64,000 nucleotides of DNA from Candidatus Aminicenantota bacterium. Lineage in GTDB: Bacteria > Acidobacteriota > Aminicenantia > Aminicenantales > UBA4085. The DNA lies in assembly GCA_003141555.1 (NCBI GenBank), contig PLMN01000029.1:89922-153921 (forward strand), in the 5' to 3' direction. Below are positions 1 to 64,000 of this stretch, one piece after another (within the stretch, counting starts at the first letter, position 1; every line of letters starts with the position of its first letter). A model generated the notes under the pieces. It saw only the letters and a list, made by a program, of their open reading frames with translations. It searched no databases and had not been told where the DNA came from. The translations under genes and the position numbers were made by a program.

Positions 1-10
1 GGAAATCCGG

Positions 11-40
11 TTACTGACACCGAATTGAGTATGCTATACT
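11..40 (+). promoter_or_regulatory. Promoter of serS with extended -10, probably leaderless
   Basis: TTACTG (11-16), an 18-base spacer and TATACT (35-40), with TG at 32-33 giving an extended -10 element. The ATG at 48 lies only 7 bases after the -10, where transcription would start, and no Shine-Dalgarno sequence precedes it. Confidence 0.6.
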
Positions 41-47
41 TTGGGTG

Positions 48-1319
48 ATGTTAGACCCCAAATTTGTTCTCGAGAACAGGGATTTCGTGGTCGGGCGGAC
101 AGCGTCCCGGGGCATGGCTCTGGACCTCGGCGAGTTCGTCCGGTTGTCCGAGGAGAAGAAAGGCGTCCTGAAAGCTTCCGAGGACCTCCGGGCCGAGCGG
201 AACAAGGCGTCCGAGGAAGTGGCCCGGATGAAGCGCGACGGCCGGGATGCCGCAGCCCTGATCGCCGCGACGAAGACCGTCGGCGACAGGATCAAGGAGC
301 TCGAGGACCAGATCCGGGCTTACGATGATAAGATCCGGCTATCGCTCCTCAACATCCCCAATCTGCCCCACGCCTCCGTGCCCGAGGGGAAATCCGCCGC
401 GGACAACGTCGTCGTCCGGGAGTCCGGCGCCCCGCCCGCATTCACCTTCGCTCCCCAGGCGCACTGGGATATCGGGACGAAGCTCGGCATCCTCGACTTC
501 GACCGCGCGGCCAAAATCACGGGCTCGCGCTTCACGGTCTACCTCGGCGCCGGCGCGCGCCTGGAGAGGGCCCTCATCAACTTCATGCTCGACATCCACA
601 CCCGGGACCGCGGCTTCACCGAGGTCATCCCGCCGTTCATTGCCAATGAAGCCAGCCTCACTGGGACGGGCAACCTTCCCAAGTTCGCCGAGGACCTCTT
701 CAAGCTCGAGAAATATCCCTGGTATCTGATCCCGACGGCCGAAGTGCCGCTGACCAACTACTTCCGCGATGAGATCATCGACGGCTCCATCCTCCCGCGC
801 CGGCTGGCCGCTTACACGCCTTGCTTCCGAAGCGAGGCCGGCTCGTACGGCAAGGACATCCGCGGCCTCATCCGCCAGCACCAGTTCAACAAGGTGGAGA
901 TGATGATCTTCTCCCCGCCCGACCGGTCGTTCGACGAGCTTGAATACATGACGGCCGGGGCGGAGGAGGTGCTGAAGCGCCTCGGCCTGGCCTACCGCGT
1001 CGTGGCCCTCTGCACGGGCGACATGGGCTTCGCCAGCATGAAGACCTACGACCTCGAGGTCTGGATGCCTTCGCGCGCGGGCTACATGGAGATTTCGTCG
1101 TGCTCGAACTGCGGCGATTTCCAGGCGCGGCGGGCGAATATCCGGTTCCGCAGGGAGCCGAAGGCCAAGCCCGAGTTCGTCCATACCCTGAACGGATCGG
1201 GGTTGGCCGTAGGCCGGACGGTGAGCGCCATTCTCGAGAACTATCAGAGGAAAGACGGGACGGTCGTTGTCCCTGAAGGGTTGCGGCCGTATATGGACGG
1301 CCGCGACGTCATCGCCTGA
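48..1319 (+). CDS. serS: Seryl-tRNA synthetase
   Basis: Charges tRNA-Ser with serine in the cytoplasm; class II aminoacyl-tRNA synthetase of 423 residues, the normal family length. The N-terminal 110 residues form the long coiled-coil arm rich in Glu, Lys and Arg that binds the long variable arm of tRNA-Ser. Class II motif 2 is visible as [18 protein letters not shown] and motif 3 as [11 protein letters not shown] near the C-terminus. The ATG at 48 gives the usual start MLDPKF; a GTG directly before it (45) would add one residue. No Shine-Dalgarno sequence is present and a -10 box lies 7 bases upstream, so the mRNA may be leaderless. A tRNA-Ser gene follows 140 bases downstream. Confidence 0.98.
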
Positions 1320-1365
1320 TCTCTCTTTTTTCCGCGCGCCGCGGGCGCGCTCGAGCTCGCATCAT

Positions 1366-1383
1366 AAGGGCAAACGGCCCTTT
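1366..1383 (+). terminator. Possible weak terminator hairpin after serS
   Basis: AAGGGC and GCCCTT form a 6-bp stem around a 5-base loop, followed by only two or three T residues. It is in the right place to end the serS transcript, but the short T-run makes it a weak candidate. Confidence 0.3.
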
Positions 1384-1415
1384 AACCGTCAGGGAAAGGA
1401 TTCGCGCCCGTCCGT

Positions 1416-1444
1416 TTGACCCCCTCGCGGACAGAAGGTACAAT
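1416..1444 (+). promoter_or_regulatory. Promoter of tRNA-Ser(UGA)
   Basis: TTGACC (1416-1421), a 17-base spacer and TACAAT (1439-1444), a near-consensus housekeeping promoter. The predicted start is about 8 bases before the mature tRNA 5' end. Confidence 0.7.
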
Positions 1445-1458
1445 GGCGGCGCGTTCGC

Positions 1459-1546
1459 GGAGGGATGGCCGAGTGGTTGAAGGCGGCGGTCTTGAAAACC
1501 GCTTTCCGGTATCCCCGGAACGGGGGTTCGAATCCCCCTCCCTCCG
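1459..1546 (+). tRNA. tRNA-Ser (anticodon UGA)
   Basis: An 88-base class II tRNA. The acceptor arms GGAGGGA and TCCCTCC pair perfectly and are followed by discriminator G. The anticodon loop CTTGAAA has TGA as anticodon, there is a long variable arm typical of serine tRNAs, and the T-arm is GGGGGTTCGAATCCCCC. CCA is not encoded. It has its own promoter and lies just after serS. Confidence 0.95.
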
Positions 1547-1640
1547 TTCCTTATCCGAAGCGCTGACAATTCCCCCCTTTTTATTAGGGGGGCAGGGGGG
1601 TAAAAAGATTAAGATGAAGCTGGGAGCGCGGCGGGCAATG
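1547..1640 (+). repeat. Palindromic repeat, family 1, copy 1, behind tRNA-Ser(UGA)
   Basis: It begins immediately at the tRNA end with TTCCTTA, then an AGCGC block at 1559, then CCCCCC, an AT-rich loop and GGGGGG, a second G-run and an A-rich tail. The same sequence follows tRNA-Ser(GCU) at 10662 at identical spacing. The C6/G6 hairpin could serve as a tRNA terminator, but its presence in tandem copies elsewhere points to a REP-like element. The right edge is uncertain because copy 1 diverges after about 1610. Confidence 0.7.
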
Positions 1641-1706
1641 CGCGGACAACTCCCCTGGGTATCGGGCTTCTCTTCCCGGATGAGATTATCAACTTCGGCG
1701 TCACGG

Positions 1707-2168
1707 TTACCTTTCGATATTTGAGATCATGCCGGTCAGCATGGCGACATGGTTCTGATCGCCTTTGGTCAGGGCTTGGAAAAGTTGCTTGAGATGATTG
1801 TCGGAAACAGAGACGGACACCCCGATGTGAACCTTCTCGAACCTCTTCTCCAAATCGAGGATCGATTTCAGACTGGGCAGGAGGGCAAGGTTTTGCTGGA
1901 GTCGATCATGCAATTCCCGGCATTTTTGGAGACCGAGGTTCAACTCTTCTTCGTCGAGGCTCACACCGATGAAGATGTCGGGGGCTTCTTTCAAATAATT
2001 CTTGCCCATCTTGAGGGAATTTGCGTGGTTAAGTTCTTCGCGCGAGATCTTGAGAAGTTGCTTGGACATAGCTTCGTCTTCGGCGAGTTTGGCGATCTTT
2101 TCGTAGAGAAAGGAGACCTGGGTTTCGAGCTCGGCTCCGAGGTCGAGGAATTTTTCGATTTTCATCAT
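1707..2168 (-). CDS. Ferritin-like / rubrerythrin-type four-helix protein
   Basis: A 153-residue, almost wholly helical protein without a signal peptide. Four-helix diiron ligands can be proposed: a Glu in helix 1 (LETQVSFLYEKIA), the E-x-x-H pair in EELNHA, a Glu in the third helix near LEKRFEKVH, and D-x-x-H in GDQNHV near the C-terminus. This arrangement resembles the rubrerythrin/ferritin-like superfamily, whose members handle iron or reactive oxygen. The start is set by an AGGAGGGG Shine-Dalgarno sequence before ATG at 2168; a second ATG follows directly. The in-frame extension upstream has no such signal. It stands alone and is divergent from the DUF364 gene. The exact function is unknown. 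Confidence 0.6.
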   Translation of the reverse strand: MMKIEKFLDLGAELETQVSFLYEKIAKLAEDEAMSKQLLKISREELNHANSLKMGKNYLKEAPDIFIGVSLDEEELNLGLQKCRELHDRLQQNLALLPSLKSILDLEKRFEKVHIGVSVSVSDNHLKQLFQALTKGDQNHVAMLTGMISNIER

Positions 2169-2403
2169 GCGTTCCCCTCCTGCAAAAAATCTATCGCTCG
2201 AGCGTCTCTCCTGCGAGGCGCTGCCGTCGCCGAAAGGCGTTACGAACCCGCCCCTACTTAATGTACCACCTGTGAAGTGAAAGTTCCAGGTATTACATGC
2301 GCCGCCAGACAAACACGATCAATTGGGGCCAAGACCTTCCCCTGGCCGAAGGCATAAATTTTGATGTAATATCTGGAGACGGCGGCAGGGAAGAAAGAAC
2401 ATC

Positions 2404-3210
2404 ATGATCATCCGGGAAACGCTGCAGCATCTGCGTGACGCCCACGGCGATATTCTCGCTTCGGAGCGAATCGAGAGGCTTGTTGTCGGCGTCTGTTTCA
2501 CGGCCGTGCAGCTTTCCGGGGGGGCTTGCGGCATCGCCCGATCCGAACTGGCCGAGGAAATGGCCGGGGGGGCTGCCCGACCCAGGAATCTCGGGGCATT
2601 CTCGCCGGGCCGGTTGCGGGGACAACCGATCCTGGACATTTTGGAACACCAGGATGATCGGTCCCTGTTCGGCAGCGTGAAGCTGGCCGTTCTGAATGCC
2701 GTGTCCGCCAGGGTGATCGCCCGATCCAGTTACACCACCGTGGCCGGGCGCGACCCCCTCGAATGGATCGATGCTTCCGCGGGGAAGGTGATCACTCTCG
2801 TCGGAGCTTTTCCCTCTTACATGGACAAGCTGTCGGAACAGCCCTGCAGGCTCCAGGTTCTGGAACTGGATCCTCAAGCCTTTCCCGAGCGGCATCGCGG
2901 CTCGTACGTGCCGGCGGAGCGGGCGGCGGAGGTTCTGCCGCATTCGGATTCCGTCATCCTGACCGGATCCACCCTGGTCAATCATACGCTCGACAACTTG
3001 CTCAGGCTTATTTCTCCCGGCACTTTCACGGCCATGGTCGGACCTTCCTGCGGGCTGATCCCCGATGCCTTGTTCCGCAAGGGGGTGAGTCTTATCGGGA
3101 CCATCCGGATCCTGGATCCCGAGGCCATGTTCACCGTGATCAGCGAAGGGGGCACCGGATACCATCTCTTCGGCACTTGCGCCGAAAAAATCTGTATTCT
3201 CCATGATTGA
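2404..3210 (+). CDS. DUF4213/DUF364 domain protein (putative metal-chelating)
   Basis: 268 residues. The N-terminal part (about 1-90) resembles the DUF4213 enolase-like domain, with [14 protein letters not shown]. The C-terminal part (about 110-268) resembles the DUF364 Rossmann-like domain, with [27 protein letters not shown] and the ending [16 protein letters not shown]. Structural work on this family proposed a heavy-metal or cofactor-binding role, but no reaction is established. The protein is cytoplasmic, with no signal peptide. It lies 21 bases before the membrane/THEP1 fusion gene and probably forms an operon with it, which suggests that both act on the same imported metal or small molecule (inference). 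Confidence 0.75.
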
Positions 3211-3231
3211 CAAACGTCTTGCGAGGCTCTC

Positions 3232-4965
3232 ATGACCCATGCCCGCCGCCTGGACAGCATTTGGCTGAAAGCGGCCTCGCTAGGATGCCTGTGGGCCTCG
3301 GCCGAGATCGTCCTCGGCGGATTTCTCCACAACCTCCATATTCCGATGGCCGGAAACATCATGGCCGGCACCGGCATCATCCTGATGATCTCCGTCGGCC
3401 ATCTCTGGCCAGAGCCGGGCTTGTTCTGGCGCGCCGGCCTGGTATGCGCCCTGATGAAGGCCCTGGCGCCGAGCTCGGTCCTCTTCGGTCCCATGGTCGC
3501 CATCACCTGCCAGGCTTGTCTGATGGAGCTGTCGGTTCGCATCTTCCGGCGCAATGCCTTCTCCCTTATCCTCGGCTCCATGCTGGCCATGTCGTGGAAC
3601 ATGGCCCAATTCACGATCCGCAATCTGCTCTCCTACGGCAACCGGGCCATCGATCTGTACATGGCCCTGGTCGGGTGGGGCCAGAAAAATCTCGGTCTGC
3701 CGGCGGGAAAGCCCCTGCTGCCCTTGTTCCTCATCCTCATCATGCATCTGGCTTTAGGCTTGGCCGCCGGTCTGCTGGGGCTCTACATCGGCCGCCGCGC
3801 CTCGAGCCGCCCGCTGGAAATGAGCAGCCTAACCCCCGCCCAAGTGATGAACATCCGCTTCGGCCGGCCCGCGCGGGCATTTCCCTATTCCCTGGGCTGG
3901 TTGCTGGCCGATCTGATCCTGCTCGTAGCGGTCCTGGTGCTGACGGGATTGGCCCCTTGGACAATCTGGCTCCCGGCGGGGTTATCGGCCATGGCGGTTT
4001 GGATCCTAAGGTATAGGGACGCGGTCAGGCCCCTGATGCGAGCCGGTTTTTGGGTATGGTTCATCCTGTTGACCGGACTTTCCGGCGCTCTTCTTTCCTC
4101 CTTGAAAAACGGATGGGGAGGGATCCTGGGCGGATTGGGGATCGGACTCGCGATGAATTTTCGGGCGGCCGTTCTTGTGATCGGCTTTTCCGCTTTGGGC
4201 ACGGAACTGCGCTCGCCCCGCGTCGGCACGGGGCTTTCCCGAGGACGCTTCCGGCAGCTTCCCGGGACGTTGGAAGCGGCCGTCGAAACGCTCCCTCTGG
4301 TCATGGCCAATCTGCCCAAGGTCGAGGATATCTTCCGCCGCCCGGTGACGATTTTCCACCGGATGGTGGCTCAGTCCGATTTTTGGCTCAAACGCCTGAC
4401 CTTGAAACAAGCCCGGCGAACGGGCGTCTTGCTCCTGTGCGGGCCTATCGGGGAAGGCAAATCGAGCGCCCTCCAGGGGCTGGTCGAGGGACTGCGCCGG
4501 GACGGCCGCACGGTGGCCGGGATCCTTGCGCCTTCGGTCCTGCAGGACAACCGCCGCATCGGCTACGACCTGGTCGATGTCGCTGGCGGCCGACGGACGG
4601 AATTGTCCCGTATCGCCGGACCATCGGAAGGGGAGGGATCCCCGAGCGTGGGGAGATTCGTTTTCAGACCTGAGGGCATCCGCGCCGGCCAGGCGGCCCT
4701 GTCGCTCCGGGCGGCCGCCGGAGCCGATGTCGTCATCGTGGACGAAGTGGGTCCTTGGGAGCTTAGGGATCAAGGCTGGGCGGGACAGATCTACGAACTG
4801 ACCCTGAAAACACAGGTGCCGATGATCTGGGTGGTCCAGTCCGATATCTTGGACCAGGTCCTTGAGCACTGGGCCCTTCAGAATCCCCGGATCGTCGATC
4901 CATCCGCCTTGTCCCCCGAAACGGCGTTGCAGAAGGTGCGGCAATGGCTTGACGGAGAGAAATAG
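3232..4965 (+). CDS. Polytopic membrane domain fused to a THEP1-like NTPase
   Basis: 577 residues. Residues 1 to about 345 contain eight or nine hydrophobic segments with motifs such as GGFLHNLHIPMAGNIMAG, CALMKALAPSSVLFGPM and WNMAQFTIRNLL, somewhat like a substrate-binding (S) component of ECF transporters. From about 398 there is a soluble P-loop domain: Walker A GPIGEGKS (404-411), RIGYDLVDVAGG, and Walker B VVIVDEVGPWEL near 500. These match the THEP1/NTPase_1 family (former DUF265). The membrane-NTPase fusion suggests nucleotide-driven uptake or processing of a small ligand, perhaps the one bound by the neighbouring DUF364 protein. The NTPase call is firm; the membrane domain's identity is not. 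The next gene is convergent, 27 bases away. Confidence 0.7.
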   Translation: MTHARRLDSIWLKAASLGCLWASAEIVLGGFLHNLHIPMAGNIMAGTGIILMISVGHLWPEPGLFWRAGLVCALMKALAPSSVLFGPMVAITCQACLMELSVRIFRRNAFSLILGSMLAMSWNMAQFTIRNLLSYGNRAIDLYMALVGWGQKNLGLPAGKPLLPLFLILIMHLALGLAAGLLGLYIGRRASSRPLEMSSLTPAQVMNIRFGRPARAFPYSLGWLLADLILLVAVLVLTGLAPWTIWLPAGLSAMAVWILRYRDAVRPLMRAGFWVWFILLTGLSGALLSSLKNGWGGILGGLGIGLAMNFRAAVLVIGFSALGTELRSPRVGTGLSRGRFRQLPGTLEAAVETLPLVMANLPKVEDIFRRPVTIFHRMVAQSDFWLKRLTLKQARRTGVLLLCGPIGEGKSSALQGLVEGLRRDGRTVAGILAPSVLQDNRRIGYDLVDVAGGRRTELSRIAGPSEGEGSPSVGRFVFRPEGIRAGQAALSLRAAAGADVVIVDEVGPWELRDQGWAGQIYELTLKTQVPMIWVVQSDILDQVLEHWALQNPRIVDPSALSPETALQKVRQWLDGEK

Positions 4966-4992
4966 AGGCGAGGAGACGGGAGCTTCGGCGGC

Positions 4993-5628
4993 TCAGGAAT
5001 CGACCGGGAGGTTGAACACCCCTTGCTCTTCCGCATATCGGAGGAGCTTCCGATAATCCTCCGGACTATCGGCATCCATGATCACCCCGCGGTCGTCAAG
5101 CTCCAAGACATGCACCCCGCTTCCGAATGACGAGATGGCGCCCTTCAGTCCCATCCCGCCTTTGTAAGCGAGCAGCCCCGGAATCGCGCCGTTATCCACC
5201 AGGATCGGGTGGCCTTTCCTGCCCTCGTACGCGGGGATGACGATCGGCGCCCCGGATTCCTCCATGATTTTCATCATGAGAAACAGGCTTCGAATGTCAA
5301 ACAGGGGGATATCGCCCGGCATGAAGAAAAGACGGCCCACCATATCCTTCATATGCGCCAGGCCGATGCACGCGGAGCAAAACATGTCCGTCATCGCATA
5401 TTCCCTGTTGTAGAGATAATCAACGCCCAGTCCGGAGAGATGCTCCTGCAGCATCTCCGCGTTATGTCCCATGATGACCCCGATGGAGGAAACGCCCGCC
5501 GCCCTGAGCTTGGCAAGGACGGTCCTTATCACCGTCGAATCCCCAAGCGGCAGCATCGGTTTGAACGCGCTCATCCTTGAAGACAGGCCCGCCGCCACGA
5601 CCACGGCTCCCATCTTCGCCCGTTTCAA
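4993..5628 (-). CDS. MobA/MocA-like nucleotidyltransferase
   Basis: 211-residue NTP_transf_3 protein. The N-terminal nucleotide-binding signature is VVVAAGLSSRMSAFKPMLPLG (positions about 8-28), followed by the metal-binding region MPGDIPLFD, GRKGHPIL and MDADSPEDY, the usual order in MobA-like and molybdenum cofactor cytidylyltransferase-like enzymes. These transfer a nucleotide from CTP or GTP to a phosphorylated cofactor. No molybdoenzyme gene is in the window, so the substrate is open. The start is a TTG at 5628 preceded by GGAGG at 8 bases; an ATG at 5613 is the alternative. It follows the methyltransferase gene on the same strand after about 75 bases. Confidence 0.8.
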   Translation of the reverse strand: MKRAKMGAVVVAAGLSSRMSAFKPMLPLGDSTVIRTVLAKLRAAGVSSIGVIMGHNAEMLQEHLSGLGVDYLYNREYAMTDMFCSACIGLAHMKDMVGRLFFMPGDIPLFDIRSLFLMMKIMEESGAPIVIPAYEGRKGHPILVDNGAIPGLLAYKGGMGLKGAISSFGSGVHVLELDDRGVIMDADSPEDYRKLLRYAEEQGVFNLPVDS

Positions 5629-5702
5629 GGACGTCGCCTCCCGTTCCGGGGCATGTTGAGCTCCCGCCCAGGGTATCGAATTCTATCTCCAGAGGTACTC
5701 GG

Positions 5703-6293
5703 CTACTTCTGGGCCAGGGTGATGAGAATGAAGCGCGTCCTCATTCTTTGACTCAGAACAACGGTGAGGCCGGCATCCTTCATCAGCGCCCGGATCTGAT
5801 GGAGGTTCCTGGCTTTTTCATGAAATACGTTGGATAGCCGTACGGTATGATCGGCGAGGCAAAACCATCCCCCGGGACGAAGCACCCTTCCGATTTCCTG
5901 AAGGCTTTTTCGCTGGTCGGTCCAATGGTGGAATGACAGGCTGCTCAAGACAAGATCCGCGCTCTGATCGGGAAAAGGAATGGACTCAGCCGAGGCCACC
6001 TTGAAAATCGCCCCGGGATTGGATTGCCTGGCTTTGGAGATCATCTGCTCTGCCGGATCGATTCCCATGAATCGGGCCTGCGGCCAACGCGCGGCCGCGG
6101 CCCGCAAGAGACGACCCGTTCCGCAACCGACATCCATGATGTCGAGTCGAGGCCCCGTCGGTTTTTGCCGATCAAGAACCTCGAGCATTTTGGAATGAAC
6201 GGGTCCAAAAAACCAGCGCTGCCAGACGGATTGATCGTAGGTCGCCGCCCAACGATTGAAACGCTCCTTGTTATTCTCGGATGTCGAAGGCAT
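5703..6293 (-). CDS. Class I SAM-dependent methyltransferase
   Basis: 196 residues, Methyltransf_11/UbiE-like. SAM-binding motif I is IMDVGCGTGRLL, followed by the acidic loop FMGIDPAEQMI, SAESIPFPDQSADLVLSS and the post-motif VLRPGGWFCLADH. The substrate cannot be told. The ATG at 6293 is preceded by GGGAGG about 10 bases upstream; an upstream TTG (6311) lies before that Shine-Dalgarno sequence and is unlikely. It precedes the MobA-like gene and follows the M28 peptidase gene, which ends 26 bases after this gene's track begins on the opposite side; co-transcription with the peptidase is possible. Confidence 0.85.
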   Translation of the reverse strand: MPSTSENNKERFNRWAATYDQSVWQRWFFGPVHSKMLEVLDRQKPTGPRLDIMDVGCGTGRLLRAAAARWPQARFMGIDPAEQMISKARQSNPGAIFKVASAESIPFPDQSADLVLSSLSFHHWTDQRKSLQEIGRVLRPGGWFCLADHTVRLSNVFHEKARNLHQIRALMKDAGLTVVLSQRMRTRFILITLAQK

Positions 6294-6336
6294 GGCCTTG
6301 TTTCCTCCCAAACAATAGGACGTCCGCGAATACGAT

Positions 6337-8583
6337 TTATTTCAGCATCGAGCGGAGGAGGGCCGTCGCCCGACGGATTTCCCGGCTATAAGCCTCCAGC
6401 GTGTCCGCGACCACGATCATCTGCCGATCGGCTTCGTCCCACTGCCTCAGCTCGATCGCCTCCCGGATGCTCGGAAGCGTTTTTACGCCGTAGCCCGTGT
6501 ATAAACCGGGCGCGTAGATTTCGTGGATAAACCAGGGACGTCCTTTCAGCCCCTCGGGCTTCGTGAGCGCCCGCTCGGTCCTGAAGATGATCTCGTTCAG
6601 GCGCGGCAGCTCTTCTCCGGCCGGCATCCTCCCGCGTCCCTCCATATCCTGTCTCGCTTTCTGATATTCTTCGGCGCACTTGCGGAGGGTGCCGACGGCA
6701 TTTTCGAGCGGCGCGAAATTCAGATAGGGGACCGGGTCCTGGGCTTTGGGCGGACGAAAGGCCTTGGTCGGATCGGCGACTTCGGTGAACACATCGTCCT
6801 GGAGCTCCCGGTCCAATTCGAGCGTCTCCTCCCTCATGTTCTGAGTCAGGGCCTTGATCTGGCCTAAATACCCGGCCACGGTTTCGGCAAAATCGGAGAA
6901 GCCGAAGGGCAGGATTTCGGCATCCGCCAGGCGCATGACCGCCCGCCCTCCCGTTTGGGCAAGAGCGACTTCGTAGGCGAACGTCGGATCTCCGAAGCGG
7001 AGATAATGGTCGAACGAATCGTAAATGGAATGGTAGGCGCCTCCTTCGCTTTCGCCCCCATAGCCGATATTCAGGGAGGCAATGCCGATGTGCTGAAGGA
7101 AGGCCGTATAGTCGGAGCCCGATCCCAGGGCGCCGATTTTCAAATCGTCCTCGGATCGGATGTCCTTTTTCCCCTCGGGGGGGGCGGCCAGAAGCCTCGC
7201 GGCCCTTGCCCTCTGCCAGACGCTGATATTTTTTTCAGGATCGAGGACATCCCGGGCGACGTCGTTGATGAAATGCTGGAGGGTGTGGGATCCTTCAACG
7301 CCGATGAACCCCCGTCCGTTGGAATCGGAATTGATGTAGGCGACCGCCTTTTGCCGCAATTCGTCGGCGTGCGTTTCCACCCATTCCGTCGAGCCGATCA
7401 GCCCCGGTTCTTCCCCGTCCCAGGCGCAATAGACGATGGTCCGCTTCGGCCTCCAGCCGCTTTGGGCCAGCCCGCCGAGCGCCTTGCCCTCCTCCATTAT
7501 CGCCGCCTGCCCGCTGAGGGGATCTTCAGCCCCGTTCACCCAGCCGTCATGGTGATTTCCCCGGATGATCCATTGATCGGGGTAAACGCTCCCCTTGATC
7601 AGGGCGATGACATCGTAGATCGGCTTGAGATCCCAGTTGAACTCCAGCTTCAAATGGACTTTGGCCGGACCCGGCCCGACATGATAAGTCATGGGAAGGG
7701 CCCCTTTCCAATCGTCCGGCGCAACCGGACCGGTCAAGGACCGGAGCAGGGGAAGGGCGTCATGATAGGAGATCGGAAGGACCGGTATCTTCGTCAGGAC
7801 CTTGATCTCCCCGAGGGGCAGATGCTTCGCCCCCGGCGTCGCCCCGACAAAAGGCGTCGATGGATCGCCGGGGTATACGGGCATATCCATGACGGATCCT
7901 CTCTCGACGCCGAATTCGTTCCTCCAGGCGCCTTGGGGATAAGGATCGCCGGCATAATAGCCATCGTCCTTGGGATCGGAATAGATCAGGCAGCCGATCG
8001 CCCCGTGTTCGGCGGCCAATTTCGGCTTGATCCCTCGCCAGGATCCGCCGTAGCGGGTGATGACGATCTTGCCCCGGACGTCGATCCCCATCCGATCGAG
8101 CTCATCGTAGTCGGAAAGGATCCCGTAGTTCAGGTAAACGAGGTCGCCGGTCACATCGCCGTCGATGGAGTAGGCGTTGTAGGTCGCCAGCTGCGCGGCA
8201 ACCTCCCCCGACGCTTTGTCCTCCTTGAGCGGCGGCTCCTTCAAGACCGCCGTGTACTTGACGGGATAAAGCAGTTCCAAGAGACGTGTCTTGGGAGTCG
8301 GAAACAAGGCGCTGAACTCTTCGATCCGGGCCTCGAACCCCCAAGCTTTGTATTGAGAAAGAATGAACTCGGCGTTCGCCTTGTCATAAGGGGAACCGAC
8401 ATGGTGGGGATGGGCGCTGAGCCGTTCCAGCCGGGCCTTGATATCCGCCGCGGAAAGACGGGCATCGAACTGCTTTTCCCGGGACCGGTCCGTCGGGGCA
8501 TTTTGAGCCGGATTCTGGGCGGCGAGGGCGGATAGAGTTCCTAGAAAGAGCAGGGCCGACACGGCTAGATTGAATCTGCGCAT
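6337..8583 (-). CDS. Secreted M28 family metallopeptidase (glutamate carboxypeptidase II-like)
   Basis: 748 residues with an N-terminal signal peptide ending near LSALAAQ. A protease-associated (PA) insert occupies about 145-260. The M28 catalytic domain carries the two-zinc ligands in the GCPII order: H344 in GNHHDGW, D354 in AEDPLSG, the catalytic E391/ligand E392 in CAWDGEEPGLIGSTEW, D420 in YINSDSNG and the final His in YHSIYDSFDHY. The last 150 residues fit the transferrin-receptor-like dimerisation domain. It probably trims peptides outside the cytoplasmic membrane. The start is set by AGGAGG before ATG at 8583; the longer in-frame extension lacks a signal. It is one of several exported peptidases here, consistent with a peptide-degrading lifestyle. 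Confidence 0.93.
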   Translation of the reverse strand: MRRFNLAVSALLFLGTLSALAAQNPAQNAPTDRSREKQFDARLSAADIKARLERLSAHPHHVGSPYDKANAEFILSQYKAWGFEARIEEFSALFPTPKTRLLELLYPVKYTAVLKEPPLKEDKASGEVAAQLATYNAYSIDGDVTGDLVYLNYGILSDYDELDRMGIDVRGKIVITRYGGSWRGIKPKLAAEHGAIGCLIYSDPKDDGYYAGDPYPQGAWRNEFGVERGSVMDMPVYPGDPSTPFVGATPGAKHLPLGEIKVLTKIPVLPISYHDALPLLRSLTGPVAPDDWKGALPMTYHVGPGPAKVHLKLEFNWDLKPIYDVIALIKGSVYPDQWIIRGNHHDGWVNGAEDPLSGQAAIMEEGKALGGLAQSGWRPKRTIVYCAWDGEEPGLIGSTEWVETHADELRQKAVAYINSDSNGRGFIGVEGSHTLQHFINDVARDVLDPEKNISVWQRARAARLLAAPPEGKKDIRSEDDLKIGALGSGSDYTAFLQHIGIASLNIGYGGESEGGAYHSIYDSFDHYLRFGDPTFAYEVALAQTGGRAVMRLADAEILPFGFSDFAETVAGYLGQIKALTQNMREETLELDRELQDDVFTEVADPTKAFRPPKAQDPVPYLNFAPLENAVGTLRKCAEEYQKARQDMEGRGRMPAGEELPRLNEIIFRTERALTKPEGLKGRPWFIHEIYAPGLYTGYGVKTLPSIREAIELRQWDEADRQMIVVADTLEAYSREIRRATALLRSMLK

Positions 8584-8901
8584 AAACGCCTCCTGGACTT
8601 TGGATGAGACGAGGACGGTCCCCCTGATGGCTTTCCCGATCCTTGGCGACGATCGCCTCGGCCTCTTCGTCGGTCTTGTTGTCGATGCGCATCGGGGCAT
8701 GATAATCGAAGATTTTCCTTCCTCTTCGCCGGCTTGTCAAGATGAAACGATGGACGTGTTTGGGGCGGATGCAACAAATCTTTTCCTTTGGGAGTTGTCA
8801 ATATATATACGGGACAACATGTTCCCCTCTTTTACCCTCTTTTTTCTTTTCCCCTCGGGAGGGGGCCGCGAGGCTCCCTCCCCATACCTCTAAGACTGAT
8901 C
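8584..8901. other. Intergenic region upstream of the M28 peptidase gene
   Basis: About 318 bases without a credible gene. It must hold the leftward promoter of the peptidase; a TTGACA on the minus strand at 8801-8796 is the best -35 candidate, but I see no good -10 partner. A GC-rich imperfect inverted repeat lies around 8856-8884 next to a pyrimidine-rich tract (8824-8858). Read leftward the tract is A-rich, so it is not an intrinsic terminator for the upstream gene. Confidence 0.4.
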
Positions 8902-10329
8902 TTATTGATTTCCTTCGAACAGCGCCCAAGGGTTGGCTTTCATGTCCTTGAGGAATTTCGCCTGCCATTTATACTCGGGATGCTTGGCGAAGAAGGGCGC
9001 GGCCAGGAAGTCCTCGCCGCAGGGGTGGCCCATCCGGGCCCACATCTTCATGTCCTTGGCCAGGGCGGCCGTCGTCACCTTGCCCTGGACCGATCCACCG
9101 GGGAAGTGGGCCGCCCAGGCGAATTCGGGGACGCCCTTCGCGTCCGTATCGACATGGCCGCAGAGGACGTTGGCGTTCGCCGCCGGTTTTCCGGTGCTCG
9201 CGTCGATGTGGTCCTCCTCGAAATTTTTGCCGGCTTCAGCGTCGATCTTCCCTTTGAACTCCTCCATCAGCTTTTCCCAGCGCGCCTTTCGGACAAAGAC
9301 GGACTGTGAGGCGTCCTGGGCGTTGAACGTCGTCTCCTCGGTGATGAGCTTCGGGTCGGCGGCAAAATTGGAGCCGATGAAATAGCCGTCGCTCGTCCGC
9401 CAGGACGGGTGGTTCTTCAGGCCGAGCTCGAGCTTGGCGATCTCGTTGGTCTTGAGGTCGCCCACGAGCCAGTCGTTGGCGTAGGCACCGTTGCTCCCGG
9501 AGATCATGATGGCCATGAACTCGTCGATCGAATTCGCGTACTGGGCGGCTTTCCGGGCGCGGGCGAATTCGGGCACTCCGCCCTCGTCGAAGCTCTTGAA
9601 CTGGGAGATCGTCGTCTCGGTGTAGATGATCCCGGCCCCGTTGATCACGAAATCGTCGCCGCTGTGGATGTAACCCGGGAGGGCATCCATCAGGATCCGA
9701 TTCCCTTTGGCCGGGGTGATCTCTAGGATCGCGTTCCAGCGCTCGCCGATGATGTATTCCACCCAGGAGTTGTGGCCCATGACGATCTTCCCGTCGGCCG
9801 TGTAGCTGCCGGTGGCGATGAAGGCGCTGCAGTAGCCGGGCGCCTTGCTGGCGCCCGGTCCGGTCTTCGTCTTCGCCTCGAGATAGGGAACATAATACCA
9901 GGCCAGCTCGATCCAGCCGTTGAGGGCGGTGATGTCGTACTTGTCGTAGGGCGTGGAGGGGAGACGCGCTTTCAGCCCCTCGGCGATGCCGGCGATCTCC
10001 TCCTGGTATTCGGGCTCGAGCTTCGGCCAGAACAGGCGCTCCGCGGCGGCGCGGTAGAAAGCCCAGTCATGCTTGGTCGCCTCCTTAAGATAGAAGGCGA
10101 GCGTCTTGAGTAGGTCGTCGACCTCGGCGGCGAGGTGCCAGCCGTGCTGGAAGCCGATCTCGGCCGGCGTGCCCGAGAGGCGGACATGGATCCAGCCGGC
10201 CTTGTCCTCGCGGCTGGAATCACGGAGGCGCGGATCGCCTTTCGCCTGGCAGCCGGCCGCCCATAGGGCGGCGGCAAGAGTCAGGGCCAGGGCGGCCGGG
10301 ATGATCGATCGGGATTTGTATGGTTTCAT
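8902..10329 (-). CDS. Phospholipase B-like / C45-type Ntn hydrolase lipoprotein
   Basis: 475 residues. The signal peptide ends in lipobox WAAGC with C27 as lipidation site. The mature protein resembles phospholipase B-like proteins of the Ntn-hydrolase superfamily: GYCSAF with probable nucleophile C167 exposed by self-cleavage, ADGKIVMGHNSWVEY, a PGYIHSGDDF segment and IYTETTISQF. These hydrolases cleave amide bonds of N-acylated substrates. The family is best known from eukaryotic lysosomes, so a bacterial lipoprotein form is notable. The start is at ATG 10329 after AGGGGAC; further upstream in-frame sequence lacks a signal. A promoter lies 20 bases upstream. It probably sits in a membrane facing the periplasm or exterior. 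Substrate unknown. Confidence 0.75.
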   Translation of the reverse strand: MKPYKSRSIIPAALALTLAAALWAAGCQAKGDPRLRDSSREDKAGWIHVRLSGTPAEIGFQHGWHLAAEVDDLLKTLAFYLKEATKHDWAFYRAAAERLFWPKLEPEYQEEIAGIAEGLKARLPSTPYDKYDITALNGWIELAWYYVPYLEAKTKTGPGASKAPGYCSAFIATGSYTADGKIVMGHNSWVEYIIGERWNAILEITPAKGNRILMDALPGYIHSGDDFVINGAGIIYTETTISQFKSFDEGGVPEFARARKAAQYANSIDEFMAIMISGSNGAYANDWLVGDLKTNEIAKLELGLKNHPSWRTSDGYFIGSNFAADPKLITEETTFNAQDASQSVFVRKARWEKLMEEFKGKIDAEAGKNFEEDHIDASTGKPAANANVLCGHVDTDAKGVPEFAWAAHFPGGSVQGKVTTAALAKDMKMWARMGHPCGEDFLAAPFFAKHPEYKWQAKFLKDMKANPWALFEGNQ

Positions 10330-10348
10330 GGCTCGTCCCCTGACAGCC

Positions 10349-10378
10349 TTTATACAACAGGTTGCGGTGGGACGGCAA
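10349..10378 (-). promoter_or_regulatory. Promoter of the phospholipase B-like gene
   Basis: Reading leftward: TTGCCG (10378-10373), an 18-base spacer and TATAAA (10354-10349), followed by a Shine-Dalgarno AGGGGAC and the ATG at 10329. Confidence 0.5.
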
Positions 10379-10517
10379 TTGTCGAGGGAGCGGCGAAGAA
10401 AGGCTAGGGCCCTTTTTCCACCGGCTACGCTTCTTTTTTCCTTCGGGAGATGGGCTGCGAATCGAAGCGTCCGGGTCAAAGTTGCCGCGCGCGCAAGAAT
10501 CGCGGTCGCGGGGGGAA

Positions 10518-10545
10518 TTGACTCGCACCTGAAAAATGTTAGAAT
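10518..10545 (+). promoter_or_regulatory. Promoter of tRNA-Ser(GCU)
   Basis: TTGACT (10518-10523), a 16-base spacer and TAGAAT (10540-10545), with TG at 10537-10538 giving an extended -10. The tRNA starts 25 bases after the -10. Confidence 0.7.
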
Positions 10546-10570
10546 ACCAGCCCGACTGCCAGACGTATGC

Positions 10571-10661
10571 GGAGAGGTGCTGGAGTGGTCGATCAGGAGC
10601 GCCTGCTAAGCGCTTGTCCTGGCTCAAACCGGGACCGCGGGTTCGAATCCCGCCCTCTCCG
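10571..10661 (+). tRNA. tRNA-Ser (anticodon GCU)
   Basis: A 91-base class II tRNA. Acceptor arms GGAGAGG and CCTCTCC pair fully, discriminator G at 10661. The anticodon loop CTGCTAA carries GCT, reading AGC/AGU serine codons. It has a long variable arm and a T-arm with GGGTTCGAATCCC. No encoded CCA. It has its own promoter and is followed immediately by the same repeat that follows tRNA-Ser(UGA). Confidence 0.95.
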
Positions 10662-10844
10662 TTCCTTACCCCAAGCGCCAACGATTCCCCCCTCTTTATT
10701 AGGGGGGTCGGGGGGTAAAGTTTGATAAGAATGAAGTTGAAGGCGCTTGGGGCAGTAGCGCCAACGATTCCCCCCTCTTTATTAGGGGGGTCGGGGGGGA
10801 AAGATCAATAAAAAAGGTAGAAGGCGTTTTGGGCCAATAGCGCC
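10662..10844 (+). repeat. Palindromic repeat, family 1, two tandem units
   Basis: After TTCCTTA at the tRNA end, two units of about 83 bases begin at 10674 and 10757, and a third AGCGCC start is visible at 10839. Each unit holds a CCCCCC...GGGGGG hairpin with the loop TCTTTATTA, a second G-run (TCGGGGGG), and at its end a second stem with GGCG(C/T) pairing to AGCGCC. The first unit aligns with the repeat behind tRNA-Ser(UGA). It resembles REP/BIME-type extragenic palindromes. No transposase is linked. Confidence 0.8.
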
Positions 10845-10883
10845 TCTCATTTCCCTTTGCTTATTTTTCCAAGGAGTGCTCTC

Positions 10884-13800
10884 ATGAAGCTTAAGCCCGC
10901 AGCCCTTATCCTCTTCGTTCTTGCCTCGGCCCTCGGCCTCACCGGCCTCCAGGACGCCGCCCGCAAGACCCCCGAGACTTACGCCGACGTCCTCAAGACG
11001 TTCCAGGATCCGCCGGCCGAATATCGGAGCGCCCCGCTCTGGGTCTGGAACGATCGGATGACGAAGACCGAAATCGAGGAGCAGCTCGCCGATTTCAAGG
11101 CCCACGGCATCGGTGGGGTTTTCGTCCATCCGCGGCCCGGTCTGATCATTCCTTACCTGTCGGATGAATGGCTGGCCATGTTCAAGCACGCCGTGGACAC
11201 CGGCAAATCCCTGGGCATGAAAATCTGGATCTACGACGAGAATTCCTATCCGTCCGGGTTCGCCGGGGGCCACGTCCCCGCCCAGATGCCGGACGCCGTG
11301 AGGACGGGCCTGAACGGGACGAAGGCCACGGAGCTCCCCGAAAGCTTCGCCGTCGCGCCGCTCGTCGTCCTGAGAAGCACGCCTTCGGGCTATGAGGATA
11401 TCACGGTCGAGGCGAAGGCCAAGGGCAAAGCCCTCGGCCCCGCCGATTATTACATCTTCGACCTGAATCCCCAGAAGCCCAATCCCTGGTACGGCGGGTT
11501 TACGTACGTCGACCTCATGCGCCGCGATGTGACCGAGAAGTTCCTCGACATCACCCTCAACGCCTACCGCAAGGCTTTCGGCGACGAGTTCGGCAACACG
11601 GTCCCGGGCTCTTTCGAGGACGAGGCCGAGATCGGCCCGGCCGGCGGGCCGGGGATGACCGTCGTCAACTATACCCCCGCCCTCTTCGCCAAATTCAAGG
11701 AGCGGTGGGGTTATGACTTGAAGACCAGCCTGCCGTCGCTCTTCGACGAGGTCGGCGACTACCGCCGCGTCCGCCATGACTACTATGCCTTGATCCTCGA
11801 TCTCTTCATCGACGGTTGGATGGTCCCGTACTCCGAATACTGCTTACGCAACAAGCTGGTTTTCACCGGACATTACTGGGAACACGAGTGGCCGAGGCCG
11901 ACCGAGAACCCCGACAACATGGCCTTCGCCGCCTTTGCCGGGATGCCGGGGATCGACATCCTGATGAACGACTTCCAGACCGACACCCACGCCCAGTTCG
12001 GCAACGCGCGCTCCGTCAAGGAAATCCGGAGCGCGGCCAACCAGATCGGCCAGCAGCGGACCATGTCCGAGACCTACGGCGCCGGCGGCTGGGACCTGAC
12101 CTTCTTCGACCAGAAGCGGATCGCGGATTGGGAGCTCGCCTTGGGCGTGAACTTCATCGACCAGCATCTGTCCTATGTCACGATCATGGGCGCCCGCAAA
12201 CGCGACCACCCGCAGTCGTTCTCCTATCATGAGCCCTGGTGGGGCTCCTATGGGATGATGGGCGACTATCTCGGCCGCCTTTCGACCGTCATGTCCCTCG
12301 GCCGCCAGGTGAACAACATCCTCGTCCTCGAGCCCACCACGACCGCCTGGCTCTATCATTCTCCCCGGGGAGACACGGACAAGATCAAGTCCCTCGGCAA
12401 GGATTTCCAGGATTTCGTCAACGGCCTCGAGGCGGCCCAGATCGAATACGATCTGGGAAGCGAGCGCATCCTTCGGACCGCAGCCAAGGTCCGGGAAGGC
12501 CGGCTAATCGTGGGCCAACGGACCTATGACGTCGTCGTTCTGCCGCCCGGGATGGAAAACGTGGAGGATGCGACGGCCGTCCTTCTCGGCGATTACGCCG
12601 GCCAGGGCGGCAAGGTCGTGTCCTGGATCGGCGCCCCGCCGATCGTGGCCGGTAAGCCCGACGGGCGCCTGGCCAAGGTCGCGGCCTCCCAGCCCCAGAA
12701 CTGGCTTGCGGCCAAGCCCGAGACGTGGCGGGCCGAGCTGCTTCGTTTGTCGGCGGCCTCCTTTGCCGTCGAGCCCGGCCGGTCCAAAGGGCCGGAGCCC
12801 GCCTATCTCTTCCATCACCGCCGCGTACTCAAGGATGCCGAGCTTGTCTTCCTGGCCAATTCGAGCGCCAAGGCTTCGGCGAGCGGCACGATCGCGGCGC
12901 CGGCCGGAGCGTGCGACTCCTGGGACCCTCTCACGGGAAAGGCGGCGCCTTATCCGGCCGCCCTCAAAGAAGGAAAGCTCCGGGTCGAGTTCGAGATCCC
13001 CCCGGGGGGAAGCCTGCTGCTCGGCCTGCGCCCGACGGGCTCCCCGGCGTCGAAATCCGGTTCGACGCGCGAGTCCGCGCTCGCCTCGGACAAGGCTCCG
13101 AGCGTCCGGCGCGAGTCGCCGAACGTTTTGACGCTCGATTATTGCGATCTGACCCTCGACGGGAAAACGGAGCCCGACCTCTTCTTTTACGACGCCCAGC
13201 TCAAGACCTTCCGTCGCCACGGCCTCGACCGCAATCCGTGGGACAGCGCGGTCCAATACAAGACCAACATCCTGGACAAGGACCATTTCGCCCCGAATTC
13301 GGGCTTTGAGGCGACGTTCCGTTTCCCGGTGGCCGATGGCGTCCGGACGGCATCGCTTCGGGCCGTCGTCGAGCGGCCGGGGCTTTTCCAGGTCTCGATC
13401 AACGGCCGGACGATCACTCCGCTTCCGGGGCAGTGGTGGCTTGACAAGGCCTTCGGCGTCTTCGACATCGGGGCCTTCGTCAAGACGGGGGAGAACGCGA
13501 TCACCCTTAAGTCCGCGCCGTTCACCATCCATTCCGAGCTCGAGGCGGTCTATATCCTCGGGGATTTCGGGGTGGCGGGCGAGGACAAGGGGTTCAAGAT
13601 CGTGCCGGCCGCCCCGCTGGGTATGGGTGCCTGGTCGGAGCAGGGCCTGCCCCTGTATTCTGGTCCGGTGTCTTATGCCAAGACGTACAACCTCCGCACC
13701 GGCGATTTCCGCAAAGCGCGCTATTTCGTCGAGCTGGGCGCATGGACGGGAAGCGTCGCCGAGGTCCGGGTGAACGGGAAGCCGGCGGGCTCCATCGCCT

Positions 13801-14051
13801 TCGCGCCCTATCGCCTCGACGTCACGAGCCTGTTGACCCTCGGCTCGAACGATATCAGCGTGTCCGTCCTGGGGACGCTCAAGAACACGCTCGGCCCCTT
13901 CCACAACGATCCCCCGCTCGGGCGAGCCTGGCCCGCCTCCTTCCAGCAGGGAGCGAAGGCCGGGCGGCCGGCCGGGGCCAAATACTCCGTGGTCGGATAC
14001 GGGTTGTTCGAGGATTTCAAGCTCGTCCCGGTGAAGACAACGGGCGATTGA
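10884..14051 (+). CDS. Secreted GH106-like glycoside hydrolase (alpha-L-rhamnosidase type)
   Basis: 1055 residues with a signal peptide (residues 1 to about 22). The N-terminal catalytic part shows APLWVWNDRMTKTEIEEQL, GIGGVFVHPRPGL and WIYDENSYPSGFAGG, the pattern of GH106 and related large glycosidases. The middle (about 380-640) contains the rest of the barrel and a Rossmann-like segment with PPGMENVEDA. The C-terminal 250 residues look like galactose-binding-type beta-sandwich modules (FRVNGRTI-type strands, TLGSNDISVSVLGTL). It probably removes rhamnose or another deoxysugar from plant or bacterial glycans. Start ATG 10884 after AAGGAG. The family assignment is moderately sure; substrate unproven. 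Confidence 0.75.
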   Translation: MKLKPAALILFVLASALGLTGLQDAARKTPETYADVLKTFQDPPAEYRSAPLWVWNDRMTKTEIEEQLADFKAHGIGGVFVHPRPGLIIPYLSDEWLAMFKHAVDTGKSLGMKIWIYDENSYPSGFAGGHVPAQMPDAVRTGLNGTKATELPESFAVAPLVVLRSTPSGYEDITVEAKAKGKALGPADYYIFDLNPQKPNPWYGGFTYVDLMRRDVTEKFLDITLNAYRKAFGDEFGNTVPGSFEDEAEIGPAGGPGMTVVNYTPALFAKFKERWGYDLKTSLPSLFDEVGDYRRVRHDYYALILDLFIDGWMVPYSEYCLRNKLVFTGHYWEHEWPRPTENPDNMAFAAFAGMPGIDILMNDFQTDTHAQFGNARSVKEIRSAANQIGQQRTMSETYGAGGWDLTFFDQKRIADWELALGVNFIDQHLSYVTIMGARKRDHPQSFSYHEPWWGSYGMMGDYLGRLSTVMSLGRQVNNILVLEPTTTAWLYHSPRGDTDKIKSLGKDFQDFVNGLEAAQIEYDLGSERILRTAAKVREGRLIVGQRTYDVVVLPPGMENVEDATAVLLGDYAGQGGKVVSWIGAPPIVAGKPDGRLAKVAASQPQNWLAAKPETWRAELLRLSAASFAVEPGRSKGPEPAYLFHHRRVLKDAELVFLANSSAKASASGTIAAPAGACDSWDPLTGKAAPYPAALKEGKLRVEFEIPPGGSLLLGLRPTGSPASKSGSTRESALASDKAPSVRRESPNVLTLDYCDLTLDGKTEPDLFFYDAQLKTFRRHGLDRNPWDSAVQYKTNILDKDHFAPNSGFEATFRFPVADGVRTASLRAVVERPGLFQVSINGRTITPLPGQWWLDKAFGVFDIGAFVKTGENAITLKSAPFTIHSELEAVYILGDFGVAGEDKGFKIVPAAPLGMGAWSEQGLPLYSGPVSYAKTYNLRTGDFRKARYFVELGAWTGSVAEVRVNGKPAGSIAFAPYRLDVTSLLTLGSNDISVSVLGTLKNTLGPFHNDPPLGRAWPASFQQGAKAGRPAGAKYSVVGYGLFEDFKLVPVKTTGD

Positions 14052-14127
14052 CGGGACCGGCGTCCTGCGATATAAAAGTGCCCTCATCCGCCCGGCCGCC
14101 GCGGCCGGAGCGGGCGGGGGAGCACGC

Positions 14128-14754
14128 ATGAAAAGGTTCTTCGGATTTTTCTTCGGGACGGTCTTCCGCCCCAACCACGCCTTCGCCGCGCTCCAGTCGG
14201 ATCCGAAGCGATTCTCAAAGGGCTTCCGGGCGATCCTGACGTCCGGCTTCCTTTTTACGCTCACGGCCGGATTGCTGGCGGTCGGCGGGGCGCAGGTCGT
14301 CGCGCCCCCGATCCTCCCTCTGGGCGTCGAGAACTATTACGTCTACCAGGTTTTTTTCGCTCTACCGGTCTTTCTCGCCGGATGGATTCTGGCCGGGTCG
14401 TTCGCCCGTGTCTTCGGGCGGTGGAAGAAACGGACGGCGTCATATCCCGGCACGCTGGCCGCCCTGGGATTTGCCTTCGGCGTCCCCGCGCTTGCCGCCT
14501 GGGTGCCGCAAGCCGTCTTCGCCGCGTTGACGCTTCTCGGCTTGGGCCAGGACGAGTTCATGGATCTAACCGCCCGGCCCGGTCTTCAACGGACGATCGC
14601 CTTCGCCGTGCAGGGACTTGTCGCCGTCTGGACGATCTTTCTGTCCGCCGCGGCGGTCCGCGCGGGACTGAGGCTCCGCTGGGCGAAGGCGATTCCGCTG
14701 GGCTTCCTGACGGCGGCGCTCTTCCTCGCCTTTGTCCTCGTCTTCATCCGCTAG
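14128..14754 (+). CDS. YIP1-like integral membrane protein
   Basis: 208 residues with about five transmembrane segments, beginning with FFGTVFRPNHAFAAL, which resembles the start of bacterial YIP1-domain proteins (P...F..L). Hydrophobic stretches lie near residues 33-55, 75-95, 110-135, 155-175 and 185-207. The GGGGGAG motif ahead of ATG 14128 supports the start. It is 10 bases from the next gene and likely belongs to the glycosidase operon. No enzymatic motif is visible and the role is unknown. Confidence 0.5.
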   Translation: MKRFFGFFFGTVFRPNHAFAALQSDPKRFSKGFRAILTSGFLFTLTAGLLAVGGAQVVAPPILPLGVENYYVYQVFFALPVFLAGWILAGSFARVFGRWKKRTASYPGTLAALGFAFGVPALAAWVPQAVFAALTLLGLGQDEFMDLTARPGLQRTIAFAVQGLVAVWTIFLSAAAVRAGLRLRWAKAIPLGFLTAALFLAFVLVFIR

Positions 14755-14763
14755 CTCCGGACC

Positions 14764-16788
14764 ATGATCGACGTCAAGGAGCACGTTTATCACGACGACC
14801 CCAAGATTGGACATCCCGACGTCCGGACCGAGCTCAAGGACGTCTCGTATTTCTTCCTCGGCAATGGTTTGATCCAGGCCGTGGTCCAGGCCGCCCCCGG
14901 CGGCGACGCGACCCCGGTCGGCCTGCTCGTCATGAATCCGGAGCGCCTGCGCAAAAAGCGGGAGGCCTTGACCATGGACGAGAAGACGGGCCTGGAGCGG
15001 ACGGCGGTCAGGATCTTAGCCGGCGGCGTCGAAGATCGCGCCGCCGCGGGCGCATTCGAGGCGTCGTGGGAGAACGGCCATCCCGTCCCCACGGTCGCGG
15101 TCCGCTGGCGGTGCGCCGCGGCGGAGGTGACCGAGCGCTTCTCCTGTCCGGAAATGAAGCGCCCGGTCTTGGTCCGCGACATCGAGATCCGCAACCGCGG
15201 GCGGCGCCGCCTCGGCTACCGGCTCGAGACCGGAGTGCGAGAGATTCTCCTGACCCGGTCGTTTGTCCTCGCCCCAAACGAAGCCAAGAGCTTATCCGTG
15301 GCGTATGAGCTCCATGCCGCCGAGGATCTGGTCACGCCGTCGTTCGGCCGGGCTTCGAAGCCGGGCAGGGCGGCTGTCGATTTTTGGGACGGCCTGACCC
15401 GGATCTCGTTCGGCGATCGGCTCCTGGACGGATTCTTCGCCGCCGCCCGCGCCCAGCTTCCGGCCGTGATCTCGCGCGCCGGGATGCTTGACGGCTCGGT
15501 CTGGCAATACAATCGCGAATGGCTCCGCGATCAGGCGATCGTCGCCCTGGCCATGACCATGCTCGGGGCGCACGACCGTGCCCGGACGATGTTCGACCGG
15601 CTGCTCGACAAATTCGTCACCGACGAGGGCGACACCGTCGATTCCAGCGAGCGGCGCGCCCCGGACGAGGTCGAACTCGACCAGAACGGATATCTCCTGG
15701 CGAGCCTCCGCGACTATGTCCTCTGGACGGGGGACCGTGACATCCTCCGCCGCCATTGGCCGAAAATCGCCGCGGCGGCCGAGTTCCCCCTTCGGGATGT
15801 CTTCCGCCATCCGGCGAGCGGCCTCCTGGCGAATCGGCGAGAGTTCTGGGAGCGGCACCAAGCCCACGGCATCGAGCCGGGGTTGGAGCTCGTCCATCAG
15901 CTCTTCACGACGCTCGGCCTGGGCGCGGCCGCGGCGCTCGGCCGCATGACCGGCCGCTACGCTGAAGCCGTGCGCTGGGAAGGCGAGTCGCTCAGGATCA
16001 AGGGGGCGATGCTGGAAGACCCCCGCTTCCGGATGGTCGATAACCGGGGCTTCATCAAGCGGCGGCTCGCGCGCGGGCCCGTCCAGGAGAAGATCACCCC
16101 GCGTCCGGATTCCGGGCTGCCCGCGGGCTCGCCCCTCGCGGCCCCCGGGACGCACTTCCTCAATCCCGATTCGTCCTCGGTTCTGCCCGTCGCCTTCGGC
16201 CTGGTCGCCCCGAACTCGCCGCTCTGCGCCCTGACGTTGGGCTCGCTCGAGACCCTCTGGAATCAATGTTGGACCGGGGGAGGGTACGGGCGATACAACG
16301 CCACGTCCGAGCCCGATTCGCCCGGCGGGTGGCCGATCGCCTCGCTCTTCATCGCCCGGGCGAGCGTCGAGGCGGGCCGCCCGGACACCGCCTGGCGCGT
16401 CCTGCGCTGGATGGACTCCGTTGCGGGGGCCGGGGCCGGATCCTGGTTCGAATTCTATGGTCGGCGCCTCGCCCCTCCTTTCCCGCAAGTCGGCATCCTG
16501 CCCTGGACCTGGGCGGAGATCGTCATCCTCTTCGTGAATCACATCCTCGGGATCCGGCCCGAAGAGATCGGGCTGCGTGTCCGGCCGCGGCTGTTGTCCG
16601 GCCTGAAGGGTGCCGAAGCGTCGCTCCCTTTCCAGAACGGCCGGCTCGAATTGAGCGTCCGGAAGGGGAGAGCGGGATCCTCAGCCCGCTTCGCCGCGAA
16701 CAGCCTCGTTCTCTCGGCGGGCCCCGAGGATGTCCTCCTGGCCTATCCCGGCCGCGATTTCCGCATCGAAGCGCGCGTCCGCCCATGA
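14764..16788 (+). CDS. Six-hairpin glycosidase-like protein (GH15/amylo-1,6-glucosidase type)
   Basis: 674 residues, no signal peptide, so probably cytoplasmic. The N-terminal 215 residues form a beta-rich domain opening with FFLGNGLIQAVVQ. The rest fits an (alpha/alpha)6 barrel: QYNREWLRDQAIVALAMT carries a putative acid residue pair, and DEVELDQNGYLLASLRDYV is a second conserved block. Members include glucoamylases and glycogen-debranching enzymes. Because the gene lies with an exported GH106-like enzyme, it may act on the imported oligosaccharide (inference). Its stop overlaps the next start by ATGA. The exact family number is uncertain. Confidence 0.65.
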   Translation: MIDVKEHVYHDDPKIGHPDVRTELKDVSYFFLGNGLIQAVVQAAPGGDATPVGLLVMNPERLRKKREALTMDEKTGLERTAVRILAGGVEDRAAAGAFEASWENGHPVPTVAVRWRCAAAEVTERFSCPEMKRPVLVRDIEIRNRGRRRLGYRLETGVREILLTRSFVLAPNEAKSLSVAYELHAAEDLVTPSFGRASKPGRAAVDFWDGLTRISFGDRLLDGFFAAARAQLPAVISRAGMLDGSVWQYNREWLRDQAIVALAMTMLGAHDRARTMFDRLLDKFVTDEGDTVDSSERRAPDEVELDQNGYLLASLRDYVLWTGDRDILRRHWPKIAAAAEFPLRDVFRHPASGLLANRREFWERHQAHGIEPGLELVHQLFTTLGLGAAAALGRMTGRYAEAVRWEGESLRIKGAMLEDPRFRMVDNRGFIKRRLARGPVQEKITPRPDSGLPAGSPLAAPGTHFLNPDSSSVLPVAFGLVAPNSPLCALTLGSLETLWNQCWTGGGYGRYNATSEPDSPGGWPIASLFIARASVEAGRPDTAWRVLRWMDSVAGAGAGSWFEFYGRRLAPPFPQVGILPWTWAEIVILFVNHILGIRPEEIGLRVRPRLLSGLKGAEASLPFQNGRLELSVRKGRAGSSARFAANSLVLSAGPEDVLLAYPGRDFRIEARVRP

Positions 16789-17072
16789 GCCCTGAACGAG
16801 CATCGCAGAGAACCGTGATCCTGATCGCCTCGGCCGTGCTGGGGACGATGCGTCTCACCGGCCAGATGCTGAGCATGGGCCTGGCGACTCTCGTCTTCTC
16901 GCTCTATCTGGGGTCGGCCCAAATCGTGCCGGAGAATCACCTTCGGTTCCTGGCGGCCATGAAAACGGCCGGGCTGTTCTTCGCCGGGCTCTGCGTCCTG
17001 GGGGTTTTTGCCTCGCACGTCCGAGGGCGGATGCGCGCCCCGGGCAACGGAGTTCTAGGAGGTCGGACATGA
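16785..17072 (+). CDS. Small two-helix membrane protein, unknown
   Basis: 95 residues with two hydrophobic stretches, about 10-45 and 62-80, and a basic C-terminal tail. I do not recognise it. The start ATG at 16785 overlaps the stop of the glycosidase gene (ATGA), and its own stop overlaps the ATG of the decayed cupin_5 gene in the same way, so translation is probably coupled. Confidence 0.6.
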   Translation: MSPERASQRTVILIASAVLGTMRLTGQMLSMGLATLVFSLYLGSAQIVPENHLRFLAAMKTAGLFFAGLCVLGVFASHVRGRMRAPGNGVLGGRT

Positions 17073-17221
17073 CGGACGCGCGGTTCTGAATCGAGGAGTT
17101 GGACCTCGAGCCCCATCCCGAGGGCGGCTGGTTTCGGGAAGTTTATCGGGCGAAGGAATCCGTCCCCGCCGCCCGCTTCCCGGGCCAGAAGGCGGTCATT
17201 GCCCGGCTGACCCGGGCTTGA
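17069..17221 (+). pseudogene. Remnant of a cupin_5 (DUF985) gene
   Basis: A strong AGGAGG (17057-17062) precedes ATG 17069. After six codons there is an in-frame TGA (17087-17089); beyond it the frame reads IEELDLEPHPEGGWFREVY, the N-terminal hallmark of DUF985/cupin_5 proteins, normally preceded by Trp at that site, so TGG has probably mutated to TGA. The frame stops at 17219-17221 after about 50 codons, whereas the family has about 150 residues, so the cupin barrel is missing. UGA recoding is unlikely because Trp is TGG and TGA ends many genes here. The flavo-diiron promoter overlaps its end. Confidence 0.75.
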
Positions 17222-17246
17222 AGTCCGCTCGCCGAAAGTCTATAAT
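17218..17246 (+). promoter_or_regulatory. Promoter of the flavo-diiron protein gene
   Basis: TTGAAG (17218-17223), exactly 17 bases, and consensus TATAAT (17241-17246), followed by Shine-Dalgarno TAGGAA and ATG 17266. Confidence 0.75.
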
Positions 17247-17265
17247 ATTGGTAGGAATTAAGATC

Positions 17266-18444
17266 ATGCCTCCCAGACCTCTCAACGCATACGTGGACGC
17301 CGTCGGCGCGGTCGATTGGGACCGGCGGCTGTTCGACAGCCTGATCCCGCTGCCCGACGGCACGAGCTACAATGCCTACCTGGTCCGGAGCGAGGGCCGG
17401 ACCGCCCTGATCGACACCGTCGATCCGGCGAAGAGGCGGGTTCTCCTTGGCAATCTGGCGGGCGTGGAGCGCCTCGACTATCTGATCGCCAACCACGCCG
17501 AGCAGGACCATTCGGGCCTGATCCCCGACGTCTTGGCCCGCTACCCCGAGGCCGTGCTCGTCTGCACGCCCAAAGCCAAAGGCATGCTCGTCGACCACCT
17601 CGGGATCACCGAGGGCAGGATCAAGACCGTCGCCGACGGCGAGACCCTGGCCCTGGGCGGGGTGACCTTCGAATTCCTCCACATGCCCTGGGTCCACTGG
17701 CCCGAGACCATGGTCACGTACCTCCGCCCGGCGAAGATCCTGTTCAGCTGCGATTTCTTCGGCGCGCACGCGGCCCAATCCGATGTCTTCGTCCACGACG
17801 AGAGCCTCATCGACCTCGCGGCCAAGCGCTACTACGGCGAGATCATGATGCCTTTCCGGACATCGATCCAGAAGCACCTCGCCCGTCTCTCTGGCCTCGA
17901 CATCGCCATGATCGCCCCCAGCCACGGCCCGGTCTACGCCGACCCCGTCCCGATCATGGCGGCTTACCGCGACTGGGCTTCGGAGACGCCCAAGAACGAG
18001 GTCGTGATCCCGTACATTTCCATGCACGGCAGCACGGCCATCCTGGTCGAGCGGCTGGTCTCCTGCCTCGCCGGGCGCGCCGTCCGCGTCCAGCCGTTCA
18101 ATCTCGACGATACCGATATCGGTAAGCTGGCTGTCGCCCTGGTGGATGCGGCGACGCTCGTCGTCGGCACGCCGGCGGTCCATATCGGTCCCCATCCCCG
18201 AGTGGCTTCCGTGGTCTTCCTGGCCAATGCCCTGCGGCCCAAGCTCAAGTTCGTCTCGATCATCGGCTCCTACGGCTGGGGGCACAAGATCGTCGACCAG
18301 ATCGCGGGCCTGATCCCCAACCTCAAGGTCGAGGTTTTGCCGCCGATCATCAGCCGCGGCTTGCCGAAGCCGGCCGATCTAGCCGCCGTCGACGCGCTTG
18401 CCGAGACGATCGCCGCTCGTCATGCCGCTCTCGGGCTGAAATAA
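17266..18444 (+). CDS. Flavo-diiron protein (FprA type, O2 or NO reductase)
   Basis: 392 residues, the size of a two-domain A-type flavoprotein. The N-terminal metallo-beta-lactamase-like domain keeps all diiron ligands: H77, E79, D81, H82 in NHAEQDHSG, H144 in VHWPETM, D163 in SCDFFGAH and H220 in SHGPVY. The C-terminal flavodoxin domain (about 247-392) has the FMN loop SMHGSTAILVERL and SYGWG. Such cytoplasmic enzymes reduce O2 to water or NO to N2O and protect anaerobes. It has its own strong promoter. ATG 17266 is preferred over the upstream TTG at 17218, which is the -35 box. No rubredoxin partner gene is adjacent. Confidence 0.95.
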   Translation: MPPRPLNAYVDAVGAVDWDRRLFDSLIPLPDGTSYNAYLVRSEGRTALIDTVDPAKRRVLLGNLAGVERLDYLIANHAEQDHSGLIPDVLARYPEAVLVCTPKAKGMLVDHLGITEGRIKTVADGETLALGGVTFEFLHMPWVHWPETMVTYLRPAKILFSCDFFGAHAAQSDVFVHDESLIDLAAKRYYGEIMMPFRTSIQKHLARLSGLDIAMIAPSHGPVYADPVPIMAAYRDWASETPKNEVVIPYISMHGSTAILVERLVSCLAGRAVRVQPFNLDDTDIGKLAVALVDAATLVVGTPAVHIGPHPRVASVVFLANALRPKLKFVSIIGSYGWGHKIVDQIAGLIPNLKVEVLPPIISRGLPKPADLAAVDALAETIAARHAALGLK

Positions 18445-18486
18445 AGTTCTCCTCTGCGGCCGGCCGCCGGGACGGCTTTTCCTGAA

Positions 18487-18515
18487 TTGAAAAGACGGGA
18501 AGAGGTGCGTATACT
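18487..18515 (+). promoter_or_regulatory. Promoter of the S9 peptidase gene
   Basis: TTGAAA (18487-18492), a 17-base spacer and TATACT (18510-18515), then Shine-Dalgarno GGAGGG (18530-18535) and ATG 18543. Confidence 0.7.
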
Positions 18516-18542
18516 TGGCCCATCCGTTCGGAGGGAATAAAT

Positions 18543-20879
18543 ATGAAAAAGCACGGTGTTTTCATTGCCGTCATCATTCTCCTCAGCCTGATTCTCCGGC
18601 CGTCCATCGCCTTTGCCCAGGGGACGCCGGCCGACTACGAGCGGGCCGATGGCCTCCGAGCCAAGCTCCAGGGCCTGGCCGTCAACGTCATGGAGCGGCC
18701 CGTCTGGATCGAGAAAACCGGGCGGTTCTGGTATCGTAAATCGGTCAAGGGCGGCAACGAATTCTGGGTGATGGACGCGGCGACGCTGGCCAAAGCGCCG
18801 GCCTTTGACCATGCCCGGCTGGCCGCGGCGCTGGTTGCGACGATCGGTCCATCCGCGACAACCGGATTTCCCGGGCCGACGGGGCCCTCCGCGGCTCCTG
18901 CCGCGGGCGAAAAAATTACGGCCGTGACCCTGCCGTTTACCTCGCTCCGCTTTGCCGACGAGGGCAAGGCCATCGAGTTCGAAGCCCTGGAATCCCGGTG
19001 GCGGTGCGAGCTTTCGGACTACTCCGTGAAGAAGCTCGGCCCCGTCGAGCGCCGGCCGCGCGGGGGCGGCGGTCTCGGCCAGGGCGGCCCTCCCGCCCAG
19101 GCGACGTCGCTGCCCGACGTCAAAGCGTCTCCCGACGGAAGATGGGAAGCCTTCATCCGGAACTACAATGTCTGGGTTCGGGCCAAGGGCAAGAAGGACG
19201 AGGCGCCCCTGAGCCTGGACGGGTCCGAAGGGAACTACTACGTCGCCCCGTCGATGGCCTGGTCGCCCGACTCGACGAAGCTCGTCGCGATCCGGCTGAA
19301 GCCGGGCTACCATCGGATCATCCAGTACGTGGAGTCCTCGCCGGCCGATCAGCTCCAGCCGAAGTCCTCCTCGATCGAATACGCCAAGCCGGGCGACGCC
19401 CTCGACATCGACACGCCCGTGCTGTTCCACGTCGATACCCGCCGGCAGATCAATATCGACAACGCGCTGTTCCCTAATCCTTACGAAACCACGAACCCGG
19501 TCTGGCGCAAGGACGGCCGGGCGTTCACCTTTGAATACAACCAGCGCGGGCACCAGGTCTTCCGGGTCATCGAGGTCGAGGCTGCGACCGGCAAGGCGCG
19601 GGCCGTGATCTCCGAGGAGCCGACGACGTTCTTCTGCTATTCGGGCAAGAAATACCGCTTCGACCTGGACGACGGGAAAGAAATCGTCTGGATGTCGGAG
19701 CGCGACGGCTGGAATCACCTTTATCTCTACGACGGGGCGACGGGCGGGGTCAAAAACCAGATCACGAAGGGCGAATGGGTGGTGCGCGGCGTGGAGAAAG
19801 TCGACGAGAAGGAGCGCCGGATCTGGTTCCGGGCGAGCGGCATGGTCCCCGGCGAGGATCCCTATTTCATTTATTATTACCGCATCAACTTCGACGGGAC
19901 GGGCCTGACCGCCCTGACCGAGGGCCATGGGACGCACACGGCCAGCTTCTCGCCCGATGGGAAATACTATCTCGACACGTGGTCCCGGCTGGACCAGGCG
20001 CCCGTGACCGAGCTGCGGTCCGAGGAGGACCGGAAGATCCTGGCCGCGGTCGAGAAGGCCGACATCCAGGATCTCGTCAAGGCGGGTTGGCGCGCGCCCG
20101 AAGTCTTCGCGGCCAAGGGGCGCGACGGCAAGACCGACATCTGGGGCGTTATCTTCCGGCCGATGAAATTCGATAAGGCCCGGAAATACCCTGTCCTCGA
20201 GAACATCTACGCCGGGCCGCAGGATTCCTTCGTCCCCAAGGCGTTCAGCGCCTACAACGCCATGCAGTCCCTGGCCGAGCTGGGGTTCATCGTCGTCCAG
20301 GTGGATGGCATGGGGACGTCCAACCGGTCAAAGGCATTCCACGACGTCTGCTGGAAGAACCTGGGCGACGCCGGGTTCCCGGACCGTATCCTCTGGCACA
20401 AGGCCGTCGCGGCCAAATATCCATCTTACGACATCACCCGGGTCGGGCTTTACGGAACGTCGGCCGGTGGCCAGAGCGCGCTCGGCGGGCTGCTCTTTCA
20501 CCCCGAGTTCTACAAGGCGGGCGTGGCCTCCTGCGGCTGCCACGACAACCGCCTGGACAAGATTTGGTGGAACGAGCAGTGGATGGGCTGGCCGCTCGGC
20601 CCGGAGTACGCCGCGTCGTCGAACGTCGACAATGCCTGGCGGCTCAAAGGCAAGCTGATGCTTTTCGTGGGGGAGATGGATACCAACGTCGACCCGGCCT
20701 CGACGATGCAGATCGTGAACGCCCTGATCAAGGCGAACAAGACCTTTGACCTGCTGGTGATTCCGGGATCGAACCACACGTCGGGCGGGGTCTACGGCGA
20801 CCGGAAGCGATACGACTTCTTCGTCCACAACCTGCTCCGGGTCGAGCCGCCGGACTGGAATAAAATCGACAAGAAATAA
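18543..20879 (+). CDS. Exported S9 family prolyl peptidase (dipeptidyl peptidase IV-like)
   Basis: 778 residues with a signal peptide ending near IAFAQG. The first 500 residues form a beta-propeller of the DPP IV N-terminal type, with repeated blocks such as [17 protein letters not shown] and [12 protein letters not shown]. The C-terminal alpha/beta hydrolase has the catalytic triad: S640 in [10 protein letters not shown], Asp in GEMDTNVDP and His in PGSNHTSGG. These enzymes release X-Pro dipeptides or cleave short peptides in the periplasm. Good promoter and GGAGGG Shine-Dalgarno. It converges with the NTF2-like gene 7 bases downstream. Confidence 0.93.
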
Positions 20880-20886
20880 CGGGCCG

Positions 20887-21405
20887 CTATTTCTTGGGGG
20901 ACTTGTCGAGCTCGCGCTTCACGACGGGCATGATCTCCCGGACGGCGGAGTTGGGAATCGTGTAGGCCAGGCCGTAGAGGCGGATCTTCCAGGCGCCGCC
21001 GATTTTTTCGAGGGCCGCCGTCCCGCGGCAGGTCCAGTAGGACTTGGAGGCGAGCGTCTCGTCCACCCAGGCCGTGGTCCCGTCCGCGGCCAGGCCGATA
21101 TTCCGCTCCGTGGCCCAATACACCCAGGCCGATCCGCCCTTGAAGCGGGAAGCGGCGTATTTTTCGAACTCCTCTTTCGTCCATCTCTCGGTCGCGTCCG
21201 TTCCGAGGAACACGGAGCCCGGGGCCATGAGCCCGAAATAGGTTTTGGCGTCGGCCGTCGCCGCGGCCTTGTGCCAGGACGTCATCAGGGCGTCGATCTC
21301 GGCTTTGGCCTGGGATGCGTCGTCCCGGCCGGCCGGGAGTCCGGTCGCGGCCGCCGACAAGAGCAGGATGGTCAGTGCGGTGGCGAGGGCGGTGAATCTG
21401 GCCAT
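20887..21405 (-). CDS. Exported NTF2/SnoaL-like (DUF4440-type) protein
   Basis: 172 residues with a signal peptide (about 1-24, ending LPAG). The mature part begins with a helix AKAEIDALMTSWHKAAATAD followed by DAKTYFGLMAPGSVFLGTD and ends in the curved-sheet pattern of DUF4440/SnoaL-like proteins. No catalytic residues can be named. Such domains bind small ligands or serve as accessory domains. Start ATG 21405 is preceded by AGGAGG; it lies 5 bases from the DHH-like gene upstream on the same strand and is probably in an operon with it and mutY. Confidence 0.65.
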   Translation of the reverse strand: MARFTALATALTILLLSAAATGLPAGRDDASQAKAEIDALMTSWHKAAATADAKTYFGLMAPGSVFLGTDATERWTKEEFEKYAASRFKGGSAWVYWATERNIGLAADGTTAWVDETLASKSYWTCRGTAALEKIGGAWKIRLYGLAYTIPNSAVREIMPVVKRELDKSPKK

Positions 21406-21409
21406 GGCG

Positions 21410-22471
21410 TCAGCCTCCTTGTTTTTTTTCGAAGCTTCCACCGCCGAAAGCGAGGACCTCCTCCATCACTTCGGCGGTCGTGAGGGCGGTCCCGCCCTGG
21501 GGCGAAACGATGATCCGATAATCGAACAGAGGGCAGTTGCCCTCATACCAGGTCCGCCCGGCGGCGCGGCCGGCGGCCGCGCGTTTTTCGCGCTCCCTCG
21601 CTTCAAGGCGCGCGCCCAGGCCCCGCAGGTTCACGCCTTTCCCGGGGTCCACGCCCAGGCTGCAGCCCGCTTCCCCGAAGCTCGAAACGATGAAGGAATA
21701 GCCATCGCCGAGCGACGGGTGTTCGCGGTCGCGGTGGGCCCACTCCTTGAGAAGGAAGCTCCGCGGGTTCGCGACGACCAGGCCGTTCACGGTCGTCCGG
21801 CGGGCGGATCCGTCGGCCGCGGGCAGGTCCGCGAAAAAGAACCTCCCCCGGACGAGGTCGGAGACGTAGGTCGTATAGTCACCGCGGACTTTTTTCCGGG
21901 CCCGGTCATAGCGGTCGATTCCGGCGAACATTTGTTCGTCCTCGAGGATGTCGAGGCCCTCGGACGCGCGGGCGTGAAGGGCCCGCATGAGTTTCAAGCC
22001 CTCTTCCAGCCGGTCGCGGTTATTCTCCTCCTCGCTTTTCTTCGAGCCCGAGAACAGCGCCCGGAGAAGCCCGTGGGGCGTCCCGGCGAGGTCCACGGTC
22101 TTCGGCAGGAGGGCAGAGTCGATGAGCTTGGTGTAGGCGGCGATCTTCAGGAGGCCGTCGTCGACGCGGCCCGTCTCGAGGATCTTGAGCGAAATGTAGA
22201 TCGCGGCCAGCGAATCGAAATCCGGGAGGCGATGGGTGACGATCGTCAGCGGCTCGTCGCTCGGGCTTACGCCCGCCGGGGCGAGATGGTCGAGGACGAG
22301 GCCCGGATATTTGGCCACGAGCGAAGCGGCGCACTCGGGTTCGGCGTCGGGCTGGTGGTGATCGACCACGCCCGGCACGGTTTTCATCCCGACGTCCAGG
22401 ACGAGGGTGTTGGGGGCGGGCTCGAACGGCTCGCCGTAATCGACGAACCGGTAGCGGACGATCCGGCTCAT
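21410..22471 (-). CDS. DHH-motif phosphoesterase-like protein, motifs in unusual order
   Basis: 353 residues. A DHH motif (VPGVVDHHQPDAE) sits near residue 36, followed by AASLVAKYPGL, and a motif-I-like block VTHRLPDFDSLAAIYI comes later, near residue 80. In normal DHH phosphoesterases motif I with its Asp pair is first and DHH follows, so the order looks permuted. The C-terminal 250 residues carry no motif I recognise, apart from a SFGEAGCSLGVDPGKG loop. It may cleave a phosphodiester such as a cyclic or short nucleotide, but this is inference. Start ATG 22471 overlaps the mutY stop as ATGA. Confidence 0.5.
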   Translation of the reverse strand: MSRIVRYRFVDYGEPFEPAPNTLVLDVGMKTVPGVVDHHQPDAEPECAASLVAKYPGLVLDHLAPAGVSPSDEPLTIVTHRLPDFDSLAAIYISLKILETGRVDDGLLKIAAYTKLIDSALLPKTVDLAGTPHGLLRALFSGSKKSEEENNRDRLEEGLKLMRALHARASEGLDILEDEQMFAGIDRYDRARKKVRGDYTTYVSDLVRGRFFFADLPAADGSARRTTVNGLVVANPRSFLLKEWAHRDREHPSLGDGYSFIVSSFGEAGCSLGVDPGKGVNLRGLGARLEAREREKRAAAGRAAGRTWYEGNCPLFDYRIIVSPQGGTALTTAEVMEEVLAFGGGSFEKKQGG

Positions 22472-23568
22472 GGGCGCGCTCCGGAGATGCCCGCCTCGTT
22501 TTCGAGACGGCGGATGATCTTCGCGCTCCCCGAGGGAGACGGGTATGCCCCGAGGTCCCGCAGCCGGACCCAACGGAGGCGCGCGCCGCCTCTTTTCTCC
22601 GGCGCCGTCTTGAGGCCGCAGCGGAAGGCGTGGAGCTTCACCTGGAATTTCGTGTAGGAATGGTCGACCGTCAGAAAAAAGCGGGGCGCGGAGATCTCGG
22701 CCCCGGTTTCCTCCCGGACTTCGCGGACCAGGGCCTGCCGCCGGCTCTCACCGGGACGCATCTTCCCGCCGGGAAACTCCCAGAGACCGGCGAGCAGACC
22801 GGTCTCGGGCCGCTTCTGAATGAGGATCCGTCTGCCGTCCTCGATGATCGCGACCACGGCTTCGATCTTGCGATAGGAAACTTTCTTGGGGTGGGGGATG
22901 ATCTCCTGTTCGCCCGCGGCGAAAGCGGCGCAGAAGGCGTGGATCGGACAGGCCGCGCAGAGCGGGGAGCGCGCCCGGCAGACCAGGGCGCCGAGCTCCA
23001 TCATGGCCTGGTTGAAGTCGCCCGGCGAGCGGCGGGCGATCAAGGCCTCGAGGCGGGCGGAGATCGCCTTGTCGTGGCGGCCGTCGGCCCGGCCATGGAG
23101 GCCGAGTAGGCGCATCATCACCCGGCGGACGTTGGCCTCGAGGACGGGGACGGGCTTGCCGAAGGCCAGGCTCAGGACCGCGGCGGCGGTATAGGGCCCG
23201 AAGCCGGGGATGGAGCGCAGCGTTTCGTAATGATCCGGAATCCGCCTCCCGTAGCGCTTGACGAAGACCTTGGCCGCCGCGTGGAGGTTGCGGGCCCGGG
23301 CGTAATAGCCCAAACCCTCCCATGCCTTGAGGACTTTGCGGAGGGGCGCCGCGGCCAGGGCACCGACGCCGGGAAACGTCTTCAGCCACCGCTTGTAATG
23401 GGGGATGACCGCTCCGACGGTCGTCTGCTGGAGCATGATCTCGGAAATCCAGATGGCGTAAGGATCGGATGTCCGGCGCCAAGGCAGATCGCGCTTTCGG
23501 CGGCGATACCAGCCGAGGAGCCGCCGCCGGAAATCCGCGGGGGACGCAGTCGTGTGATCGGGTTCCAT
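22468..23568 (-). CDS. mutY: A/G-specific adenine DNA glycosylase with an intact Nudix domain
   Basis: 366 residues. Removes adenine mispaired with 8-oxoguanine. The HhH-GPD domain shows SEIMLQQTTVGAVIP with catalytic Glu, GLGYYARARNLH and hairpin IPGFGPYTAAAVLSLAFG; the iron-sulphur ligands follow as C-x6-C-x2-C-x5-C in CRARSPLCAACPIHAFC. Two oddities: the Asp expected in LDGNV-type motifs is Glu here (VLEANVRRV), and the C-terminal domain has a complete Nudix box, GKMRPGE-x7-REVREETG, which is degenerate in typical MutY. It could therefore combine MutY and MutT-like functions. A TAAAAT box lies 8 bases before ATG 23568. Confidence 0.9.
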   Translation of the reverse strand: MEPDHTTASPADFRRRLLGWYRRRKRDLPWRRTSDPYAIWISEIMLQQTTVGAVIPHYKRWLKTFPGVGALAAAPLRKVLKAWEGLGYYARARNLHAAAKVFVKRYGRRIPDHYETLRSIPGFGPYTAAAVLSLAFGKPVPVLEANVRRVMMRLLGLHGRADGRHDKAISARLEALIARRSPGDFNQAMMELGALVCRARSPLCAACPIHAFCAAFAAGEQEIIPHPKKVSYRKIEAVVAIIEDGRRILIQKRPETGLLAGLWEFPGGKMRPGESRRQALVREVREETGAEISAPRFFLTVDHSYTKFQVKLHAFRCGLKTAPEKRGGARLRWVRLRDLGAYPSPSGSAKIIRRLENEAGISGARP

Positions 23569-23576
23569 GGCCGCCT

Positions 23577-23582
23577 ATTTTA
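23577..23582 (-). promoter_or_regulatory. -10 box of mutY, near-leaderless
   Basis: TAAAAT on the minus strand ends 8 bases before the ATG at 23568. There is no clear -35 and only a weak purine tract before the start. Confidence 0.35.
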
Positions 23583-23609
23583 CTACAAAGCGCCCGTCCC
23601 GGTTATGGT

Positions 23610-24914
23610 TCAACGGCTGGGGACGGCTCCCATCTTTCCAAAGCTGCGCTTTTCCCATCTTCCGCCGAAGTGCTTTTTCCGGGGGACGGACGGAATCGCG
23701 GGCTTGTCGGCGGGCCTGGCCTTACTCTGAGCCGGGCGATGCTGGGATTGATAAGGAGCGCGGGCGAATTCGGCGCCGCGGTCCAGGACCTGCTTGCTAT
23801 AGTCAAAATTCGCCAGGGTGCGGCGCTCCACCTTTTCGCCGAGGACGTGTTCGATGGCCCGGACCATGTCCCCGTCTTCGCGGGTCATGAACGTGAAGGC
23901 ATCGCCGGTCTTGGCGGCGCGGCCCGTGCGGCCAATCCTGTGGGTGTACGCGTCCGCGGTGTCGGGCATGTCATAGTTGATGACGTGGGAGATGCTGGAG
24001 ACGTCGATCCCGCGGGCCGCGATGTCGGTCGCGACGAGAATCCGATGCGAGCCGTTCCGGAATCCGTCGAGCGCGGCCTGGCGCTTGTTCTGGGACAGGT
24101 TGCCCTGGAGAGAGGCGGCCCGATGGCCGGCGCGTTCCAGCTGCTCGCCCACCCGCTTGGCGCGGTGCTTGGTCCGGGTGAAGATCAGGACCGAGCCGGT
24201 GTCCGTATTGCGCAGAAGCTCGAGGAGCAGAGCGGTTTTCAGGTGCTGCTCGACGGGATAGAGGGCGTGGGCCACCGAGTCGAGGGGCGCGGTGTAATTG
24301 ACCTGGACCGTGACCGGGGCGTGCAGGACTTCTTGGGCCAGCTTCCGGATGTCGTCCGGCATGGTCGCCGAGAATAGCAGCGTCTGACGTTGGGAGGGCA
24401 GGTGCTTGATGATCTTCCGGATGTCGGGGAGGAAGCCCATGTCGAACATGCGATCCGCCTCGTCGAGCACGAGCACTTCGACGCGCGAAAGATCGATCGT
24501 GCGCTGGTTGATGTGGTCGAGCAGGCGGCCGGGACAGGCGACGATGATCTCGACGCCGGCGCGAAGCTTCCGGACCTGAGGGTTGAGGCCCACGCCGCCG
24601 TAAATCGTGGCGCTCCGGAGGCGCGTCTGTTTTCCCAGACCGAAGATTGCCTCGTGGATCTGCTCCGCCAGCTCGCGCGTCGGGGCGATGACGAGGGCGC
24701 GGACGTGGCCGCGGGGGCCCTGCATCAGACGGTGCAGGATGGGCAGGGCGAAGACCGCGGTCTTGCCCGTCCCCGTCTGGGCCAAGCCCATGACGTCGCG
24801 GCCCTGGAGGACGGGCGGGATCGCCTGCGCCTGGATGGGCGTCGGCCTGACATAGCCCGCGGCCTTGACCCCGGCCATGACGGCGGGGTGAAAATTGAAA
24901 GTGTCAAATTCCAT
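23610..24914 (-). CDS. DEAD-box RNA helicase (RhlE type)
   Basis: 434 residues. Unwinds short RNA duplexes using ATP, usually in ribosome assembly or mRNA decay. All motifs are present in order: Q motif with PTPIQAQAIP, Walker A AQTGTGKT, PTRELAEQ, VLDEADRMFDMGF, SATMP, RGIDV and HRIGRTGRAAKTG. The C-terminal tail (about 375-434) is basic with RPADKPA and GGRWEKR, as in RhlE-like proteins. ATG 24914 has AGTAGGAG upstream. A single-gene unit, 41 bases from mutY's upstream end. Confidence 0.93.
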   Translation of the reverse strand: MEFDTFNFHPAVMAGVKAAGYVRPTPIQAQAIPPVLQGRDVMGLAQTGTGKTAVFALPILHRLMQGPRGHVRALVIAPTRELAEQIHEAIFGLGKQTRLRSATIYGGVGLNPQVRKLRAGVEIIVACPGRLLDHINQRTIDLSRVEVLVLDEADRMFDMGFLPDIRKIIKHLPSQRQTLLFSATMPDDIRKLAQEVLHAPVTVQVNYTAPLDSVAHALYPVEQHLKTALLLELLRNTDTGSVLIFTRTKHRAKRVGEQLERAGHRAASLQGNLSQNKRQAALDGFRNGSHRILVATDIAARGIDVSSISHVINYDMPDTADAYTHRIGRTGRAAKTGDAFTFMTREDGDMVRAIEHVLGEKVERRTLANFDYSKQVLDRGAEFARAPYQSQHRPAQSKARPADKPAIPSVPRKKHFGGRWEKRSFGKMGAVPSR

Positions 24915-25036
24915 AAAAACTCCTACTTTCCTTGAATTCTGCGTTCGGGGGGAAAAAGCCAGTTGTATTAGGGTATTACAGTGACGTTGTTTTCGTCCGC
25001 TACGGCAGTTAAGAGAATGTTATGTTACCAGCATTG

Positions 25037-25072
25037 AGGAAATTAAGCAAGCGCTCGCATCATGAATTTCCT
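25037..25072. repeat. Small inverted repeat in an AT-rich intergenic region
   Basis: AGGAAATT (25037-25044) and AATTTCCT (25065-25072) form a perfect 8-bp inverted repeat 20 bases apart. It could be an operator or hairpin ahead of the broken lipocalin-like gene; no further support. Confidence 0.3.
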
Positions 25073-25099
25073 ATTTCAGATTGTGATAAAATATCGCCT

Positions 25100-25413
25100 A
25101 TGAAAAAGAACGCGGCGATACCGGTCTTTATCTTCGCTTCCTTGGTTCTGCTTTCGCTCTTGGCTTCGGCCCAACAGACCGCATTCCAGGATCCCTTGTT
25201 GGATCATCTGATCGGGAAGTGGGTGCTTCAGGGCACGATCGGAGGCGGGGCGACGACATCGCGTTCTTGTTCAAGGCCGGCGACGGCAGCCTTTTTCACA
25301 CGACATTCGCCTACGGCAAAGGCACCGACACATGGGAGTGGAGGATGGACGGTAAGGAAAAAGGCAAGCTGCAACCGTTTGCCCGGGTGAAGCTCGCAAG
25401 GAATAAGAATTAG
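25100..25413 (+). pseudogene. Broken exported lipocalin-like (DUF1579-type) gene
   Basis: The reading frame from ATG 25100 gives a signal peptide and LLDHLIGKWVLQGTIGG, typical of the start of DUF1579-like exported proteins. Near 25245 the continuation moves to another frame: DDIAFLFKAGDGSLFHTTF and KGKLQPFARVKLARN, which look like the C-terminus of the same family. The central part, which I estimate at about 80-90 residues, is missing, so an internal deletion with frameshift has inactivated it. An extended -10 (TG at 25084-25085, TAAAAT 25087-25092) lies 7 bases before the ATG. Confidence 0.6.
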
Positions 25414-25414
25414 C

Positions 25415-26815
25415 CTATTTTTTTGGGCCGTCGGTCTTTTTGTCCGGCTCTTTCTTCTCCGGCTCGGGCAGCTTCCAGTCCTTCTTCTCTTTGGGGAAGT
25501 CGTCGAGGAGCGAGGAATCGACGCGGAATAGATAGTCGAGCTTCGCGTTCTTGACGACGACCTTCTTCTTTTCCTTGTCGTCCTTGCCGACGAAGACCGT
25601 GACCGATTTCTCGACCGCCTTGTCGCCGGCTTCCTTGGTCGTGATCGTCACCTCGGCCTGGGGCTTGTCGAGCCCGTGCTCGGCCAGGCTCTTGGGCGCG
25701 TCGATGAATTCGGTCGATTCGAGGCTCTCGAACCTGCGGATGAAGGTCTCGATTTTGCTCCCGTCGGCCTCCTCCTTCTGGGCGGCGTCGAAATACCATT
25801 TGTCGTTGGCCGCCTTCGTCAGAGTCAGGTCGAGCATGCCCTTTTTAATGACCATCTTGTCCGCTTGCCAGGAGCTGAAGCTCGCGACCTTGGTTTCGCG
25901 GTACTCGTCCGCCTTTTTGCCGAGCTCGGTGAACGGATCGGCGTCGGGGACGATGATCTTGTTCGAATCCGACGTCGTGACATAGGTCTTGTCGGCCGCC
26001 TTATGCACGAGGAAGGTGACGTCCTTGTTGGATTTGGGGATCGCAAGCGTGACCTTGGCCTCGGCCTTGTCGAGGCCGCATTTCTTCAGGTCTTCGGAGC
26101 TCTTGTTCTCGGCCGCGAATTCCTTGGCCTTGATGTTGCCGAGCGCGCTCAGGAAGTCGGTGATCTTCGTTTCTTTGGCCAGGGCCTTGATCGGCGCCTG
26201 AAGGAACCAGCCGTCATCCCTTTTCTGGGCATCCCATTTCACGTCCTTCGTCTCGAGCTTGATCCCGGTCACGTCGCCGGTCTCGAATTTGAAGATGTCC
26301 TTCTGGCGGAAGTCGAAGAGCGTCTTGCCCAGGCTCGTGCCGACGGCGCTCGAAAGCAGGACGATGCGCTTATCGCCTTCCTTCTGGGCGAAGACGGATT
26401 TGTCGAGGGGATTCTCCATCCCGACGAGCACCTTGACCGGGGCCGCTTGGCCCTTGGTCCAGATGGAGATTTCCTTCAGCGGAATCTGGTATTTCTTCGG
26501 ATCGCCGCCGTCCTTCTCGACGACGCGCTGGATCTCGAGGCCGGCGAAGGAGTCGGCCATGGCGTTGAGCTCGTTCGCGTCGGCCTTGGCTTCGAGCGGC
26601 TCGGCGATCAGCCAGTCGCCCTTGTCGTCCTTCTTGAAGGTGAGCGTCTCGCTCTCCTTCTTGAGGGTGATTTTCTGGATGTCGGCCGCGGTCAGCGTCA
26701 GGAGCTTTTCCTGGGGAGCGGCGGCCTTGTCGGCCGGCTTCTTATCGAGGAAAAGGATGTAGCCCAGCAGCAGGACAAAGCCGACCAGGAGAAGGATCGT
26801 GGATTTGAACTTCAC
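25415..26815 (-). CDS. DUF4340 domain protein of a Gld-like ABC cassette
   Basis: 466 residues. One N-terminal membrane anchor (about 6-24), then a long extracytoplasmic region with repeated DUF4340 blocks such as ADIQKITLKKESETLTFKK and KDDKGDWLIAEPL, and a later repeat with KWYFDAAQ. The C-terminus is a Lys/Pro/Glu-rich tail. DUF4340 proteins are typically encoded after ABC-2 permeases and GldG-like proteins and probably act with them at the cell surface; the transported substrate is unknown. The start ATG 26815 overlaps the stop of the GldG-like gene (ATGA). Confidence 0.85.
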   Translation of the reverse strand: MKFKSTILLLVGFVLLLGYILFLDKKPADKAAAPQEKLLTLTAADIQKITLKKESETLTFKKDDKGDWLIAEPLEAKADANELNAMADSFAGLEIQRVVEKDGGDPKKYQIPLKEISIWTKGQAAPVKVLVGMENPLDKSVFAQKEGDKRIVLLSSAVGTSLGKTLFDFRQKDIFKFETGDVTGIKLETKDVKWDAQKRDDGWFLQAPIKALAKETKITDFLSALGNIKAKEFAAENKSSEDLKKCGLDKAEAKVTLAIPKSNKDVTFLVHKAADKTYVTTSDSNKIIVPDADPFTELGKKADEYRETKVASFSSWQADKMVIKKGMLDLTLTKAANDKWYFDAAQKEEADGSKIETFIRRFESLESTEFIDAPKSLAEHGLDKPQAEVTITTKEAGDKAVEKSVTVFVGKDDKEKKKVVVKNAKLDYLFRVDSSLLDDFPKEKKDWKLPEPEKKEPDKKTDGPKK

Positions 26816-28365
26816 AGTGCCCTCCGTTTCAGCCAGATCGAGATCCCGAAGCCGAGGACGAGGAGCGGAAGGAGGATGACCGAGACCCAGAAAATGAGCT
26901 TGCCCTGGGTCGGCGACAGCTCAAGCCCGCGGGGGCTCGAGGTCTTAGGCGAGATCGAGATGAGGTCGGATTCCTCGGTCAGCCAGTTCGCCACATTGAG
27001 GAAGAGGTTGCCGTTGCCGCCCTCGGCCGAGTAGCGGTTCGAGGCGAAATCGGAATCCCCGAAGACCGCCAGCCGGCCCTCGGGCACGGTCTTGCCCGGC
27101 TCCGAGGACGTCTTGGGCTTCAGGGTGATAATGGCGGCCAGGGGGATCGGCCCTTTCTTGTCGTTCTTGGCGTCGAAAGCGATGTCCTTGGTCGTCATCC
27201 CCTTCTTGAGGACGAATTTCGCTTTGGTGTAGGCGTTCTCGCTCGTCTTGCCCAGAACCTGGGACGTCGTCACGGTGTCCGGCTTGGGGTCGATCACATC
27301 GACCGAGCGGGCCAGGGGATAATACGTCACGTAGCGGAAGTTCTTGGTGATCTCATGCGAGGCGATCTCGCTCATCATCGGCATCAGGTAGTCGCCGCCG
27401 AACAGCGTCGGGCGGTCGATCACGGTGTCGTCCTCGAGCTTGACGCCGAGCTTGGCGAGGTAGGGGACGAGGCCGGGAGCGGTCTGGGGGTCGACCAGGA
27501 AGAACACCCGGCCGCCGCCCTCGAGATAGCCGCGGATGGCCTCGAGCTCGTTCGGGGCGATGTCCTTTTCCGGCCCGGGGATGACGAGCAGGGCGCAGTC
27601 CTTGGGGAATGCGTCCGGAAGGGCGGTCAGCTGTTTCTTGACGTCATAGCCCATCTTCGTCAGGTCGTCCTTGATGAAGGAATAGCCGCTTTCCTCGGTC
27701 ACCTCGATGCTCTTCTCGCCGTGGCCTTCGAGGAAGTAAATGACTTTCTTCTTCTCGCGGGTCACTTTGATGAGGGCGTTGGTGACGTCCTCTTCGGTGG
27801 TCGTCGTGATGCGGTTGTCCTTGGCCCCGGCCTCGAAGATGGTCGTGCCGTCCTGGGTCACCTCGTAGCGCTTGATCAGGCCGGGATTCTTGTCCGGGTC
27901 GATGAACTCGTATTTGATCCGGGGCGTGTGGTACGTGTAGATCTTGAGCAGGTCTTCCATCCGGCTCCGGGCGGGATTGCCCTCGCGGAAAAAGGCCTTG
28001 ATTGAAATGTCGGCCTTGAGCGCGGACGCCACCTTGATCGACGGATCGGAGAGCGAGTGGAGCTTGGCCTCCGTGAAGTCGAAGCGGTGGTGATGGCGGG
28101 AGAAGAAGACATTGGCCAGGACCAGGATGCCGAGGACGAGAACCGCGAGCAGGAGGGCATTGCTGGAATAGAGGAAGGACCGGCGCTTGAGGCCCTGCTT
28201 GAGATCCCCGGCGTTGAGGCCGACATAGACGGCGATGGCCCCGATGCCGAGGACGACCAGGAGCAGCCCGACGATCTTCGTCTGGGGCCAGATCCGGAGG
28301 GAGACCAGGCCGGCTAAAGCCAGGCCGAGGCCGATGAGGTTCAGGTTCTTTTTGATCTTGTCCAT
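26812..28365 (-). CDS. GldG-like ABC transporter auxiliary protein
   Basis: 517 residues. Three N-terminal membrane helices (about 8-27, 31-50, 70-88), a large soluble region with FDFTEAKLHSLSDPSIKV and YFLEGHGEKSI typical of ABC_transp_aux/GldG proteins, and a C-terminal helix (about 488-510). In gliding Bacteroidetes GldG forms an ABC complex with GldA and GldF; in other phyla the same trio exists without gliding and its role is unclear. It is placed 3 bases after the ABC-2 permease gene and overlaps the DUF4340 gene, completing a four-gene operon. Confidence 0.88.
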   Translation of the reverse strand: MDKIKKNLNLIGLGLALAGLVSLRIWPQTKIVGLLLVVLGIGAIAVYVGLNAGDLKQGLKRRSFLYSSNALLLAVLVLGILVLANVFFSRHHHRFDFTEAKLHSLSDPSIKVASALKADISIKAFFREGNPARSRMEDLLKIYTYHTPRIKYEFIDPDKNPGLIKRYEVTQDGTTIFEAGAKDNRITTTTEEDVTNALIKVTREKKKVIYFLEGHGEKSIEVTEESGYSFIKDDLTKMGYDVKKQLTALPDAFPKDCALLVIPGPEKDIAPNELEAIRGYLEGGGRVFFLVDPQTAPGLVPYLAKLGVKLEDDTVIDRPTLFGGDYLMPMMSEIASHEITKNFRYVTYYPLARSVDVIDPKPDTVTTSQVLGKTSENAYTKAKFVLKKGMTTKDIAFDAKNDKKGPIPLAAIITLKPKTSSEPGKTVPEGRLAVFGDSDFASNRYSAEGGNGNLFLNVANWLTEESDLISISPKTSSPRGLELSPTQGKLIFWVSVILLPLLVLGFGISIWLKRRAL

Positions 28366-28368
28366 GGC

Positions 28369-29136
28369 TTACCTCCACCGCCGGGACTGGATCGCGGTGT
28401 GGGTCAGGAACAGCCCGAAGAAGGCGAAGCTCAGGTAGTACACCACGTCGGTCGTATCCAGGATGCCCTGGGTCATGTTGTCGAAATGCTGGAAGAAGGA
28501 GATGTAGTTGAGGACGTCCTTCCAGAAGCCGGTGGCGGCGTTCGAGGCCCAGCTGATGATCCAGAAGAGGAGCAGCGCGCCGAACGTGAGGACGGCCGCC
28601 ACGATCTGGTTATCGGTCACCGACGAGAAGAAAAGGCCGATGGCGATGAACGCCGCGCCGAGCAGGAATAGGCCCAGGTAGCCCATGAGGACGGGGGCGA
28701 GCTCCGGCTTGCCGTAGAGGAAGGTGAAGATGGACAACAGGGCGGTTAGGGAGAGCATGGCCAGGAGGACGAGGAGCGAGGCCAGGAACTTGCCCAGGAT
28801 GATCTCGCTGACCGAGATGGGCGACGTGTAAAGGAGCTCCTCGGTGCCGATCTTCTTCTCCTCGGCGAACAGGCGCATGGTCAGGAGGGGGAGCATGAGG
28901 AGGAGGATGATGCTGATGTTGTGGAAGAGCGGGGAGAAGAGCATCTGGTTGATATTGATCTGGTTGGCATAATATTGATTCTGGGCCATCTGCATGGCCT
29001 GGGCGTTGAACCAGTAGACCAGGCTGTAGAAGAAGAATCCGACCAGGACCATGAAGACGGTCATGATGACGTAGGCGATGGGCGAGGTGAAATAGGTCCG
29101 CAGCTCCTTTTTGGCGACGATCCACAGGTTCTTCAT
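28369..29136 (-). CDS. ABC-2 type permease (GldF-like)
   Basis: 255 residues with six predicted transmembrane helices, starting with the conserved amphipathic KKELRTYFTSPIAYVIMTVF. The block MRLFAEEKKIGTEELLYTSPIS is characteristic of GldF-like permeases. It forms the membrane channel with the ATPase encoded just upstream, whose stop overlaps this start by ATGA (29133-29136). Confidence 0.9.
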   Translation of the reverse strand: MKNLWIVAKKELRTYFTSPIAYVIMTVFMVLVGFFFYSLVYWFNAQAMQMAQNQYYANQININQMLFSPLFHNISIILLLMLPLLTMRLFAEEKKIGTEELLYTSPISVSEIILGKFLASLLVLLAMLSLTALLSIFTFLYGKPELAPVLMGYLGLFLLGAAFIAIGLFFSSVTDNQIVAAVLTFGALLLFWIISWASNAATGFWKDVLNYISFFQHFDNMTQGILDTTDVVYYLSFAFFGLFLTHTAIQSRRWR

Positions 29137-30059
29137 TGGTCATCCCCTCCCGAAACGATCTTCAGGTAGATGTCCTCGATGCTCATGGACATCGGCCGCA
29201 GCTCGAGCAGGCCGAACTGCCGGTCGAGGCAGAGGCGGGCGATCGCGTCGCGAGGGTCCTGGCCCACCTTCCATTCGATCTTGAGCTCGGCGTCCTGGCG
29301 CTGGACATTTTCCACGCCGGGAAGCTTCTCGATCTCGGCGGCCGCGTCGGCCGTGCCCCGGCGGACCTTGACGATCGCGCCGTCCTGGTGGCGGACGGAG
29401 GCGGTCAGCTCCTCGAGCGAGCCCGAAGCCATCAGGCGGCCTTCGTTGATGATCACGACGCCGTCGCAGGTCTGGGTGACCTCGGCCAGGATGTGGGTCG
29501 AGAGGATGATCGTGTGGCCGCCCCGAAGCGACTTGATCAGGCTCCGAATCTCGATGATCTGGGCCGGGTCGAGGCCGATGGTCGGCTCATCGAGGATGAT
29601 GACCTTGGGGTCGTGGACCAGGGCCTGGGCGATGCCGACCCGCTGCTTGTAGCCCCGGGAGATGTTCTTGATGAGGCGGCCCTTGACCGAGTCGAGGCCC
29701 GTGACCTTGATCGCCTTGGCCACGGACTCCTTCATCCGGGCCGCGGGGATGTGCTTCAGCGAGGCCACGAAGTTCAGGTACTCGGTCACGGTCATGTCGG
29801 GGTAGAGGGGAAGGACCTCGGGCAGATAGCCGAGGATCTTCTTCACCTCGTTCGCCTGGGCGAAGACGTCGAAGTGGCCGACCTTCGCCGTCCCGTCGGT
29901 GGCCGGGAGGAACCCGGTCAGGATGCGCATGGTGGTGGTCTTGCCGGCCGCGTTCGGGCCGAGGAGCCCCCAGATCTTCCCTTCATCGACCGTGAAGCTC
30001 AGATCGCGGACGGCCGTCAGATCACCGTATTTCTTGGTGAGGTGTTCGACGGCGATCAT
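29133..30059 (-). CDS. ABC transporter ATP-binding protein (GldA-like)
   Basis: 308 residues. Walker A GPNAAGKTT near residue 35, Q-loop region ILGYLPEVLPLY, signature motif NISRGYKQRVGIAQ, Walker B VIILDEPTIGLDP and the switch His in ILSTHIL. A C-terminal domain of about 90 residues (from 220) is typical of drug- or Gld-type exporters. First gene of the Gld-like operon, with AAAGGAGG before ATG 30059 and a good promoter. Confidence 0.93.
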   Translation of the reverse strand: MIAVEHLTKKYGDLTAVRDLSFTVDEGKIWGLLGPNAAGKTTTMRILTGFLPATDGTAKVGHFDVFAQANEVKKILGYLPEVLPLYPDMTVTEYLNFVASLKHIPAARMKESVAKAIKVTGLDSVKGRLIKNISRGYKQRVGIAQALVHDPKVIILDEPTIGLDPAQIIEIRSLIKSLRGGHTIILSTHILAEVTQTCDGVVIINEGRLMASGSLEELTASVRHQDGAIVKVRRGTADAAAEIEKLPGVENVQRQDAELKIEWKVGQDPRDAIARLCLDRQFGLLELRPMSMSIEDIYLKIVSGGDDQ

Positions 30060-30091
30060 GCATAAACCTCCTTTCCCTATGAAAAAACACC

Positions 30092-30119
30092 ATTATAGAA
30101 AATTCGTTGCGAAAGGCAA
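30092..30119 (-). promoter_or_regulatory. Promoter of the Gld-like ABC operon
   Basis: Reading leftward: TTGCCT (30119-30114), a 16-base spacer and consensus TATAAT (30097-30092). Confidence 0.65.
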
Positions 30120-30125
30120 GCGGGG

Positions 30126-30180
30126 GGAATTCGGTGACGCGACCCAATTCTCCGGATTTGGGATCGTGTCACCGAATTCC
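30126..30180. repeat. 55-base REP-like palindrome, family 2, after argS
   Basis: GGAATTCGGTGAC at the left end is the inverted complement of GTCACCGAATTCC at the right end, separated by a CCAATTCTCC-type centre. It lies 13 bases beyond the argS stop. An almost identical 55-base element sits on the other side of argS. Similar CACCGAATTCC palindromes are known in several phyla as REP-type elements. Confidence 0.75.
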
Positions 30181-30193
30181 TGTGAGATACAGG

Positions 30194-32131
30194 TCACATC
30201 TTCTCGGGAACGGGAATCCCCATCAGGTCGAGCGCCCGGATGAGCGTCCGTCGGCCCAGGGTGATCGTCCGGAGGCGGGCGGACTTGATCTCCTCGTTTT
30301 CCTCGGCCAGGACGGGATATTTGTGGTAGTAGCCGTTGAGCTTCTGGCAGAGGAGGAAGGCGTACTTGGCCAGGTGGGAGAACTCGAGGGTTTCGATGGA
30401 GATGAGGATCTCCTCCTCGAATCTGGCGGCGTATGTGACGACGTCCCATAAGTCGGCGATTTCATACGCGGCCAGGCTGGAGAGCGGCCAGGCGCCGCCG
30501 CCCCATTCCGCCTCGAGCCCGGCGGCCGAGCTCCCGCCGCGCTCCTCGAGCTTGCGGAAGATGCTGGCCAGGCGGACGGCCGTGTATTGGAGGTAAGGCC
30601 CCGTTTCCCCTTCGAAGCTCAGGGCGTCGTCGAAATCGAAGATGATGAGGGAGTTGCGCCCGTACTTGAGCATGAAGTAGCGGAGGGCGCCCCGGGCGAT
30701 GGCCGAGGCGATCCCCGTCTTCTGGGCCGGGCTGAGGTCCGGATTCCGCTTCTCGACCTCGGCCAGGGCTTTGGCCGTGAGGCGGTCGAGCAGATCGTCG
30801 GCCTTGACGCCGAGACCTTTGCGGCCGGAGACTTCGACGAACGATTTCCCCTCGTCTTCCGGGGCCGCATCGAGGCCGAGCTCCGTGAGGCTCCGGGGCG
30901 ACAAGGCGACCATCTCGTAGGAAAAGTGGATGGATTTCTTCGCCTGGGCGTCATAGTGGAGCGCCCGCAGCCCCTGGACCACGACTTTCTGGAGATAGGA
31001 CTGGCGGGTGTCGATCACGTTGTAGACCTTGGTCGCCCCGCCGAAGGCCAGACCGTTCGCGTTCGGGGTCGCGGTGCTGATCCAGACGGTTTTCCCGTCT
31101 GCGACGAGGAACGGCTCGTAGTAAAAGTCGCGTTCGAGGAGGCCGAACTTCCAGAGCTGATAGGCGATGTCCTTGCCGACATAGGTGACGGTCCCGTCCG
31201 AGCGGACGATGATCTTTTCCTTGTCGGCCTCATCCTCGAGCTTCATCACCCAGCAGCCGGCGTTGGGCCCGTCGGCCACATGATAGATGGCCCCCTTTTC
31301 CTTCAGGAGGCCGTAGGCCCGTTCCCAGAACTTCATGCCGAGGATGCTGCTCTCGCAGGGCAGGACGTCGTAGAAGGCCCTGATCCGCTCCATCGTGGCC
31401 AGGTGGGCGCGGAGGATGCGATGGGATACGTGGCGGGCGAGCGCGGCTTCGGGATCGCGGCCGTGTTCGACGGCCTTGAGGATTTCGGCCTTTCGGGCCT
31501 GGGCGGCCGGATTGTCGGCGAGGTATTTGGACGTGCGGGCATAGAGGTCCCAGCAGTAATAGTCGAATTTCCCGGGGATCGCTTCGACCTCGGCCAGGGT
31601 CTTTTTCTCGAGCTCCAGGAACCCGAAGACGATGTCCACGACCTGGACGCCCGTATCGTCGATGTAATTCTGGGCTTCCACGGTCTCGCCTTTGTGGCGC
31701 AGGCAGCGGACGAGCGTGTCGCCGAGGCAGGCGTTGCGGAGATGGCCGATGTGGGCGGCCTTGTTGGGGTTGATGTTGGTGTGCTCGACGATGATCTTGG
31801 CTTCGTCGGGGCGGAGCGTCCGGGTTTGGGAAGACGCCAACACGTCGCCGCAGAAAGCCGGCTTCTCGAGGAAGAAGTTGATGAATCCCGCGCCGGCGAC
31901 TTCCATTCGCTCGACGCCGGGGATCGTCCCGAGCTTGGCCAGGACGTCCTGGGCGATCCGGCGGGGGTTGGCCTTGATCTTCTTCGCGAGCTGGAAGGGG
32001 AAGGTGAGGGCCAGGTCGCCCATCTTCGCCTGGGGCGGGTGGTCGAAATCGAGGTCGGAGGGCTCGAGAGCGTAGGCCTCCTTCAGCCGCTCGAAGACGA
32101 TTTGCCGCAGAGTCTCTTTTGTTTTCAGCAT
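30194..32131 (-). CDS. argS: Arginyl-tRNA synthetase
   Basis: 645 residues. Class I synthetase charging tRNA-Arg. The N-terminal Add1-like domain is seen in DHPPQAKMGDLALTFPFQLA, followed by EHTNINPNKAAHIGHLRN with the HIGH motif. The helical anticodon-binding domain has AVRLASIFRKLEERGG and the C-terminus ALDLMGIPVPEKM is typical. No KMSKS is visible, as is usual for many ArgRS. ATG 32131 (MLKTKETL) is chosen over ATGs upstream, which lie beyond the -10 box. A TATAAT box ends 13 bases before the ATG and there is no Shine-Dalgarno sequence. Confidence 0.97.
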   Translation of the reverse strand: MLKTKETLRQIVFERLKEAYALEPSDLDFDHPPQAKMGDLALTFPFQLAKKIKANPRRIAQDVLAKLGTIPGVERMEVAGAGFINFFLEKPAFCGDVLASSQTRTLRPDEAKIIVEHTNINPNKAAHIGHLRNACLGDTLVRCLRHKGETVEAQNYIDDTGVQVVDIVFGFLELEKKTLAEVEAIPGKFDYYCWDLYARTSKYLADNPAAQARKAEILKAVEHGRDPEAALARHVSHRILRAHLATMERIRAFYDVLPCESSILGMKFWERAYGLLKEKGAIYHVADGPNAGCWVMKLEDEADKEKIIVRSDGTVTYVGKDIAYQLWKFGLLERDFYYEPFLVADGKTVWISTATPNANGLAFGGATKVYNVIDTRQSYLQKVVVQGLRALHYDAQAKKSIHFSYEMVALSPRSLTELGLDAAPEDEGKSFVEVSGRKGLGVKADDLLDRLTAKALAEVEKRNPDLSPAQKTGIASAIARGALRYFMLKYGRNSLIIFDFDDALSFEGETGPYLQYTAVRLASIFRKLEERGGSSAAGLEAEWGGGAWPLSSLAAYEIADLWDVVTYAARFEEEILISIETLEFSHLAKYAFLLCQKLNGYYHKYPVLAEENEEIKSARLRTITLGRRTLIRALDLMGIPVPEKM

Positions 32132-32144
32132 CGGTGTCCGAAAC

Positions 32145-32150
32145 ATTATA
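32145..32150 (-). promoter_or_regulatory. -10 box of argS directly beside a REP-like repeat
   Basis: Consensus TATAAT on the minus strand ends 13 bases before the argS ATG. The repeat at 32153-32207 ends 2 bases upstream, so any -35 contact would fall inside the repeat. Confidence 0.5.
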
Positions 32151-32152
32151 CC

Positions 32153-32207
32153 GGAATTCGGCGACACGACCTAATTCTCTTGAATGGAGATCGCGTCGCC
32201 GAATTCC
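32153..32207. repeat. 55-base REP-like palindrome, family 2, before argS
   Basis: Same length and design as the element at 30126: terminal GGAATTCGGCGAC and GTCGCCGAATTCC with a CTAATTCTC centre. Arm changes between the two copies are largely compensated, so pairing is kept. Confidence 0.75.
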
Positions 32208-32264
32208 GACCCGACGCTCCGGCTTGTTCTCCGGAAAGCGATCGACTTGCTGAAGCTTTAAGAA

Positions 32265-33296
32265 TTAGGCGCTCACCGTCACGAGGTCGATGTCGGCCAG
32301 GCGGCTCTTCCCGAGCCCGAGCTGCTCGGCCAGCGCGAGGTGAGGGACCCGGGAACCCAGAGGCTCCATCCCGTCCGCCTTCCGCAGCTCGTCCATCAAG
32401 CTCAGGGCGACGGCGTCGATGGCCACGGGATCGATCCCGACCAGGATGCCGCCGAACGGCCGGATGAACCGCCGATCCCAGCGGGGCCCGCCCTCGGTCA
32501 CCATGAGCAGGGCGTCCGAGATGACAAGCTTCTGCTTTTTACGGATGATGGGGATGGCATTGACCTCGGCGATGCCCGGGCTGGAGCAGGCGTTGGCGTG
32601 CAGCCGGTTCGGGTTGTCGATCGTCCCGTAGTGGTTCTTCAGGCTGTTGGTGAAGCCGGCCCCGCCGTGCGTCTTCGGGACGCAGATGTTGATCATCGAG
32701 GTGGTGACCTGGTCGAGGATCCGGCTGACCCGGCTTGTCACGCTCCCAACCGGATAGGTCGTCTCCCCGTAGTCGCCCGCGTCGCGCCGGCTGACCTTGT
32801 TGGCGAGGAAGCGCATCGAACCCGGATCGCTCTGCATCGTCAGGCCGGCCTCTTTCATCTCCTCCTCGCTGCGGTCCCAGACGACGATGTTCTTGTCCGC
32901 GAGGCCCGCTCGGCGCAGGCTGTTTGCCACGGCCCCGATGACGGACGCGAAGTGCATTGCGTAATCCGTTCCCTTGATGTCTATGCAGCCGAGGGTGTTG
33001 ATCTTGAGACCGACGACGTCTTCGGGGGCAAAGAACTTCCGCCAGGAATCCGCGGCGGACGAATGGCCCGTGAATGTCGTCATCGCCTTGTCGAGCATGC
33101 GCTCGAGAAGGGCGTTCTCGACCTTGCCCGAGGCGTCCACGACGGCCTTGTTCCGGACGAGGACGACTTTGCTCTTGTCGGGGGACGAGAGCGGGGAATT
33201 CAGGAATCGCTCGAAGGCCGATCCGGCCCGCCCTGCTGCGGCCAGCCCGGCGGCCGTGAGGGCGCTTTGCTTCAAGAATTGTCTGCGGTTCGACAT
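32265..33296 (-). CDS. Tat-exported DUF362 protein
   Basis: 343 residues. The N-terminus NRRQFLKQSALTAAGLAAAG is a twin-arginine signal. The DUF362 core follows: FAPEDVVGLKINTLG, KNIVVWDRSEEEMKEAG, INICVPKTHGGAGFTNSLKNHYGTI and ILVGIDPVAIDAVALSLMD. The family has no firm biochemical role; some members carry iron-sulphur domains, but this one has no Cys cluster. Shine-Dalgarno GGGAGG precedes ATG 33296. A paralogue of it is at the right end of the window. It follows the glycan operon on the same strand. Confidence 0.85.
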   Translation of the reverse strand: MSNRRQFLKQSALTAAGLAAAGRAGSAFERFLNSPLSSPDKSKVVLVRNKAVVDASGKVENALLERMLDKAMTTFTGHSSAADSWRKFFAPEDVVGLKINTLGCIDIKGTDYAMHFASVIGAVANSLRRAGLADKNIVVWDRSEEEMKEAGLTMQSDPGSMRFLANKVSRRDAGDYGETTYPVGSVTSRVSRILDQVTTSMINICVPKTHGGAGFTNSLKNHYGTIDNPNRLHANACSSPGIAEVNAIPIIRKKQKLVISDALLMVTEGGPRWDRRFIRPFGGILVGIDPVAIDAVALSLMDELRKADGMEPLGSRVPHLALAEQLGLGKSRLADIDLVTVSA

Positions 33297-33320
33297 GGTG
33301 TTGTGCCTCCCTATCGACTA

Positions 33321-33434
33321 TTAGACGTCAGCGGGCGCGCGCCGCTTCCCGGTCGATTCCAACATCTCGACGACGGGCCGCAGCTCCGGCTTCGCCCGCT
33401 TTTTCACGAATTCGTCCACGGTCATGTTGTTCAT
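33321..33434 (-). pseudogene. Truncated DUF1801-like open frame
   Basis: 37 codons starting with MNNMTVDEFVKKRAKPELRPVVEML. The first 25 residues resemble the N-terminus of DUF1801 (YdhG-like) proteins, which are normally about 120 residues long; the frame then turns into an unrelated tail and stops. Its ATG overlaps the stop of the methyltransferase gene (ATGA). It is probably the relic of a longer last gene of the operon, though a short functional peptide cannot be excluded. Confidence 0.4.
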
Positions 33435-34183
33435 TTTTTCCGGGCCAGGGCGATGATCGAGCTGCCGAAGGGAAGGTCCCGGCGCGACACCCAAGCCGCT
33501 TCGGGCCTGAGGAGGCTGCCGAGGACGCAGTTCAGCCAACGGGGGACGGGAGCTAGATCGGATCGGGGCGCGCCCTCCGGATGCCGGTCCGCCCGGCGCC
33601 GCTCCAGCTGCCGCTTCGCATATACCGCCGGAAACGTAGTCATGAAGAAGTAGCTGAGACGGACGACCTCGAAGCCGGCGTCCTCCAGCCTTCCCTTCAA
33701 TGTCTTTTTATCGTAGCGGCGCAGGCCCTGCATGGCCTCGTCGTGCGGCCCGCGCAGGATTTCGAAGGCGCTGTCGGTCATCAACAGGTGTCCGCCGTCC
33801 TTGAGCACGCGCCGGACCTCGCGCAGGACGGCGACGTCGTCGGGGATATCCTTATGATATAGGACGTCGAACAGCGTCACGAGATCAAAGCTCTCCGCTA
33901 TGTAGGGCAGACGCCGGACGTCCGCCCGCGCCAGGCGCGTCAATCCGCGCCGGCGGCAAAAAGCCAGCGCCTCCGGAGCCAGGTCGCAGCCGAACGCCGG
34001 ACCCAGCGGTTCCAATTCGGTGAGATTGATTCCCGTCCCGCAGCCGGCGTCGAGGATGCGCCGCGGCCGGCCGATGGCCTTCAGGCCGCGTTTCAAAATG
34101 CGAAAAGCGGCTGCCCGGCGGCTTTTGAACCACCAAAAATCGCTTTCCAGCTCGAAGTGCCGCTGGTATTCGGATTTATCCAT
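33431..34183 (-). CDS. SAM-dependent methyltransferase in the glycan operon
   Basis: 250 residues. SAM-binding motif ILDAGCGTGINLTEL, then FGCDLAPEALAFC, ADVRRLPYIAESFDLVTLFD and VLKDGGHLLMTD, as in Methyltransf_11 proteins. The C-terminal extension has a hydrophobic stretch LSYFFMTTFPAVYA, so it may be membrane-associated and act on a lipid-linked or surface glycan precursor, which its neighbours also suggest. It lies 23 bases after the aminotransferase gene. Confidence 0.85.
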   Translation of the reverse strand: MDKSEYQRHFELESDFWWFKSRRAAAFRILKRGLKAIGRPRRILDAGCGTGINLTELEPLGPAFGCDLAPEALAFCRRRGLTRLARADVRRLPYIAESFDLVTLFDVLYHKDIPDDVAVLREVRRVLKDGGHLLMTDSAFEILRGPHDEAMQGLRRYDKKTLKGRLEDAGFEVVRLSYFFMTTFPAVYAKRQLERRRADRHPEGAPRSDLAPVPRWLNCVLGSLLRPEAAWVSRRDLPFGSSIIALARKK

Positions 34184-34206
34184 GGCGGACCGGCGCTCCC
34201 GCGCGC

Positions 34207-35388
34207 TTACGGCTTGACGGCTTTCACGGCTTCGCTGACGGCCTTGATCTGGGCCGGCTTCAGGGCCAGGCCGGAAGGCAGGTAAAAACCCTTTTCAGCC
34301 AGCTCGTCGGATACGGGGCAGTGAACGCCCCGAAAGGCCTTGTCTTTGGCGTAGAGAGGTTGGCGATGGACGGGGATAAAAAACGTCCTCGTGTCCACGC
34401 CGGCCCGTTTCAGGGCCGCGGCCAACGCATCCCGGCTCATTCCAAACTCGTCCTCGACGACCACGGCATACATCCAATAGACATTGCGGGCCCAGGGCTT
34501 CTCCATGGGCAGGGTCAGGCCGGCCACATGATCCAGCCGGCGCTTATAAGAGGCGGCCATTTTTTGCTTCAAGGCGATGAAGCGGTCGATCTCCTCCAGC
34601 TGGGCCAGGCCGATGGCCGCCTGAACGTTGGTCATGCGGTAATTGTAGGCGAGCTCCGTATGCAGGAACCGCCGCCCCGGGGCGTGGGCCAGGTCCTTGA
34701 GGCGCCGGGCCCGTTCGGCCAAGGCGTCGTCATCGGTGACGACCATGCCGCCCTCGCCCGTGGTCAGGATTTTGTTGGCGTAAAAGCTGAAGCAGCCCAT
34801 GGTCCCCATCGACCCGCAGAAGCGGGCTTTCTTCGGATCCCCGCCGGGGTAATAAAGGGCGCCGTGGGCTTCAGCCGCGTCCTCGACGACAAGCAAGTCG
34901 TATTTTTCGGCGAGGGCCAGGAGCTCATCCATGGCGCAGGGGTGCCCGTAGAGATGGACGGGCAGGATGGCCCGGACGCGGCCGCCCGTCGCCCGGTTGA
35001 TCAGGGCTTTCCTCCGCCGGTCCCAGCGGCAGCCCGTTTCCAGAAACTCGCGCGTTTTTTCGGGATCGAGGTTGAACGTGTCCCGCTCGACGTCCAGGAT
35101 GACCGGCTTGGCGCCCGTGTAGGAGACGGCGTAGGGGACGGCGATCATGGTCTGGGCGGGCAGAATGACCTCATCGCCCGGCCCCAAGCCGAGGACCGCC
35201 AGGGCCAGGTGGAGGGCGGTCGTCCCGCTCGTCGTCGTGACGGCGTGCTTGACTCCGAGGTAGCGGGCGAACTCGTCCTCGAACTTCCTGATATAAGAGC
35301 CCGCCGAGGAGATCCAGCCGGTCCGGACGCAATCGGCGACGTATTTAAGGGTATTTCGGGCCAGAAGCGGCTCGTTGACGGGGATCAC
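34207..35388 (-). CDS. DegT/DnrJ/EryC1/StrS family sugar aminotransferase
   Basis: 393 residues, PLP-dependent, probably transferring an amino group to a keto-nucleotide sugar. N-terminal TGWISSAGSYIRKFEDEFA, TTTSGTTALHLALAVLG, active-site DAAEAHGA and the PLP lysine in CFSFYANKILTTGEGGMV; C-terminal YNYRMTNVQAAIGLAQL. These are the standard family blocks. It lies 3 bases after the cupin gene in a glycosyltransferase, cupin, aminotransferase, methyltransferase order, suggesting synthesis of an amino sugar for a cell-surface polymer. The exact sugar is unknown. Confidence 0.92.
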   Translation of the reverse strand: MIPVNEPLLARNTLKYVADCVRTGWISSAGSYIRKFEDEFARYLGVKHAVTTTSGTTALHLALAVLGLGPGDEVILPAQTMIAVPYAVSYTGAKPVILDVERDTFNLDPEKTREFLETGCRWDRRRKALINRATGGRVRAILPVHLYGHPCAMDELLALAEKYDLLVVEDAAEAHGALYYPGGDPKKARFCGSMGTMGCFSFYANKILTTGEGGMVVTDDDALAERARRLKDLAHAPGRRFLHTELAYNYRMTNVQAAIGLAQLEEIDRFIALKQKMAASYKRRLDHVAGLTLPMEKPWARNVYWMYAVVVEDEFGMSRDALAAALKRAGVDTRTFFIPVHRQPLYAKDKAFRGVHCPVSDELAEKGFYLPSGLALKPAQIKAVSEAVKAVKP

Positions 35389-35391
35389 GGC

Positions 35392-35796
35392 TCAGAAGAA
35401 CTCCTTGTCGTCGAATCCCGCGTAGGGACCCTGCTTGACCTCGATGATCTTGGCGTCGTCGAGGATCGCCACCCGGTGGCCGCCGCGGGCCAGGAGGATG
35501 GCGTCGCCGGGCTTCATGATCACGGCCCTAAGCTTGTCGCCGGCGTCGTCGAAGAGCTCGACCCGGATCCGGCCCGAGAGCAGGACCAGGACCTCCTGCG
35601 TCCGAAAGATCTCGCGCTTGACCAGCTTGTGGCGGTGGCGCTTGACGACCTTGCCCTTGGGATGGGCGAGGAGGCCGAGCTGCTGGGAGAACTCGCCGGG
35701 GGTGAAGAAATTCGGCCCGGGCTTGTCGAACTCCTTCCTGAGCACGATGGCGTAGATATGTCCGCCGCAGGCGATCTCCAGGAGTCCTTTGTTCAT
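35392..35796 (-). CDS. Cupin-domain sugar-modification protein
   Basis: 134 residues. The cupin barrel is seen in HPKGKVVKRHRHK, EVLVLLSGRIRVELFDDAG and VIMKPGDAILLARGGHRVAILDD. It resembles WxcM/FdtA-type cupins that act as nucleotide-sugar isomerases beside DegT aminotransferases, which fits the location. Start ATG 35796 overlaps the glycosyltransferase stop (ATGA); the longer frame upstream would lie inside that gene. Confidence 0.75.
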   Translation of the reverse strand: MNKGLLEIACGGHIYAIVLRKEFDKPGPNFFTPGEFSQQLGLLAHPKGKVVKRHRHKLVKREIFRTQEVLVLLSGRIRVELFDDAGDKLRAVIMKPGDAILLARGGHRVAILDDAKIIEVKQGPYAGFDDKEFF

Positions 35797-36569
35797 GGCC
35801 GCGCCCTCCTTTCCTTTTCTTGCCGGATCCTCGTGAAGCGGAGCTTCAGGGTCAGCCAGACGTATTTCCAGCCTTTCCGGAAATAATCGAAGAAGCGGGT
35901 CCCCGTCTTGCCGACCCCCGACCGCCGCTCGACGCACATGTAGGGGATCTCGATGACGTCGAAGCCCAGCTTGCGGGCCCGATAGATGAAGTCGATGAAG
36001 TATTCGCCGTAGTCGCCCCGGAGCGAAATCTCGTCCAGGACCCGTCGCCGGAAGGCGATGAAGCCGCTCGTGTAGTCCTTGAACGTCCGGCCCAGGATGC
36101 GCTGGATGGACTTGTTGAGGGTCACGCTCATGAGGTAGGCGAGGAGCGTGTCGTTGCTCCCGGTGACGATCTGGACGCCGCCGCCGGCGACGAAGCGGCT
36201 GCCCACGGCGACGTCGCGGCCCTTGGCGATCTCGGCCAGGAGGTCGGAGATCTTGGGCGGGGGCATGGAGAAATCGCTGTCCGACCAGACGATGATGTCC
36301 CCCCGGGAATAGGCGATGCCGTCGCGAAGCGCGGAGGCCAACCCTCGCTTGTCGATCCGGCGGAGGAGGTGGATATTGGGCCGCACCCGGGCGAGATCCT
36401 CCACGACCTTCCAGGTGCCGTCGGGGGAATCGTCGTCGACGACGATGACCTCGGTGTCGGCCGGGGTGTATTTCAAGGCGTCGAGGATGAGCGGTCCGAT
36501 ATTGTCCCTCTCGTTGTACGTCGGGAAGATGACGGACACCTCGCGGCGCGGTCGGTCTTGGTCGGCCAT
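35793..36569 (-). CDS. Family 2 glycosyltransferase (polyprenol-phosphate mannosyltransferase-like)
   Basis: 258 residues. GT-A fold with VSVIFPTYNERDNI, VIVVDDDSPDGTW, KRGLASALRDGI and the metal-binding WSDSDFSMPPP, then FKDYTSGFIAFRR and RARKLGFDVIEIPY, as in dolichol/polyprenol phosphate mannose synthases. It probably loads a sugar on polyprenyl phosphate at the inner membrane. First gene of a leftward operon with cupin, aminotransferase and methyltransferase. A TACAAT box lies 10 bases before the ATG and no Shine-Dalgarno sequence is present. Confidence 0.88.
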   Translation of the reverse strand: MADQDRPRREVSVIFPTYNERDNIGPLILDALKYTPADTEVIVVDDDSPDGTWKVVEDLARVRPNIHLLRRIDKRGLASALRDGIAYSRGDIIVWSDSDFSMPPPKISDLLAEIAKGRDVAVGSRFVAGGGVQIVTGSNDTLLAYLMSVTLNKSIQRILGRTFKDYTSGFIAFRRRVLDEISLRGDYGEYFIDFIYRARKLGFDVIEIPYMCVERRSGVGKTGTRFFDYFRKGWKYVWLTLKLRFTRIRQEKERRARP

Positions 36570-36579
36570 GGGCGGGGAT

Positions 36580-36585
36580 ATTGTA
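36580..36585 (-). promoter_or_regulatory. -10 box of the glycan operon, near-leaderless
   Basis: TACAAT on the minus strand ends 10 bases before the ATG at 36569; only C-rich sequence lies between, with no ribosome-binding site. No convincing -35. Confidence 0.4.
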
Positions 36586-36642
36586 CCGATTCCCGGGCCG
36601 TTATTCTACCCTTTTCTCCCGGTCCGGCCGGGTCCGGTCCAC

Positions 36643-36672
36643 TTGAAAGCAGGGGGCCGATTGTGATAAATA
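36643..36672 (+). promoter_or_regulatory. Possible promoter of the glycine operon
   Basis: TTGAAA (36643-36648), 18 bases, then a weak TAAATA (36667-36672). The leader to ATG 36727 is about 48 bases and contains no recognisable glycine riboswitch. Confidence 0.35.
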
Positions 36673-36726
36673 TTCCTTTTATTATCGAAAGCGGCCCACG
36701 CCATCCCTGCATAAAGGACGATCCTC

Positions 36727-37815
<1,089 letters not shown>

Positions 37816-37845
37816 GAGCCGAAGAGGAGGACCGCTTCGGCCACG

Positions 37846-37891
37846 GGATTGCCGCGCCCCGCATCGCTTCGCGATGGGGGCTCGCCATGAC
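37846..37891. repeat. Extragenic palindrome between gcvT and gcvH
   Basis: GGATTGCCGCGCCCC, then GCATCGC-TTC-GCGATG and GGGGGCTCGCCATGACA form an imperfect hairpin of the widespread extragenic palindrome type with ATTGC and ATGACA edges. A second stem, CCGAAG/CTTCGG, lies just upstream (37819-37840). They may modulate the gcvT-to-gcvH ratio. Confidence 0.5.
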
Positions 37892-37914
37892 ATTTTATTA
37901 AACGGAGGCAGCGC

Positions 37915-38301
37915 ATGTATCCCCAGACTTATCGTTACACGAAGGACCATGAGTGGATCGAGGTGACGGGCGGCTCGGCCAAGGTCGGCATCACCGACTA
38001 TGCCCAGAAGCACCTGGGCGACGCCGTCTATGTCGAGCTCCCGGCCCTCGGGACGAAGCTCGCCGTCCACCAGACGATCGGGACGATCGAGTCCGTCAAG
38101 GCCGTGTCCGAGATCTACTCGCCCGTGTCCGGCGAGGTCATCGAGGTCAACGGTGAGCTCAACGCCTCGCCCGAGGCCGTCAACCAGGACCCGCACGGTA
38201 AGGGCTGGATCCTGCGCCTCAAGCTGTCCGCTCCGAGCGACGTCGCGGTCCTGATGGACGCCGCTGCTTACGAGAAATATGTGGCCGGCCTCGAAGGCTG
38301 A
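37915..38301 (+). CDS. gcvH: Glycine cleavage system H protein
   Basis: 128 residues. Lipoyl-carrier protein that shuttles the aminomethyl intermediate between P, T and L proteins. Lipoylation lysine in TIESVKAVSEIYSPVSGEV; N-terminal YTKDHEWIEV and the C-terminal GWILRLKLS block are standard. GGAGG precedes ATG 37915. The next gene starts 1 base after its stop. Confidence 0.97.
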   Translation: MYPQTYRYTKDHEWIEVTGGSAKVGITDYAQKHLGDAVYVELPALGTKLAVHQTIGTIESVKAVSEIYSPVSGEVIEVNGELNASPEAVNQDPHGKGWILRLKLSAPSDVAVLMDAAAYEKYVAGLEG

Positions 38302-38302
38302 G

Positions 38303-39649
38303 ATGAGCTATATCTCCCTCGGCGATAAAGACAAAAAGGAGATGCTCGAGAGGATCGGCGCCTCCTCTCTGGAGGATTTGTACTGCTGCCTCCCCGACGA
38401 GGTCCTTCTCAAGCGGCGCCTCGCCCTGCCGGAGGCGATGCCCGAGGCCGATCTCCTGCGCCGGTTCGAAGACCTCGCCGCGCGCAACACGTATCCCTCC
38501 TATCTCTCGTTTCTGGGCGCGGGCGTCTACCAGCATTTCGTTCCCTCGGTCGTGGATTACCTCAGCGCCCGGGGCGAGTTCATCACCCCGTACACGCCTT
38601 ACCAGCCCGAGATCAGCCAGGGCACGCTCCAGATCATCTTCGAATACCAGACCCTGATCTGCCAGCTGACGGGCATGGACATCTCGAACGCCTCGCTCTA
38701 CGACGGGGCGATGGCCGCGGCCGAGGCCGTCCTGATGGCCAGCCGCCTGAACGCCAAGCCCAAGATCCTCGTCGCCCGCTCGCTCCACCCGGAGTACACG
38801 GCGACGATCCGGACCTACATCCGCAGCCTGGGCGTCCGGATCGAGGAGGTCGGCTTCGGCCCGGATGGACGGCTCGATCCGTCCGACCTGGCCCGGAAGA
38901 TCGACAAGGACACGAGCGCCGTCCTCGTCCAGTCGCCGAACGTCTTTGGCGTCGTGGAGGACCTCAAGACGGTCGGCGAGCTGGCCCACGGCCACCAGGC
39001 GCTGTTCGCCGTGGCGGTCGCCGAGGCGGCGTCGCTCGGCCTCCTCGAGGCGCCCGGCGCGTTCGGGGCCGACGTGGTCTTCGGCGAAGGCCAGTCCTTC
39101 GGCCTCGCCCCGAGCTTCGGAGGCCCCTACCTCGGGTTCATGGCCTGCAAGAAGGAGCATCTCCGGCAGCTGCCCGGCCGCATCGCCGGTCAGACCCAGG
39201 ACATCGACGGCCGGCGCGGCTTCGTCCTCACCCTCTCGACGCGAGAGCAGCATATCCGCCGGGAAAAGGCGACGTCCAACATCTGCACCAACCAGGCCTG
39301 GTGCGCCCTGCGGGCGACCATATTCCTGGAAACCCTAGGCCGGGACGGACTGCGGGAGATGGCCCTCCAAAACGCCCACAAGGCCCGCTACGCGGCCGGG
39401 GTCCTCGGCCGGATTGCCGGCGTGAAGCGCCCCCTCTCCGGCCCGTTCTTCAACGAATTCGTCCTGACCCTGCCGAAAGACGTGGCGGCGGTCAACGCCC
39501 GCCTCAAGGACAAGGGCGCCATCGGCGGGCTCGACCTCCGGCCGTTCTATCCCGAGCTCGGCAACAGCGCCCTGTTCTGCGTCACCGAGGTGCATACCCG
39601 GGAGGACATCGACCGGCTGGCCGGCCTGATGGAGGAGGCGCTCCGATGA
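38303..39649 (+). CDS. gcvPA: Glycine dehydrogenase (decarboxylating) subunit 1
   Basis: 448 residues. N-terminal half of the split P protein, which decarboxylates glycine with PLP. Recognisable blocks are MLERIGASSLEDLY, FLGAGVYQHFVPSVV, TPYQPEISQGTLQIIFEYQ and LSTREQHIRREKATSNICTN. This half lacks the PLP lysine, as expected. ATG 38303 (MSYISLGD) follows the gcvH stop directly; it overlaps gcvPB by ATGA. Confidence 0.96.
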   Translation: MSYISLGDKDKKEMLERIGASSLEDLYCCLPDEVLLKRRLALPEAMPEADLLRRFEDLAARNTYPSYLSFLGAGVYQHFVPSVVDYLSARGEFITPYTPYQPEISQGTLQIIFEYQTLICQLTGMDISNASLYDGAMAAAEAVLMASRLNAKPKILVARSLHPEYTATIRTYIRSLGVRIEEVGFGPDGRLDPSDLARKIDKDTSAVLVQSPNVFGVVEDLKTVGELAHGHQALFAVAVAEAASLGLLEAPGAFGADVVFGEGQSFGLAPSFGGPYLGFMACKKEHLRQLPGRIAGQTQDIDGRRGFVLTLSTREQHIRREKATSNICTNQAWCALRATIFLETLGRDGLREMALQNAHKARYAAGVLGRIAGVKRPLSGPFFNEFVLTLPKDVAAVNARLKDKGAIGGLDLRPFYPELGNSALFCVTEVHTREDIDRLAGLMEEALR

Positions 39650-41097
39650 TCCGCGAACCGCTCATCTTCGAAATCAGCGAACCCGGCAAACGGGCCTACG
39701 CCCTGCCCGCGCTCGACGTTCCCGGGCCGGCGGACGCCCTCGCGGGCCTTCCCGTCCGGGCCGACATCCCAGGCTTTCCCCAGGTGTCCGAGGTGGAGAT
39801 CGTCCGCCACTTCACCCGCCTGTCTCAGCAGAACTACTGCGTGGACCTCGGCATCTATCCGCTCGGCTCCTGCACCATGAAGTACAACCCCAAGATCAAC
39901 GAGAAGGTGGCGGCCCTTCCCGGCTTCACGGCGTCCCATCCGCTCGCGCCCGCGGATACGGTCCAGGGCGACCTCGAGGTCCTCCGCCTGGTCGAGGACG
40001 CCCTTTGCGAGATCACGGGCATGGACGCCTGCACGCTCCAGCCGGCCGCCGGCGCCCAGGGCGAGCTCACGGGCATGATGCTCATCCGGGCCTGCCTCGA
40101 GGAGCGGGGTGATCCCCGGAAATACGTCCTCGTCCCGGACTCGGCCCACGGCACGAACCCGTCGAGCGCCCATCTCTGCGGCTACATCGTCAAGGAGATC
40201 AAGTCCAACGAGGGCGGGACCATCGACCTCGACGACCTGGCCCGCCAGATGACGGGCCAGGTAGCCGCCTTGATGGTCACCAACCCCAACACGCTCGGCG
40301 TGTTCGAATACGACATCGTCAAGATCGCCGAGATCGTCCACGCCAAGGGCGGGTTCCTCTATATGGACGGAGCCAACATGAACGCCCTGACCGGCAAATG
40401 CCGGCCGGGCGACATGGGCGCCGACGCGCTCCACATCAACCTCCACAAGACCTTTTCAACCCCGCACGGCGGGGGAGGCCCCGGCTCGGGCCCGGTGGCG
40501 GTCAAGCGCGTCTTGGAGCCCTACCTGCCCGTGCCCCGCGTCATCGGGAAGGCCGGCGCCCTGGCCCTGGACTACGCCCGGACCCGGTCGATCGGCCGGG
40601 TCAAGAGCTTCTATGGGAATTTCGGGGTCATCCTCAAGGCCCTGGCCTACATCTGGTCGCTCGGCCCCGACGGACTCAAGGAGATCGCCGAGATCGCCGT
40701 CCTCAACGCCAATTACATCCGGCGGAGCCTCGACAAGGACTTCTATTTGAAGTACACGACCCCGACCCTCCACGAATGCGTCTTCTCGGACAAGTTCCAG
40801 AAGGAGTACGGCGTCTCGAACCTCGACATCGCCAAGCGGCTGATCGACTACGGCGTCCATCCGCCGACGATGTCCTTCCCCCTGATCGTCCACGGCGCGC
40901 TCATGATCGAGCCGACCGAAACCGAAAGCAAGCGCGACCTCGACCAGTTCATCGAGATCATGACGACGATCGCCCGGGAAGCGAAGACCGATCCCGAGCT
41001 CCTCCGGGCGGCGCCGCACGCGACCGTCGTCCGGCGGCTCGACGAGACGGGAGCGGCCCGCCACCCGATCCTGAAATGGGAGAATGGCAAGACCTAA
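39646..41097 (+). CDS. gcvPB: Glycine dehydrogenase (decarboxylating) subunit 2
   Basis: 483 residues. C-terminal half of the P protein with the PLP lysine in INLHKTFSTPHGGGGPG. Other blocks: LGSCTMKYNPKINE, QPAAGAQGELTGMM, SAHGTNPSSAHLCGY and GVHPPTMSFPLIVHGALMIE. Start ATG 39646 overlaps the gcvPA stop. The glyQ ATG follows directly on its stop codon. No lipoamide dehydrogenase gene is in the cluster. Confidence 0.96.
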   Translation: MIREPLIFEISEPGKRAYALPALDVPGPADALAGLPVRADIPGFPQVSEVEIVRHFTRLSQQNYCVDLGIYPLGSCTMKYNPKINEKVAALPGFTASHPLAPADTVQGDLEVLRLVEDALCEITGMDACTLQPAAGAQGELTGMMLIRACLEERGDPRKYVLVPDSAHGTNPSSAHLCGYIVKEIKSNEGGTIDLDDLARQMTGQVAALMVTNPNTLGVFEYDIVKIAEIVHAKGGFLYMDGANMNALTGKCRPGDMGADALHINLHKTFSTPHGGGGPGSGPVAVKRVLEPYLPVPRVIGKAGALALDYARTRSIGRVKSFYGNFGVILKALAYIWSLGPDGLKEIAEIAVLNANYIRRSLDKDFYLKYTTPTLHECVFSDKFQKEYGVSNLDIAKRLIDYGVHPPTMSFPLIVHGALMIEPTETESKRDLDQFIEIMTTIAREAKTDPELLRAAPHATVVRRLDETGAARHPILKWENGKT

Positions 41098-41945
<848 letters not shown>

Positions 41946-41946
<1 letters not shown>

Positions 41947-44030
41947 TGGAATTCCTCCTGGAGATCAATGTCGAAGAGATGCCCTCCTCGCACGTCCGGA
42001 CGGCCCTGGACGACCTGAAGGAGCGGCTGGGCAGGGAGCTGGCCGCGGCCAAGATCGCCGTCTCGTCGCTCTCCGCCTGGAGCACGTGCCGGCGCCTTAT
42101 CCTGATCGGCGATTTCGCCGAAAGCCAGGCGGTCCGGGAAGGGCTCGTCACCGGTCCTCCGAAATCGGCCGCCTATGCGCCCGATGGCTCGCCCACGCCG
42201 GCCGCCCTGGGGTTTGCCCGGTCCAAGGGAATTGATGTCGCCCAGCTCGAAGTCGTCACCACGGAGCGCGGCGAATACGTCGGCTTCAGGACCGTCCAAC
42301 AAGGGAAGCCCACGGCCGAAATCCTGGCCAAAGCCGTTCCGCTGGCCATCACCTCGCTCTCCTTTCCCAAGATGATGCGCTGGGGCACGGGAACCCTGAA
42401 GTTCTCGCGGCCCGTGCGCAACATCCTCTGCGTGTTCGGCGGACATTCGGTCCGGTTCGAGATCGACGGCCTGATTTCGGGCGACACGACGACCGGCCAC
42501 AAGATCCGCGATCCGCGTCCCATCCGGGCGGCGTCGATCGAGGACTATAAAAGCGCGCTTCGCGACGCCCTGGTCATCGTGGACCCGGACGAGCGCCGGC
42601 GGATGATCCTCGATCAGATCGCGGCGCTTCTCGCTCCCCTCGGAGCGGCCCTCTATCCGGACGCCGGCCTCCTCCGCAAGCTGGCCAACGACGTCGAATA
42701 CCCGTTCGTCTTCTTGGGGTCCTTCCCCGAAGACTACCTGACTCTCCCGATCGAGATCCTGAGCACGGCCATGCGGGAAGGGCTTAAGGTCTTCTCCGTG
42801 GTCCGCGACGGGCGCCAGCTCCCGTATTTCCTGGGGGTGGCTGATACCCGGGCGGACGCCAAGGGCTTCATCCGCAAGGGCAACGAGCGCGTGCTCAAGG
42901 CCCGTCTCGAGGACGCCCGCTTCTTCTGGAACCAGGATATCAAGACGAGCCTGAAGAAGAGAGCCCCCGCCCTGAAGCACGTCCTCTTCCAGGAAAAGCT
43001 CGGGAGCTACGACGACAAGGCCCAGCGCCTCAAAAAGATCGCCGCTTATCTCGCCAAGCGGAACGAGGGCGAGAAGATCGCCAAGGACCTCGGCCTGGCC
43101 GCGGAGCTCTGCAAGACCGACCTGGTCACGGATATGGTCCGGGAATTCCCCTCGCTCCAAGGCAAGGTCGGGGGGCTCTATGCCCGGGCCGAAGGCCTCC
43201 CGGACACGGTCGCCTCGGCCATCTACGAGCACTATCTGCCCCAGAGCCTCGAGGACGAGTCGCCGGCGACGCTCGCCGGGGCGCTCCTGTCGATCGCCGA
43301 CAAGCTCGACTCCATCATCGGGGTCGTGGGCGTCGGCATCCAGACGACGGGCTCGAGCGATCCGTTCGGCCTGCGCCGGAACGCCCAGGGCGTGTGCAAG
43401 ATCGTCATCGACCGGAAGCTCGGCTTTTCCTTCCCCCGCCTCGTGGACAAGGTGATCGCGGTCTACGGCGACCGGCTGAAGCGGCCGAAGGCCGAGATCC
43501 TGGACTATGTCCGGGATTTCTTCGTCGGGCGGCTGAAGTACCTTCACGAGCGCCGGGACATCCGCTATGACCTCATCGGCGCCGGGCTCGGGGCGGGTCT
43601 TGAAAACATCTACCACGTCCATCTCCGGATCAAGGCCCTGGACGCTCTCAAAGCCAGTCCCCAGTTCGAGCCCTTCATCCTGATGACCAAACGGGTGAAC
43701 AACATCCTGGCCGGGCAGCCGGCCTGCGCCCTGAACGCCGATCTGCTCGTCGAGAAGGAGGAGCGCGATCTCTATTCCGCGTTCGGGATCGTGAAGGAGA
43801 ATGTCGGCCCGTTGATCTCCCATGGAGATTTCGCCCAGGCGCAGAAGATCGTCTTCCGGCTCCAGCCGGCGCTCAACGTCTTCTTCGAGAAGGTCTTGGT
43901 GATGGCCAAGGAAGCCCCGGTCCGGAAGAACCGCCTGGCCCTTCTGCAGGCCATCCGCAAGATCCTCCTCCAGATGGCGGACTATTCCCAGGTCGTAGTC
44001 GAGGGAGAAAAGCCGGGAGCGGGGCGATAG
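41946..44030 (+). CDS. glyS: Glycyl-tRNA synthetase beta subunit
   Basis: 694 residues. tRNA-binding subunit. Typical blocks are LLEINVEEMPSSHVRTAL, FPKMMRWGTGTLKFSRPVR, CKTDLVTDMVREFPSLQG, GVGIQTTGSSDPFGLRRNAQGV (split here by eye) and the C-terminal helical domain with PVRKNRLALLQAI. Start ATG 41946 overlaps glyQ by one base; a longer frame upstream lies inside glyQ. Last gene of the glycine operon; converges with the PilZ gene 6 bases later. Confidence 0.97.
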
Positions 44031-44036
44031 CCGCGC

Positions 44037-44480
44037 TCAGATGCTGAATTCTTCTTTCTCGTCGCCGGGGGCCGCGTCCAGGATCGTCGTTTCGTCCAGA
44101 AACTTCTGCTCCAGGGCGATGATCTTCGTCAGCATCCCCGGATAGTTGAGGCTCTTGGATACTCCGTAGGGCAGGAACTGGACGCCGATCTGGTAGTTGT
44201 AACTCTTGCCCTGATTGGGCGAGTACCATCGCACAAAGCCTTTGAGGACGAGGGGCGAGGTTTCTCCGGGGACGGAAATCCTCATCTCGACCAGGCTCTC
44301 GTATTTCAGCATCTCCTGGGCCAGGAAGCGGATGCCTCCCCGGCTGATGTCCAGGATGGGACAGAATTCGGCGATGTAAGCGTGTTTCCTGAGGAATTTC
44401 TTCTCGCGCCGGTATTTGATCGTGGCCCCGGGAATCCGGAACCTGATGCAGGTCCGCTTTTCCAAATTCTCCTCGGCCAT
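44037..44480 (-). CDS. PilZ domain protein (c-di-GMP receptor type)
   Basis: 147 residues. The c-di-GMP-binding motifs are present: an Arg-rich start KRTCIRFRIPG (RxxxR) and DISRGGIRF (D/NxSxxG). The core has VEMRISVPGE and VLKGFVRWYSP. It has no other domain, so it may signal through protein contact. Shine-Dalgarno AAGGGAG before ATG 44480 and a strong promoter. It is divergent from glgC with a shared intergenic region of about 107 bases. Confidence 0.8.
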   Translation of the reverse strand: MAEENLEKRTCIRFRIPGATIKYRREKKFLRKHAYIAEFCPILDISRGGIRFLAQEMLKYESLVEMRISVPGETSPLVLKGFVRWYSPNQGKSYNYQIGVQFLPYGVSKSLNYPGMLTKIIALEQKFLDETTILDAAPGDEKEEFSI

Positions 44481-44507
44481 AGCTGTCTCCCTTAATTTTG
44501 TCTTTAC

Positions 44508-44535
44508 GTTATAACAAATCTGGGATAAAAGTCAA
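44508..44535 (-). promoter_or_regulatory. Promoter of the PilZ gene
   Basis: Reading leftward: TTGACT (44535-44530), a 16-base spacer and TATAAC (44513-44508) with an upstream TG forming an extended -10. Confidence 0.65.
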
Positions 44536-44552
44536 AAAACGGCCGAATAGGA

Positions 44553-44558
44553 TATACT
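44553..44558 (+). promoter_or_regulatory. -10 box of glgC
   Basis: TATACT with its likely -35 region falling on the -35 of the divergent PilZ promoter, so the two promoters may compete. No good -35 hexamer is visible. Confidence 0.4.
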
Positions 44559-44587
44559 GCCTCGGGAGAGTTTCGAAGGAGAGCGAC

Positions 44588-45865
44588 ATGGCGAACGTGG
44601 TTTCCGTCATTCTGGCCGGGGGACAGGGGACCCGGCTTTTCCCCCTGACGAAGATGCGCAGCAAGCCCGCGGTGCCGATCGCGGGCCGGTTCCGGCTGAT
44701 CGACATCCCGATCAGCAACTGCATCCATTCGGACTACCGGCGAATCTTCATCCTGACCCAATTCGCCAGCGAATCACTCCACCGCCATATCTTTCTCACC
44801 TACCGGTTCGACGCCTTCCACGAGGACTTCGTGACGCTCCTCTCCGCCCAGCAGACGCTCGAGAACCGGGACTGGTACCAGGGCACGGCCGACGCCGTCC
44901 GCCAGAACCTGTCCTTCATCAAAGACCTGGGCGACGTGGTCCTGATCCTCTCGGGCGACCACCTGTATCGCATGGACTACCGGAAATTCGTCGAAGGCCA
45001 CCTCCGGACCGGGGCCGACGTCAGCATCTCGGTCATCCCCGTGGGCGCCGGCCGCGTCGGGGAATTCGGGGTGATGAAGGTCGGATCCGACGGCCGGATC
45101 ACGGAATTCCGGGAGAAGCCCCGGGACGCCCCGGCCATGGAGGCGATGAAGGTCGGGGAGGACGTCTTTTCCCGGTTTGGGATCGCGCCCGGCGACCGGA
45201 CGCACCTCGCCTCGATGGGCATCTACGTTTTCTCCCGGGACGCGCTCGTCGATCTCCTGACGACCAATGCTTACGAGGACTTCGGGAAGCAGGTCATCCC
45301 CGAGGCGATCCGCCGCAAGAAGGTCTTCGCCCATTTCTTCGACGGCTACTGGGAGGACATCGGGACCATCCCGAGCTTCTTCGAGGCGAACCTCGCCCTG
45401 ACCCGGCCGGCCCCGGCGTTCGATTTCTACCACCAGGACCGGCCGATCTTCACCCACGCCCGGTTCCTGCCGGGCTCGAAGATCATCGCCGCCGACGTTG
45501 CGTCCTCGATCCTCTGCGAGGGGAGCGTCATCCGCGGGGCATCGATCAAGGACTCGATCATCGGCATCCGGTCGAAGATCGGCGAGGGAAGCGTGATCGA
45601 GCGGACGGTCATGATGGGCGCCGACCTTTACGAATCGGCCGAGGACATTGCCCGGGACGGAACGCACGGGATCCCGCCGATCGGAATCGGCCGGGGCGCG
45701 GAGATCCGCAACGCGATCATCGACAAGAACGCCCGGATCGGGAACGGGGTAAGGCTGGTCAACGCCCGCGGGGTGCGGGATGAAAAAGGCGACAACTGCT
45801 GTATCGTGGGGGGGATCCTGGTCGTCCCCAAGAACTCCGTGATCCCGGACAGTACGGTCATCTGA
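44588..45865 (+). CDS. glgC: Glucose-1-phosphate adenylyltransferase
   Basis: 425 residues. Makes ADP-glucose for glycogen synthesis. VILAGGQGTRLFPLTKMRSK (nucleotide loop), IDIPISNCIHSDYRRIFI, SGDHLYRMDY, EFREKPRD and the C-terminal beta-helix with SVIRGASIKDSIIG and ERTVMMGAD. Start ATG 44588 has AAGGAG 5 bases upstream and follows the TATACT box; 30 extra codons upstream would span the promoter. Its activity is usually controlled by glycolytic effectors. Confidence 0.96.
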   Translation: MANVVSVILAGGQGTRLFPLTKMRSKPAVPIAGRFRLIDIPISNCIHSDYRRIFILTQFASESLHRHIFLTYRFDAFHEDFVTLLSAQQTLENRDWYQGTADAVRQNLSFIKDLGDVVLILSGDHLYRMDYRKFVEGHLRTGADVSISVIPVGAGRVGEFGVMKVGSDGRITEFREKPRDAPAMEAMKVGEDVFSRFGIAPGDRTHLASMGIYVFSRDALVDLLTTNAYEDFGKQVIPEAIRRKKVFAHFFDGYWEDIGTIPSFFEANLALTRPAPAFDFYHQDRPIFTHARFLPGSKIIAADVASSILCEGSVIRGASIKDSIIGIRSKIGEGSVIERTVMMGADLYESAEDIARDGTHGIPPIGIGRGAEIRNAIIDKNARIGNGVRLVNARGVRDEKGDNCCIVGGILVVPKNSVIPDSTVI

Positions 45866-45934
45866 CGGGCCTGAAGCCTTATCCCGACTTCGGCGCGCTC
45901 GGGGGTGCGCCCCCGGCCGGAAAATAGTTTCTTG

Positions 45935-45963
45935 TTGCATTCTGCCTTTGCTCCCGCTACAAT
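45935..45963 (+). promoter_or_regulatory. Promoter of the LemA/TPM operon
   Basis: TTGCAT (45935-45940), 17 bases and TACAAT (45958-45963). A GC-rich hairpin, CGGGGG/CCCCCG (about 45899-45916), just upstream may end glgC transcription, but it has no T-run. Confidence 0.6.
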
Positions 45964-46003
45964 TTTCCTTGAAGAAGGCTTCAGCCTGAAAGGAAGGGTC
46001 ATC

Positions 46004-46657
46004 ATGGCGAACGAAACAACGGCGGCTCCGACCCCTGCTCCGGTCAAGCCGCGGATGAAATTCGGCCTGGTCGGCTGCCTGGGCGTCATCGTCCTCCTGG
46101 CGGTGATTCTGGGCCTCACGGCCATCGGGACATACAACAGCCTGAACAAGCTCGACCAGGCGGTCAAATCGCAGTGGGCCCAGGTCGAGAACGTCTACCA
46201 GCGCCGGGCCGACCTCGTCCCGAACCTGGTCGAGACGGTCAAGGGCGCGGCCGCCTTCGAGAAGGACACCTTCACGGCGGTCACCGAGGCGCGAGCCAAG
46301 GCCGGTCAGGCCAAGCTCGATCCCTCCACGCTCAACGATCCGGCGGCTTTCGCCAAGTTCCAGCAGGCCCAGGACGGCCTGTCGTCGGCCCTGTCGCGGC
46401 TCATGGTCGTCGTGGAGAAGTATCCCGAGCTCAAGGCCACCGAGAACTTCAAGACGCTCCAGTCCCAGCTCGAGGGCACGGAGAACCGGATCACGGTCGA
46501 ACGGCAGCGGTTCAATGAGGCCGCGCAGGCATTCAACACCAAGCGGATGAGCTTCCCGACCGTCCTCATCGCCGGCTTCTTCGGCTCGCGGTTCGCGGAA
46601 AAGCCTTATTTCAAGGCCGTGGAAGGCGCGGAGACGGCTCCCAAAGTCAAGTTCTGA
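46004..46657 (+). CDS. LemA family protein
   Basis: 217 residues. A short cytoplasmic N-terminus rich in Pro/Ala/Thr, one membrane helix (about 27-47), then the helical LemA domain: SLNKLDQAVKSQWAQVENVY, RADLVPNLVETVKG and a late YPELKATENFKTLQSQLE. The ending with KPYFKA is typical. Members are membrane-anchored four-helix proteins of unclear role. AGGAAGGG before ATG 46004. Co-transcribed with two TPM-domain genes, a common arrangement. Confidence 0.92.
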   Translation: MANETTAAPTPAPVKPRMKFGLVGCLGVIVLLAVILGLTAIGTYNSLNKLDQAVKSQWAQVENVYQRRADLVPNLVETVKGAAAFEKDTFTAVTEARAKAGQAKLDPSTLNDPAAFAKFQQAQDGLSSALSRLMVVVEKYPELKATENFKTLQSQLEGTENRITVERQRFNEAAQAFNTKRMSFPTVLIAGFFGSRFAEKPYFKAVEGAETAPKVKF

Positions 46658-46659
46658 AC

Positions 46660-47421
46660 GTGGGCCTCACTCGATTCCGCGGCTGGACCGCGGCTCTGGT
46701 CCTCGGCGTTGCGGTTTTCGCCGCAGCCGGGGCCGAGATCGCCCTTCCCCCGTCGCCCTCCCACTGGGCGACGGATAAGGCGGGCTTCCTGTCCGCCTCC
46801 GTTCTCTCGGCGCTCGATGCGCGCCTGCAGGCGTTCGAGCAGCGCGAAGGGCATCAGGTCCTCGTCTACATCGACAAGACGACGGGCGAGACGCCCCTCG
46901 AGGATTTCACGGTCAAGACCTTCGCCGCCTGGAAGGTCGGGCGAAAAGGCCTGGACGACGGCCTCGTCCTGTTCATCATGGCCGAGGACCGGAAGATCCG
47001 GATCGAGGTCGGCTACGGGCTCGAAGACAAGGTCACGGATGCCCGCGCCTCGCAGGTCATCGACAAGATCCTGGTCCCGAAGTTCAAGACGGGGGAGCAG
47101 GACGCGGCCGTTCCCGAGGCCGTGAATGCCCTCCTGGGGACCATCACCGGCGTTCCTACCGACGAAGCCGATATCGCCGCCGAGTCTTCCTCGGCCGGCG
47201 CGTCGAATTCGGCGGCGAAGATCCCGCCGGTCTTAATCATCATCGGCGTAATCCTGTTTCTTTTTCTGCTCATCACCCATCCCGCCTTGGTGTTCTCCAT
47301 CCTCCGGATCCTGTTCTACATCACCCTCAGCGGCGGGGGAGGGGGCGGACGCGGCGGCGGGGGAGGATTCAGCGGAGGCGGCGGCCGCTCGGGGGGCGGC
47401 GGCGCCTCGGGCGGATGGTAG
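46660..47421 (+). CDS. TPM-domain (YgcG-like) membrane protein
   Basis: 253 residues with a GTG start 3 bases after lemA. Signal peptide (ending near AAAGAE), TPM domain of about 130 residues with WATDKAGFLSASVLSALDA, GHQVLVYIDKTT and KIRIEVGYGLEDKVTDA, a membrane helix (about 189-208) and a Gly-rich tail. TPM domains bind metals or act as phosphatases in some proteins; the role in the LemA operon is unknown. The Gly-rich ending is usual for the family. Confidence 0.88.
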   Translation: MGLTRFRGWTAALVLGVAVFAAAGAEIALPPSPSHWATDKAGFLSASVLSALDARLQAFEQREGHQVLVYIDKTTGETPLEDFTVKTFAAWKVGRKGLDDGLVLFIMAEDRKIRIEVGYGLEDKVTDARASQVIDKILVPKFKTGEQDAAVPEAVNALLGTITGVPTDEADIAAESSSAGASNSAAKIPPVLIIIGVILFLFLLITHPALVFSILRILFYITLSGGGGGGRGGGGGFSGGGGRSGGGGASGGW

Positions 47422-47437
47422 CGAAAGGGAGTGGATC

Positions 47438-47893
47438 ATGGCCCTCATGCATCGGCGAAAGCTGTTGAAGGAAATCGATCCCGAGCGGATCAAGAGCGCC
47501 ATCCAGGCCGCGGAAAAGCGGACATCGGGGGAAATCCGGGTGTCCGTCTCCCAGTTCTTCTGGGGCCGGGTCCGCCCTGTGGCGGAGCGGACGTTCCGCC
47601 GGCTGGGGATGACGGCCACCAAGGACAGGAACGGGATCCTATTCTTCATCGTCCCGTCCCGGCGGCGGTTCGTCGTCCTGGGCGACGAGGGCATCCACGC
47701 CAAGGTCGGCCAGGAATTCTGGGATGCCCTCACGGCCGACCTATCCGGGGAGTTCAAGCAGGGTCGGTTCCAGGACGGCCTCCTGAAGGCGATCGCCGAC
47801 GTCGGCGAAAAGCTGGCCACCCACTTCCCCTACGACCCGCGGACGGACAAGAACGAGCTTCCGGACGACATCGATTTCGGCCGGAACCACTGA
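47438..47893 (+). CDS. Second TPM-domain protein
   Basis: 151 residues. TPM domain without signal or anchor: IQAAEKRTSGEIRVSVS, DRNGILFFIVPSRRRFVVLGDE and DLSGEFKQGRFQDGLLKAI. It is shorter than its neighbour and probably works with it at the membrane. ATG 47438 with AAAGGGAG upstream. Converges with yjbQ. Confidence 0.85.
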   Translation: MALMHRRKLLKEIDPERIKSAIQAAEKRTSGEIRVSVSQFFWGRVRPVAERTFRRLGMTATKDRNGILFFIVPSRRRFVVLGDEGIHAKVGQEFWDALTADLSGEFKQGRFQDGLLKAIADVGEKLATHFPYDPRTDKNELPDDIDFGRNH

Positions 47894-47932
47894 TCCCGGC
47901 CCGCGGCCCGGGGCGGATCTCGGCGGGTCCGG

Positions 47933-48349
47933 CTATTCGCCGATGATCTTCACCAGGACCCGCTTCCGCCGCCGGCCGTCGAACTCCCCGTAGAAAATCT
48001 GCTCCCAAGGCCCGAAATCGAGGCGGCCGCCGGTCACGGCGACGACGACTTCCCGGCCCATGATCTGGCGCTTCAAATGGGCGTCGGCGTTGTCCTCGCC
48101 GGTGTTGTGGCGGTAGGAGGACACGGGCTCGTGCGGGGCGAGATGCTCGAGCCAGTCCTCGAAATCGCGGTGCAAGCCGGACTCGTCGTCGTTGATGAAG
48201 ACCGAGGCCGTGATGTGCATGGCGTTGACCAGGCACAGCCCTTCCCGGATCCCGCTCTCGCGCAGGACCGCTTCGACCTGGGCGGTGATTTTGACGAACC
48301 CGCGGCGGGCGGGAACATTAAGCCAGATCTCCTGGCGGTGGCTTTTCAT
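47933..48349 (-). CDS. yjbQ: YjbQ-type protein (UPF0047)
   Basis: 138 residues, whole length of the family. [36 protein letters not shown] with conserved His residues, [16 protein letters not shown] and the end [16 protein letters not shown]. Family members have weak thiamine phosphate synthase activity and their real role is unsettled. No Shine-Dalgarno sequence; the -10 box lies 11 bases upstream. Stands alone. Confidence 0.93.
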
Positions 48350-48360
48350 GGAGAGGATCC

Positions 48361-48390
48361 ACTATAGTCGAGGGCCAGTTGGGAAGTCAA
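48361..48390 (-). promoter_or_regulatory. Promoter of yjbQ, near-leaderless
   Basis: Reading leftward: TTGACT (48390-48385), 18 bases and TATAGT (48366-48361). The expected start is about 5 bases before the ATG at 48349, and no ribosome-binding site is present. Confidence 0.65.
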
Positions 48391-48450
48391 TTCCGCGACC
48401 TGGATGCAATGGCCCCCGCCCTCGTCCGTCCTAGAGATGGGTGCGAAATG

Positions 48451-48529
48451 GACTGCGGAAATGATCCCCCAAGCAAGGCTTGGGGCACCGGCTGGCGCGG
48501 GGGTGCGGGCCAAGGCGCCCGCCCCTGCC
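48451..48529 (+). repeat. 78-base palindromic repeat, family 3, full copy
   Basis: Starts GACTGCGGAAATGATCCCC, holds the stem CCCCAAGC/GCTTGGGG, then CACCGGCTGGCGCGGGGGTGC and a second stem GGGC...GCCC, and ends CGCCCCTGCC. The reverse complement occurs almost unchanged at 55842-55919. Confidence 0.8.
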
Positions 48530-48564
48530 ACTTGCCCTGGCTCGCAATTGTAGACGCTCGCCAG

Positions 48565-48606
48565 GACTGCGGAAATGATCCCCAAGCAAGGCTTGGGGTC
48601 CCTGCC
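48565..48606 (+). repeat. Family 3 repeat, shortened copy
   Basis: GACTGCGGAAATGATCCCC with stem CCCCAAGC/GCTTGGGG runs straight into TCCCTGCC, so the middle of the unit is missing. Its end lies 2 bases before the tetR -35 box. Confidence 0.75.
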
Positions 48607-48608
48607 GC

Positions 48609-48638
48609 TTGACAGACGGCCCGGGGGAGGCGTATTAT
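48609..48638 (+). promoter_or_regulatory. Promoter of the TetR/RND efflux operon
   Basis: Consensus TTGACA (48609-48614), 18 bases and TATTAT (48633-48638). Confidence 0.75.
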
Positions 48639-48655
48639 GACTCACTGGTAAGAAA

Positions 48656-48672
48656 TTGACCGGTTGGTCGAA
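48656..48672 (+). promoter_or_regulatory. Likely TetR operator
   Basis: TTGACCGGTTGGTCGAA contains the inverted pair GACC...GGTC, resembling operators of efflux-type TetR repressors. It lies just after the predicted transcription start, where a bound repressor would block RNA polymerase. Inference from position and symmetry. Confidence 0.45.
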
Positions 48673-48679
48673 AAACGGG

Positions 48680-48701
48680 GCCGGCCCTCTGAAGGGCCGG
48701 C
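48680..48701 (+). other. Stable hairpin in the tetR leader
   Basis: GCCGGCCCT and AGGGCCGGC make a perfect 9-bp stem with a CTGA loop, 23 bases before the tetR ATG. No T-run follows, so it is not an intrinsic terminator; it might affect translation or mRNA stability. Confidence 0.5.
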
Positions 48702-48724
48702 GAAGGGATTCTCCAAGCAAGAAC

Positions 48725-49336
48725 ATGAGCGTCAAGGACCGCCGCGAGCGCGAAGAGAAAGCGAGGCTGGATGCCATCCTGGCGGCCGCCGAGGCCATTT
48801 TCGCCCGGAGCGGCTATTATCAGACCCGCATGGAGGACATTGCCCGGGAGGCCGAGCTGGCCAAGGGGACGCTCTACTACTACTTCAAAAGCAAGGACGA
48901 GATTTACATCCACTTGCTCGAACGGGAAGCCCGCGCCCTTCACGAGGAGATCCGCCGCCGGATGACCGAAGATTCTTCGCTCTTGGAGGCCCTCCGACAA
49001 GCCTTCGACCTCTATGTCGAGTATTTCGAGGCCAATCCGGCCTATCTCAAGATGTTCCTACCTTACATGTCCGGTGCCGTTCACTTGACGGGGAGCGTCA
49101 CGAAGGCCCGGACCGCCCTCGACGGAGAGGCCCCCGGCGGGTTCATCAGCGATGCGTTCAAAAAAAGGATCCGCCGGGAGAAGCTTCCCGTCAACCCGGA
49201 CGACATGATGAAATTCCTGAAAACCCTGCAGATCGGGATCGGGCTCAAGCTTCTCGACGGCCGCAAAGACGAAGCCCAGGCCGCCGTCCGCTTCTTCCTC
49301 GATCTCATCCGCCGTGTCATGGAGGACAAGAAATGA
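48725..49336 (+). CDS. TetR family transcriptional repressor
   Basis: 203 residues. N-terminal helix-turn-helix: DAILAAAEAIFARSGYYQ, TRMEDIAREAELAKGTLYYY and FKSKDEIYIHLLE, the classic TetR pattern. The C-terminal ligand domain is not assignable. ATG 48725 (MSVKDRRE) is the likely start; the site has no strong Shine-Dalgarno sequence. It is the first gene of the efflux operon and probably represses it together with itself. Overlaps the next gene by ATGA. Confidence 0.93.
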   Translation: MSVKDRREREEKARLDAILAAAEAIFARSGYYQTRMEDIAREAELAKGTLYYYFKSKDEIYIHLLEREARALHEEIRRRMTEDSSLLEALRQAFDLYVEYFEANPAYLKMFLPYMSGAVHLTGSVTKARTALDGEAPGGFISDAFKKRIRREKLPVNPDDMMKFLKTLQIGIGLKLLDGRKDEAQAAVRFFLDLIRRVMEDKK

Positions 49337-50637
49337 CCCAACGACGTTTTTGGCTTCTCGGGAGCCTGGTCCTGCTGGCCGCCTCGGCCGCTCGCGGCCA
49401 GGACAAGATGCCCCTGAAGGACGCCGTCGACCTCATCCTGAAGAACAACGCTCAGGTCCAGATCGCCGCCGAGTCCGTTCTCGGGGCGGAGTACAAGATC
49501 ACCGAATCCAAGAGCCAGTACTGGCCCCAGGTGAGCGTCGCGGGCAACTACACCCGGATGAGCCTGTTCGGCACGTTCTCCCTCCCGTGGAACGGGCAGA
49601 TGATGACCATCCAGTTCGGCACGCCCAACAACTACAACATGCGGGCCTCGATCATGGAACAGGTCTTCAACTGGGGCCGGACCGCCCGGACGATCGAGAT
49701 GAGCAAGTCCGGCGTCGACCTCGCCCAGGACGGCGTCCAGCTGACCAAGCACATGCTCGGCTACCAAGCCGTTCCCCTTTTCTATGGGACGGTCTTTTTC
49801 CGCGAGGCGATCAAGGTCCTCGAGGACAACCTGAAGGCTTTCGAGCAGAAGGCGGCTTCGACCAAGGAGCGCTACGACGCCGGACTGGCCTCGAGCTTCG
49901 ACGTCAATCTCCTCCAGGTCCAGATCAGCACCCTGCGAGGCCAGAAGGTCGATTTCGAGAATGGCATCGCCAAGTTCCGGATCGCGTTCAACGCCCTCTC
50001 CGGCCGCGATGAGATGGTGCCCTTTGAGCCGGACGCCGCGCTCGCCTTCGAAGCCGCCCGCTTCGACAAGGAGGCCCTGCTCAAGGAGGCCTTCGCCGGC
50101 CGGGTCGAGTTCCAGCAGGTCGGCCACCAGTTCGACCTGGGCCGCGCCTCGCTCGGGCTGGCCAAGACGGGCGACAAGCCGACCGTGTCGGCCGTGTTCA
50201 ACTACGAGTTCCGGAACGGGTTCATGCCCGACATGAATACGATCAAAGGCGACTGGACGGCCGCCGTGTCGGTGGCCTACGCCCCCTTCGACGGGCGGCG
50301 GACCGCGGCCCAGGTCGCCCAGGCCGAATCCAATTTGAAAACCGTCGAGCTGCGGCGGGGCGATCTCGAGCGGAACGTGGCCCAGGAGATCGAGTCCCTG
50401 CTCGCCGACCTGGCCGCGACCGAGCAGAAGCTCGACATCGAAAAGGTCAAGATCCGCCAGGCCGAGGACACGCTCCGGATCGCCGAAGAGCGCTACCGCA
50501 ACGGCCTGATGAGCGCAACCGAGCTCGTCGACGCCCAGAACGGCCTCGAGAGCGCCAAGCTCAACGCCCTGCAGCTTGCCTACGACCATATCCTGAGCCA
50601 ATACAGCCTGTTCCGGGCTTGTGGGAGGAAATTATGA
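49333..50637 (+). CDS. TolC-like outer membrane efflux protein
   Basis: 434 residues with signal peptide (ending near AARG). Long helical OEP domains with KDAVDLILKNNAQVQIAAES, ERYDAGLASSFDVNLLQVQ and the repeat ERYRNGLMSATELVDAQN, the pair of similar blocks typical of TolC. It forms the outer-membrane channel of the tripartite pump. Start ATG overlaps the tetR stop; its own stop overlaps the adaptor start. Confidence 0.9.
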   Translation: MTQRRFWLLGSLVLLAASAARGQDKMPLKDAVDLILKNNAQVQIAAESVLGAEYKITESKSQYWPQVSVAGNYTRMSLFGTFSLPWNGQMMTIQFGTPNNYNMRASIMEQVFNWGRTARTIEMSKSGVDLAQDGVQLTKHMLGYQAVPLFYGTVFFREAIKVLEDNLKAFEQKAASTKERYDAGLASSFDVNLLQVQISTLRGQKVDFENGIAKFRIAFNALSGRDEMVPFEPDAALAFEAARFDKEALLKEAFAGRVEFQQVGHQFDLGRASLGLAKTGDKPTVSAVFNYEFRNGFMPDMNTIKGDWTAAVSVAYAPFDGRRTAAQVAQAESNLKTVELRRGDLERNVAQEIESLLADLAATEQKLDIEKVKIRQAEDTLRIAEERYRNGLMSATELVDAQNGLESAKLNALQLAYDHILSQYSLFRACGRKL

Positions 50638-51551
50638 AGATCTTCCGAATCATCATCGTCCTGATCCTGGTCGCCCTCGTGGCGTTCATCGGCTACCGGG
50701 CCAGCCAGAACATTCAGGCCAAGAAGAAGGCCATGAGCCAGCCCGCCCCCGAGATCATCGTCCCGGTGGAGGTGGTGGCCCCGGCCAAGCTGGAGATCGC
50801 GGACAAGGTCCACGCCGTGGGCAGCATCCAGTCGGATGCCGAGGTCTCGATCTTTTCCAAGGTGGCGGGCAAGATCGCCAACAACCTGGTCAAGATGGGG
50901 AGCGTCATCACCCCCGGCCAGGTCGTCTCCGTGGTCAACCGGGACGAAGTCGGGTACGACTACAAGCCCTACGAAGTGAAGAGCGACGCCAAGGGCGTGG
51001 TCGCCCGGATCCTCCTCAATCCCGGCGCCTCGGTCAACCCCAACTCGCCGATCATGAACCTCGTCGACATCGACCTGGTCAAGGTCGTCGTGGCCGTGGA
51101 CGAGAAGAAGATCCGGTTCATCGGGCTCGGCCAGAGCGCCCGCGTGACGCTCGAGGCGTACCCGGGCGAAGCTTTCGCGGCCAAGGTCACCACCATCAGC
51201 CCGGTGGGGAACGCCGTCAGCCGGACGATCGACGTCGAGCTCTCGACGCCCAATCCCGCCCACCGCATCAAGCCGGGGATGTACGTCGAGGTCGAGTGGA
51301 CGATCAGCTCCCGCCCGGCGACCGTCGTCCCGCTCGCGTCCATCATCGACCGCGGCGGCCAGAAATATGTCTTCCTCGCCGCCGACGGCCTGGCAAAGAT
51401 GGTCCCCGTGGCGATCGGCGTCGTCGCCGGCGACGCGATCGAGATCGTGTCCGGCCTCGCGGGCGGGGAGAAGGTCATCACCACGGGCGCCGGCCAGCTC
51501 AACGACAAGGACAAGATCAGGGTCGTCGAGAAGTCGGCCGCCGGATACTGA
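50634..51551 (+). CDS. RND efflux membrane fusion protein
   Basis: 305 residues. One N-terminal membrane helix (about 6-24), beta-barrel and lipoyl halves with VHAVGSIQSDAEVSIFSKVAG and AKGVVARILLNPGASV, and a C-terminal block with VVPLASIIDRGGQKYVFLAADG. Shorter than usual because the alpha-hairpin between the lipoyl halves is small. It links the RND pump with TolC. ATG 50634 overlaps the TolC stop. Confidence 0.9.
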   Translation: MKIFRIIIVLILVALVAFIGYRASQNIQAKKKAMSQPAPEIIVPVEVVAPAKLEIADKVHAVGSIQSDAEVSIFSKVAGKIANNLVKMGSVITPGQVVSVVNRDEVGYDYKPYEVKSDAKGVVARILLNPGASVNPNSPIMNLVDIDLVKVVVAVDEKKIRFIGLGQSARVTLEAYPGEAFAAKVTTISPVGNAVSRTIDVELSTPNPAHRIKPGMYVEVEWTISSRPATVVPLASIIDRGGQKYVFLAADGLAKMVPVAIGVVAGDAIEIVSGLAGGEKVITTGAGQLNDKDKIRVVEKSAAGY

Positions 51552-51566
51552 GAGAGGCGGCCCGCC

Positions 51567-54500
51567 ATGAGAATCGCCGACATTTCGATCAAGCAGCCGG
51601 TCTTCATCACCATGGTCGTCTTGGCCCTGGTGGTGGTGGGCCTTTTATCCTACAGCCGCCTGGGCGTTGACCTGATGCCCGACGTCACCCTCCCGATCGT
51701 GGCGGTCACGATCGCCAACCCCGGGGTCGGCCCCGAAGAGATGGAATCCCAGGTCACCAAGCCGATCGAGGACGCCCTGAGCACCATCAACGGCCTGGAC
51801 AAGCTCACCTCGACCTCGGCCGAGGGCATCTCGGTCATCGTCGCCTCGTTCGTCCTGGAAAAGGATTCGCAGATCGCCTCAACCGAGGTCCGGGAGAAGG
51901 TGGCCGCGATCCGGAACACGCTGCCCCGGGAGATCATCGAGCCGGTCATCAACAAGTTCGATCCCTCAGCCGTGCCGATCGTCTCCTATTCCATCCTCGG
52001 CCGGAGCGGCCGGATGAACCTGTCCCAGGTCCGATCCTATCTCGACGACAGGATCAGGCCCCAGATCCAGCAGGTGGAGGGCGTCGGGGCGGTCGACCTC
52101 GTCGGCGGCCTCGAGCGTGAGATCCAGGTCGAAGTCAATCTGGACCGGATGAACGCCCAGGGCATCTCCATCGCCCAGGTCACCCAGGCGATCCGGGGCG
52201 AAAACCTGAACCTCCCCGCCGGCCGGGTCACGGAGAAGTCCCAGGATTTCCTCGTCCGGACGAAGGCCGAGTTCACGAGCCTCGCGGAGATGCTCGACAT
52301 CGTCGTGGCCAACGTCGCCGGCAATCCCGTCCACCTCAAGGACATCGCCGCGGTCAAGGACGACTTCAAGACCAAGCGGATGATCTCCCGGATCAACGGC
52401 CGGGAGTGCGTCAGCCTCGTCGTCCAGAAGCAGTCGGGGACGAACACGGTCATGGTCGCCGACCAGGTCAACAAGATGATGACCGCCGTGGAGAAGGCCA
52501 ACCCCGACCTCGAGGTCCACACGGCCACCGACTCCTCCGTCCAGATCAAGGACTCCCGGGACGACGTCATCAACAGCCTCGTCCTCGGCGTCCTGTTCGC
52601 CGGGATCGTCGTCCTCTTCTCGTTCGGCGACCTCCGGAACACGCTGATCACCATCGCCGGGCTGCCGGTCTGCCTCATCGCCGCCTTCGGCGTCATGGGC
52701 CTGCTCGGCTATACGGTCAATATCATCACCCTCTTGGCCTTGAGCCTCTCGGTCGGGCTCCTGATCGACGACGCCATCGTCGTTCGCGAGAACATCTTTC
52801 GCCACATGGAGAAGCTCCATCAGGATCCCATGAAGGCCGCGAGCGAGGGGACATCCGAGGTCGGCCTGGCCGTCACGGCCACGACCATGACCATCGTCGC
52901 GGTCTTCCTCCCGGTGGCCTTCACCACCGGCATCGCCGGCAAGTTCTTCCGCCAGTTCGGCGTGACCGTCGCGGCCGCGGTCCTGATCTCGCTCTTCGAG
53001 GCCTTCACCTTCGCGCCCATGCTCTCGGCCTACTTCTTCAAGAAGACGGAGCGCGAGGAGGGGGCCAAAAAGACGCTCTCGATGCGTTTCCAGGACGGCG
53101 TCACCCGTTTCTACGAGTCCCTCGGGGGGAATTACCGGCCCATCCTCCGCTGGGCGCTGCGGCATCGGGCGATCATGGTCGGCCTGACGACGATCGTCTT
53201 CGTCCTGAGCGCCTACCTGTTCACCGTCGTGGGCACCGGCGGAACCCCCCACGGCGACCGGCCGGAGTTCAACCTCCAGGTCCAGACAGCCTCGGGCAGC
53301 TCGCTCGACCAGACCGACGCCATCATCCGCGGGATCGAAGCCAAGCTCCGCCAGCAGCCCGAAATCAAGGACATCGCTACGGTCGTGGGCTCGACCGACG
53401 GCTCGTCCGACGTGGCCACGATCAACGTCAAGCTCGGCCTGAGCACCAAGGAATCGCGCGGCTACGAGGACGTGCTCCGGCCGAAGCTCATAGGCATTCC
53501 CGGGGCCACGCTCACCTTCCAGGAAGCGAGCTCCATGGGCGGCGCGGCCTTCTCCTCGCTCCAGCAGCTCCCCATCCAGATCAACCTCAAGGGAACGGAC
53601 CTCTCCGCCCTGGGCCGGGCGAGCGACATGGTCCTCGTCGCCCTGCGGGGGATCAGCGGCCTCGTCGACGTCAACAGCGACAACCGGCCGCCCAAGCCCG
53701 AGCTCCAGATCCAGATCGACCGGGAGCGCGCCTCGCGGCTCGGGACGGGCACGGCCCAGATCGCGGGGACGATGCGGTCGATCGTCGACGGCGACATCGC
53801 CTCGAAGTACCGGGAAGAGGAGAAGCTCTACGACATCCGGGTCCGGGCGACGGAAGATCTGCGCTTCAACCTCGAGCGCCTAGGGCGGGTCTACCTGCCC
53901 ACGATGCGCGGAGGGACCATCACCCTCGACCAGGTCGCCGGTCTCCTGACGGTCAACGGCCCGACCCAGATCAAGCGCGCCGACCGGACCCGCCAGATCA
54001 TGATCGGGGCCAACATCCTCCGGGGACGGCCGCTCAACGAGATCACCCAGAAGGTCAACGCCGCCCTGGCGTCCCTGGGCCTTCCCCGGGGCGTGACCTA
54101 CCAGTTCGGCGGGCAAGTCGAGCAGAACCAGAAGATGTTCGCCTCGCTCGGGCTGGCCCTGGGCCTGGCCATCGTCTTCGTCTACATGGTCCTCGCGTCC
54201 CAGTTCGGCTCGTTCATCCAGCCCTTCGCCCTCATGCTCGCCCTGCCGCTGTCCATCATCGGGGCCGTCCTCGGGCTGCTGATCGCCAACAAGCTCTTCG
54301 ACATGGTGGCCTTCATCGGCCTGATCATGCTCATGGGCCTCGTGACGAAGAACTCCATCCTGCTCATCGACTACATCAACCAGCTCCGGCGGAAGGGGCT
54401 GAAGCGGTTCGAGGCCATCATCGAAGCCGGTTCAACGCGGCTCCGGCCGATCCTCATGACCTCGCTGGCCATGATCCTGGGCATGATCCCGGTTGCGGCC

Positions 54501-54662
54501 GGGTTCGGGACGAGCTCGAGCTTCCGGGCGGCGATCGGCTATACGATCATCGGTGGCTTGATCAGCTCCACGGTCCTAACCTTGGTCGTCGTTCCGGTCG
54601 TGTATTCGATCCTGGACGACGTCGTCCGGAAGACTAAGCGGGGCAAGAAGGAAGATCGGTAA
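51567..54662 (+). CDS. RND efflux pump inner-membrane transporter
   Basis: 1031 residues, HAE1/AcrB size. Twelve transmembrane helices in two halves with large periplasmic loops. Proton-relay residues are present: the Asp pair in [15 protein letters not shown] (TM4) and Lys in [16 protein letters not shown] (TM10). N-terminus [18 protein letters not shown] and pseudo-repeat at about residue 850. Expels drugs, bile-like compounds or metabolites using the proton gradient. Shine-Dalgarno GAGAGG before ATG 51567. Last gene of the operon. Confidence 0.96.
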
Positions 54663-54680
54663 TCCTGGCGGGGCCGGGCC

Positions 54681-54770
54681 TCAGAGCCCGGCGCACAGCT
54701 GGGACCACTTCTCGTAGTCCGCCCGAGCTTTTTTGAGGAGCGCCTGGAAGCGGGGCTCTCCGGTTGTCAT
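54681..54770 (-). pseudogene. 29-codon frame overlapping the fbp stop, probable gene relic
   Basis: Starts with an ATGA overlap at the fbp stop and reads GEPRFQALLKKARADYEKW, which looks like the C-terminal tail seen in some TPR proteins, then stops. It is too short for the domain, so it is likely the remainder of a deleted gene, or simply a short coupled peptide. A GCCGGGC/GCCCGGC hairpin (54673-54692) overlaps its end. Confidence 0.35.
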
Positions 54771-55750
54771 CCCTTCAAGACTTTGGCGATATCCTCGATC
54801 AGGGGCTTCGACCCGATATAGAGCGAGCTCCGCTGGTGGGGCTGCTCCGGGACGATGTCCAGGATCGGCGTTCCCCGCTCGTCGATGGCCGCCCCGCCGG
54901 CCTCGTGGGCCATGAAAGCCACGACCGCGGCTTCATACATAAGCCGCAGCTTGCCCTGGGGGCGGTTCTTCTTGGGATCGGGATGGTTGATGATCGCCGG
55001 GTAGAGGAAAAGTCCCCCGTTGCCCAGGATCCGGTGAAAGTCGCCGGCCAGGGAGCCCATGTACCGGAAGGCGAACTGGCCCTCGTTGTCCTTGATCCAT
55101 TTCCGGACCGGTTCGGCGAATGTCCGCCGGTTCGCCGAGTTGAAGGACAGCTCCCAGGTCTTCCGGTTCTCGGGGATGAAGATCTGGGTCGGCTTGACGT
55201 AATTGAATGTCTCGTCGATGTGGAACCGCCAGCAACCCGCCTCGTGGAGGGCGATGGTGAACGTGCCGGTGGGGATGACGAACATCCCGGCGGCGATGAA
55301 CTCGCGGCCCGCGCGCAGGTGCATGTCCTCGGCCCCGCCGAGGTCGCGCTTGGCGATGCCGAACAAGAAGCCGATGGGCAGGTTGTGGGGCACGTTCGAC
55401 GACCCGTCCATGGGGTCGTAATAGACGAAATACCGGCCGCCCTCCTCGTTCATCCGGATGAGGTCTTCCTCTTCCTCGCCCACCGCGTAGATAACCCGCC
55501 CCGACCTCGCCAGGTTGTGCTTGACGAGCTCGTTGGCGATCAGGTCCATGTGGAGAACTTCCTCGCCTTGGATGTTGACCGAGCCTTCCAGCCCGAGGTC
55601 GCCCCGGAGGGCTCCCGTGGAATAATAATACTGGATGCGCTTGCCGGCGTTCATGATCGAGTTCATCAGGATGATGAAGTTGTAGCTCCGTTTATGACGC
55701 TCCTGATGCTCGAGCAGGAAGTCAATGAATGTTTTTTCGAATTGAAGCAT
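54767..55750 (-). CDS. fbp: Fructose-1,6-bisphosphatase class I
   Basis: 327 residues, normal length. Hydrolyses fructose 1,6-bisphosphate in gluconeogenesis. The metal-binding signature YDPMDGSSNV is preceded by VGEEEEDLIRM and NIQGEEVLHMDLIANELV; FRYMGSLAGDFHRIL and RLMYEAAVVAFMAHEAGG form the substrate region. GGAGGAGG before ATG 55750. Own promoter; a family 3 repeat sits right behind the -35. Confidence 0.96.
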   Translation of the reverse strand: MLQFEKTFIDFLLEHQERHKRSYNFIILMNSIMNAGKRIQYYYSTGALRGDLGLEGSVNIQGEEVLHMDLIANELVKHNLARSGRVIYAVGEEEEDLIRMNEEGGRYFVYYDPMDGSSNVPHNLPIGFLFGIAKRDLGGAEDMHLRAGREFIAAGMFVIPTGTFTIALHEAGCWRFHIDETFNYVKPTQIFIPENRKTWELSFNSANRRTFAEPVRKWIKDNEGQFAFRYMGSLAGDFHRILGNGGLFLYPAIINHPDPKKNRPQGKLRLMYEAAVVAFMAHEAGGAAIDERGTPILDIVPEQPHQRSSLYIGSKPLIEDIAKVLKG

Positions 55751-55806
55751 TCGACCTCCTCCGTTCGGCTCTGCTGACGGGCCCCGCCGCTTCCGGCGGC
55801 GCGACT

Positions 55807-55835
55807 ACTATAGCGTTATTCCCCGGACCGGACAA
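55807..55835 (-). promoter_or_regulatory. Promoter of fbp
   Basis: Reading leftward: TTGTCC (55835-55830), a 17-base spacer and TATAGT (55812-55807). The repeat at 55842-55919 ends 6 bases upstream of the -35. Confidence 0.6.
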
Positions 55836-55841
55836 GGCGGC

Positions 55842-55919
55842 GGCAGGGGCGGGCACTTTGGCCCGCACCCCCGCGTCAGCCGGTGCCCCAGGCCTTGCCT
55901 GGGGATCATTTTCTGCCGT
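55842..55919 (-). repeat. 78-base palindromic repeat, family 3, inverted copy
   Basis: Reverse complement of the unit at 48451-48529, nearly identical over its length, with stems CCCCAGGC/GCCTGGGG and GGGC/GCCC. Its outer edge includes the last three codons and stop of the DUF58/transglutaminase gene. Confidence 0.8.
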
Positions 55920-58917
55920 ACTCGCTCGCGCCTACGGACGCGGGCGAGTGTAACCTCTTCGAAGCGCCGAGGGCGGCCGCGATTAGCCCCGCGAGCCGGC
56001 GGGCCTCTTCGGCCTCCGAGGCGGAGACGCTCCGTCCCGAAAACCGGGCGCGGTAATGGAGCTCGGTCAGGTCGGCCCAAGCGGCCAGATCCTGCGACCG
56101 GCGGACGACCTCGGCGGCGAACTCGCGCCCAGTCTGCCAGGGTTCGCGCCGATATCCCGCGCGGGCCAAACGTTCCAGAATTTCGCCGTAAGCGCCGTTC
56201 CCGGGGCCGGGACGGCGCCGGGAACGGCGCTTGGCGAGGCGTCGCCCCGGCTTGAGGAGGGCGAAGCCGGCGGCGGCTCCGAAAGCCAAGGCCAGGAAAG
56301 GCAGCGCCTTGAGAAAGGCGGGTCCCAGGTTGAGTTCGAGGCCATAGATCGCGTTTTGCCGCGTTTCGGTGTCGAAGCCGACGACGTAGCGGTACCATCG
56401 GAACTGGACGGTTTGGAATGCCTGGTCGATCACCCCCCAAAGCCGGGCGAGAAGCCCGGGGGCTCGCGAGGATCCGAGCACCGAGGGCGTGGGATCGAAG
56501 GTTTCCCACCCCCGTCCGGGAAAGTATGCCTCGACCCAGGCGTGGGCGTCGCTCTGGCGGATGTCGAAAAACCGGCCATAAGCGTTCCATTCCTCTCCGA
56601 GGAAGCCGATGACGAGGCGGGACGGCGTGCCCGCGGCCCGGAGCAGGACGCACATCGCCGTGGCGAAGAACTCGCAGTTGCCCGCCCGGCTTCCGAACAG
56701 GAAATCGTCCAAGCTCTGCCGGCCCGCGTCCGCGGCCAGCGAATATGAGAATCCGGCCCGGAATCTGACTTCTATGGCCCGGGCCGCCTCGATCGCGTCG
56801 GCGGCGCCTCCGGCAAACTCGCGGGCGAGGGCGGCATACCTGGCCCCGTCCCCCGGGAGCCCAAGGTACTTGTCTTTGAGGATCCGGTCGTAGTCCTCGA
56901 TGAGGCGAAACGCGGACGGCGTCTCGGATTGGGAGAGGAGGCGATAGCGCCCGCCTTCCGCGTAGCTCGAGGAGAACGAGACCGTGTCCGTGAAATCGAA
57001 GAATGCCCCGGCGGGGCCGCCTTCGATCGCCGAGATGTCGCCGAGCCCGAAGACCAGGCTGGTGTTGAGAAGGGGGAAGATGATGAACTCGGCCACCGAC
57101 GCCGGCTTTGTGGGATCGTATGCCGGCGAGACGAGCATCCGACCGTCCCGGCGCAGCCAGGCCAGGGCATGGCGGGTCGCGGTCCGCCGGCCGCCGGATT
57201 CGTAGGCGAAGTCGGCGTGCGTTTTTCTCCAGCGGCGGCCATCGAAGGCGTCGAACGCGCCGCCCCGGACGCGAATGAACGCGGGCGGCGGCGCATCCTT
57301 GGGCAAATCAGGCAAAGCGACCTGCATGACCCGGGCGAAGTTCTTGCGGAGCGGTCCCATCCAGCCCAGCTCGACCCGCTCGGTCAGGCCGGCGAACGAC
57401 CGCTCGCCGGCTTGGAAGCGGCTGAGCCCCGCCGCGGCCAGGAACCGCTGCATCCGGGGGCTGTAAAGCCGGGGCATGAAGGCGAACGAGGCCGACGCCA
57501 GTCCGAACGAGACCAGGACAAGCCCGGCGAGCGTTGCCGCGCCCGGCTGCCCGCGCTTCCGGAGCGTGCGGGCGAGCTCTTCGTTGAGCCAGGCGCCCGC
57601 CGCGGCGAAATAAGCGAGGAAGAAGGCGAAATACCAGAGGCTTACGGCCTGGCCCGAGGCCATATAAAAAGCGAGGAAGCAGGCCAGAAACAGCTGCCGG
57701 ACCTGCCGGCCCGACTTGGGAAGAAGAAGGAGGTAGGCCAGGATGAAAAGCACCAGATGGATGACGGCTTTTTGCGACCCCGAAAAGCGGATGTCGATGA
57801 ACAGAAAATAGAGCAGGAAGAGGACGCTCAGGACGTCGAGAGCCGGCCGCGGCAGGGGATGGAATCGTTTCCGGTCGAACAGCACGGACAGAAGGATCAA
57901 GGGGGCGAAGAGCAGGACGGCCAGCGGATTCAACTCCTCCACCAGGAGAAGCGAGGTGAGGCTGATGGCCGCGGTGATATAGAGAGCCGCGGGCGGTGCC
58001 TGGAAAGGAGGCGGGGCGGATGGGCCGTCGCCGGACGGAAACGCCGTCCTTCGGGCTTCCTTCCCGTTTCCGAGCAGGGCCAGCTTCTCGAGGATCGCTT
58101 CCAGATGGAGGAGTCCGCGGCCGTAATCGAGCCCGCCTTCGTCGGTGACGAGCCTGACCTCGGCCCCGGCGTCGATGTGGAACCGGGCGGCCGAGGCCGC
58201 TTCCGATATTTCCCGCTCGGTCGACGGGCCGGGCTTCCCTTCGACCGTGATCGTGATCCTGTTGTCCAGATAATGGGCGTATTCCCGGACGAGCGGGGTG
58301 CCGGTCCTGGCCGTAGCCTTCCAGTCGATCAGGCGCGCGTCGTCGCCGTCGCCATATTCCCGCAGGCCGTGGAATTCGTCCCCGACGCCCCGCTTCGGAA
58401 GGGCCACGGATTCCTGGCGGACGGACCGGGAGGGCCGAAGCTCCGGGACTTCGTCGAGGTGGGGGAAGGCCAGGGCCTCGACCGGGGCGAGATCTACCCT
58501 GCGGCGGAAGATACCGAAGGGATAGGAGGACTCGAGGACCAGGCCGGATAGGATATTGCGGCCGCGGCGGGGGAGCGTCGCGGGAAGCGAAAACGCGGCG
58601 GCGGAACGGCCTTCGAGCCGCCGGCAGGAGCGCCGCTCGGCCCCGGCGGCTGCGTCGAACCGGTGGGCCGCCCGCCGGCGCGGGTTGCGGATCAGGACGG
58701 ACAGGGAGAGCTCCGTCCCCTGGAATGACGAGGTGGAGACGGAGGCCTCCGCCCCGAGTCCGGACAGATTGCGGCGCGCGGCGAAGGCCGAGACGGCCAG
58801 GATGGAGATGATCATCCCATTAACGAGATAGAGGAGGTTGTTGCCGCTCGCGGCCGCTCCGAACATCGTGACAAGGGCGGCGAGGACGACCCCAAAGCCG
58901 AACCGCGTCAGGCGCAT
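55906..58917 (-). CDS. DUF58 domain fused to a TgpA-like transglutaminase membrane protein
   Basis: 1003 residues. Residues 1-45 hold two membrane helices; a DUF58 block follows with DEFHGLREYGDGDDARLIDW near 176-195. Then come about six more helices (300-480) of the DUF3488/TgpA type and a transglutaminase core with catalytic C748 in RAGNCEFFATAM, H792 in DAHAWVEAYF and Asp near 807 in FDPTPS. One more helix (about 868-885) and a DUF4129-like tail end it. Usually DUF58 and TgpA are separate genes next to moxR; here they are one. It lies 5 bases after moxR. Role: probably cell-surface protein processing or assembly, unproven. Confidence 0.85.
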   Translation of the reverse strand: MRLTRFGFGVVLAALVTMFGAAASGNNLLYLVNGMIISILAVSAFAARRNLSGLGAEASVSTSSFQGTELSLSVLIRNPRRRAAHRFDAAAGAERRSCRRLEGRSAAAFSLPATLPRRGRNILSGLVLESSYPFGIFRRRVDLAPVEALAFPHLDEVPELRPSRSVRQESVALPKRGVGDEFHGLREYGDGDDARLIDWKATARTGTPLVREYAHYLDNRITITVEGKPGPSTEREISEAASAARFHIDAGAEVRLVTDEGGLDYGRGLLHLEAILEKLALLGNGKEARRTAFPSGDGPSAPPPFQAPPAALYITAAISLTSLLLVEELNPLAVLLFAPLILLSVLFDRKRFHPLPRPALDVLSVLFLLYFLFIDIRFSGSQKAVIHLVLFILAYLLLLPKSGRQVRQLFLACFLAFYMASGQAVSLWYFAFFLAYFAAAGAWLNEELARTLRKRGQPGAATLAGLVLVSFGLASASFAFMPRLYSPRMQRFLAAAGLSRFQAGERSFAGLTERVELGWMGPLRKNFARVMQVALPDLPKDAPPPAFIRVRGGAFDAFDGRRWRKTHADFAYESGGRRTATRHALAWLRRDGRMLVSPAYDPTKPASVAEFIIFPLLNTSLVFGLGDISAIEGGPAGAFFDFTDTVSFSSSYAEGGRYRLLSQSETPSAFRLIEDYDRILKDKYLGLPGDGARYAALAREFAGGAADAIEAARAIEVRFRAGFSYSLAADAGRQSLDDFLFGSRAGNCEFFATAMCVLLRAAGTPSRLVIGFLGEEWNAYGRFFDIRQSDAHAWVEAYFPGRGWETFDPTPSVLGSSRAPGLLARLWGVIDQAFQTVQFRWYRYVVGFDTETRQNAIYGLELNLGPAFLKALPFLALAFGAAAGFALLKPGRRLAKRRSRRRPGPGNGAYGEILERLARAGYRREPWQTGREFAAEVVRRSQDLAAWADLTELHYRARFSGRSVSASEAEEARRLAGLIAAALGASKRLHSPASVGASEYGRK

Positions 58918-58922
58918 GGTCC

Positions 58923-59867
<945 letters not shown>

Positions 59868-59927
59868 GATCCTCCTCGATCGGCGGGCGCCGGCGGCATC
59901 GATCCCGGGCCCGAAGGACGCTTCTTA

Positions 59928-62099
59928 TCACAAACGCTTCGGACCGACAACCAGAAAGAGCAGCCCGAACGAATTCAGGACGGCCAGGGCGTGGAAGAGC
60001 GCGGGAAGCCCGGCCAGGGGGATGAGGACCGCGGACAGGGCGACGGCGGCGGCAAATGAGCCGGCCAGGTCGGCCGCGTAGGCGATCCCCGTCCGATTTT
60101 TTCGCTCCGGGAAGACCGTCCCGGCGACGATGAAAAAATCGCCCCCGAGGAAGCCCAGGACGAAGAGCGCCCCATAGAACACCGCCCCGGGCGGCCGTCC
60201 GGAGAGTAGAAGCTCGAGAGCCAGGACGAGCCCGAGCAGGCCCGCCTGAATCAGGATGACGTCCGCCGGGCGGCGCCGGACCCGCGACGTCCCGCGAAAC
60301 GCGCCGGCGGCCAGGCCCGCCATGAACGCGGTCAGGAGAAGGGCGAGCCGGCCGTAGACGACGCCATGGAGCGTTTGGAACCTGATGAGGACCAGGATCT
60401 CCGCGGCCATCGTCGTCAAGCCCATCAAAGCGACGGGGATCACGGTCCAGGCGGCCGGCCGGGAGAATAAGGCGAGAATCCCCAGGGCGAGCACGGCGAG
60501 GATCAGAGGAATGTTCAGCAGCCGGCCCGCGGGAATTCCGGCCAGGGCCTTGAGAGCCCGGGCTTCGAGCCCTTTGAATTGCGTGCTCCACAGAACGGCG
60601 TGGAAGAAATAGCTCACGGGATGGAGATCGGTATTGAGCGCCGGGCGGCCCTCGTCGATCCTTTTGCGGAGAGCCTCGACCCTGAGCGGATGCAGGCGAG
60701 CGGCGATCTGGGCCGGGGCGGCATAGGTCAGGGCGAGTCCGGCCTCGGCGATCCTCCCGGAGAGGGTTCCCACGTCGAGGCTCAGGGGCCGGTCCGAGGC
60801 GAGGAAAATGTTGGAATCGCCGGGGACGACCGCGGTCTCGGGAAAGACGGCGCGGAGCGTGGCGTTCATCGTCGCCAGGAACCGCTGCAGATCCGGGCCG
60901 ATGTAGTTTTCCGCGGACGGGACGCGGAACGAGAAGACGCCGCCCGGCGCGAGCCGGGCCGCGGCGGCCCGGAAGAATTCCAGAGTGTAAAAACGGTTGA
61001 TCTGGGCCGTGGCCGGCTCCGGCAGGTCGATCAGGATCGCGTCATATCGGGCCCCGGATTCCTCTAAATACGTCCGGCCGTCCGCGAGATGGGTCCGGAC
61101 GCGCGGGTCGTGCAAGGCGCGCCGCTCGTCCGCGGGCAGGAACTCCTCCGACAGGCGGATGATCTCCGGATCGAGCTCGACGTAATCGACCTCGGTCCGG
61201 GGATATTTCAAGATCTCGGACAGGCCCCCGCCCACCCCGCCGCCGATGAGAAGGACCCGGCCCGCGAGCGGTCTCTGGAGCAGGGCGAAGTGAATGGCTT
61301 CCTCGGCGCCGGCCCGGTCGGGGCAGGAATACAGGCGGAGGCCGTCGGCGTAGAGGCTGATCTCTTCGGCCGTCCGCAGGACGCTGAGCCTGCCATAGAG
61401 CCCGTCCCGCGAGCGGACCAGTTCAAACGGCTTCCAGTAAAGGCGCTGGCTCGGGCCGTCAAGAAGGGCGATGGCCGCCATGGCGGCCACGACCACCAAC
61501 GCCGCGGCGAGGTTTCGCTCTTTCGGAAAGATGAAAGCCAGGGCCGCGGCCGTGAATATCCCCAGGACCGCCAAGGCCTGCCAATTGGAAAGCAGGGGGA
61601 CGAACGCGAGCGAAGCCAGAAGCCCGCCCGCGGCGGCGCCCGCCGATTCCCAGAGATAGACGCGGGATACCGACGCTTCGCGCCTGGCCGCGAGAACGAA
61701 CGCCGCCCCGAGGGGGACGTTGAGAAAGGCGGTCAGCCCGAAGGCGAAGAGGGCCGCCGTCGCGATTCCGGTCAACTCGCCGGGCAGGGTCCCCAGGACG
61801 AATCGGGAAAGGCGCAAGGCGGCAAACACGATCCCGGCGAGGATCGGTACGGCCCGGAGGAGGCCGGGAACCGTTCGCCGGCCGAATCCCCGCTTGGCGG
61901 CCCAGGCGCTGCCCGCCGCCCCCCAGAGGAGCCATCCGGCCAGGACGAACCCGAAGGCGAGCTCGCTTCCGGAGAAATGGGCCGCGAATTCACGGAGGAG
62001 AAGAATCTGGACTGAGGCGGCGAGCAGGCCCAGAAGGAAGGCCGCCGGGGAGAATTTCAGGCCCAGATTCCCGGGACCGGATTTCGGCAGCTGGGACAC
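59928..62099 (-). CDS. Spermidine synthase-like domain within a polytopic membrane protein
   Basis: About 723 residues. An N-terminal set of transmembrane helices with LLAASVQILLLREFAAHFSG, a Rossmann domain (about 240-500) with SAM-type motif LLIGGGVGGGLSEILKYP, DYVELDPEI, DPRVRTHLADGRTYL and DAILIDLPEPAT, then more helices to the end. Spermidine-synthase-like proteins fused to MFS-like helices are known but unassigned; polyamine synthesis is not certain. The likely start is GTG 62099 (SD-like GGGGGAG nearby), overlapping the radical SAM gene by 43 bases; a longer version would extend further into it. Confidence 0.75.
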   Translation of the reverse strand: MSQLPKSGPGNLGLKFSPAAFLLGLLAASVQILLLREFAAHFSGSELAFGFVLAGWLLWGAAGSAWAAKRGFGRRTVPGLLRAVPILAGIVFAALRLSRFVLGTLPGELTGIATAALFAFGLTAFLNVPLGAAFVLAARREASVSRVYLWESAGAAAGGLLASLAFVPLLSNWQALAVLGIFTAAALAFIFPKERNLAAALVVVAAMAAIALLDGPSQRLYWKPFELVRSRDGLYGRLSVLRTAEEISLYADGLRLYSCPDRAGAEEAIHFALLQRPLAGRVLLIGGGVGGGLSEILKYPRTEVDYVELDPEIIRLSEEFLPADERRALHDPRVRTHLADGRTYLEESGARYDAILIDLPEPATAQINRFYTLEFFRAAAARLAPGGVFSFRVPSAENYIGPDLQRFLATMNATLRAVFPETAVVPGDSNIFLASDRPLSLDVGTLSGRIAEAGLALTYAAPAQIAARLHPLRVEALRKRIDEGRPALNTDLHPVSYFFHAVLWSTQFKGLEARALKALAGIPAGRLLNIPLILAVLALGILALFSRPAAWTVIPVALMGLTTMAAEILVLIRFQTLHGVVYGRLALLLTAFMAGLAAGAFRGTSRVRRRPADVILIQAGLLGLVLALELLLSGRPPGAVFYGALFVLGFLGGDFFIVAGTVFPERKNRTGIAYAADLAGSFAAAVALSAVLIPLAGLPALFHALAVLNSFGLLFLVVGPKRL

Positions 62100-63178
62100 G
62101 CTCCCCCCTTGATCGCGTTTTCTTCTACGGCGAAGCCGTTCCGCCGGATGAGGAGGGTCCGGCAGGTCGGGCACCAGGTGTTCTCGCCCTCGTCGCCGGG
62201 GATATTGCCCGTATAGACGTACTGGAGGCCCTCGTCGAGGGCGATCTTCCGCAGGCTGCGGAGCGTGGAAAGCGGCGTGGGAGGCAGGTTTTTGATCAGG
62301 TACATCGGCGTGAACCGAGTGAAGTGAAGGGGCACCCCGGGCCCGACCTCCTTCAAGATCCAGCGGGCCATCTTCCGGACCTCTTCGGGCTCGTCGTTGA
62401 GCGTCGGAATCACGAGATAGACGATCTCGAGCCAGATCTTCTGCCGGGCGACGAGCTTGATGGCCTCGAGGACGGGCGCGAGATCGCCCCGGACGTAATC
62501 CTTGTAGAAGGCCTGGGTGAAAGCCTTGAGGTCGATCTTGATCGCGTCGACGACCTTGGTCAGCGCCTCGAGCGGCTCGGGGTTGATGAGGCCCCCGGTG
62601 ACGACGAGGCTCCGGATGTTTCGCCTCCGGGCTTCGACGGCCGTGTCGAACATGTATTCATAGAAGACCGTGGGCTCGGAATAGGTGTAGGCGATCGAGG
62701 GGCAGCGATTAGCCTCGGCGGCGGCGGCGACGTCCCGGGGGGGGAAGTCGTAGGCGGTCACCTGCTCGGCCCGGACCTGGGAGATCTCCCAGTTCTGGCA
62801 GAACTTGCAATTGACGTTGCAGCCCGCCGAGGCGATGGACAGGGCGGCCGTCCCCGGGAGCACGTGGAAGAACGGCTTTTTCTCGACGGGGTCGATGTTG
62901 CGGGCGCAGGCCTTGCCGTAGACCAGGGTGTAATAGGTCCCGCCGTCGTTCTCCCGGACTCCGCAGTACCCGCGCTCCTTGTCCCCGAGTCGGCACTTTC
63001 GGGGGCAGAGCTGGCATTCGATCTCGCGGTCGGGCAGCTTGATGTAATAGCGGGCCTCGACGTGCGATAGGTTGGCCGTCTCCTGGAAGGCATAGAGATC
63101 CCTGACGAAAGCGCCGGGGCGGGCGGCGAGGACCGCGCCCGTTCCCGCCGCCGTCCGGATGAAGTCGCGTCGGTCCAT
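62057..63178 (-). CDS. AmrS-type radical SAM protein with a Tat-like signal
   Basis: 373 residues. The radical SAM cluster is C120-x3-C124-x2-C127 in SAGCNVNCKFCQNW. Ahead of it is a Cys cluster CQLCPRKCRLGDKERGYCGV, and the C-terminus has a CPTC...CPSC zinc-ribbon. This layout is that of AmmeMemoRadiSam-system radical SAM proteins. Unusually, the N-terminus MDRRDFIRTAAGTGAVLAA looks like a twin-arginine signal. The other two system partners are not in the window. A TATAAT box ends 6 bases before the ATG, overlapping the stop of the DUF362 gene. Substrate unknown. Confidence 0.85.
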   Translation of the reverse strand: MDRRDFIRTAAGTGAVLAARPGAFVRDLYAFQETANLSHVEARYYIKLPDREIECQLCPRKCRLGDKERGYCGVRENDGGTYYTLVYGKACARNIDPVEKKPFFHVLPGTAALSIASAGCNVNCKFCQNWEISQVRAEQVTAYDFPPRDVAAAAEANRCPSIAYTYSEPTVFYEYMFDTAVEARRRNIRSLVVTGGLINPEPLEALTKVVDAIKIDLKAFTQAFYKDYVRGDLAPVLEAIKLVARQKIWLEIVYLVIPTLNDEPEEVRKMARWILKEVGPGVPLHFTRFTPMYLIKNLPPTPLSTLRSLRKIALDEGLQYVYTGNIPGDEGENTWCPTCRTLLIRRNGFAVEENAIKGGACPSCRNPVPGIWA

Positions 63179-63185
63179 GGCCGTA

Positions 63186-64000
63186 TTATACCTCGTCTTC
63201 CAGGAGCCGGATATCGGCCTCGGCCGCCCGGCCGAGACCCAGGCGCTCCGCGGTTTGGAGGTAAAGGGGCGGCCGGCCCTCCTCGGCGAGCGTCGGCAGG
63301 CCTTTCTCCTTCCGAAGACGCTCGACGAGCCTCCAGCCGGCCGCGTCCACGGCCACCGGGTCCGTGCCGAAGATCAGCGATTCGGCCGGCGCGGCCCACG
63401 CGGCGTGGAAGGCCGGTCCGCGGTGGCACTGGACGACGAGCGCATCGAGGACCGTCAAGCGGTGCCGGGTCCGGACCGGCGGCGCGTCGAAAAGCTCGGC
63501 GACGAACGGATCGCAGTGGTCGTCATGGTATTTGTTGGGGTTGTGGATCGCCCCGAAATAGTTCTTCATTCCGGCCGTAACGCCCGCAAGGCCGTGGTCC
63601 TTCAGGATGGCGAAGCTCACCGAAGCCGTGACCCGATCGGTCAGGACGGCCGAGATCCGGCTGGCGATGTTCCGGTGGACGAAGGGTTCGGCGTCGTAGC
63701 CCACGCCGGCCGTGTCCGTCCCGAGGATCCGCGGCCCGGGACCGTCCGCGTTCAAGGCATACCCCGCCGCCCTGAGCTCCCGGTTCGTCCGGTCCCAGAT
63801 GACGACGTTTCGGTCGGCGATCCCGATGCGGGAGAACAGCCCGGCGAAGGGAAGGGTGACGGCCGGGGGAGAGGTCAGCTCCCGTCCGGCGATGGCGTTG
63901 ATCTTGATGCCGACCTTGTCGGAGGGCGCGAACAGCGTCCGGAGCGCCTCCTCGGCGCCGGTCTGGCCGGTGAGGAGCCCGAGCCCCCGTTCATAGATCC
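63186..64000 (-). CDS. DUF362 protein, 5' end outside the window
   Basis: Partial, about 270 residues visible. Blocks LFAPSDKVGIKINAIAG, DRNVVIWDRTNRELRAAG, SFAILKDHGLAGVTAGMKN, NYFGAIHNPNKYHDDHC and LIFGTDPVAVDAAGWRLVE match the DUF362 paralogue at 32265. The N-terminus lies beyond the right edge, so a Tat signal cannot be checked. First visible gene of a leftward run with the radical SAM gene 7 bases downstream. Confidence 0.85.
   Translation of the reverse strand, partial: IYERGLGLLTGQTGAEEALRTLFAPSDKVGIKINAIAGRELTSPPAVTLPFAGLFSRIGIADRNVVIWDRTNRELRAAGYALNADGPGPRILGTDTAGVGYDAEPFVHRNIASRISAVLTDRVTASVSFAILKDHGLAGVTAGMKNYFGAIHNPNKYHDDHCDPFVAELFDAPPVRTRHRLTVLDALVVQCHRGPAFHAAWAAPAESLIFGTDPVAVDAAGWRLVERLRKEKGLPTLAEEGRPPLYLQTAERLGLGRAAEADIRLLEDEV

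Follow-up and report, generated by a model that had tools for sequence, protein, structure and literature searches.

The 577-residue protein encoded at this Candidatus Aminicenantota locus is built of three modules, an energy-coupling factor (ECF) S component, a degenerate EcfT-like scaffold and a THEP1 NTPase, and its relatives recur beside genes of molybdenum metabolism. We read it, with a probability of roughly 0.55, as an importer of a molybdenum- or tungsten-bearing ligand that descends from ECF transporters and works without ABC ATPases, the DUF364 and MobA-like proteins of the locus acting downstream. The gene context suggests an undescribed uptake route for molybdenum or its cofactor, and our search of the open-access literature found neither an ECF-type molybdenum/tungsten importer nor a link between THEP1 and ECF transporters. 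If correct, this reading would give roles to three poorly understood families (bacterial THEP1, DUF364 and an unnamed S component), would provide an instance of an ECF body operating without ABC ATPases, and would make molybdenum-cofactor uptake a testable case.

The locus lies in a window of 64,000 nucleotides, the whole stretch of DNA analyzed here, from a genome of 3.8 Mb. Open reading frames and Pfam domains bear out the four genes proposed by the first-pass annotation, including the 21 bases that separate the DUF364 and fusion frames on the same strand; the MobA-like and methyltransferase genes converge on this pair (Table 1). One boundary has moved. The methyltransferase gene had been ended at 6293, which is an in-frame ATG, and its frame extends further to a TTG.

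Table 1. Features of the locus (positions in the window)
Feature	Position	Strand	Basis
DUF4213/DUF364 protein, 268 aa	2404..3210	+	ORF, Pfam
S-T-THEP1 fusion protein, 577 aa	3232..4965	+	ORF, 76-row alignment, AlphaFold2 model
ECF S-component-like domain, residues 5-195	3244..3816	+	Fold match, HHalign, invariant residues
Degenerate EcfT-like domain, residues 214-392	3871..4407	+	HHalign; without RG[FY] coupling motif
THEP1-type NTPase domain, residues 396-577	4417..4965	+	Pfam NTPase_1, fold matches, Walker motifs
MobA/MocA-like nucleotidyltransferase, 211 aa	4993..5628	-	ORF, NTP_transf_3
SAM methyltransferase, 202 aa, TTG start	5703..6311	-	ORF, Methyltransf_11

The AlphaFold2 model of the fusion, built with 76 homologues, has a pLDDT of 87.6 and a pTM of 0.84. 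A Foldseek search with the whole model was uninformative for the membrane half, as THEP1 dominated the matches, and Pfam gave no match to residues 1-393. Modelled alone, the first 190 residues (pLDDT 89.4) have 5edl as their best fold match in the PDB, with full coverage, a probability of 1.00 and a TM score of 0.55 but a Foldseek E value of 0.14; CbiM (5x3x_m) ranks third. In HHalign the S domain matches, with an E value of 7.9e-29, a set of S proteins, among them those whose genes adjoin ECF A-A ATPase genes at loci L034, L035 and L036 in other genomes of the same phylum, and residues E25, H33, N34, K76 and S81 are invariant in the 76-row alignment. The S-component fold of ECF transporters is thus present in the protein. 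The earlier comparison of the membrane half with such a component holds, except that the half is not a single module: its second part resembles the EcfT scaffold, with an HHalign E value of 5.9e-5 when intermediates are included and a non-significant 0.096 against canonical EcfT alone. Sequence-profile searches with the S and T domains found no relevant solved structure.

The fusion to a THEP1-type NTPase, also proposed at first pass, is well founded. Pfam NTPase_1 (THEP1) matches residues 400-543 with an E value of 1.8e-19, and the fold matches are 2i3b and 1ye8. The domain carries both motifs expected of a THEP1 NTPase, Walker A (G404 to K410) and Walker B (D504-E505), with G409, K410, D504 and E505 invariant in 76 of 76 sequences. 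From positively charged loops THEP1 is predicted to face the cytosol. It shares fold and motifs with the solved THEP1/NTPCR proteins, which unlike it are free-standing and soluble and have an unclear role; here the domain is joined to a transporter body.

A metal or metallocofactor theme had been suggested for the locus, and gene context now narrows it to molybdenum or tungsten. Counting loci in which a given gene lies at most 5 kb from the fusion (near) or at 5-10 kb (far), we obtained 14 near and 0 far for ModE (p = 5e-4), 8 and 0 for MobA (p = 0.014) and 7 and 0 for XdhC (p = 0.023), these p values ignoring shared ancestry; a generic ABC ATPase query, the negative control, gave 5 near and 6 far. 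At least four kinds of molybdoenzyme occur among the neighbors. Two Bacteroidales loci (L072 and L081) have the DUF364-fusion pair embedded in a complete molybdopterin aldehyde oxidoreductase cluster. At L087 one strand carries, in succession, genes for a TonB receptor, the fusion, MobA and a PhsA-like oxidoreductase, of which the first three abut or overlap. NapA-like, S, T, TonB and THEP1 genes occur together at L146, and L135 has a type II DMSO-reductase family enzyme, its chaperone, TatA, S, TonB and THEP1. The surroundings of many loci show no molybdenum gene. Taken as genomics, the association with molybdenum stands firm, more so than the identity of the ligand.

Group I ECF transporters (CbiMNQO, or the system of the 5edl S component) resemble the fusion in their S fold, their T-like scaffold and the joint encoding of S and T, and the relatives at L034-L036 keep ECF ATPases beside S. 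The fusion departs from them in uniting S, T and a non-ABC NTPase in one polypeptide and in its context, which is that of molybdenum and not of cobalt or a vitamin. It also lacks two hallmarks of an ECF transporter. The C-terminal Arg-Gly motif for ATPase docking (RG[FYVC]) occurs in 0 of 76 fusions as against 18 of 18 canonical EcfT proteins, and no dedicated pair of ABC ATPase genes was found among the open reading frames of the locus. One could nevertheless envision an ordinary ECF importer of cobalt, nickel or a thiamine precursor that borrows a distant ABC ATPase, THEP1 being accessory and the molybdenum neighbors incidental. The window genome does encode one CbiQ and ECF-type ATPase module elsewhere (C31), THEP1 coexists with ECF ATPases at L035, and 5edl is what we take to be the S component described for a vitamin transporter (Josts et al. 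2016). Loss of the docking motif in all 76 fusions, the lack of ATPase enrichment near the fusion in Bacteroidota and the recurrence of molybdenum genes with several enzyme types make this an unlikely account.

The DUF364 protein matches Pfam DUF364 (2.2e-40) and DUF4213 (5.6e-10), both above cut-off, and has 3l5o and 3npg as related PDB chains. That a neighborhood conserved in unrelated genomes would speak for a system had been pointed out beforehand, and such conservation is found: in another phylum DUF364 is the direct upstream, same-strand neighbor of the fusion in 40 of 75 assessable loci, namely homologous loci with enough upstream sequence. The frames usually overlap, typically by 8 or 11 bases, and DUF364 gave no match at 5-10 kb. 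The opposite expectation, a fusion occurring mostly without DUF364, is about half realized, 35 of the 75 loci having no adjacent copy. As 33 of 37 tested genomes without DUF364 beside the fusion have none anywhere, it is an optional partner, putatively a cytosolic one. The published structure of the family (3l5o, Dhaf4260), which has the same two domains, was accompanied by a genomic context of molybdate, tungstate, vanadium and iron transport (PMC2954201). The molybdate/tungstate setting is thus common to both; the published one involves ABC transporters, whereas the present one is translational coupling to a fusion free of them.

The two convergent genes had been tied to this pair by proximity only, and here they part company. 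In 10 of 80 loci a MobA/MocA-like gene is found no further than 2 kb from the fusion. Two subfamilies are represented, and several of the genes are convergent as in the window; given this recurrence, the link to the fusion is probably functional. The window protein matches NTP_transf_3 (3.4e-25) and scores below the NCBIfam cut-offs for DVU_1551 (NF045665; 188.7 bits, cut-off 315) and MocA (TIGR03310; 114.3 bits, cut-off 186.45). The methyltransferase (Methyltransf_11, 5.7e-27) falls short of DVU_1556 (NF045667) with 80.6 bits against a cut-off of 155, tied with BioC at 80.2, and methyltransferases are not significantly enriched near the fusion (6 near, 2 far, p = 0.28). With scores equal for unrelated families and no enrichment, its membership in the system is uncertain and its link weak; it is possibly co-transcribed with the MobA-like gene. 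The two proteins are of the same general kinds as members of the aldehyde oxidoreductase cluster (NF045668, TrsS, DVU_1551-1557) that encloses the DUF364-fusion pair in Bacteroidales. They differ in scoring below the cut-offs of those families, and no other gene of the cluster adjoins the locus.

In the reading we favor, the fusion would be an inner-membrane importer whose S domain binds the molybdenum- or tungsten-bearing ligand and whose EcfT-like domain serves as the membrane scaffold. THEP1, fused at the place where ABC ATPases dock, would power or gate the last step, cytosolic release or trapping. The DUF364 protein, translationally coupled to the fusion in most loci that have it, may receive or process the incoming ligand, to which the MobA/MocA-type transferase would add a nucleotide ahead of molybdoenzyme loading. 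In some Bacteroidota a TonB receptor might carry the ligand over the outer membrane, with ModE as the putative regulator. The absence of an ABC ATPase from the locus and the intact NTPase motifs would also suit a membrane sensor or maturation platform that transports nothing, S sensing a ligand and THEP1 signalling or aiding cofactor loading; maturation factors (XdhC, MobA, chaperones) are indeed among the neighbors besides transport genes. We regard this as improbable, since the EcfT-like scaffold and adjoining TonB receptors fit transport better, and homologous S proteins adjoin real ECF ATPases at L034-L036.

It is tempting to speculate that the ligand is preformed molybdopterin or molybdenum cofactor, taken up through TonB and the fusion and completed by MobA/MocA in place of the cell's own synthesis in some bacteria. 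Bulky cofactors, and not small oxyanions, are what TonB together with an ECF S component usually brings in. Of 7 genomes in which a TonB gene stands no more than 5 kb from the fusion, 6 have no MoeA, as compared with 6 of 30 others (p = 0.0023), a post hoc pattern from few, non-independent genomes; in one of these seven cases, L081, the TonB gene lies 2.8 kb off on the opposite strand. Genome G303 lacks MoeA throughout, and in the 1.90 of about 2.3 Mb read it has two DMSO-reductase-family enzymes and MobA and none of MoaA, MoaC, MoaD, MoaE and MoeB. These are metagenome bins, however, and that of G303 is incomplete, with 16 tRNA types and no SerS match in the part read, which makes the salvage pattern a lead rather than a result. 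The window genome, moreover, does encode MoeA, and no TonB gene adjoins the locus there. Salvage thus strikes us as a tentative alternative, and slightly less likely still is its fullest form, in which an ECF-derived importer with THEP1 in place of ABC ATPases, together with TonB, salvages preformed molybdopterin cofactor and so would allow some bacteria to use molybdoenzymes although they make no cofactor themselves. MoeA is no commoner with the fusion (25 of 37 genomes) than in random Bacteroidota (24 of 40, p = 0.64), and we dropped its co-occurrence as support for the molybdenum theme.

The window genome itself carries several molybdenum-hydroxylase genes. ModA was not found in it, and a TupA-like tungstate-binding protein, scoring below its NCBIfam cut-off, is encoded. 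The fusion as sole molybdenum/tungsten importer of this genome was rejected on account of that protein; given MoeA and the TupA-like protein, the fusion system can there be no more than a supplementary route.

The unfamiliarity of the architecture, as opposed to its S-like and THEP1 parts, did not survive a genome scan, which returned 416 loci with fusion relatives, common in Bacteroidota; the 80 kept are almost all from that phylum. Isolates that carry the fusion include Lutibacter sp. B1 and Maribellus luteus. Even so, the full fusion is a rarity in random Bacteroidota genomes, present in 3 of 345 with the centre genome counted. In a tree the window protein falls among Bacteroidota proteins, apart from those of its own phylum (100% SH-aLRT, though on a long branch), and DUF364 is absent from the 11 other genomes of the window genome's family, which points to horizontal acquisition. 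The GC content of the locus equals that of its host, and plasmid carriage, also considered, gave no match. Co-transfer of all four genes from Bacteroidota was rejected: the MobA-like protein is a distant relative of those beside Bacteroidota fusions, and within its own order the best match to it shares 31-32% identity, so that repeated association is more likely than transfer of one block.

Many stages of the architecture, from separate genes to the full fusion, are visible. At L035 a single operon holds THEP1, ECF ATPase, S and T as separate genes and diverges from DUF364 and a large receptor-like gene; at L034 genes for an ECF ATPase, for S and for a T-THEP1 fusion are followed by a MocA-like gene; at L033 S-T adjoins THEP1; and the full S-T-THEP1 fusion is found in the window, at L031 and L032 and in Bacteroidota. 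Four Bacteroidota loci (L136-L139) encode a fusion in the reverse order, THEP1-S, so the link between S and THEP1 arose more than once, and their repeated joining is good evidence that the two work together.

Of the 80 loci retained, 8 (L043, L070, L072, L111 and L119 among them) have an aldehyde dehydrogenase gene (~516-546 aa) no more than 5 kb from the S-T-THEP1 fusion gene, as against none at 5-10 kb. The L072 enzyme is predicted, from its NCBIfam match, to be an L-glutamate gamma-semialdehyde dehydrogenase.

One clade of fusions (L082, L085, L089, L095, L097, L102, L108 and relatives) lacks DUF364, whose upstream place is taken by genes for an oxidoreductase-like (442 aa) and a TIM-barrel-like protein (~312 aa), both named by eye. 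Perhaps the fusions of this clade serve a different ligand. Proteins of inverted domain order, 468-501 aa long, occur in other Bacteroidota (L136-L139), and no obvious molybdenum genes adjoin them. In a second group, L140-L143, an S-like membrane protein of ~320-365 aa is paired with a separate THEP1 protein of 152-156 aa; a small carboxymuconolactone-decarboxylase-like gene (family named by eye) adjoins the pair in three of the four loci.

In the window, the four-gene region is enclosed by two tRNA-Ser genes, one on each side. Since tRNA genes are frequent targets of integration, this arrangement would be consistent with the DUF364-fusion block having been acquired. Immediately upstream of DUF364, on the opposite strand, lies a small gene whose product is possibly ferritin-like.

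Coordinates of flanking genes in the window and of reverse-order fusions
Feature	Locus	Position	Strand	Remark
tRNA-Ser, anticodons TGA and GCT (two genes)	window	1458-1547 and 10570-10662		
Putative ferritin-like small protein	window	1707-2312	-	weak Pfam match
THEP1-S fusion	L136	7090-8514		
THEP1-S fusion	L137	7525-9030		
THEP1-S fusion	L138	7518-8924		
THEP1-S fusion	L139	7459-8871
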